Source: a virus
DNA: 28,865 bases
Strand: one strand, 5' to 3'
IMG/VR virus record: IMGVR_UViG_3300027156_000031
Location: 1-28,865 of that record
The notes below the pieces were generated by a model, which did not search any database, was not told where the DNA came from, and saw only the letters and a list, made by a program, of their open reading frames with translations. A program made the translations under genes and the position numbers. Positions 1-28,865 of this stretch are shown piece by piece; position 1 is the stretch's first letter, and the number at the start of each line of letters is the position of its first letter.

Positions 1-132
1 TGCGTACTCTGGAACATTCGTAGAGTAAGAAGTTGTTGAAGTAGGTGCAGGCGACCCACCGCCTCCTCCGCCTTTACCTTTATGGTATCCAGGATGTTGT
101 AATACACCGATTCTAAATTTATTGTTAAACAT
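1..132 (-). CDS. Gly-rich phage virion protein, N-terminal 44 aa only (runs off window)
   Basis: An ATG at 132 opens a frame with no stop before the window edge, so only the first 44 residues are visible. They read MFNNKFRIGVLQHPGYHKGK, then six glycines, a Ser/Pro/Thr stretch and a VPEYA motif. A Gly-rich linker followed by a PAPT...PEYA segment is, from memory, typical of large internal or tail virion proteins in aquatic podoviruses; this assignment is inferred. The start lies 2 bases after the stop of the GNAT-like gene, so it belongs to the same operon. The upstream sequence offers no strong ribosome binding site, so translational coupling is likely. The C-terminal bulk and real function are outside the window. 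Confidence 0.6.
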   Translation of the reverse strand, partial: MFNNKFRIGVLQHPGYHKGKGGGGGGSPAPTSTTSYSTNVPEYA

Positions 133-134
133 AA

Positions 135-554
135 TTAATTGTCCACTGGTAATTCATAAAAAACAAACCTTGCCTTATATCCTTCAGCTTCCCAGAATTT
201 CTTCCAACCTGGTCTGCCGTAGGACTCCATTACTTCACATCCGTGATCCTTGCAAAATCTTAACAGTATAGGAAAGCCTACAACTCTCCAGCTGTGAAAA
301 TCTTTACCGCCTACAAAGTGCAACATTAAAACTCTTTTTTGAGGGTAATCATAAATTTCTGTGATCCAGAAACCTACAACACCTCTTTCATCAAACGCAA
401 TCCATAACTGTTGTGCTGGATTGTTAATAACACCTTGACGCATATCATCTGCGGTATAACGTCCGTATGTATACTTAGCGCACTTTTCTGCGTAAGCATT
501 TATTTCTGGCCATGCACGATCAATATATTCTTTAGGTACTAAAGAGACTTCCAT
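135..554 (-). CDS. GNAT-fold acetyltransferase-like phage protein
   Basis: This 139-aa protein matches the layout of the GNAT-like proteins common among phage late genes. An N-terminal helix region (YIDRAWPEINAYAEKCAKYT) is followed by a strand with LWIAFDERGVVGFWITEI, a strand RVLMLHFVGG, a helix (GFPILLRFCKDHGCEVM), and a C-terminal GRPGWKKFWEAEGY segment that resembles the acceptor end of GNAT enzymes. It begins with an ATG overlapping the preceding stop (TAATG). In T7-like phages small proteins of this type lie near internal virion genes, so the product may be a virion or core-assembly protein rather than an enzyme. I see no clear acetyl-CoA pyrophosphate loop (Q/RxxGxG/A), so catalysis is uncertain. 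Fold call fairly sure, substrate unknown. Confidence 0.65.
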   Translation of the reverse strand: MEVSLVPKEYIDRAWPEINAYAEKCAKYTYGRYTADDMRQGVINNPAQQLWIAFDERGVVGFWITEIYDYPQKRVLMLHFVGGKDFHSWRVVGFPILLRFCKDHGCEVMESYGRPGWKKFWEAEGYKARFVFYELPVDN

Positions 555-1111
555 TAGATCTGTGTATTTTGGTTATTTTGCATCATAAATGATAATTGTT
601 GTAATGCATCAGGCCCTGTAGTTCTAGGTGGAGGGGCTATATTATTATTAGTATTACCACCAGCAGAAGTATTGCTTGATGTATAGTAATTACCATAAGG
701 ATTCCATTGTTGTCCTTGAGATCCACCATATGGATTATTATTTAAACCTTGACGACTAAACATTGATTCTTGTTGTTGGCCGTAAGGTATTCCAGTAAAA
801 GATCCTACCGTGCCTTGAGGAGCGTATGGGTTTGTGGTTTGTTGATTAAACACACCAGAACTATACAGTCCAGCTAATATAGAGGCTATACCACTATCGC
901 TATTAACACCATTGTTAAACGCTTCTCCACCTATATTTGATCTTGTAGGCTGTGAACTATACTTTGCATAATCAGTGCTATATGGATTGGGCTGTGGTTG
1001 TGTATATGTAAAATTGTTTGGTTGTTGTTGTGGGTTTTGTGCAGCAATTTGCTGGATAACATTATTCATTAAACCACCGCCTTTGCCTGATCCTCCTGTT
1101 CCTGATCCCAT
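554..1111 (-). CDS. Q/N/G/Y-rich low-complexity virion-region protein
   Basis: I do not recognise a family for this 185-aa protein. It opens with a Gly/Ser-rich segment (MGSGTGGSGKGGG). The rest is dominated by Asn, Gln, Gly, Ser, Tyr and Pro, with runs such as QNPQQQPNNF and repeated NPY(G/S/A) motifs near residues 42, 94, 127 and 137. A short hydrophobic stretch (GIASILAGLYSSGVF) sits near residue 75. The composition is prion-like and probably disordered. The ATG at 1111 has AGGAAAATC just upstream, a good ribosome binding site. It lies 8 bases after the 528-aa virion protein and overlaps the GNAT-like gene, so it is co-expressed with ejection or tail proteins. A flexible internal or ejected protein is a guess from context only. 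Confidence 0.6.
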   Translation of the reverse strand: MGSGTGGSGKGGGLMNNVIQQIAAQNPQQQPNNFTYTQPQPNPYSTDYAKYSSQPTRSNIGGEAFNNGVNSDSGIASILAGLYSSGVFNQQTTNPYAPQGTVGSFTGIPYGQQQESMFSRQGLNNNPYGGSQGQQWNPYGNYYTSSNTSAGGNTNNNIAPPPRTTGPDALQQLSFMMQNNQNTQI

Positions 1112-1118
1112 GATTTTC

Positions 1119-2705
1119 CTATGCTGGTAATAATTTATATGATTTAGTATCTGCTGCTATATCTTTTGCTTTTCTGCGTTTAGCTTTAATACGATCCATC
1201 ATGGCATATAAACGTTTAGCACCAGCATCTGTAGAGCCGTTGCCTAATTCAGATACAATCCTTGCTGGAATAACAAATTCACCTTCAGCTAATCTTGCAG
1301 CTTGCTTGCCGCCTATTGTAGCAGGTATTGAGTCAGATACACCATCGCCTGGTCCCTTTAATAAACGACCACCATCTGAGTAATCACCTAAATGACTATC
1401 CATTAAACCACCACGCTTAGCTTCTTGAGCAATTTGTTGTTTGGCTTGAGCTTCTAACATAGCTTGTCTTTGCATAACTGGCATTAGATCAAGTTCTCCC
1501 AATGCGCCTACTGGTTGCAATCCAGTTGCTAAATCATCTTTTAGGGTTCGTTTTCTCATATTTTTCATCATTGCATAAGCTCTTTGATCTGGGCTCATGC
1601 CTGCATACTCTTGTTCATATTGAACAATACCTGGACCGCCCATGGCATCACCTGGATCACGAGCCACAATAGGAGCAAATCCATCTGGTGTAGGTGACAT
1701 TAAGTTAACACCTTTGTTCATGGTTTCTATAGAGCGTAATTGTTTTTCTATATCTACCTTACCTTTAGATTTATATCTGTCAATGCCCATAAGCCCACCA
1801 TCCGCTGATCCGTATGTTTTGGCCCTATAGTCTGGGTATGTTGCTGCGTAATATGGATCAGGCCTTGTTGGAAACGAGCCCTTAAAGTCTTTGCCTAATT
1901 TTTTTAAACCAAAAGGATTTTCTTCTTCTTTTGCTGGGTTATATCTTGGTAATCCGTCTCCCATAAGTCCTATTACTGGCCCAGCTAAAGCTGAAGCAGC
2001 ATTTAAAGCTACACCGTCACCTTTTAAAAACTGCATAGGATTTTGTTTTGCAAAGCTTAATCCAGAAGAAAAGTTTTCAAATGCAGTTGGGGCTGAAGCA
2101 AATGAAGGAAAGGCTGATGCTGCGGATGCTGTAGATGCTGATGGAAGACTTGGAATAAAACTTTTCATTTGATCAGCAGCAGCTTGAGTTGGAATAATTC
2201 CACTTTGACCAGCAAATGATTTTACAGGGTCAAGCGTAAATGAGCTTCCTAATGTTTTTGAAAACGGTTCTGTTGTTGTTTTTAAAGCCGCATCAGCAGT
2301 TAGATTAAATGCTTTAGCGCCAGCATCTACGCCTTGTTGGGCTAACGTAGAGGCTTTTGAAATATCTGCACCTAATTTACCACCTGACCATGCGCCAAGA
2401 CCAGCCATAATGCCTTGGCCAATATCGCCTGTCATTGCATAACTTATAAGCCCTACACCACCTGCCAAAAGTGGCAATGGAATGCCCATAGCTGCACCAG
2501 CAATACCAGCTACAGTAGGTAATAATGAGCTTAGGAAACCAGCTTCAGGAAGGCCTGTTTTAGGGTTAGTTGATAATGGTTTGCCGTTATGGTCTAACGA
2601 TAGTTTATTAAGAGCACGTAGCTCCTCAGGGGTCATATGGACGAGTTTACTGTCCTTGTTACGACCTTGGGATTCGAGATGTTTGGCGGCTAGTGCTAGA
2701 CTCAT
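1119..2705 (-). CDS. Large virion protein with membrane-active Gly/Ala-rich segment (candidate internal/ejection protein)
   Basis: The product is 528 aa. Residues about 57-107 form a long hydrophobic Gly/Ala-rich stretch (LLPTVAGIAGAAMGIPLPLL and following) able to enter membranes, as in phage ejection proteins. The middle is Ser/Ala/Pro-rich and probably flexible. Residues about 250-310 are charged, with DPYYAATYPDYRAKTYGSADGG. The C-terminal 85 residues hold a block I recognise from many marine podovirus proteins: KGPGDGVSDSIPATIGGK, AEGEFVIPARIVSELGNGS and DAGAKRLYAMMDRIK. The ATG at 2705 has GGTGA upstream, a weak site. A 67-base AT-rich gap separates it from the preceding gene; I find no convincing promoter or terminator there. 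Delivery into the host envelope is inferred from the hydrophobic segment and position near the end of the late operon. Confidence 0.65.
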   Translation of the reverse strand: MSLALAAKHLESQGRNKDSKLVHMTPEELRALNKLSLDHNGKPLSTNPKTGLPEAGFLSSLLPTVAGIAGAAMGIPLPLLAGGVGLISYAMTGDIGQGIMAGLGAWSGGKLGADISKASTLAQQGVDAGAKAFNLTADAALKTTTEPFSKTLGSSFTLDPVKSFAGQSGIIPTQAAADQMKSFIPSLPSASTASAASAFPSFASAPTAFENFSSGLSFAKQNPMQFLKGDGVALNAASALAGPVIGLMGDGLPRYNPAKEEENPFGLKKLGKDFKGSFPTRPDPYYAATYPDYRAKTYGSADGGLMGIDRYKSKGKVDIEKQLRSIETMNKGVNLMSPTPDGFAPIVARDPGDAMGGPGIVQYEQEYAGMSPDQRAYAMMKNMRKRTLKDDLATGLQPVGALGELDLMPVMQRQAMLEAQAKQQIAQEAKRGGLMDSHLGDYSDGGRLLKGPGDGVSDSIPATIGGKQAARLAEGEFVIPARIVSELGNGSTDAGAKRLYAMMDRIKAKRRKAKDIAADTKSYKLLPA

Positions 2706-2772
2706 AATTTCACCATAATGTTAATATTGACATTTTAAACTATTTCTAATAAAAATCATTGCTTTTTCTTCT

Positions 2773-3438
2773 CTAACGTGCGGAAACAAAGGTTATTGTG
2801 CCTATTGCCGAAGGTATTGATGGGTGAGCAAAAGGGCTAGTTTGAGCTACTTTATGTTCCATATATATCCCATCTACAACAGGTGAATCATCAGCCGCTT
2901 TGCCTGTTGCCCAGTATAATTGAATAACATCGTTAGCATTTAAAGTAAACATTACAAAGGATACTGCTAATGCATAACCAAAGACTCCTGCACTTTTACG
3001 AGCAGGGATAGTAAATTTACTAGTTGAACCTGGAAGATTAGTTCCATTAATGCGTAACCAAACATCTACATCATGTTGAGTATTGTCCGTATTAACATAT
3101 TGTAGACTATAATCTATTTTATAAACCCCTGCATATGTTGCTGTAGCAGCATTAGAAGCTAAAGTAAATCCACTTCCTGAATCTAAGGTGCTCCATTTAA
3201 CTATAGTAGGTGTGTTATCAGCTGTTGCATACTGGTCAGTTAAATCTGATGCACCTATATGAGGAAAGGTTAACGCTGAACCACCGTCAGGTATTACAAG
3301 CGCCCTAGTAAAGTTATCTATCTGTGAAAAGTATAAGCGTAATACGTTTGATATTTGATCTTGGTATTGTTGGCTATAATCAGTTGTAGCATTAGGTAAA
3401 CTTGGGGCTACAATAGGTGTAAGTTGTGCTTGTGCCAT
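2773..3438 (-). CDS. Fibre-like virion protein with C1q/TNF-type jelly-roll domain
   Basis: This 221-aa protein has a short N-terminal helical part (QQYQDQISNVLRLYFSQIDN) that could trimerise. It is followed by a beta-rich domain of about 140 residues. The segment ATYAGVYKIDYSLQYVNTDN, then VDVWLRINGTNLPGS, and later LNANDVIQLYWAT follows the strand pattern of C1q/TNF-like jelly rolls found at the tips of phage fibres. The ATG overlaps the stop of the 739-aa hub gene (TAATG), linking the two in one translation unit. An attachment or appendage protein fitted to the tail hub is the likely role. The jelly-roll call rests on pattern recognition and would need a structure prediction. Confidence 0.6.
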   Translation of the reverse strand: MAQAQLTPIVAPSLPNATTDYSQQYQDQISNVLRLYFSQIDNFTRALVIPDGGSALTFPHIGASDLTDQYATADNTPTIVKWSTLDSGSGFTLASNAATATYAGVYKIDYSLQYVNTDNTQHDVDVWLRINGTNLPGSTSKFTIPARKSAGVFGYALAVSFVMFTLNANDVIQLYWATGKAADDSPVVDGIYMEHKVAQTSPFAHPSIPSAIGTITFVSAR

Positions 3439-5657
3439 TATCTTTTGCCGTCTGGTTTAACATCAATACGAGGAATACCTAATTGCCACGCTACACCAAG
3501 ATCTGTTGATCTAATTTCAAATGACATTTGACGGGCTCTTAGTCTTGTATAAACTTGACCTGTAAATTTAGGAACAATATATTGCGTAATAGTTGAGTAA
3601 TTTTGTCCACTAGTCACTGTATCAACATCTGAAGGTTCTTGTGATGATCCAGAATTTTGACGGCCATACAATGTCATTGTAACGGAAGGTGCATTAACAC
3701 TTGAACCATTGAAATTGACATCAGGCAACATACGCCATACAAAACCAAGATGCTCGCCAGCTTCAATACCAAAATCAGATGATTGGATATAGGCTTCAAT
3801 AGGTTGTGGGCTACTTGTAGATACGTCATCATTTCCTACCTCATGGTATAAAAGTCTTCGGTTGTAGTCAGCGGCCACTGGGTTAGGTTGAATACCATAT
3901 TGTAACCAAGCAGTTCTTGCCATAGTACCATATGACCATACTTTGTCTACATAGTTATAAATAATATAACGGTCTACTGTAGTGCCAGCACTATTTTGAG
4001 TTACATAAAACCACCATACCTCATTGTATCCTTCATTAGATCCAGAGAAGATTTGGAATGCTTGGTCAACGTTAATATCTTCAAAAATAAATTGACGTAA
4101 TGAACACGGTAATGTTGAAACTACACCAGTGTATTGGTAGAACTTATCTTTACCCATCCAGTAGGTTACGTTATTCACTGTAACAGCTGCGTTAGGGGCA
4201 ATGATAGAAATATTATCCATCAATACTTGGAATGCCCATACATAAGGATAGCCAACATACTGCATTGAATAGAGGCAGGAATTAGTCCATATCAAAATTT
4301 CTTGACGGGTTGTAATGCCTGTTACAATAAAAGAACCATTAGCTAATGTAAATTCACCAGATTGATTTGTTGTTTCTGGAACCCATTGGTATGGATTACC
4401 TTGGTCAGACCATCTTACAATCATAGGATTAAATGCTGTATTAGGTGTTCCTACTTCATATGGATTGGATCCTAAACAAACTAAAAATTGCTCTGTAGCT
4501 GAGGTTAAAATTTGATTGGTTGTTTTTGGTACAAAAGTACCACTAAACCCTGCTGCTGTAGATAATGTAGATAAGTATGAACCACGAGTTGATACACCTC
4601 CAGAGTCTAACCAATAGAATATTGGGCCGCCACGAGGAGCATAAGCTAAGTTAGAGCCAAAGTTATCTTGAGACCAAAGTCTTAATTGTTGTGTAATACC
4701 AGATGTAAATCCAGTTCCCCAACCACGAGTAGCAGACACTGGTATTCTAACTACAACAGTTCCACCAAGGCCAGACGCTGTAGCATTAGCAGGATAACTA
4801 GCAGAGCCAAATACAGTTGATATTGTATATTTATTTGCATTGACTACAGTCACTTGGAACGCTTGTTCTAGTATAGTCTTTACAATACCTGAAACATTAT
4901 TTTGTACAGAGCTAAAATATATCCAGTTACCAGTTGTTAATCCATGACCAGTTTGATTAACTGACACTGTAGTACTTGTATTAATTGTATCAAATGGATT
5001 GGTTAAGGTAGTACCTGTAGTTGCAATAGCACCAGTCCACGGGCCAGCACCCCATCCAGTACCAATCGTTGCAATGTCATTACCAATAGGGTATTGAAAT
5101 GCTAGTGTAACCGTGCCACCACCACTTGCTGTAGACGAAGCGTTTGTTGCAGCTAAAATAGTAAATGTAGTTGTAGAAGGTACGGTATTAACAACGTATT
5201 CACCGCTAATCGTTAAACCACCTACAGCGGCTGTAGATGTTACTGTAACGTAATCACCAATTGCTGGATTGTAATTACCATCTGTAATAGTCACTACGTT
5301 AGATCCAGACACTGTAGCGAGTGGGCTTGCTGCTAATTGATTTGGAGGAGCTAAGGCTGTGCCGTCTGTTTGAACAATAGGAGTAATGTCATAGTAAATA
5401 CCACCAAAAAATATGTAGTATTTTTTACTTGTACCTAAAGATAAGTAGTTTGATAAGCCATCAGAATCAGTCCATGTCCATAAAGAACGTGCAATGCCGT
5501 CAAACTGATCTGTGTCTACTTGTACCCAGCCACCAATCTTTTCAGCTTGACCTGAACGGAAGCGGATCTTATCACCGTCATAGAAACCACCCTCATTGGA
5601 GTAGTCGGTTCCTTCACGGTTAATCCCAGCTCTATATGTTAATTTTTGTAATGGCAT
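3438..5657 (-). CDS. Large tail hub/stabilisation protein (P22 gp10-like)
   Basis: The product is 739 aa, the largest in the window. Its N-terminus carries the signature YSNEGGFYDGDKIRFRSG followed by EKIGGW, which I associate with the widespread podoviral tail hub or DNA-stabilisation proteins related to P22 gp10. The interior is beta-rich, with repeated Val/Thr/Ser strands and an NxVTITDGNYNPAIGDYVTV segment. Later blocks include MIVRWSDQGNPYQWVPE, TRQEILIWTNSCLYSMQYVG and KFYQYTGVVSTLPCSLRQF, typical of the propeller-like body of this family. The ATG overlaps the lysozyme stop (TAATG). It probably forms the lower tail ring or nozzle below the adaptors at 20-22 kb. Family call is good; the exact position in the tail is inferred. 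Confidence 0.7.
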   Translation of the reverse strand: MPLQKLTYRAGINREGTDYSNEGGFYDGDKIRFRSGQAEKIGGWVQVDTDQFDGIARSLWTWTDSDGLSNYLSLGTSKKYYIFFGGIYYDITPIVQTDGTALAPPNQLAASPLATVSGSNVVTITDGNYNPAIGDYVTVTSTAAVGGLTISGEYVVNTVPSTTTFTILAATNASSTASGGGTVTLAFQYPIGNDIATIGTGWGAGPWTGAIATTGTTLTNPFDTINTSTTVSVNQTGHGLTTGNWIYFSSVQNNVSGIVKTILEQAFQVTVVNANKYTISTVFGSASYPANATASGLGGTVVVRIPVSATRGWGTGFTSGITQQLRLWSQDNFGSNLAYAPRGGPIFYWLDSGGVSTRGSYLSTLSTAAGFSGTFVPKTTNQILTSATEQFLVCLGSNPYEVGTPNTAFNPMIVRWSDQGNPYQWVPETTNQSGEFTLANGSFIVTGITTRQEILIWTNSCLYSMQYVGYPYVWAFQVLMDNISIIAPNAAVTVNNVTYWMGKDKFYQYTGVVSTLPCSLRQFIFEDINVDQAFQIFSGSNEGYNEVWWFYVTQNSAGTTVDRYIIYNYVDKVWSYGTMARTAWLQYGIQPNPVAADYNRRLLYHEVGNDDVSTSSPQPIEAYIQSSDFGIEAGEHLGFVWRMLPDVNFNGSSVNAPSVTMTLYGRQNSGSSQEPSDVDTVTSGQNYSTITQYIVPKFTGQVYTRLRARQMSFEIRSTDLGVAWQLGIPRIDVKPDGKR

Positions 5658-6106
5658 TATTTACTTTCAAAGAGTGCTTTTTCATCTAATCTACGGATTT
5701 GTAAACCTCGTAGTATTTTACCACCTGCACGACAATACTTGACTAACGACTCCATAGCCGCCTTTTTATCGCCACGAAGCAACGCTTGACGGAGTGTTGA
5801 TCGCTGAAATGTACCAAGGCCAAGGTTAAAGGCAAAAGATACAAGGCAATCAAATTCACATTGTCTAAGAGGCACGTTAGGTAGCATCTTATGTATTCCA
5901 AGCTCAAAACGCCTAAGGTCGGATTTAAGAATTCCATCTATTTCATTGCTCGTAAAAGTGCGGTTCCATTCAGTTGGGAGTAACTTACCATCATTGATAA
6001 GATGGCCCACACCAACGGTCCATAACCCAGCAGGACATTTATAAGGCTTAGAGCGGATGCCTTCGTGATGCTTAATAAGAGCGATGCCAGCTTTTGATAC
6101 ATTCAC
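5657..6106 (-). CDS. Endolysin: GH24 (T4-type) lysozyme
   Basis: This 149-aa muramidase cuts the glycan strands of peptidoglycan at lysis. The catalytic block is visible at residues 13-35: HHEG with Glu15, then CPAGLWTVGVGH containing Cys24 and Thr30. Aligned to T4 lysozyme (Glu11, Asp20, Thr26) this is a Glu-Cys-Thr triad, a form frequent in phage lysozymes. The rest (FDCLVSFAFNLGLGTFQRST, then a Gly-Lys-rich GRxxR tail) follows the family. There is no signal or SAR anchor, so release needs a holin. The start is GTG at 6106, directly after the holin-like stop; no better in-frame start exists and the site upstream is weak, so translation is probably coupled. It is the last gene of the lysis cluster. 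Confidence 0.93.
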   Translation of the reverse strand: MNVSKAGIALIKHHEGIRSKPYKCPAGLWTVGVGHLINDGKLLPTEWNRTFTSNEIDGILKSDLRRFELGIHKMLPNVPLRQCEFDCLVSFAFNLGLGTFQRSTLRQALLRGDKKAAMESLVKYCRAGGKILRGLQIRRLDEKALFESK

Positions 6107-6592
6107 TTATTTCTTTTCCCAAGTTCTAGCACCAAAGTAGAATCCTATAATAGAGCCTACAATAGCCATTTCATCAGATGAGAATATAACATCCATAGAT
6201 TCACGACTAAACCCTACAGTATTTACAGCCCAAACAAAGCCAGCTATATCTACAAATAAAAGTAGTCCTACAAAAGTAAAAGCAACAATAGGACGAACGC
6301 TTGCGTTAAGAGTTCTAACCCATGGTGCTGCGTCATGTACAAGTTTTGCATCGTGTTCATAAAGTGCTTGACGTTCTTGTGCGAATGTTTCTGCATACGT
6401 ACCCTCCAATTCAATAGCTGCTATTTTTTCTTGTGATACAAAGCCTTTTTCAGCCATAAGTAAAGCTTGTTCATTTTGTAGTCTAGCCATTTCACGTTCA
6501 TGTGATTGATCTCCCTTTTGTTGGAAGAAGCCAAGGATACTTGGTAGACCTGCGGTTGCAAAACCTAAAATTGAACTTAAGATACTAAACAT
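6107..6592 (-). CDS. Putative holin with three membrane segments
   Basis: The 161-aa product has hydrophobic segments at about residues 3-23 (ILSSILGFATAGLPSILGFF), 101-123 (PIVAFTFVGLLLFVDIAGF) and 140-156 (EMAIVGSIIGFYFGAR). A charged helical middle (residues 25-90) is rich in Glu, Gln, Lys and Ala. The RPIVAFTF...IIGFYFGxRTxEK pattern resembles the three-TM holins described for gene-transfer agents and many phages. It would permeabilise the inner membrane and release the lysozyme encoded immediately downstream. The ATG overlaps the stop of the preceding TM/coiled-coil gene (TAATG). The holin call rests on topology and neighbours. Confidence 0.7.
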   Translation of the reverse strand: MFSILSSILGFATAGLPSILGFFQQKGDQSHEREMARLQNEQALLMAEKGFVSQEKIAAIELEGTYAETFAQERQALYEHDAKLVHDAAPWVRTLNASVRPIVAFTFVGLLLFVDIAGFVWAVNTVGFSRESMDVIFSSDEMAIVGSIIGFYFGARTWEKK

Positions 6593-6864
6593 TATTTCCC
6601 CCTTCTTTGCATATCGTGTTCTTCTAAAATTCTAATACGTACATTAAGTTCACCCATTTGAGCTCTTAATTCTTCTTTTAATTTTGCTCTTGCTTCTGCT
6701 GATATAGGGCTGTCAGTCGGTACACCTTGTTCTGTAATGAGATTAGGCATTTTAGATTTGATGCTGATGAGGTCTGCTTGTATAGATGCCATTGAAGTAA
6801 GTAACCAAGCAATAGCCGAGACTATGACTGGGAACAACATATTTGCTATTTTATCCATATTCAT
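6592..6864 (-). CDS. Small TM plus coiled-coil protein of the lysis cluster (i-spanin-like or holin accessory)
   Basis: The protein is 90 aa with one hydrophobic helix at about residues 9-28 (MLFPVIVSAIAWLLTSMASI) and a charged coiled-coil-prone C-terminus (residues 57-86, SAEARAKLKEELRAQMGELN and following). A single N-terminal anchor plus periplasmic coiled coil is the layout of Rz-type inner-membrane spanins, but also of holin regulators. A strong AGGGGG site lies 5 bases before the ATG at 6864 and falls inside the tiny upstream ORF, so the two are likely coupled. No conventional lipoprotein partner gene is seen. Role in lysis is inferred from position between a micro-ORF and the holin-like gene. 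Confidence 0.6.
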   Translation of the reverse strand: MNMDKIANMLFPVIVSAIAWLLTSMASIQADLISIKSKMPNLITEQGVPTDSPISAEARAKLKEELRAQMGELNVRIRILEEHDMQRRGK

Positions 6865-6865
6865 A

Positions 6866-6934
6866 TTAACCCCCTAAACAATGTACCCAAGCGAGTAAAC
6901 AAAGTGTTATTAAAATCCCAATTAAAATTTTCAT
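6866..6934 (-). CDS. 22-aa single-TM micro-ORF in the lysis cluster
   Basis: An ATG at 6934 opens a 22-codon frame ending TAA at 6866. The peptide starts MKILIGILITLCLLAW and ends VHCLGG: one Lys, then an almost unbroken hydrophobic helix, with two Cys. It exactly fills an otherwise empty gap: the ATG is 5 bases after the preceding stop and its own stop is 1 base before the next ATG, which fits the packing of this genome. The ribosome binding site is weak (GGTAA), so coupling to the upstream glycine-rich gene is likely. It could be a small membrane lysis peptide or holin modulator. The Cys contexts do not match a good lipobox, so an o-spanin is unlikely. No family recognised. Confidence 0.5.
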   Translation of the reverse strand: MKILIGILITLCLLAWVHCLGG

Positions 6935-6939
6935 ATAAT

Positions 6940-8298
6940 TTACCAAGTTAATACTATAAGTCCAGCGCCACCATTGCCGCCACCTGTTTGATAGTCATTA
7001 GGGTTATAATTTGATGCAGCGCCACCTCCGCCTCCAGCGCCTGGCCCTCCCGTAGCTCCGTTTACATATTGTACTCCACCTGCTCCACCAGCACCTATAG
7101 AAGAATTTGCTCCAACATATCCATACCACCAACTACCTCCATCACCCGCCCAATTACCATTTGGGTATGCTCCAGGATAATTTCCTGTTCCATATTCTTT
7201 AGAACCTCCAGCGCCACCAGATGCATTTGTTGCACCAAATCCACTAATATAACTTGCACCTCCAGCTAAACCAGCGGGTCCATTAGGAGATGTTCCCCCA
7301 CTAAAACCACCAGCACCACCAGCTCCACCTGCACCTACTACAATAGATAATACATTGCCTGGAGTAACTGATATTGTTGTAGTTACTGTACTTGCGGCTC
7401 CACCGCCAGCTCCCGCTCCGCCAGCTCCGCTATAATTTCCCCAACCCGTTTGACCTCCACCACCACCACCAGTTGAAGATACACTCATGGACACAACACC
7501 AGCAGGGACAGTAAGCGAATAAGTTCCTGCAGAAGAATAAGTATTTACATTAGGATTTATTGGTGTAATAGATACAAACCCAGAACCACCATTACCAGCA
7601 TATGATCCGTGATTAGATCCTTTAGTATAATCAATATTAGCGCCTGTAGCCCCTGCACCTACAGTAACATTAATTGTCTGACCTGGCGTGACTGCAAATA
7701 CTGCAATACCTGTACCACCACCTGAGCCACCATAATTTTGAGGGCCATCATATTGAAATCCTCCACCACCACCAGCGCCAAAAGTAGGTGTAGCGGGTTT
7801 AGAAAAGTCCCCGCCTTGTGAAGAACCTGATCCATAATATGAACTACCACCTGTGCCGCCAGATTTACTTCCGCCTGTGCTATTTAATGTAGTAGATGAT
7901 GCACCAGATATAGATACTGTACCACCAGTGCCGCTTGATACGCCACCCCCACCACCATTAGCTGTTAGTGACCAGCCAGCCCTAGAAACTGTTGTTGTTC
8001 CTCCAGCGGCTCCGTTTTGTTGATACCATGAACCACCATCAAAATAAGATACTTGACCTGCACCACCACCGCCTGTAGCAGAAATACTTAACGAAGTTAC
8101 TGTAGCAGGTACTGTATAAGTATATGCTCCCGCAGCGTTATATGTAGTAGGTCCTACAGTATCTGGATAGAATTGTTTACCTGTGCCACTTTGAGTAATT
8201 AAAGCGGCTGCAGGACTTTTCCAAACTCCACCTGTTTTAGTCCATAAGCGTTGTACTTGTTTCCAAACGCCACTTTCTTTTACATAAAGTTTTGGCAT
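6940..8298 (-). CDS. Glycine-rich adhesin-like protein with two tandem Gly-rich domains
   Basis: The protein is 452 aa from the ATG at 8298. The N-terminus ([19 protein letters not shown], then WTKTGGVWKSP) is a short adaptor found on phage tail-tip proteins. Two Gly-rich domains follow, at about residues 50-235 and 236-452. Each opens with an Ala/Ser-Ala-Gly strand and a TVPAxVxSxSxS motif that leads into TGGGG, then runs of GGGG/GGSGG loops and a VTVGAG or IVVGAG strand. Such domains fit the polyglycine-II sandwich architecture known from phage S16 gp38 adhesin. I chose ATG 8298 (TAATG overlap with the previous stop) over the TTG at 8316, because [10 protein letters not shown] is the usual family start. 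It probably binds the host receptor. Confidence 0.75.
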   Translation of the reverse strand: MPKLYVKESGVWKQVQRLWTKTGGVWKSPAAALITQSGTGKQFYPDTVGPTTYNAAGAYTYTVPATVTSLSISATGGGGAGQVSYFDGGSWYQQNGAAGGTTTVSRAGWSLTANGGGGGVSSGTGGTVSISGASSTTLNSTGGSKSGGTGGSSYYGSGSSQGGDFSKPATPTFGAGGGGGFQYDGPQNYGGSGGGTGIAVFAVTPGQTINVTVGAGATGANIDYTKGSNHGSYAGNGGSGFVSITPINPNVNTYSSAGTYSLTVPAGVVSMSVSSTGGGGGGQTGWGNYSGAGGAGAGGGAASTVTTTISVTPGNVLSIVVGAGGAGGAGGFSGGTSPNGPAGLAGGASYISGFGATNASGGAGGSKEYGTGNYPGAYPNGNWAGDGGSWWYGYVGANSSIGAGGAGGVQYVNGATGGPGAGGGGGAASNYNPNDYQTGGGNGGAGLIVLTW

Positions 8299-9476
8299 TA
8301 TGTAACTTGATACCAAATATCTCCGTCATTACCACCAGACGGAGTTGAAGTTGAAATGGTCTTAGCTCCTGTTGAATTACTTCCTACAAAATAGTTATAT
8401 GCCGTTCCTGTACCAGAACCTACTCCAGTAGCTACGAACGTTATACCTACAGTATTAGCCGAAGCACCAATAGCTGTAAATGAAGTTGTTCCTAAAGAAA
8501 GAATAGTATAAACACTACCAACAACAAAACTGCCTGCAGTTATTGTAGAGCCGTACAATGAAGCTCCAGCAATAGTGCCACCAGTAATTGCAACAGCAGT
8601 GGCATTTTGTGTAGACATTGTGCCTAATGTACCTGTTACTGCTGTAACAGCTGTATTTACAAAAGCTGTTGTAGCTACGTTTACTGAATTGTCTCCAGAA
8701 GCTGGTGTTGTTGCAATCGCACTTGCTGCACCCGTTAGTATTGTTCCAGCCCCTACAAGTTGAGATGTATTAACTGTGTATGTACCAACACCACCAGAGC
8801 CTGTACCAAATCCAGTGACAAGGGTTCCAGAGGTTACCCCTGTTCCAGTAACTCTTTGGCCTATAAATATAGTGCCACTTGCTACTGCTGTGACGTTAAG
8901 AACTGTACCTGCTACACCAGAACCATTACTAATGCCACCAGTATATGAAGAAGAAGTATAAGCACCTAATACCCCAGCAGCTAAGAAGTTTCCTGTATTA
9001 ACTTGAGCTCCAGTAACAGATAAATTACCATTAACTGTAAAGTTGCCAGCAGATCCTGTTTGAGCTGAATAGAATCCAGTACCTGTACCAGACTCATTAG
9101 TCGCATCACAATATACTTGAGCTGTTACGCCTGTTGGAATAGATACTGATATAGCGCCACCAGAAGCTGACATTGTTACTGTTTGTCCAGTTCCATTCTT
9201 AATAATATAAAATTTGTTTTGCAACGGAGCTGTAATTGTAACTGTAGATGCTGGAGTGCCTGTAAATAACAATACAGCATTTCTAGCTTCATTTGTAGTA
9301 CCGTTAAAATTAGTAAGTGTATAAGTTGTAATTCCAGTAAGGTCAATACCATCAACACCTGTAAGCGCTTGCTCTACTAGATTTAAATTACTATTGGTAG
9401 TTGATCCCCAGGTGCCAGCCTGCTCACCATCTCCAATGAGGGTAAGTTTTAACGAGGTTGAATAGGTGCTTGCCAT
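8298..9476 (-). CDS. Tail fibre protein, mosaic of phage fibre modules
   Basis: The product is 392 aa. Residues 1-45 ([20 protein letters not shown], then NLVEQALTG) are a fibre-attachment module recognised from many phage fibres. The next ~80 residues form a beta domain. [11 protein letters not shown]...[16 protein letters not shown] module lies near residues 207-242. [19 protein letters not shown] is near 255-275, and a C-terminal [20 protein letters not shown] block plus [17 protein letters not shown] near 318-366. All are recurrent, exchangeable phage fibre modules. The ATG at 9476 is preceded by AAGGACATATC. The protein probably forms a side fibre or fibre stalk carrying a tip protein such as the Gly-rich product encoded next. 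Confidence 0.75.
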
Positions 9477-9485
9477 GATATGTCC

Positions 9486-10385
9486 TTATTGAGTATTATT
9501 TATATCTGTCCATGAAGTAGGTACATTGTTATTAATTTCAGTCCAAGATACTGAATTATCATTGTTTATAGATGCCCATGTAACAGCTTGGTCATCGTTT
9601 ATTTTAAACCATCCACGAGGGAATTGGGAGTCTAATAGTGCAAATGTTTCAATAATAGAGGCCTGGAATGCAGCTGTAACTGTAGGCGTATCTGCTAAAT
9701 TAACGTTTTCATCTAAAGATGCAATGTAATTTGCAATAACAGAGTTAGCATCATCTGAATTAAGATTCTCTGTAATCGTTAAGAAGAACATTTGAACAAT
9801 GGTTGAAATATCTGCCATTGTAATGTCTTCATTTATTGAAACTAAAAAGTTAGTTATAACTACATAAACATCTTCCATTGTCATATTTTCAGTAATAGAT
9901 GACTGGAATTGAGCTGTAATGCTTGTTGTATCAGCAAGGTCTACATTTTCTGTTTGTGACGCTATAAACTGAGCTGCTATAGATCTTATATCATCCATCG
10001 TAAACGGCTCTTCACGACTTTCTAAGGCCGCAAAGTATTGCACTGATGAATCATCTAAATTGCTATTCTCTGTAATACTTGATGCAAACTGAGCTTCTAT
10101 AGCTGGTGTATCGTTTAAAACTGAATCTTCTGTAATACTTTGTAAGAAATTAAATGTCTGAGCACTTTCATCATTCATTGCTACAAATTCATTAATAAGC
10201 CCAAAGAAGTCACCTGTTGTAGCATCAATATCATCCATGACAACATTTTCTGTAACTAACAAGTCAAACGCAGATATCTGGCTACTTGCATCAGCCATAA
10301 CAATATCTTCAGTTAAAGATAGTATGAACGAATTGCCGCCTAGTCCAGCAAATGTAGGTTGAGCAAAGGCAGCGTATCCAAACAT
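9486..10385 (-). CDS. Tandem-repeat virion protein (about eleven ~20-residue ITEN...D repeats)
   Basis: The 299-aa protein starts MFGYAAFAQPTFAGLGGNSF. Residues about 23-255 are built of about eleven repeats of roughly 20 residues with the consensus S-I-T-E-N-x-x-x-x-D-D/T-x-x-x-x-x-x-x-F-x-x. Examples are ITENSNLDDSSVQYFAALES, ITENMTMEDVYVVITNFLVS and LDENVNLADTPTVTAAFQAS. The final ~40 residues hold three W-x-x-I/D-I-N-N motifs (VTWASINND, VSWTEINNN, TSWTDINNT). It is strongly acidic. The regular spacing suggests an elongated repeat fold, perhaps a fibre stalk. It lies inside the adhesin block and its ATG overlaps the preceding stop (TAATG). I know of similar acidic repeats in phage fibre regions but cannot name a family. 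Confidence 0.65.
   Translation of the reverse strand: MFGYAAFAQPTFAGLGGNSFILSLTEDIVMADASSQISAFDLLVTENVVMDDIDATTGDFFGLINEFVAMNDESAQTFNFLQSITEDSVLNDTPAIEAQFASSITENSNLDDSSVQYFAALESREEPFTMDDIRSIAAQFIASQTENVDLADTTSITAQFQSSITENMTMEDVYVVITNFLVSINEDITMADISTIVQMFFLTITENLNSDDANSVIANYIASLDENVNLADTPTVTAAFQASIIETFALLDSQFPRGWFKINDDQAVTWASINNDNSVSWTEINNNVPTSWTDINNTQ
9620..10316 (-). repeat. Protein-level tandem repeats, ~60-base unit, about eleven copies
   Basis: Within the 299-aa gene about eleven degenerate units of roughly 60 bases encode the S-I-T-E-N-x4-D pattern. The DNA has diverged (forward strand shows varied forms such as TTTTCTGTAATACTTGATG and TTCTGTAATACTTTG), so it is an old, selected repeat. 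Two neighbouring copies near 10067 and 10127 still share TCTGTAATACTT exactly. Confidence 0.6.
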
Positions 10386-11437
10386 TATGCTGTATAAGTA
10401 CCAGAAGCGTTAAATTTGATAATTGTATTTGAGCCAGATGTTGTTATGGTTGGTGAACCTGTAGTTGTTCCAGAATAAGCTGATGTTGGTACACTAATAA
10501 TGACAACACCTGAACCACCAGCAGCTCCATTACCAGATGTATTTCCACCACCGCCTCCACCTGTGTTAGCAGTTCCTGCAGTGGGAGTAATACTTCTATT
10601 AGCATCCCCACCAGCTCCACCACCACCTGCACCACCAGCACCTACAGTAGTTGGATTTAGATATGCACTTCCGCCTCCACCTCCTGCATATGTAACTGAT
10701 GTACCTGTAATAGAACTTGCAGTTCCTGCACCACCATTACCTGATGATAAACCAGATGCACCTACAGCTGAAGCGCCACCGCCTCCACCACATCTGTATG
10801 TAGGGGAAGTATTTCCTAAACCACCAGCAAATCCTTGACCAGACGTTCCAGCTCCGCCAGTACCTACAACAGATGAATTTTCACCGCCACCACCGCCAGA
10901 TCCACCAGCTTCTCCGTTAAGCGCACTACTTCCAACACTAGAACCACCACCACCACCTCCACCTGTAGAGGTTATAGAGCTAAATACTGAATTACTTCCA
11001 TTAGCCCCATCTCCCGTGCCAACTGTACCTCCAGCACCGCCTGCTCCTACAGTAGCTGTATAAGTTGTTCCTGTAGTTAAAGTAAGTGTGCTTGTTAATA
11101 ACCCACCAGCACCGCCTCCACCGCCAAGACCACCACCATAACCACCACCAGCTCCACCAGCAACTACTAAATAAGATGCAGTGTAGGAATTTCCAGTAGT
11201 ACCAGCATTTACCCAACCGCCAATAGTATTGTAAATCTCCAGTTGACCTGTAGTCGTATTGTATCCTTGAGTTCCAGTAATAGGACTTGCTGGTCTTGTA
11301 GCAGTTGTCCATGTAGGATTATTTAATTGGCCTGTAATAGTAGGCGTAGTAATAGTAGGCGATGTACCTAGTACAACAGTTGATCCTGTTCCTGTAGTGG
11401 AAGTTAAAAGCGCTGGTGGTACCTGTGTTAATGCCAT
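10385..11437 (-). CDS. Glycine-rich fibre-tip/adhesin-like protein (copy A)
   Basis: The product is 350 aa. Residues about 41-75 carry the fibre head module WTTATRPASPITGTQGYNTT, then GQLEIYNTIGGW. From about residue 84 (YTASYLVVAGGAGGG) to about 310 the chain is Gly/Ser-rich with GGGG loops interrupted by short strands (TYTATVGAGGAGG, SVTYAGGGGG). The C-terminal ~40 residues (GVVIISVPTSAYSGTTTGSP, then NTIIKFNASGTYTA) match the C-termini of the two paralogues at 11447 and 13273. This layout of head, polyglycine core and conserved cap suits a receptor-binding tip with variable loops. Start ATG 11437 is preceded by AAGGATAAACC. It is co-translated with the repeat protein downstream. Confidence 0.75.
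   Translation of the reverse strand: MALTQVPPALLTSTTGTGSTVVLGTSPTITTPTITGQLNNPTWTTATRPASPITGTQGYNTTTGQLEIYNTIGGWVNAGTTGNSYTASYLVVAGGAGGGYGGGLGGGGGAGGLLTSTLTLTTGTTYTATVGAGGAGGTVGTGDGANGSNSVFSSITSTGGGGGGGSSVGSSALNGEAGGSGGGGGENSSVVGTGGAGTSGQGFAGGLGNTSPTYRCGGGGGASAVGASGLSSGNGGAGTASSITGTSVTYAGGGGGSAYLNPTTVGAGGAGGGGAGGDANRSITPTAGTANTGGGGGGNTSGNGAAGGSGVVIISVPTSAYSGTTTGSPTITTSGSNTIIKFNASGTYTA
10449..10465 (+). repeat. 17-base repeat shared by three Gly-rich adhesin genes (copy 1)
   Basis: GTTGGTGAACCTGTAGT (forward strand) near the C-terminal end of Gly-rich copy A also occurs exactly at 11511-11527 and 13337-13353. It encodes the TTGSP segment of the cap. Flanking codons differ, so it is a short conserved coding block that could serve as a recombination point. 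Confidence 0.6.
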
Positions 11438-11446
11438 GGTTTATCC

Positions 11447-12325
11447 TTATGCTGTGTATGTGCCTGAAGCGTTAAATTTAATAACTTTATAGCTACCATC
11501 AGTAGTTACTGTTGGTGAACCTGTAGTAGTCCCAGAATAATTTGCTGTAGGAACCCTTAATATAACTACACCTGAGCCACCAGCTCCATTGACATTAATT
11601 GGAGGATAACTTGTACCACCACCGCCACCTGTATTTGCCACACCAGGGTCTGCAGAAGAGTAGTAACTTGTTCCTCCACCGCCTAAACCCCCTGCTGTAG
11701 TTCTTGGGAAACGACTGTCAGGAGAGCCACCACCGCCTCCACCGCCATAATAAACAGCTGTGCCAGTAATAGATGATTGAAGACCGTTGCCACCAGTACC
11801 AGGAGTTGTACCAGAACCATTTGTCCCTGCAACGCCTGCACCGCCTCCGCCACCTCCAGCACCATAATCCCCTGCTGAACCGCCAGCATTACCACCTTTA
11901 AATCCTTGTCCTGATGTTCCAGCACCTCCAGTAGTTCCAGGTTCCCATGCTCCACCACCAGAACCGCCTGATGCATATCCAGTACCACCACCAATTGTTG
12001 TTACTGATAATCCAGTTCCAGAAAGGACTGAGTTATTACCATTTGCAGCTGAAGCACCGCCTGCTCCTACAGTAACTGTATATACTGAACCTATATTTAT
12101 AGTAACTGAAGAACTTGTTAATAAACCACCTGCTCCGCCACCACCACCAGATCCACCTGCAGCGCCACCAGCTACGACTAAATAATCTATATTATAGACT
12201 GGTAAAGGCCATGTTCCCGATTGGCTGGCTTGAAGTTGTTGAGTAACCGCAAAAACACCAACTGCAGTACTAGCAGTAGGAGCAGTATAAGTAGCCCTGA
12301 CAATTTTTGATGGGAATTTAGACAT
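11447..12325 (-). CDS. Glycine-rich adhesin-like protein (copy B), lacking the TRPASP head module
   Basis: The product is 292 aa. Unlike copies A and C it has no WTT-TRPASP module. It begins MSKFPSKIVRATYTAPTAST and enters the Gly-rich core at YNIDYLVVAGGAAGGSG (about residue 43). The core has the same alternation of GGGG loops with strands such as SVYTVTVGAGG and TAVYYGGGGGGG. The C-terminus (GVVILRVPTANYSGTTTGSP, then VIKFNASGTYTA) matches its paralogues closely. It sits only 2 bases after the preceding stop. Loss or replacement of the head module while the core and cap are kept suggests modular exchange. It may need another protein to attach to the tail. Confidence 0.72.
   Translation of the reverse strand: MSKFPSKIVRATYTAPTASTAVGVFAVTQQLQASQSGTWPLPVYNIDYLVVAGGAAGGSGGGGGAGGLLTSSSVTINIGSVYTVTVGAGGASAANGNNSVLSGTGLSVTTIGGGTGYASGGSGGGAWEPGTTGGAGTSGQGFKGGNAGGSAGDYGAGGGGGGAGVAGTNGSGTTPGTGGNGLQSSITGTAVYYGGGGGGGSPDSRFPRTTAGGLGGGGTSYYSSADPGVANTGGGGGTSYPPINVNGAGGSGVVILRVPTANYSGTTTGSPTVTTDGSYKVIKFNASGTYTA
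11511..11527 (+). repeat. 17-base repeat in Gly-rich adhesin genes (copy 2)
   Basis: Exact copy of the 17-base block at 10449, in the cap of Gly-rich copy B. Confidence 0.6.
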
Positions 12326-12327
12326 AA

Positions 12328-12699
12328 TTAACTTATGGTCTCATAACTCACTACATATTCAATTGCACTTGATGTTCCAGATGTTACTACTAAACTTGTA
12401 TTTTCAGTCATATAAACAAAATTACCTTTATCAATTAACTGAATAGATGCGTTTGCTGGTACCGACATTTGAAAAGCTAATCGATATGCTGTACCAGCAC
12501 CTGCCGCTGCAGAATTAACTGAAACTGTTATAAGAGCTGGTGAACCTGTTACATTAGTACATGTTAAAGATTCAATTTTTAAAATTGTTCCACTAGAAGC
12601 TGCATTAGATAATAGTGTATTAGCCGTTGTATTTGCTGGAGCTAAATACCCTAACCCTCCATATATCGAGGTTACGTTTACAATGTTTGGGTTTGCCAT
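12328..12699 (-). CDS. Small beta-rich fibre-region protein
   Basis: This 123-aa protein begins MANPNIVNVTSIYGGLGYLA and continues with alternating beta strands (TILKIESLTCTNVTGSPALI, AYRLAFQMSVPANASIQLID, TSLVVTSGTSSAIEYVVSYE). Small proteins with this MAxPNIVNVT start are, from memory, common beside fibre genes in aquatic phages; they resemble small beta-sandwich decoration proteins. AGGAGAAATAA before the ATG is an excellent ribosome binding site. It lies between a short fibre-head gene and Gly-rich copy B, with 2-9 base gaps. A virion decoration or fibre-associated role is inferred. The same strand-rich style appears in the 96-aa protein at 24165, though I cannot show homology. Confidence 0.6.
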   Translation of the reverse strand: MANPNIVNVTSIYGGLGYLAPANTTANTLLSNAASSGTILKIESLTCTNVTGSPALITVSVNSAAAGAGTAYRLAFQMSVPANASIQLIDKGNFVYMTENTSLVVTSGTSSAIEYVVSYETIS

Positions 12700-12708
12700 T
12701 TATTTCTC

Positions 12709-12900
12709 CTATCCAAATACGAGTGCAACTGCAATCGCTTTTCCTGTTGTAGTTATAGACTGCCAAGATGTTCCGCTGTAATATTCTAGATTACCTATAT
12801 CTGTATTATATCCCATCTGCCCCGTAGCAGGCGATGAAGGACGGGTCGCTGTTGTCCAGCTAGTCGGTGTAAAAGATGCTACGTTTACGGATCTTGTCAT
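12709..12900 (-). CDS. Stand-alone fibre head module (63 aa)
   Basis: The whole protein is essentially the module seen at the N-termini of Gly-rich copies A and C: FTPTSWTTATRPSSPATGQM, then GYNTDIGNLEYYSGTSWQS. It ends with a hydrophobic GKAIAVALVFG tail. There is no Gly-rich core. The ATG at 12900 follows AGGATAACTAA and lies 4 bases after the preceding stop, so it is expressed as its own gene. The tidy C-terminus suggests a real short protein rather than a decayed fibre, but an origin by recombination with a longer fibre gene is possible. It might cap or anchor fibres through the shared head fold. Confidence 0.6.
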   Translation of the reverse strand: MTRSVNVASFTPTSWTTATRPSSPATGQMGYNTDIGNLEYYSGTSWQSITTTGKAIAVALVFG

Positions 12901-12904
12901 TTAG

Positions 12905-13255
12905 TTATCCTAAAGTTACTTCTTTCCAAGAAGTTGTTTCTTCATCCCAAGTGTATACTTTACCATCATCTGGCATAGGTGTTGGTGCTTCCCATAACCA
13001 AGTGTCTTCATTTATAATCCAAGAATTAAAAGGTTTAGGGGCTATGAATACATCGTTAGTTGCATCGTAAGAAAAACCAACTCCAGCGTAATTTCCACGT
13101 AAAGGTCTACCTTCTGGGTGTTGATTACCATGCGTATTATAGCTTGTTTGTAGCCAAGTACCTGGACTTGAATCTACGAATGTATCAAAAAATTCTGGTT
13201 CAGCCACGATGACCTGTGTAACCTTACCGTCTACTACTTTTGCGAAATGTGAAAT
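12905..13255 (-). CDS. Conserved phage fibre-region protein, translated from a probable ATT start
   Basis: From a GTG at 13207 the frame gives 100 aa, but the frame stays open for 16 further codons reading S-H-F-A-K-V-V-D-G-K-V-T-Q-V-I after the first. A HFAK(V/I)...(V)TQVIV start is what I expect for this family, whose members normally begin with Met before that motif. No ATG, GTG or TTG occurs upstream of 13207 before the stop. The codon in the right place is ATT at 13253-13255, with AGGAG 7 bases upstream; the GTG at 13207 has no comparable site. The rest contains WLQTSYNTHGNQHPEG, LRGNYAGVGFSYDATNDVFI and NEDTWLWEAPTPMPDDGKVY, all recurrent in cyanophage-like and other aquatic phage proteins near fibres. 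Function unknown. Confidence 0.65.
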   Translation of the reverse strand: MSHFAKVVDGKVTQVIVAEPEFFDTFVDSSPGTWLQTSYNTHGNQHPEGRPLRGNYAGVGFSYDATNDVFIAPKPFNSWIINEDTWLWEAPTPMPDDGKVYTWDEETTSWKEVTLG

Positions 13256-13262
13256 TTTAGTT

Positions 13263-13267
13263 CTCCT
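13263..13267 (-). promoter_or_regulatory. AGGAG ribosome binding site deciding the ATT start
   Basis: AGGAG lies between the stop of the preceding gene (minus strand, upstream of 13271) and the ATT codon at 13255-13253, with a 7-base spacer. It is the only good Shine-Dalgarno match in the region. The nearest usual start codon, GTG at 13207, is about 55 bases downstream, too far to use it. Confidence 0.7.
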
Positions 13268-13272
13268 TTATA

Positions 13273-14283
13273 TTATGCGGTGTAAGAACCGCTTGCTGTA
13301 AATTTAATAATTGTGTTGCTTCCTGATGTTGTTATTGTTGGTGAACCTGTAGTTGTGCCTGAATAATTAGCCGTAGGTACAGAAAGAATAACTATACCAG
13401 AACCACCAGCGCCACCAGGATAATTTCCTACACTTCCAGCTCCTGAACCACCACCACCTGTGCCAGTATTAGCTGCCCCAGCAGTTCCTGCTGTACCGCC
13501 TCCTCCTTGTCCAGGATATGTACCACCACTTCCACCTAAAGCGTATGTAACACTAGAGCCAGTAATAGATGAAGCTACCCCTGCTCCCCCTGCTCCTCCT
13601 GTAGAACCTGTACCAACAGAACCTACAGCACCAGCTCCACCACCACCACCGCCACCATCACGTCCACTAGTAACGCCTGCACCAGCAAAACCTTGATTAG
13701 CTGTTCCTGAACCTCCAGCATCTGGTATTTGTGACCTAACAGCTCCACCAGAGCCGCCAGAACCTGGTCCTACAGTGCTACCTTGACCAAAACCACCACC
13801 TGTGGATGTAACTGTCGTAATACCTGTGCCTGATAAAGATGAATTTGAACCTGCTGTTCCATTATTTTCACCTGCACCAGCACCACCAGACCCGCCAGCT
13901 CCTACTGTAACTGTATAAATTGTTCCAAAAGTTAAAGACAATGCACTTTCTGCACTTCCACCTCCGCCTGACGTTCCTGCTGATGTTCTAAAACCACCAG
14001 CTCCACCACCACCTGCACCACCAGCATTACCATTACGAGAACCTCCACCACCAGCACCAGCAATTACTAAATAAGATGCTGTATAAGAATTACCTGTTGT
14101 ACCAGCAATCACCCAGCCACCAGCAGTATTATAAATCTCTAATTGACCAGTAGTCGTGTTATAACCAAGTTGTCCAGTCACAGGGCTTGCAGGGCGTGTA
14201 CCTGTAGTCCAAGTAGCCACAGCTAATCCTTTAGAACTATCTAGTGTACTTGATCCTGATGCTCCAGAAAGTATGAGTGCCAT
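13273..14283 (-). CDS. Glycine-rich fibre-tip/adhesin-like protein (copy C)
   Basis: The product is 336 aa. The head module at about residues 24-60 (WTTGTRPASPVTGQLGYNTT, then GQLEIYNTAGGW) and the following GTTGNSYTASYLVIAGAGGG are nearly the same as copy A. The core (about 74-295) is a Gly-rich domain with GGGG loops, IYTVTVGAGGSGG strands and a GGGGGGGAGAVG run. The cap (GIVILSVPTANYSGTTTGSP, then NTIIKFTASGSYTA) is shared with copies A and B. The ATG at 14283 overlaps the stop of the 97-aa gene (TAATG). Copies A and C share both ends while their cores differ, as expected for receptor-binding variants. Host attachment is the likely role. Confidence 0.75.
   Translation of the reverse strand: MALILSGASGSSTLDSSKGLAVATWTTGTRPASPVTGQLGYNTTTGQLEIYNTAGGWVIAGTTGNSYTASYLVIAGAGGGGSRNGNAGGAGGGGAGGFRTSAGTSGGGGSAESALSLTFGTIYTVTVGAGGSGGAGAGENNGTAGSNSSLSGTGITTVTSTGGGFGQGSTVGPGSGGSGGAVRSQIPDAGGSGTANQGFAGAGVTSGRDGGGGGGGAGAVGSVGTGSTGGAGGAGVASSITGSSVTYALGGSGGTYPGQGGGGTAGTAGAANTGTGGGGSGAGSVGNYPGGAGGSGIVILSVPTANYSGTTTGSPTITTSGSNTIIKFTASGSYTA
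13337..13353 (+). repeat. 17-base repeat in Gly-rich adhesin genes (copy 3)
   Basis: Exact copy of the 17-base block in the cap of Gly-rich copy C. Copies 1 and 3 agree for 20 bases. Confidence 0.6.
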
Positions 14284-14576
14284 TATTGTCCTTTAGGATA
14301 TTTAGTTTTTACAGGGTCTATCATGTCTTCTTTCCAAGCATCTATACCATTATGGTAAATGTAGTCTAGTTGGTCTGCAATAGCTGGGTATTTTTTGGCT
14401 CTTAATCTTTGATATTCTTTAGCATTATATTCTGCTTCAAGCCTAACAATCTCGGCATTAATTTCTTCATCAGTTACTGGAGCAATGCTTGGGCTTAACC
14501 ATTCTATCTGTTCTTCTCTAATATTAACTTCTGCATTAGGCACTAAAGATAATATAGCTTGAATTTTTGTTATCAT
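14283..14576 (-). CDS. Small fibre-region protein, possible fibre assembly helper (XkdW-like)
   Basis: The 97-aa protein starts MITKIQAILSLVPNAEVNIR. It continues with an acidic helix (TDEEINAEIVRLEAEYNAKE) and a basic segment RLRAKKYPAIADQLDYIYHN, ending DAWKEDMIDPVKTKYPKG. The YPxIxDQLDxxYHxGxDAWK motif is widespread in small phage proteins beside fibre genes and resembles the C-terminus of XkdW-type proteins. It is joined to its neighbours by ATGA and TAATG overlaps. A chaperone or tail-fibre assembly role is suggested by location and by the helical, soluble composition among beta-rich fibre genes; it is not shown. Confidence 0.6.
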   Translation of the reverse strand: MITKIQAILSLVPNAEVNIREEQIEWLSPSIAPVTDEEINAEIVRLEAEYNAKEYQRLRAKKYPAIADQLDYIYHNGIDAWKEDMIDPVKTKYPKGQ

Positions 14577-15136
14577 GCTTTTACCTCAATTAATGTAAGT
14601 GATGAAGCTCCTTGACTGCTAAATATTGTTGAAAATGCTGCATTTAATGCAGATATATAAATTCTATATGTAACAGATGATGTAGTTGCTGGACTATCTA
14701 AATATGTCATAACAAGACTAGATGCAGTATCTAGTATAGAAGTTGTACCAGTATTTGAAGCTAGTCTTTGTTCTTGTAATTGTGTAGAACCGTTAGCTAA
14801 AGATGCCCTACAATAAACATAAGTTTGTCCTGCTCCATTTTGGGCTACATACATACTATTATTTGATATAACTAAAATTTTATTAGAGTTAGATGTGGGA
14901 GTAATAGATGTTGAAAATCCTGTATCTTGTAATGTTGTTGATGTTGTAGTAAATGAAGTTGTTGTTGAAGCATATACAACTTGAACAATACTTCCAACAG
15001 GAAAGTTAGTATTAGTACCATTTGTCAGCACAGTCCCACTTGTAGTAGGCAATGTTAGCGTAGTAGTACCCGCTACTGCTGGGGCAGCTAGGGTTATGGT
15101 ACCGCTTGTATCTCCTGCGACTACTATGCTTGCCAT
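14573..15136 (-). CDS. Fibre head protein
   Basis: The product is 187 aa. Residues 1-40 (MASIVVAGDTSGTITLAAPA, then TTTLTLPTTSGTVLT) are the short fibre-attachment repeat common in cyanophage and related fibres. Residues about 45-187 (PVGSIVQVVYASTTTSFTTT, TGFSTSITPTSNSNKILVIS and a C-terminal SSLTLIEVKA) form a beta-rich tip domain also recurrent in phage fibres. The ATG overlaps the stop of the S74 fibre gene (TAATG). Its N-terminus (MASI-V/I) matches that of the S74 protein, so the two may use the same docking point on the tail. Receptor-binding or collar fibre is the likely role. Confidence 0.7.
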   Translation of the reverse strand: MASIVVAGDTSGTITLAAPAVAGTTTLTLPTTSGTVLTNGTNTNFPVGSIVQVVYASTTTSFTTTSTTLQDTGFSTSITPTSNSNKILVISNNSMYVAQNGAGQTYVYCRASLANGSTQLQEQRLASNTGTTSILDTASSLVMTYLDSPATTSSVTYRIYISALNAAFSTIFSSQGASSLTLIEVKA

Positions 15137-16050
15137 TAGTTAGCCTCCAATGTTTCTACTCTTGCTTTTAGGTCGTTGATGATGGTTTGTTGTTCTTGGA
15201 TTGCTGCTGTTAGAGTAGCTACTAGGAATGATGTATCTACACCTTGATATACTGGTTTTCCTTCATCATCTACTGCATCTTTTTCACCACTTACTGCATC
15301 TGGTATTACTTCTGCTAATTCGTGAGCAATAAATCCTTGACCAATAACTTCTGGTGCGTGTTTCCAATTCCATAATACAGGTTTTAATTTAGATACTTTA
15401 TCTAAAGCTCCTGTCATTGGAATAATATTTTCTTTTAAACGATAATCAGATGATGTATTGTAAGAAGTAGTATTTGCTGTAGCATTAATGCCAATATATC
15501 CACAAACATCATTACTTCCATCAACAAGATATTGTAATGTTCCTGTTCCACTTGTAACTGCTGATACTAAAGCTAATGATTGACTGCTACTATCTGCTGC
15601 TTTAATTGTTGTTCTAATACCTGCACCAAAAGCAGATGATTGACCTATATTGACATTACCACTAGAGTCTATACGCATACGTTCTGTGCCGTTGGTACCA
15701 AACAACATTGGATAGGCGCCAGTTGACCATATACCAGCAGCATATGCTGAACCAAAATCTGTCCCTGAACTATTATCACGACCTAAATATAAAAATCCGC
15801 CTGTATTGCTATATCTACTATAAACAGCGTTAGTGCCAGTTGTAGCAGTAAGTCTAAACATACTTACACCGCTTGTAGCTTGAACATCTAATGCACTTGC
15901 AGGACTTGCAGTACCAATCCCTACATTCTGTGATGTATCTATAGTAACTGCTGTAGTACCAGCGGTTTGAAGTTGCAATTGTCCACTAGAATCTCCAGTA
16001 GAAACTATGCCACCAAATCCAGAATTACTTGCGTTTATAATTGATGCCAA
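15136..16050 (-). CDS. Tail fibre with C-terminal S74 intramolecular chaperone (self-cleaving), TTG start
   Basis: The product is 304 aa. It starts with the fibre repeat MASIINASNSGFGGIVSTGD and GQLQLQTAGTTAVTID, then NVGIGTASPASALDVQATSG, a block typical of S74 fibres. The C-terminal domain begins at SDYRLKEN, with Ser201 and Lys206 spaced five apart as in the catalytic Ser-Lys dyad of the endosialidase S74 domain. It continues with LKPVLWNWK, GQGFIAHELAEVIPDAV and a final coiled coil (LVATLTAAIQEQQTIINDLK). The domain would help trimerise the fibre and then cut itself off before Ser201. The start codon is TTG at 16050, with AAGGA 6 bases upstream; no ATG or GTG is available nearby. Confidence 0.85.
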   Translation of the reverse strand: MASIINASNSGFGGIVSTGDSSGQLQLQTAGTTAVTIDTSQNVGIGTASPASALDVQATSGVSMFRLTATTGTNAVYSRYSNTGGFLYLGRDNSSGTDFGSAYAAGIWSTGAYPMLFGTNGTERMRIDSSGNVNIGQSSAFGAGIRTTIKAADSSSQSLALVSAVTSGTGTLQYLVDGSNDVCGYIGINATANTTSYNTSSDYRLKENIIPMTGALDKVSKLKPVLWNWKHAPEVIGQGFIAHELAEVIPDAVSGEKDAVDDEGKPVYQGVDTSFLVATLTAAIQEQQTIINDLKARVETLEAN

Positions 16051-16059
16051 TTTTTATCC

Positions 16060-18015
16060 TTAAATAACTATATATCTACTGCCTGCTGAGACAGTAACGG
16101 TTACACCACTTGCTGCTGTTACAGGACCCGTACTCATGGCATTACTGCCTACAGGTATTGTATAAGAAGCAGAGATGGTTTGGTTATTGATGATTATACC
16201 ATTAGTTGCATTAATTACAGCCCCAGTTCCTGTAGTCGTAGTAGGTAGCGCTAGATAACGGCATGAAATATTGTCAGTACCTGCTGGTGGTGCTGTTGAG
16301 AATGTTAAGGTAGTTCCTGATACCGTATATGTGCTTGGGTCTTGAACTACACCTGATATAGCTATAATGACTGATGCTGAATTAGCTGGGGTTACAGACA
16401 TTGTAAACGCTGTTTGAGATCCTGTACCGTTAAAGTCTTCTGCTGTAATCACAGCTGCTGTATTAACAGATCCAAATGCTATAACTTCAATCACATCACC
16501 TACAGTAGCGCCTGTAGCTAAAACAATCGTAGTACCGTTAGACGCTGTGTAATCTGCAATCGCTAATTTAACACCGTTTCTATAAACTTCTACTAAGCCT
16601 ACAGTGTAGGTCACAGTAAATGTTGTCTGACTTGCTGTCGCTGTAAAATCTGTTTTTGTGTATGAAACACCAGAAGCTGTATTAGCTACCCATGAAGGAA
16701 TGCCTGAAGCTAGACTAAGAATTTGTCCATTAGTACCTGCAGGTAATTTAGCTAATGTGTTTGTAGCTGATGAATAAATAATATCACCAGTCGTGTAAGA
16801 AGTTAGTCCTGTACCGCCTGATGTAGCACCTAATGTACCTGCTAAAGTTACAGCACCTGATGTAGCTGTACTTGGTGTGAGTCCATTTAAAGATGTTTGG
16901 AATGTTGTAACTGCTGAGCCTGATAAAGAACCCCATGTTGGAGCAGATCCTGTATTACCTACTAATACTTGTCCTGTAGTGCCTGCTGCTGTAACACCTA
17001 AAGATCCAGTACCGTTACCATATACAATACCGTTAGCTGTAAATGAAGTAACATTTGTACCACCAGCCGCAACAGGTAATGTACCCGCAACTAAAGCTGA
17101 GCTTGATGTTGAATATAATGCGTAGTTAGCTGCAGAGAAAGTAGTTAATCCCGTACCACCATAAGCTGTACCTATTGTGCCACCGTTCCATGTACCGTTT
17201 GTAATAACAGTAGATCCAAGGTTTAAAGCATTAGTGCCCCATGTAACGTTTTCAGGAAGAAATCCATGTACATCCCATGTACCCGCAACAGTACTATTAG
17301 CTAGTAAAACAAGTTCAACAGCACCACCAGTAGTAATTATTCCAATAGGCCCAGTAGAATAATCTTGTAGTGTTAGGGTGCCTGTTGCATTGTTATTAAA
17401 TACAAACGCTACACCTGTTGTTAGGGTAGTTGCATCTGGCATCGTATAAGTCTGATTACCAGTACCATTAAGTGTTTGAGAATAACTAGAAGCCGCTGTT
17501 AAAGCTGTTGTTCCACCTGCAGCTGAAATAGATGTGTTAGATTGATTAAGTCGGTTTACAGCTACGTTTTGGTTTGCATCTCTTAACATGACAGAGTTAG
17601 CGCCAGATGATGTAGTGACACCTGTTCCGCCATAAGCTACACCAATCGTTGAGCCATTCCATGTACCAGAACTAATAGTGCCTAATGCACTGACATTACT
17701 TGAACTATCTAGGTTAACTGATTTACTTGAGGGGTATGTAACAAAAACATTAACTGTACCAACAAAGGTAACAGCAGTATTAGAGTTACTTGAAGATAGA
17801 ATTGTGTTACGAGTTAATGTAGGTCCAGTAGTAGAGTAAGTACCGATACCGACTTCAAAATTACCAGTTGCATCTGTCGCAGAATAATAGGTCGTGTTTC
17901 CGTTGCCAATAACGGCAAAGGATTGAAACCCAGTAACTAACGAAGTTAGGGTAAAGCTGACTGTGGTGTTAGCCGTACCCTGCTGCTGGACACGATCATT
18001 TAACGCAAGAGCCAT
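16060..18015 (-). CDS. Long tail fibre protein with conserved attachment domain and GGTG repeats
   Basis: The product is 651 aa. Residues 1-105 (ALALNDRVQQQGTANTTVSF, GFQSFAVIGNGNTTYYSATD, EVGIGTYSTTGPTLTRNTIL, VNVFVTYPSSKSV) are a very widespread fibre-attachment domain of podoviruses. The stalk has repeated WNGxTIGxAYGGTGxTT units near residues 117 and 280 and further AGGTN/SGGTG units to about residue 425. The C-terminal third holds two FTATASQTTFTVTY / FNGTGSQTAFTMSV type modules followed by a VEVYRNGVKLA strand, and an end domain ASYTIPVGSNAMSTGPVTAA. AAGGAGCTTAA precedes the ATG at 18015. It is probably the main fibre that docks on the neck or tail and carries exchangeable tips encoded downstream. 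Confidence 0.8.
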   Translation of the reverse strand: MALALNDRVQQQGTANTTVSFTLTSLVTGFQSFAVIGNGNTTYYSATDATGNFEVGIGTYSTTGPTLTRNTILSSSNSNTAVTFVGTVNVFVTYPSSKSVNLDSSSNVSALGTISSGTWNGSTIGVAYGGTGVTTSSGANSVMLRDANQNVAVNRLNQSNTSISAAGGTTALTAASSYSQTLNGTGNQTYTMPDATTLTTGVAFVFNNNATGTLTLQDYSTGPIGIITTGGAVELVLLANSTVAGTWDVHGFLPENVTWGTNALNLGSTVITNGTWNGGTIGTAYGGTGLTTFSAANYALYSTSSSALVAGTLPVAAGGTNVTSFTANGIVYGNGTGSLGVTAAGTTGQVLVGNTGSAPTWGSLSGSAVTTFQTSLNGLTPSTATSGAVTLAGTLGATSGGTGLTSYTTGDIIYSSATNTLAKLPAGTNGQILSLASGIPSWVANTASGVSYTKTDFTATASQTTFTVTYTVGLVEVYRNGVKLAIADYTASNGTTIVLATGATVGDVIEVIAFGSVNTAAVITAEDFNGTGSQTAFTMSVTPANSASVIIAISGVVQDPSTYTVSGTTLTFSTAPPAGTDNISCRYLALPTTTTGTGAVINATNGIIINNQTISASYTIPVGSNAMSTGPVTAASGVTVTVSAGSRYIVI

Positions 18016-18024
18016 TTAAGCTCC

Positions 18025-18636
18025 TTAGCTAGTAGCTGTTGTAGAGTATGTAACGCTTACTGTATCACCAGCTGTTGTAACTTTAGCTGTTGTAAATGCA
18101 CCTGCAGAATACAACGTACCACCAGTATTAGATTGAGCTGATGTAGCACCAGTACCTGTTACCAAGAAACATCCGCCTACTGTACCGCCTGCACCTGTAA
18201 TTGTATAAACAATAGCTGTTGCTGCAGATGTAGTTACGTTTGATGGTGTTGATCCAGCTGATGTTGCTGATGCAAATACTGCTGTACCACGAACTGCTGA
18301 TCCACCCACTGTGTAATTAACAAATTCTGTCCAGCCAGCATGTGAGGTTTGTGTATCTGATCCAGTACCAAATGTTGGTGATGCACCTGAAATAAGACCT
18401 AAAAATGGACCTGTTACAGTGTATGCAGAACCTTTTAATAAGGTATCTAACATGAGTTGTTTACCAATAGCATTTACTAGATTAGGAAATGAATCTTCCC
18501 ATTTTAAATTGCCATCTTTATCATGACATTTTACTTCATAAAAACCTTCAATACCTACAGTTTCATTAGCTTTAGCACCCGCATTTAAAGTGATGGTAGC
18601 TTGATCGCCAAATCCGCCTTGTTCATTTTGATTCAT
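18025..18636 (-). CDS. Conserved beta-rich phage virion protein
   Basis: The 203-aa protein has an N-terminal half with IEGFYEVKCHDKDGNLKWED then SFPNLVNAIGKQLMLDTLL, a block frequent in phage tail or appendage proteins. The C-terminal half is beta-rich, Ser/Thr/Gly-rich and ends SVTYSTTATS. It includes GGCFLVTGTGATSAQSNTGG and TLYSAGAFTTAKVTTAGD, which look like a strand-turn repeat. It lies immediately before the long fibre gene (9-base gap, AAGGAG within it) and 9 bases after the 141-aa gene. An adaptor between the tail and fibres is plausible from context. Function is not known to me. Confidence 0.6.
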   Translation of the reverse strand: MNQNEQGGFGDQATITLNAGAKANETVGIEGFYEVKCHDKDGNLKWEDSFPNLVNAIGKQLMLDTLLKGSAYTVTGPFLGLISGASPTFGTGSDTQTSHAGWTEFVNYTVGGSAVRGTAVFASATSAGSTPSNVTTSAATAIVYTITGAGGTVGGCFLVTGTGATSAQSNTGGTLYSAGAFTTAKVTTAGDTVSVTYSTTATS

Positions 18637-18645
18637 AATTGCTCC

Positions 18646-19071
18646 TTAACTTATTCTTAAAATGGCACTTGTTGAATTTGCCGTTGGAAACTGGACTGTA
18701 AAACTGGTGGTAGCTGTCTTATCAGATCCAAAATTTAATACAAAAACCGCTGCATTTGTAGTGCTATTATAAACTAAAGCACCCCTACAAGTAAAACTTG
18801 CTGGAGTCAATGTAACGTTAGCAAAGGACAAATAAGCTGTATTATTATCTGTATCTGAAAGTATGGTCGTAGGGGTTAAAACTACCCCTCCAGCCGTGTA
18901 TCCTGAGCCTGTAACCTCATTAGTTGTGGTATAGACTGTGGTAGCATCATCTAAGTCTGCTAATGCGGTATAAAGGGCTATTTTGTATGTATATGGAGTA
19001 CCTGTATTAAAGTTCTCAAGACCTTTAAGCATATTAGATTTAAATACTGTGCAAGCGGTTTGGGTTATCAT
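18646..19071 (-). CDS. Conserved small beta-rich phage virion protein
   Basis: The 141-aa protein starts MITQTACTVFKSNMLKGLEN with a short helix, then TPYTYKIALYTALADLDDAT, EVTGSGYTAGGVVLTPTTIL, TAYLSFANVTLTPASFTCRG and TNAAVFVLNFGSDKTATTSF. The pattern of a helix, an ALYTALADL segment and a beta domain with GYTAGG is, in my experience, widely conserved in phage genomes next to fibre or neck genes. The ATG overlaps the stop of the HNH gene (ATGA), so translation is probably coupled to it. Likely a virion component; precise role unknown. Confidence 0.6.
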   Translation of the reverse strand: MITQTACTVFKSNMLKGLENFNTGTPYTYKIALYTALADLDDATTVYTTTNEVTGSGYTAGGVVLTPTTILSDTDNNTAYLSFANVTLTPASFTCRGALVYNSTTNAAVFVLNFGSDKTATTSFTVQFPTANSTSAILRIS

Positions 19072-19610
19072 GGAGATACCTCATATCTATTATGCTTAGA
19101 TAAGTTATGTTTTTCTGGTATAACCTGTAAATTTTCAATCATATGTAGTCCTGATACTATTTTGCCTTGTAATGGAATGATATGGTCAACATGCCATTTA
19201 AATCCAAACATTTTAGTCCTTAAAGCCGCTAATTCATAGGCTTCTTTTATAAGCCATAGATCATCTTTTGTAAGCCATTTAGGTGTTCTATTTAATAAAC
19301 TTGCTTGTCTTTTACGAACATAATATGCTTGTAATGGTTTAGTTCTTTGTCTATATTCTTTCATAGTATTTTTACGTTTTTCTGGATTATTTAATACATA
19401 TTCCATACTTCTTGTAGCTATGGTTTCACGGTTTTTGGCTTTATATTTACGACCATAATTACGTGATGCTTCTAAATTATCCTGCCACTTAGCTTTCCTA
19501 TATTCAGATAAACATGTTTTACATTTTGTTTCTTTACCGTCTTTATATAAAGAATGGTTTGGATACTCATTTAATGGTTTATCTTTTAAACAAATTCTAC
19601 AAGATCTCAT
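19068..19610 (-). CDS. Free-standing HNH endonuclease with CxxC zinc fingers
   Basis: The 180-aa protein has an N-terminal zinc motif, Cys4-x2-Cys7 and Cys30-x2-Cys33, and a long basic helical linker (about residues 35-115). The HNH core starts at WHVDHIIPLQGK (His140, Asp142, His143), with Asn160 in MIENLQVIP and EKHNLSKHN (His168, Asn169) at the end. These are the metal and catalytic positions of HNH nucleases. It is inserted between two structural genes with a TAATG junction at its start and an ATGA overlap at its end, typical of homing endonucleases that colonise phage operons. It likely nicks or cuts phages lacking the gene. It could also serve packaging, but the terminase is not nearby. 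Confidence 0.85.
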   Translation of the reverse strand: MRSCRICLKDKPLNEYPNHSLYKDGKETKCKTCLSEYRKAKWQDNLEASRNYGRKYKAKNRETIATRSMEYVLNNPEKRKNTMKEYRQRTKPLQAYYVRKRQASLLNRTPKWLTKDDLWLIKEAYELAALRTKMFGFKWHVDHIIPLQGKIVSGLHMIENLQVIPEKHNLSKHNRYEVSP

Positions 19611-20530
19611 TATGTTTTAATTTTAAGCTTGACTTGACCGTCTCTATACGCATCACCTCTTTCAAGGCCATCACCAAGACGTTTAAGTTGTTGCATAGCT
19701 TCTTGATACTTATCTTCGTAATTCTTAATAGTATCTGCCTCTTGTTTTTGGAAGATCATTGCTTCACGCATAGAACCATAAAATAAGACTGGATCATAGT
19801 TATCACCTAACCATGAAGTTCCAGTTGCATTAGATACACCAGTTACAGTTGCAGTAAATCCAGAACCAGCGCCACCTAAGTTTGCTGTAGCGGCACTTAA
19901 TATATTGCCTACCACATAGAACTGACCACCTTCATTTAAAGTGATTGAGCTTACTGCGCCAGATGAGTTAATGACAATAGTAGCTGTAGCACCAGATCCA
20001 GATCCGCCAGTTAATGATACATTTTCATATACACCAGGAACATATAATGATCCTGCGGTTGTAGAGGCAATTAGTGATATTTGGCCTTGCACAATCGTTA
20101 CTGGGTAGTAAAAATAATGTAATTCAGCAGTATAACTAGCATTAGGTGTTGGACCCATAATTAAAGATAGTTCATTAGCAGAGCTATATTGAGATCCAAA
20201 CAATGCGTAATGGGTTGGCGTTCCTGTATCGGTAGGACTAGGAAAAGCTTGTCTAATATAATTAACATCTTTGTTTAAAAGATACTCGTACGTTCCATCT
20301 GCATTAACAATAGCAAAAGAATATGTAGATAACCAATCGTTTGGAAGCGATAAGTATTTATTGCCAGATGTCAAAGTACCAGTTACGTTTTTACGTAAAG
20401 ATGGTAACTGAACACTGTTGTAAATACGCTCTTCCGCTTCTTGCACAAACGTAGGTATATTAGCTACGAATAATTGTTCCGTAGTTTCCGCATAGTCTTG
20501 TATTGCTTGGTACAGTTGAACGTAGTTCAT
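19610..20530 (-). CDS. Neck/adaptor structural protein with an inserted beta domain
   Basis: The 306-aa protein begins MNYVQLYQAIQDYAETTEQL, then FVANIPTFVQEAEERIYNSV and LRKNVTGTLTSGNKYLSLPN. It closes with the helical GDNYDPVLFYGSMREAMIF and EDKYQEAMQQLKRLGDG. These blocks belong to a common podoviral neck or head-tail adaptor family (helical N- and C-terminal parts around a beta middle). Residues about 151-236 (SLTGGSGSGATATIVINSSG, SITLNEGGQFYVVGNILSAA) look like an extra beta repeat domain placed between FYYPVTI and the final GTSWLGDN block; in my memory of the family this region is normally short. It starts 2 bases after the preceding stop. Probably forms a ring below the portal. Confidence 0.7.
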   Translation of the reverse strand: MNYVQLYQAIQDYAETTEQLFVANIPTFVQEAEERIYNSVQLPSLRKNVTGTLTSGNKYLSLPNDWLSTYSFAIVNADGTYEYLLNKDVNYIRQAFPSPTDTGTPTHYALFGSQYSSANELSLIMGPTPNASYTAELHYFYYPVTIVQGQISLIASTTAGSLYVPGVYENVSLTGGSGSGATATIVINSSGAVSSITLNEGGQFYVVGNILSAATANLGGAGSGFTATVTGVSNATGTSWLGDNYDPVLFYGSMREAMIFQKQEADTIKNYEDKYQEAMQQLKRLGDGLERGDAYRDGQVKLKIKT

Positions 20531-20532
20531 TA

Positions 20533-20865
20533 CTAGCCTTGCTTACCGCTAATCTTACGACCTTTAGTAGCTGCACCATATCCACGCATTTCTTTAACAC
20601 CATATGGATTTACTACTCCATAGTTGCCTTTGCTAACACCACCAACAGATATATTCATTTTGCTTACTCCGTTGCCAGGCATAGATACTGCTTCTTGTTC
20701 TGTGCCATTTGGATTAATCATAGGTTGTTTATAAACACCAATGTCATTACCACCGCCAGAAGGATATTTAAACTCAGTGTAAGCACTAGCATCTTTGTTC
20801 TCTTTAGCGTGACCTAAAGGAAAAGCGTCTGCTGGTGTCACTGGAACTTTGCGTTCTTTAGTCAT
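20533..20865 (-). CDS. Small conserved phage protein with C-terminal AATKGRK motif
   Basis: The 110-aa protein begins MTKERKVPVTPADAFPLGHA and is polar and Gly/Lys-rich. The C-terminus MRGYGAATKGRKISGKQG carries an RGxGAATKG motif that I have seen in many small phage proteins in the head-neck region. The middle (SGGGNDIGVYKQPMINPNGT, GNGVSKMNISVGGVSKGNYG) is Gly-rich and probably unstructured. It is 2 bases after the 64-aa basic protein and 2 bases before the adaptor gene. It is part of the basic small-protein cluster. Function unknown; a structural or head-completion role is possible. Confidence 0.6.
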   Translation of the reverse strand: MTKERKVPVTPADAFPLGHAKENKDASAYTEFKYPSGGGNDIGVYKQPMINPNGTEQEAVSMPGNGVSKMNISVGGVSKGNYGVVNPYGVKEMRGYGAATKGRKISGKQG

Positions 20866-20867
20866 GA

Positions 20868-21062
20868 TTATTTACCTTTTTTTTGATTCATTGCTCTTGC
20901 TAAATTGCGTCCAAGTTTCTTCATAGATAATGAAGTTACTGAAGATGCGCCCTTAGAACCTTTACCAGATTGAATTGCAACGGTAGGTCCTGAATCACCT
21001 AGATTTTTGCCTTTAGTTTTACCTTGTTTAGTAATACCATCAGCTCCTGATTTATATGCCAT
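20868..21062 (-). CDS. 64-aa very basic protein with N-terminal ADGI..GKTKGK motif
   Basis: The protein starts MAYKSGADGITKQGKTKGKN and ends LSMKKLGRNLARAMNQKKGK. It is highly basic (many Lys, Arg) with little hydrophobic content. The ADGIxxxGKTKGK motif at residues 7-19 also appears at the C-termini of the proteins at 22784 and 23078, here moved to the N-terminus. AGGAGAAACAA before the ATG at 21062 is a strong ribosome binding site. A nucleic-acid or capsid-interior binding role is suggested by charge alone. Not a recognised family. Confidence 0.55.
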   Translation of the reverse strand: MAYKSGADGITKQGKTKGKNLGDSGPTVAIQSGKGSKGASSVTSLSMKKLGRNLARAMNQKKGK

Positions 21063-21076
21063 TTTGTTTCTCCTAA

Positions 21077-21505
21077 TTAAGTTGTGACAATTGTTACATC
21101 GCCTATTATAACATTACTTATAAGGTGGTTAGGCGTTAATAAAGTATCAAATGAACTTGCCCCACCAACTGGATACCAACCCCATTCAATTTGACGGCTA
21201 CCATCTTGAGGATAGCCATTGTCTTGAATATTGTTAGAATTATTTTGTCCAGTTCGCAATCCTGTATTACCAGATACTTGATAAGATACATCTGGTCTTG
21301 GTTCACGTACCGCTTGCGGATCATTCACAGGATACATACCAAGCAATAACTGTGGTTGATCAGGTTCCCAGCATTCTGGGCATACTTTAACACTTATTTG
21401 CTTTGTTTTAAGTATAAGCTTTCTTAATTCTTTAAGCTTATAACGTTGACCACATCGGTCACATTCGGCAATTGAATTTTTACCACTTGAATACTTGGTA
21501 GCCAT
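21077..21505 (-). CDS. Zinc-ribbon phage protein
   Basis: The 142-aa protein has a four-cysteine zinc ribbon at the N-terminus: Cys15-x2-Cys18 in ECDRCGQRYKLKELRKL and Cys42-x2-Cys45 in VCPECWEPDQPQ. The following LLGMYPVNDPQAVREPRPD is recurrent in phage proteins of this type. The C-terminal half is Asn/Gly-rich and ends with a beta segment (HLISNVIIGDVTIVTT). It sits between two small basic proteins and the first adaptor gene, 2 bases downstream of the latter. Zinc ribbons in phage neck regions may be structural or DNA-binding; no catalytic residues are visible. Confidence 0.7.
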   Translation of the reverse strand: MATKYSSGKNSIAECDRCGQRYKLKELRKLILKTKQISVKVCPECWEPDQPQLLLGMYPVNDPQAVREPRPDVSYQVSGNTGLRTGQNNSNNIQDNGYPQDGSRQIEWGWYPVGGASSFDTLLTPNHLISNVIIGDVTIVTT

Positions 21506-21507
21506 AG

Positions 21508-22455
21508 TTACCTTATATAAGACATATTTCTAGGCACAAATCTAATTGATGCCTTTTCTCTGTCCTCTTGAGATGCTAGATCCCATTGTTTTTCATAATC
21601 TGATTGTAAGAATGCTACTCTGTTTGGATCTACGGCAGGTGACTTAATAGATAAATAATAAGCCAATCCAGCTACCATACATGGTAAGAATCTAAATGGA
21701 ATATCATTTACAGTAACACCAGTACCAGCATCTTGCACTCTACGCATTCTCCAGTAAACAAATACATACTGATTGCCAGGGGAATTAGGAGTTGGCCATA
21801 CATTAACGCTTGGCAAGTTTTGTATTGTAATATAGTTAAATGGACTTGCTGTAGCTACATGAACTGCTGCAGTTGTATTGTTTTGACCACGAGCACAATT
21901 TAATAATTGGTTATTAGCGTTATCTACATTTGGATAGTAAATAGTTTCATTATCAATCTTAATAAATCCAGCTGATGCAATATTAGACACATCGCTTAAT
22001 GTAATGGTTGTAGCTGTAGCGCTGATAGAAGCAGATAAATATACAGTGCTTTCATTAGACATACCAGACTGCCTATTAATCCATACTTGGATAGGACGAC
22101 CATTGGCTAATTTGTTAGGAATTGTAGAATATGTATCTTCTGATATACGATTAATGTTAATGTCTTGTTGATTAGGACCACCGTTACCAGTACGAGTAAT
22201 CATACTTAATAGATCAATAGTATCTACTGGAAGAGCATAAGTAGGCTGCCCTGTAGCCATAGTAATTTGACCTTCTTCAATAGTCCAAAGGTTAATACCA
22301 CGATTAGCCCACTCAATCGTTAATAGATTAAGGCTTCGTCTAGCTGTTCTAAAATCATAACCAGTTCTTAATTCTAAACCACAACGCTCAAATGCCTCTT
22401 CAATGAGGTCATTCATGTTTAGGTTAAATAAACTGGTTCCTGTAGTTTCGGCCAT
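21508..22455 (-). CDS. Head-tail adaptor/neck protein (P22 gp4-like) with an inserted domain
   Basis: The 315-aa protein starts with the helical block NMNDLIEEAFERCGLELRTG, then FRTARRSLNLLTIEWANRGI and LWTIEEGQITMATGQPTYAL, which I associate with P22 gp4-like tail accessory/adaptor proteins that seal the portal. The C-terminal part (FVYWRMRRVQDAGTG, PFRFLPCMVAGLAYYLSIKS, FLQSDYEKQWDLASQEDREK) returns to helices. Residues about 137-206 (TTITLSDVSNIASAGFIKID, ETIYYPNV, LLNCARGQNNTTAAVHVAT) form an inserted beta domain of a type seen in many phage tail proteins (TTITL...G.I.ID.E.I.Y...L..C.RG...T.AA.H). The ATG at 22455 is only 6 bases after the 21-aa micro-ORF. Good family-level call. Confidence 0.72.
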   Translation of the reverse strand: MAETTGTSLFNLNMNDLIEEAFERCGLELRTGYDFRTARRSLNLLTIEWANRGINLWTIEEGQITMATGQPTYALPVDTIDLLSMITRTGNGGPNQQDININRISEDTYSTIPNKLANGRPIQVWINRQSGMSNESTVYLSASISATATTITLSDVSNIASAGFIKIDNETIYYPNVDNANNQLLNCARGQNNTTAAVHVATASPFNYITIQNLPSVNVWPTPNSPGNQYVFVYWRMRRVQDAGTGVTVNDIPFRFLPCMVAGLAYYLSIKSPAVDPNRVAFLQSDYEKQWDLASQEDREKASIRFVPRNMSYIR

Positions 22456-22461
22456 GATTAA

Positions 22462-22527
22462 TTACTTTTGCAGAATACGCAAATTTTTGATTTTCTTGAT
22501 AAGCTTTTTCACAAATTTCTTAATCAT
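22462..22527 (-). CDS. 21-aa cationic amphipathic micro-ORF
   Basis: An ATG at 22527 opens a 21-codon frame ending TAA at 22462. The peptide begins MIKKFVKKLIKKIKNL and ends RILQK: nine Lys/Arg, no acidic residue, with Ile/Phe/Val/Leu at positions 2, 5, 6, 9, 10, 13, 16, 18 and 19. On a helical wheel these segregate from the charged residues, giving a clear amphipathic helix. AAAGGA lies 4 bases before the ATG, slightly close but usable. It fills the gap between the stop at 22536 and the next ATG at 22455, as expected for a gene in this compact operon. It could be a membrane-active lysis peptide, a DNA-binding tail, or a remnant: IKKFVK also occurs at the start of the 94-aa protein at 22784. 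Confidence 0.5.
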   Translation of the reverse strand: MIKKFVKKLIKKIKNLRILQK

Positions 22528-22535
22528 ATAATCCT

Positions 22536-22784
22536 TTATTTTTTAGCTGTTTTAGCAGCTTGTTTGAATTGTTTTGCTGTAGGTGCGCCTTTAGAACCAG
22601 GCTTACGCATCTTTTCACCAGAACCTTGAGCTATACGTGCCTTCTTAGCGTGAATATTGGCATAGAGGCCGACCTTGCCACCTTTAGCAAATTGAGTAAA
22701 GTCTGTATTATCTTTACGGGCTTTCTTTTTGCCCTTAGGCATTTTAGTTGGGGCTATATCGCCCATACCACGAGAGGCTCTCAT
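22536..22784 (-). CDS. 82-aa basic protein of the KGG cluster
   Basis: The protein begins MRASRGMGDIAPTKMPKGKK, has an AKGGKVGLYANIHAKKARIA block and ends with GSGEKMRKPGSKGAPTAKQF and a Lys/Ala-rich helix. The LYANIHAKxxRIxxGSGEKMRKPGSKGAPT motif is, in my experience, very widely conserved among marine and freshwater phages, as a free small protein or as the end of a larger one. Function is unknown. The ATG overlaps the preceding stop (TAATG). It is strongly basic throughout, as are its neighbours. Confidence 0.65.
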   Translation of the reverse strand: MRASRGMGDIAPTKMPKGKKKARKDNTDFTQFAKGGKVGLYANIHAKKARIAQGSGEKMRKPGSKGAPTAKQFKQAAKTAKK

Positions 22785-23068
22785 TAGCAGATTTTTCCTT
22801 TAGTTTTACCACGAATAGCACAACCGTCTGCACGAGCTGATGCTGAACCACCTTTAGCCATACATTTAGTTTTGCCACCACGTTTGTAATTGTCATCAAA
22901 CTTTTTAACTTCTGTACTTGTATCATACATAGCTTTATTTTTACGATAAGACTCAGGATCTTTCATTTCTTCAACCTTCATTTGCTTTTCTTCAATCTTA
23001 ACTTTTTTATCATCAGAAGGAGGAGTGATATCCTTAACAAATTTCTTGATTTTTTCAATAATAGCCAT
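22784..23068 (-). CDS. 94-aa protein with Lys-rich N-terminus and Cys-containing GKTKGKIC tail
   Basis: The N-terminal half (AIIEKIKKFVKDITPPSDDK, then KVKIEEKQMKVEEMKD) is charged and helical. The C-terminal half is basic: RGGKTKCMAKGGSASARADG followed by CAIRGKTKGKIC. Three cysteines lie in this tail. The last ~30 residues align with the end of the next protein (23078), sharing KCMA-x-GG-x-AS, A(D/N)G and RGKTKGKIC, so the two genes look like paralogues at their C-termini. The ATG at 23068 follows AAGGAATAATC. Function unknown; the conserved Cys/Lys/Gly tail may bind nucleic acid, metal or the capsid interior. Confidence 0.6.
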   Translation of the reverse strand: MAIIEKIKKFVKDITPPSDDKKVKIEEKQMKVEEMKDPESYRKNKAMYDTSTEVKKFDDNYKRGGKTKCMAKGGSASARADGCAIRGKTKGKIC

Positions 23069-23077
23069 GATTATTCC

Positions 23078-23545
23078 TTAGCAAATTTTGCCTTTTGTTT
23101 TACCACGAACAGCAATGCCATTAGCTTTTGCTAATTGAGATGCTTTGCCACCAGCAGCCATACATTTACCACCCATTTTCATTTTATGCATTGATGATTC
23201 ATGACCTTTTACTTCTTTTTTAGCAATCATTTTTGCATCTGATTTTGTTGCACATCCTTTAGCCATACCGCCTTTTTTCATGTAGCCCATTTTATTTCTA
23301 ACCTCCGTTGGTAATTTTGATATTCCAGGATTCTTACTTTTGTCTACAGCTTTAAGTTTCCCGCCTTTTTTCATAGCTGGCATGCCCTGTGGTGCGGCCA
23401 TAGCTGCCATAGGATTAACTGCTGGCATTACTGGGGCTGCTGATCTTGGCATTACAGGTGCTTCTGGTCTAAAAGCTAGTGCTGGTCGTTTCTTTGCACG
23501 TCCCATCATCATAGCCATTCTTGGGTTTGTTGATTTCTTTTTCAT
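23078..23545 (-). CDS. 155-aa Met/Lys/Gly-rich protein of the KGG cluster
   Basis: I place the start at ATG 23545 because AAGGA lies 5 bases upstream of it; the ATG at 23551 is too close to that site. The protein begins MKKKSTNPRMAMMMGRAKKR, then a Met/Pro/Ala-rich segment (PVMPRSAAPVMPAVNPMAAM) and a series of KKGG motifs (MPAMKKGGKL, MGYMKKGGMAKG, MKMGGKCMAAGG). It ends ANGIAVRGKTKGKIC. Methionine content is unusually high. Its C-terminal ~30 residues match the preceding 94-aa protein. It lacks hydrophobic segments. A minor capsid-interior or nucleic-acid-binding protein is possible; no known domain recognised. Confidence 0.6.
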   Translation of the reverse strand: MKKKSTNPRMAMMMGRAKKRPALAFRPEAPVMPRSAAPVMPAVNPMAAMAAPQGMPAMKKGGKLKAVDKSKNPGISKLPTEVRNKMGYMKKGGMAKGCATKSDAKMIAKKEVKGHESSMHKMKMGGKCMAAGGKASQLAKANGIAVRGKTKGKIC

Positions 23546-23553
23546 AATCATCC

Positions 23554-23940
23554 TTAGTTACATTTCCAACGTTTTAAAGAAGCTGCTTTACGAGTAGGTC
23601 TGCCTTTTTCATCTTTCATAGGTCCAGGCATTCCAGACATCCTTGCACAAAAAGATCTTTTACGAGCACCACCTTGTGGTTGTGGGGCTTTTAAATTAGA
23701 TCCTGTAGCAGCGTTATACTTAGCACGGCCTTTAGCAGTTAATCCAGCACCTTTAGATACGGGTAATTTTTCCCCACGTCCTACTGCTAATGATACACCA
23801 CCTTTTTTAAACTTTTTACTTTTATCAGCTTCTGCAAAATCTTTACCTACTGATTGAGGTATTCCAACCTTTTTAGCAAACTTAGGATTGTAAGCAACTG
23901 CTGTCATAAGCTTATGTTGAGCTTTAGATTTGCTTGGCAT
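23554..23940 (-). CDS. Conserved basic phage protein (GRGEKLP/RKSFCARMSGMPGP family)
   Basis: The 128-aa protein starts MPSKSKAQHKLMTAVAYNPK, then FAKKVGIPQSVGKDFAEADK, a start common to small phage proteins. The C-terminal ~75 residues hold GRGEKLPVSKGAGLTAKGRA, NAATGSNLKAPQPQGGARKR and SFCARMSGMPGPMKDEKGRP, a strongly conserved block among T7-like and other phages whose function is not established (from memory, listed as a domain of unknown function). It is basic, with a KKFKKGG motif linking it to the cluster downstream. The ATG overlaps the stop of the TM/coiled-coil gene (TAATG). Confidence 0.72.
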   Translation of the reverse strand: MPSKSKAQHKLMTAVAYNPKFAKKVGIPQSVGKDFAEADKSKKFKKGGVSLAVGRGEKLPVSKGAGLTAKGRAKYNAATGSNLKAPQPQGGARKRSFCARMSGMPGPMKDEKGRPTRKAASLKRWKCN

Positions 23941-24161
23941 TATTTACCTAACCAGTGAGTTACCATCCAGCTAATGATACCAGAAAGAATGGTAGCGATA
24001 GCAATAAATACTTTCCAACCGCCTTTAATTTCTTCTAACGTCTTTTCAATACTATCAAGACGTTTTTTTAAATGTTCCATATCTTCCATAAGAGTATCCA
24101 CATCAGACTGTATATGTTTAATTTCTACACCGTGTTCTATAACTTCACGTTCTGCGCTCAT
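23940..24161 (-). CDS. Coiled-coil plus single-TM protein (XhlA/holin-like)
   Basis: The 73-aa protein has an acidic/basic coiled coil at residues about 10-46 (VDTLMEDMEHLKKRLDSIEK, then TLEEIKGG) and one TM helix at about 50-68 (VFIAIATILSGIISWMVTHW), ending LGK. This N-terminal coiled coil plus C-terminal anchor is the layout of XhlA-type hemolysin/holin accessory proteins of phages. It lies far from the lysozyme cluster at 5.7-6.9 kb, between decoration-like and basic proteins. It may act in lysis timing, in superinfection exclusion or as a membrane-linked assembly factor. Topology is clear; function is inferred. Confidence 0.62.
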   Translation of the reverse strand: MSAEREVIEHGVEIKHIQSDVDTLMEDMEHLKKRLDSIEKTLEEIKGGWKVFIAIATILSGIISWMVTHWLGK

Positions 24162-24164
24162 ATA

Positions 24165-24455
24165 TTATCCGTAGAATACTGTTACTGTCATGCTGGCTGG
24201 AGTTGTTGCATAAATGCCGTTATCGCAGCGAATACCTTCACCAGGAATAACGATATTAGATACTCCACCTGCATTTGCGGGAATTACAACTGAAAATACT
24301 GTAGTGCCAGCTGAGCCGTTTTTTAAAGTTAAAGTGCCTCCAGCTGTAGGAACACCAATAACCATACCTTTAATACGAGCAGGTCCAGCGAATACAGCAG
24401 AGTCAGTCTGAGCAGCGGCTATTGCCGTAGCTTTTACATCATATTGCATACCCAT
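24165..24455 (-). CDS. Small beta-rich virion protein (decoration-like)
   Basis: The 96-aa protein (MGMQYDVKATAIAAAQTDSA, then VFAGPARIKGMVIGVPTAGG, TLTLKNGSAGTTVFSVVIPA, NIVIPGEGIRCDNGIYATTP) is a single small beta domain of a type common in phage head regions. AAGGAG lies about 8 bases before the ATG at 24455. It follows a hairpin that separates it from the 160-aa protein. A head-decoration or virion surface role fits its position just downstream of the capsid genes. No named family. Confidence 0.6.
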   Translation of the reverse strand: MGMQYDVKATAIAAAQTDSAVFAGPARIKGMVIGVPTAGGTLTLKNGSAGTTVFSVVIPANAGGVSNIVIPGEGIRCDNGIYATTPASMTVTVFYG

Positions 24456-24469
24456 AATTAATCTCCTTA

Positions 24470-24499
24470 AATTATAAACAAAGGGGAGAAATCTCCCCC
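24470..24499 (-). terminator. Stem-loop after the 160-aa head protein, probable weak terminator
   Basis: On the minus strand GGGGAGA and TCTCCCC pair around a TT loop (24483-24498), a perfect 7-bp GC-rich stem, followed by CTTTGTTTAT. It lies 9 bases after the stop of the gene ending at 24508 and about 25 bases before the next start. The T-run is interrupted, so it may attenuate or protect the mRNA end rather than fully stop transcription. Confidence 0.55.
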
Positions 24500-24507
24500 T
24501 AGATTAA

Positions 24508-24990
24508 TTATTGTGTGTTATATGTTGCACGATCATCAGATTGAGCGTATTGGAATGTAACAAAACCTGTACCAGCTGTTGGTTGGCCTACTGATGTTAT
24601 TGTAACAACAAGAGCTGAAGAAGCTTGTTGGCTGTTAGCTGCTGCAACATCAACTGGTGTTGATTGCATATTAGTTAACTGTGCTGCTGTAAATGTAGGA
24701 GTTGTACGAGCTGCTGTTTTAGCATTAACACCAGAAGCATATTCAGTGCCAGCTGCAGTTTTACCAATAGTTAAAGTAGCTGATGTAGCTGAATCATATG
24801 CTGTAATAACATCAACAAAAATGTTAATAAGCTTAGATCCTGCTGGAACATAAACTGTTACGCTTTGAACTAATGTTGCATCAAATGTAAATGCTGTTTG
24901 TTGTGTTAATACTGTTGTACCAACGTTTTTGTATGGAGTATATCTATTTGTGCCTGATTTAACTGGGCCTGAGAATGTTGTTCTTGACAT
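24508..24990 (-). CDS. 160-aa beta-rich head-region protein (decoration-like)
   Basis: The start is placed at ATG 24990, preceded by AAGGAAAAACA; an in-frame ATG at 25020 has no site and its ten extra residues (MNLTFYEGKT) are unlikely. The protein begins MSRTTFSGPVKSGTNRYTPY and is beta-rich and Ala/Thr/Ser-rich (TVYVPAGSKLINIFVDVITA, SALVVTITSVGQPTAGTGFV), ending QYAQSDDRATYNTQ. The FSGPVKSGT start is frequent in phage head proteins encoded just after the major capsid gene. It probably decorates the capsid surface. It is the first gene after the capsid terminator. Confidence 0.6.
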   Translation of the reverse strand: MSRTTFSGPVKSGTNRYTPYKNVGTTVLTQQTAFTFDATLVQSVTVYVPAGSKLINIFVDVITAYDSATSATLTIGKTAAGTEYASGVNAKTAARTTPTFTAAQLTNMQSTPVDVAAANSQQASSALVVTITSVGQPTAGTGFVTFQYAQSDDRATYNTQ

Positions 24991-25130
24991 TGTTTTTCCT
25001 TCATAAAAAGTTAGGTTCATTAGTCTTTTATGCGTCTGCCAGGACAGTCTAATAAACCAGGATGTGCCTGGATATGGTTATTTTACAACACTTTTGCCTG
25101 TAAACGCTAGTATTTTTATATTGACTGGCA
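24991..25130 (-). other. Non-coding gap between the capsid terminator and the decoration gene
   Basis: This is part of the only long gap in the window (24991-25179). No ORF fits. On the minus strand there is a CCAGG-CACAT-CCTGG inverted repeat (25057-25071). A TAAAAT hexamer at 25080-25085 could be a -10 box, but the -35 region (AGCGTT at 17 bases) is poor, so a promoter is only possible. Since a strong terminator precedes it, an internal start for the downstream genes would make sense. I see no tRNA. Confidence 0.35.
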
Positions 25131-25133
25131 AAT

Positions 25134-25157
25134 AAAAAAGGCCCTCCGAAGAGAGCC
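25134..25157 (-). terminator. Strong intrinsic terminator after the major capsid gene
   Basis: On the minus strand GGCTCTC, a TTCG tetraloop and GAGGGCC form a 7-bp stem (one G-T pair) at 25157-25140, followed at once by TTTTTT (25139-25134). It lies 22 bases after the capsid stop. A TTCG loop closed by C-G is exceptionally stable. It would cap high-level capsid mRNA while some read-through or a new promoter supplies the genes beyond. Confidence 0.88.
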
Positions 25158-25179
25158 TTTTCCATCATCAAATGCTTAA

Positions 25180-26088
25180 TTAAGCACCTGGTGAACCGAA
25201 CATACCTAACGGATCTGAATATCCGAATGAGTAACGTTCACGTGATTTATAACGTACGTTACCTGTATCAAAGTCACCGTCCATTGAATTACTTAATGGA
25301 GTACGAACAAAGTGTTTCATACCATTAGGAACATCAGTTGTTAAGTACCAACCATTAGCGTCTGTCAAGAAGTGGTTAATTGTATAACCTTCTGGGATAG
25401 AGCCATTGTTCTTAATAGCATTGATATCATTGTCAGCAGTACCAACACGTAACTCAGTTTCCAATAAGCGAGTTGCAACGAATTGCAATGCTGGTGGAAC
25501 GATAAGTTTTTTAGGTTTAGCAGCAATCAATAGACCACGCTCATCAGTCCAAGCTGCGATTTGAATAACTGCATTTTCCAATGAAGTTTCGTTCAAGTCA
25601 GCTGCTGTTGATGGTGTGTTACTATTTACGCCACCTGAAACAAGCGGATGGTCAGTAGCAAATAAAGCTTTGCCGTCACCACCAGCGTATGAAGCACTGA
25701 AGCCGTTATTAATAACTGCAGCAGCCTTCACTTGTTTCGTGTAAGACATAGCTCTCGCTAAAGCCTTTGTGTAACGAGCTGATAAAGAATCATATAAGTT
25801 ATCTTCAATAGCTTCTTCAGTTAAGCTGAAGCCAAGAGCGATAGTTTCATGATTGTATCGTGCTGTCCAAGCTTCTTGAGCATTGTCATAAGCGATGGAT
25901 GTACCTTCGTTTTTGACTGGTGCTGCTGAGAAACCTGATAGTTTTGTTTCTTCTTCAAATGAACGTTCAGAAGTCTCTGTTTCGTAGATTTCTTTATGTT
26001 CTTCGCCATATCTTGCATATTCTAAACCGAATAATGCATTAAGTCCTGGTAATAGCTCTTTAAGGAGCTGTGCACGTGAAATAGCCAT
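25180..26088 (-). CDS. Major capsid protein (HK97-fold, Mu gpT-like type)
   Basis: The 302-aa protein begins MAISRAQLLKELLPGLNALF, followed by GLEYARYGEEHKEIYETETS and FEEETKLSGFSAAPVKNEGT. The LFATDHPLVSGG motif (residues 142-153) and surrounding AWTARYNHETIALGFSLTEE, YTKALARAMSYTKQVKAAAV and LIVPPALQFVATRLLETELR blocks are hallmarks of phage major head subunits of the HK97 fold related to Mu gpT. It assembles the icosahedral shell. GGAGAATAAAAC precedes the ATG. Scaffold-like and chaperonin genes lie just upstream and a strong terminator just downstream, fitting a highly expressed head gene. Confidence 0.9.
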   Translation of the reverse strand: MAISRAQLLKELLPGLNALFGLEYARYGEEHKEIYETETSERSFEEETKLSGFSAAPVKNEGTSIAYDNAQEAWTARYNHETIALGFSLTEEAIEDNLYDSLSARYTKALARAMSYTKQVKAAAVINNGFSASYAGGDGKALFATDHPLVSGGVNSNTPSTAADLNETSLENAVIQIAAWTDERGLLIAAKPKKLIVPPALQFVATRLLETELRVGTADNDINAIKNNGSIPEGYTINHFLTDANGWYLTTDVPNGMKHFVRTPLSNSMDGDFDTGNVRYKSRERYSFGYSDPLGMFGSPGA

Positions 26089-26103
26089 GTTTTATTCTCC
26101 TAG

Positions 26104-26727
26104 TTAAGCTGTGTAAGCCACGCCTGTAAGGGCAGTGAGCTGTGGGTTGTTGACTTTTACAATTACTTCTGGATAAAGCGTTACGCCAGATAATACATAT
26201 GCTGTATCTGGAACAACTGCAACTACTCTCCATGGTAATGTTGTAGCAGCACCAGCGGTATCTGCAGGTTTAACAATAGATGATTGTGCATTACCTGTTG
26301 TTGTAGAACCTGTACCGTTTTGGATTTCAGCTACGTTAGCACCAACGATAGTTGCATTAGCACCTGTTACTACTGTTGGAGCGCCTGAAGTTGTTACTGT
26401 CACCTTGAAAGAAGCTGAAGCATCAACCACTACATAAGCAATAGCATTAGTAACGCTAGTACCTGGGTAGTATTGAGCTTGAACTGTCTGACCTGATGAA
26501 TTTGTATATTGAAAGCCTGTTGCAACACCGATAATAGTACCAGTAGTTGTTGCACCAGATAATTCAACTGTGCCGCCCGCTACGATTTTAACTGAAGAAC
26601 CGTTATAGATTGGTGTGTTGTAAGAACTACCTATTTTATACTGTAATGTTGCACCAGCATAAGGCATACCATCATAACGATTAATCGCTTCAAATCCATA
26701 GGGTTTGTCAATGGTTGGATAAGCCAT
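26104..26727 (-). CDS. 207-aa beta-rich head protein
   Basis: The protein begins MAYPTIDKPYGFEAINRYDG, then MPYAGATLQYKIGSSYNTPI, with beta-rich middle strands (VKIVAGGTVELSGATTTGTI, VGANVAEIQNGTGSTTTGNA) and ends EVIVKVNNPQLTALTGVAYT. The PYGFxxIxxxDGxPYxGAT start is frequent in proteins encoded immediately before the capsid gene in aquatic phages. It lies 15 bases upstream of the capsid start with AAGGAG before its own ATG. A capsid decoration or stabilisation protein is the likely role. Confidence 0.65.
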   Translation of the reverse strand: MAYPTIDKPYGFEAINRYDGMPYAGATLQYKIGSSYNTPIYNGSSVKIVAGGTVELSGATTTGTIIGVATGFQYTNSSGQTVQAQYYPGTSVTNAIAYVVVDASASFKVTVTTSGAPTVVTGANATIVGANVAEIQNGTGSTTTGNAQSSIVKPADTAGAATTLPWRVVAVVPDTAYVLSGVTLYPEVIVKVNNPQLTALTGVAYTA

Positions 26728-26752
26728 ATTTAAAACTCCTTAAATTAAAAAA

Positions 26753-27199
26753 TTAACCTTTGCCAAAACTAGTCGTAGACTTTCTCTCATTAAAGAGAGG
26801 CATTCTAGGATCGTTTTGACGCATAAGATTATTATCAACAGCGTCTGTTTGAGATTGCGTTTGCTTGTCATAGTACTCTGTCCTTTGCTCAACAAGCTCT
26901 TGAGGTGTCTTGCAAAGTAATAATCCGCCAATCTCAATATTGTCTTTAAAACGACTATCGGGATCAACTAACAGTTGAAATTTAGGTTGCTCTTCTGCTC
27001 TTACAGGTTCCCAGCCTTCTCTAAGTTTAGAACTGAGATTGCGTGGGTCTGCTGAGTTCATCATTGAAACTCTAATCCATCTGTACGCAAAGCCAGCTTG
27101 TTTGTCTGGTTCTGGTAACAATTCAGGAGCTTGCCACTGTTTAGGGCGCTCATCCTGTTGACGGGTATCTACTTCACGGGGAATTCTATTTTCAGCCAT
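26753..27199 (-). CDS. Conserved 148-aa head-region protein
   Basis: The protein starts MAENRIPREVDTRQQDERPK with a charged, probably flexible region. The core GFAYRWIRVSMMNSADPRNL, SSKLREGWEPVRAEEQPKFQ and IEIGGLLLCKTPQELVEQRT resembles a small family encoded just upstream of capsid genes in phages of this group. GGAG is 7 bases before its ATG, and it overlaps the scaffold-like gene by 8 bases. The product could help scaffold or head maturation. No catalytic motif seen. Confidence 0.6.
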   Translation of the reverse strand: MAENRIPREVDTRQQDERPKQWQAPELLPEPDKQAGFAYRWIRVSMMNSADPRNLSSKLREGWEPVRAEEQPKFQLLVDPDSRFKDNIEIGGLLLCKTPQELVEQRTEYYDKQTQSQTDAVDNNLMRQNDPRMPLFNERKSTTSFGKG

Positions 27200-28148
27200 T
27201 TTGGGACTCCAATTTAGTTAATTCCAGCGCATATTGCTCTGGAGAAAGTTTGAACTTTTTAGCCAAAGCTAATTGTGTCTGCGTCAGTCTAATCTTTTTT
27301 GGGGATGTAGAACGAGTAGCAGGCGCTACTACCGTTGATGGTTTTTTAACAGAGTCTTTGGTCTCTGAGTTATTATCGCCAGCGAACTTCTCTGGGAATC
27401 TTTTCTTGATTTCAGTATCTATAGCGTTCCAGTATTGATCAGAGCCAGTTGTGACTCCATCACGTTCTAGTCGTCTATGAATACCCATAGCAAGGAAACT
27501 CATATCGTCATCAACACCATACCAGCTGTTTTTGTCCAACCAAGACTGGGTTTTTGAATCCAATCGTTGCGGTTGTTGTGACTGTTCTGGTATTTTTACC
27601 TCATTTTCAGCTGTTTGTAAAGCACTTTCGTCATATTGCGGTCTATAAGACGCAACTTCATGAACTTTAAACTTAGCTTCTGTGAGTTTTTCTTGTGCAT
27701 CTACAACTTTATCAGAATCACCAGAATCATATGCTTCTTTATAAGCTATTCTAGCAAGCTCTAATTGTCGGTCTGCACCTTCTTTAGCGTTAGAAACATA
27801 TACTTTTTCACCTTCTGTTAGACGGCCTCTAAGTTTTTTAGTTTCTTCTACTAATGATTGTGCTACACGAATTGCTTCTTGTTGCTCACGTACTGCTTGT
27901 TCTTTTTCTCTACGCTCATCGTTAATGAGTTTTTTCATTTGAAGTAAACGTTGTTTAGCTTCTTTTGAATACTGTTCAAGATCATCATTTTCAATGTCTT
28001 TTACAATTTCTTCTGGTAGTGGTTGAGAGTTCTTTTGATCTTCTTCAGGACGATCATCCACTATTTCAATTTCAATCTTTTCTTCTGCAGGTGTTTCTAC
28101 TTCTGGTGTTTCCATTTCATCTGGAAATTTAAAATCATCATCAGCCAT
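27192..28148 (-). CDS. Scaffold-like acidic coiled-coil head protein
   Basis: The 318-aa protein is very acidic at the N-terminus (MADDDFKFPDEMETPEVETP, EKIEIEIVDDRPEEDQ), then forms a long coiled-coil region (about residues 55-180, DLEQYSKEAKQRLLQMKKLI, REKEQAVREQQEAIRVAQSL, RQLELARIAYKEAYDSGDSD). The C-terminus is Lys-rich, ending LTQTQLALAKKFKLSPEQYA. A helical, acidic protein just upstream of the capsid gene is the classic scaffold arrangement. WLDKNSWYGVDDDMSFLAMG (about residue 210) is a motif seen in this type of phage protein. AAGGAGAATTAAC precedes the ATG. Scaffold assignment is by composition and position. Confidence 0.68.
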   Translation of the reverse strand: MADDDFKFPDEMETPEVETPAEEKIEIEIVDDRPEEDQKNSQPLPEEIVKDIENDDLEQYSKEAKQRLLQMKKLINDERREKEQAVREQQEAIRVAQSLVEETKKLRGRLTEGEKVYVSNAKEGADRQLELARIAYKEAYDSGDSDKVVDAQEKLTEAKFKVHEVASYRPQYDESALQTAENEVKIPEQSQQPQRLDSKTQSWLDKNSWYGVDDDMSFLAMGIHRRLERDGVTTGSDQYWNAIDTEIKKRFPEKFAGDNNSETKDSVKKPSTVVAPATRSTSPKKIRLTQTQLALAKKFKLSPEQYALELTKLESQNG

Positions 28149-28159
28149 GTTAATTCTCC

Positions 28160-28570
28160 TTAAATACGACTAATGCCACGAGGATCTTCTACAATCCCCT
28201 CAACACTGTCATCATTAATTATTCGGAATTCCCTATTGTGAATCTTCAAGCGTGTGCCTGAGTTAGGGCGGGCTAATATGAAGTCACCAACTTTACACCA
28301 AGGACCTGTAGGAAATCTTTTTTCATCCTTGTAGCAATCTGGACCCATTTTAACTACAAAGAATACTGTAGATAAAACTTCTTCATTTCTCATTGTTTCA
28401 GAGGATTTAATTAATCCACTATCAAACTTTTCATCTGCTTCTGGGATCGCACATAAGATACGATAGCCTGAAACTTCTGGGAGCTGCTTTGCTTTTTCCT
28501 CATCCGTTTGGGGAAGAGTTGTTACCTGGTTTACATCATCGGGATTTGAGCCGATTAGTATGTCACTCAT
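28160..28570 (-). CDS. GroES-like co-chaperonin
   Basis: The 136-aa protein has an N-terminal extension of about 34 residues and then a Cpn10 fold: GYRILCAIPEADEKFDSGLI opens the first strand and the mobile loop (residues about 47-64 with Gly52-Leu53-Ile54 where GroES has Gly-Ile-Val-Leu), followed by STVFFVVKMGPDCYKDEKRF, WCKVGDFILARPNSGTRLKI and HNREFRIINDDSVEGIVEDP. The order matches GroES, including the V-G-D turn. It would pair with host GroEL to fold the capsid protein, as T4 gp31 does. It is next to scaffold and capsid genes. GGAG is 7 bases before the ATG, within the end of the preceding gene (8-base overlap). Confidence 0.85.
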   Translation of the reverse strand: MSDILIGSNPDDVNQVTTLPQTDEEKAKQLPEVSGYRILCAIPEADEKFDSGLIKSSETMRNEEVLSTVFFVVKMGPDCYKDEKRFPTGPWCKVGDFILARPNSGTRLKIHNREFRIINDDSVEGIVEDPRGISRI

Positions 28571-28751
28571 CTGAGTTCTCCATTTGTTTATTTAGATCTT
28601 GAATGTATCTTCGTGTAGAAAGTAGACCTGATATCTTTCCACATATATTTTGGTATTCAGCGTAGTCTTTGGCTACCCCAGTACCTAAATGTTCTTCTAA
28701 ATTTTTTACTTGTATATCTATTTCTCTTAATATTACTTCGTACTCATTCAT
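28563..28751 (-). CDS. 62-aa coiled-coil protein
   Basis: The protein (MNEYEVILREIDIQVKNLEE, then HLGTGVAKDYAEYQNICGKI and SGLLSTRRYIQDLNKQMENS) is mostly helical with heptad-like spacing, and soluble. Short proteins of this type occur upstream of the co-chaperonin or scaffold in several phages. It overlaps the previous gene (ATGA) and the co-chaperonin start (8 bases), so all three are one translational unit. Function unknown. Confidence 0.6.
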   Translation of the reverse strand: MNEYEVILREIDIQVKNLEEHLGTGVAKDYAEYQNICGKISGLLSTRRYIQDLNKQMENSDE

Positions 28752-28865
28752 TTATTTTCCTTGTTTGAAGGTTGTTGTCTTTGTTGTTGTATAGACATTT
28801 GAGCTTTGGATCTGCCAATATCTGAACCTAATCTAAAGCCTTCTATCTTTTCTTTTGATGCAATA
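28748..28865 (-). CDS. C-terminal 38 aa of an unidentified head-region gene (partial)
   Basis: A frame open from the window edge (first full codon at 28864) ends with TGA at 28748. The visible residues (IASKEKIEGFRLGSDIGRSK, then AQMSIQQQRQQPSNKENK) are charged, helical and Gln-rich. The stop overlaps the next ATG (ATGA), which supports a real gene end. By gene order it may be the portal or a protein between portal and scaffold; the fragment is too short to decide. Confidence 0.5.
   Translation of the reverse strand, partial: IASKEKIEGFRLGSDIGRSKAQMSIQQQRQQPSNKENK

Follow-up and report, generated by a model that had tools for sequence, protein, structure and literature searches.

Can an open reading frame of 21 codons, lying in the narrow gap between two longer phage genes, be a gene in its own right, and if so, where did it come from and what might its product do? 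The question is raised by a micro-ORF in the 28.9-kb virus record analyzed here (the window, 28,865 nt), whose completeness is unstated and which we treated as partial. Of the 80 nt that separate the genes for an 82-aa basic protein and a 315-aa adaptor-like protein, the micro-ORF takes up 66 (Table 1). Small basic proteins are encoded upstream of it, with the major head protein farther up. Rechecking the translation bore out the composition given in the preliminary description: the peptide has nine Lys/Arg and no Asp/Glu, for a net charge of +9, and hydrophobic residues at positions 2, 5, 6, 9, 10, 13, 16, 18, and 19. The Shine-Dalgarno sequence (SD) AAAGGA, reported earlier with no strand given, is indeed present on the minus strand, 6 nt before the ATG, and its anti-SD pairing of -5.4 kcal/mol is within the usual range for the window's genes.

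Table 1. Positions of the micro-ORF and of other features in the window
Feature	Position	Strand	Remark
Micro-ORF, 21 aa, MIKKFVKKLIKKIKNLRILQK followed by a stop	22462..22527	-	Apparent miniaturized derivative of the WIQKAIKKPG family
Shine-Dalgarno AAAGGA of the micro-ORF	22534..22539	-	Overlaps the upstream gene's stop, TAA at 22536-22538
Last codons of the micro-ORF plus adaptor leader	22456..22482	-	Aligns both with the spacer of relatives that lack the ORF and, at the locus of the full-length gene, with its 3' end
82-aa basic protein, upstream	22536..22784	-	phrog_16028; core YANIHAKKARIAQGSGEKMRKPGSKGAPT
315-aa head-tail adaptor-like protein, downstream	21508..22455	-	Pfam PF24175 SU10_adaptor; start 6 nt past the micro-ORF stop
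Small protein adjoining the 82-aa gene	22784-23068	-	C-terminal module KCMAKGGSASARADGCAIRGKTKGKIC
Next small protein	23078-23551	-	C-terminal module KCMAAGGKASQLAKANGIAVRGKTKGKIC
First phrog_2295-matching protein	10385-11437	-
Second phrog_2295-matching protein	11447-12325	-
Third phrog_2295-matching protein	13273-14283	-
Endolysin	5657-6106
Holin-like protein	6107-6592		Weak resemblance to a three-TM holin

Some of the other genes in the window have features of their own. Dozens of cyanophages and roseophages encode the core of the 82-aa protein at 80-87% identity across ~30 residues, and pelagiphages have a weaker match; the phages that carry it belong to quite different lineages. The two small proteins listed next to it have in common a C-terminal module ending RGKTKGKIC, and neither had a match in PHROGs or Pfam. 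Elsewhere, three neighboring proteins all match the same part of phrog_2295, which suggests a tandem duplication.

To ask how readily such an ORF arises by composition, we shuffled the 80-nt gap while preserving dinucleotides. Of the shuffles, 2.1% contained a closed ORF reaching 20 aa, 0.055% one in which K/R also numbered 8 or more while D/E were absent, and 0.005% one that had an SD besides; the criteria of length, K/R, D/E, and SD were set only after the ORF was known. Homologues were sought in three ways: the adaptor protein as a query returned 80 loci, several with the same 21-codon ORF; a degenerate DNA pattern returned 20 stretches; and a second pattern added the diverged variants L192 and L204. 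These two were the only real ones among the loose matches of the C-terminal DNA pattern (L187-L206), most of which were chance frames and were rejected. A homologue is present in at least 20 IMG/VR contigs, a count given as a minimum because some contigs are represented by more than one locus id, with overlapping sequence, and it has 21 residues every time. A scan of bacterial and archaeal genomes for the peptide's DNA pattern gave no match. The homologues comprise 10 distinct nucleotide variants of 21 codons each. In all inspected contigs the flanks are the same, a small basic protein on one side and an SU10-adaptor-like protein on the other, and the SD is retained across all variants as AAAGG, AAGGA, or AGGGG.

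Most differences between the variants are silent or exchange similar residues (ATT/ATC, AAA/AAG, Leu/Ile, Lys/Gln). Counted on a tree of the flanking sequence, 22 synonymous and 13 nonsynonymous changes separate the ten variants, compared to 25.2 ± 2.6 nonsynonymous changes expected in a neutral simulation, in which 13 or fewer occurred in 0 of 20,000 runs. The pN/pS ratio of the micro-ORF was 0.138, and those of the upstream and downstream genes in the same contigs were 0.168 and 0.121. Every replacement retains the hydrophobic or polar class of the residue (P of about 0.026), and codons 16-18 are invariant. Given the synonymous excess, the neighbor-like pN/pS, and the class-keeping replacements, the micro-ORF behaves as a gene. 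It is a genuine gene under purifying selection on its amino acid sequence, not a chance AT-rich ORF, so that a phage ORF of 21 codons, shorter than gene callers usually accept, can be a gene under selection. The earlier proposal of an unannotated, conserved cationic micropeptide gene therefore holds, including its expectation of a conserved pattern with synonymous change. The counterevidence named earlier, relatives without an intact ORF, does exist in part, in one nested sister lineage (L010-L012, L184, and L185) that has lost it; this loss implies that the gene is dispensable.

Selection on an ORF could also reflect the act of translation, with the micro-ORF serving mainly as a translated leader for the adaptor gene and the peptide being incidental. 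The start signals of the window variant are consistent with this: a strong SD precedes the micro-ORF, the SD of the adaptor gene is nearly absent (-0.4 kcal/mol), and stop and start are close together. Of the near-SD-less genes, two more lie behind another gene (3438-5657 and 19068-19610), and each of these begins where it overlaps the end of the gene in front. In addition, the start of the window variant's micro-ORF can pair with the adaptor start, in a fold with a z score of only -0.37. However, a mere coupler should tolerate residue change, which is at odds with a pN/pS of 0.14, and the adaptor gene is still preceded by a weak AGG in the other variants, so coupling is not a general requirement. 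Because of the amino acid selection on the micro-ORF, coupling alone is not a sufficient explanation, and we consider it unlikely as the whole account.

At the RNA level, 22519-22528 (TATGATTAA, at the micro-ORF start) is complementary to 22453-22462 (TTAATCATG, in the adaptor start region) on the minus strand of the window variant, a complementarity absent from most other variants. Rfam held nothing credible for an RNA element at the locus, consensus folding gave a single 3'-end hairpin of 6 bp with no covariation, and the window segment folded no better than shuffles; on these results an RNA explanation was dropped. Since codons 16-18 are invariant, a separate constraint may act on the hairpin region, part of which persists in the relatives that lack the ORF. 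In those relatives (L010-L012, L184, and L185), the adaptor gene is immediately preceded by CGCAAA..TTTGCG and TTTGC-N7-GCAAA, two short hairpins that exclude each other.

Where the gene came from is indicated by sister phages, in which its place is occupied by a gene of 58 to 60 residues, a member of what we call the WIQKAIKKPG family (for example, MAEKWIQKAIKKPGSLRKSLNVKAGEKIPAKKLASAAKKSGKIGQRARLAQTLKKLGK at L013). The first 17 residues of the micro-ORF align with this gene ungapped from the start codon, and the best profile match lies at offset 0. Over these residues, most variants share 8 or 9 identities with L013, and L204 shares 7. The score of the window peptide against the family profile was reached by 0 of 2,000 full shuffles and by 8 of 2,000 pattern-preserving shuffles, and that of the L004 variant by 0 of 2,000 in both cases; for L204, the most diverged variant, 403 of 2,000 pattern-preserving shuffles reached it. 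The DNA alignment has a single internal gap of ~105 nt, with both ends of the full gene matching; the stop codon is read in a different frame. About a third of the parent is retained. The micro-ORF has F5, L9, and K14 in place of the parent's invariant W5, A9, and G14 and is without I28-P29 and the C-terminal GQRARLA segment; the peptide had no significant family match, and a PHROGs search with the peptide alone returned nothing. Judged by these alignments, the micro-ORF is a derivative of the WIQKAIKKPG family rather than a full member, and it appears to have arisen by internal deletion of the 58- to 60-residue gene. A selected micropeptide of de novo origin, resembling the family through convergent Lys/Ile richness, would fit an alignment of only 17 residues and the lack of significance of L204 under the strict null, but it is made distinctly unlikely by the alignment from the start codon, the shared operon position, the DNA match at both ends of the gap, and the nested phylogeny described below.

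In the adaptor tree, the micro-ORF rows and L013 form a clade with 100/100 support within a larger group carrying the full gene, and rows of the ORF-less spacer type branch from within the micro-ORF rows. DNA homology between spacer and micro-ORF is clear for L012 and L004 (0/500) and weak for other pairs. Recombination at the locus is evident: in L008 and L009, WIQ and the upstream gene form a fusion, and L168 has a window-type ORF, yet its adaptor falls among the spacer rows. Because of this recombination, the order of events is one that we infer, and it would give a traceable route for micropeptides in compact operons, from full gene through internal deletion to micro-gene and then to loss. 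An internal deletion, and a nested lineage in which the ORF is gone and just the 3' end remains, might equally mark a decaying relic, that is, a truncated, nonfunctional pseudogene being lost. This we regard as very unlikely, as purifying selection is on a par with that of the neighbors, length is constant, and the SD has been kept through substitutions.

The function of the parent bears on that of the micro-ORF. The WIQKAIKKPG family is common in uncultivated phages, with at least 578 matching stretches, and its proteins occur either by themselves or as fusions with other basic proteins. In PHROGs it weakly matches phrog_15706 and phrog_20603, families of unknown function, and a PDB search with the family found nothing. 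The start of the PF25632 profile (Fusello_VP2_Capsid) resembles the N terminus of 39 of 44 members (best E value, 2.2e-4); the first member tested, L013, scored 19.8 bits against a Pfam cutoff of 27. The same search of the window's record, micro-ORF included, gave no match. An AlphaFold model of the parent has helices at 3-11, 14-19, 30-37, and 42-55 and is poor (pLDDT of 62). SSV1 VP2 is described as a DNA-binding protein that is associated with the virion, is dispensable, and has homologues among bacterial viruses unrelated to SSV1 (PMC4158269, PMC9608457). We treat the VP2 likeness as a lead, not as membership; it suggests that the parent family is probably DNA binding and a possible VP2-like virion component.

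The reading that we favor, with a probability of roughly 0.5, is that the micro-ORF is functional, that it arose when a small basic phage gene of 58 to 60 aa, resembling the SSV1 VP2 N terminus, lost its interior, and that it encodes a nucleic-acid-binding peptide and is coupled to the adaptor gene. The micro-ORF would be translated from its own SD alongside the structural genes. In its Lys-rich helix, Leu/Ile-Lys would replace the Pro-Gly break of the parent, and the helix may bind nucleic acid or an acidic partner in head assembly. Translation could also hand ribosomes to the adaptor gene, a second and compatible role. A further version, which we hold tentatively, is that internal deletion cut a widespread small basic virion-type protein down to a minimal helix of 21 residues, either nucleic-acid binding or membrane directed, which was re-molded, its Pro-Gly break gone, for a new role.

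The preliminary description had offered a lysis or nucleic-acid-binding micropeptide. The nucleic-acid half fits the parent family; the lysis half is not supported. The amphipathic helix on which it drew has the hydrophobic positions claimed, but "textbook" was an overstatement: the helical-moment calculation proposed earlier gave a maximal 18-residue Eisenberg moment of 0.55, compared to 0.36 for same-residue shuffles (P = 0.11), and the mean hydrophobicity is negative. Although the charge of +9, a hydrophobic/polar pattern that survives replacements, the continuous helix possible without the parent's Pro-Gly, and the lack of a recognized o-spanin gene within this partial record would suit a new, membrane-active, disruptin-like lysis peptide acting on the outer membrane, this is the least probable of the alternatives, given the ordinary moment, a location among the head-neck genes, with 16 kb between it and the endolysin/holin-like cassette (5657-6592), and apparent ancestry in a structural-block protein of a probable DNA-binding family.

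Set against known systems, the micro-ORF peptide resembles the disruptins by description: that of coliphage phiKT is a short amphipathic antimicrobial helix (PMC12819732), and the micro-ORF peptide is likewise short, cationic, and possibly amphipathic and helical, but it lies outside the lysis cassette and has another origin. SSV1 VP2 and PF25632 are like the parent family at the N terminus, below the cutoff, and differ from the micro-ORF itself, which has no VP2 match. The WIQKAIKKPG proteins share with it operon position, basic character, and the first 17 residues; they differ in their length of 58 to 60 aa, their invariant residues, and a second basic half, whereas the micro-ORF makes do with 21 aa.
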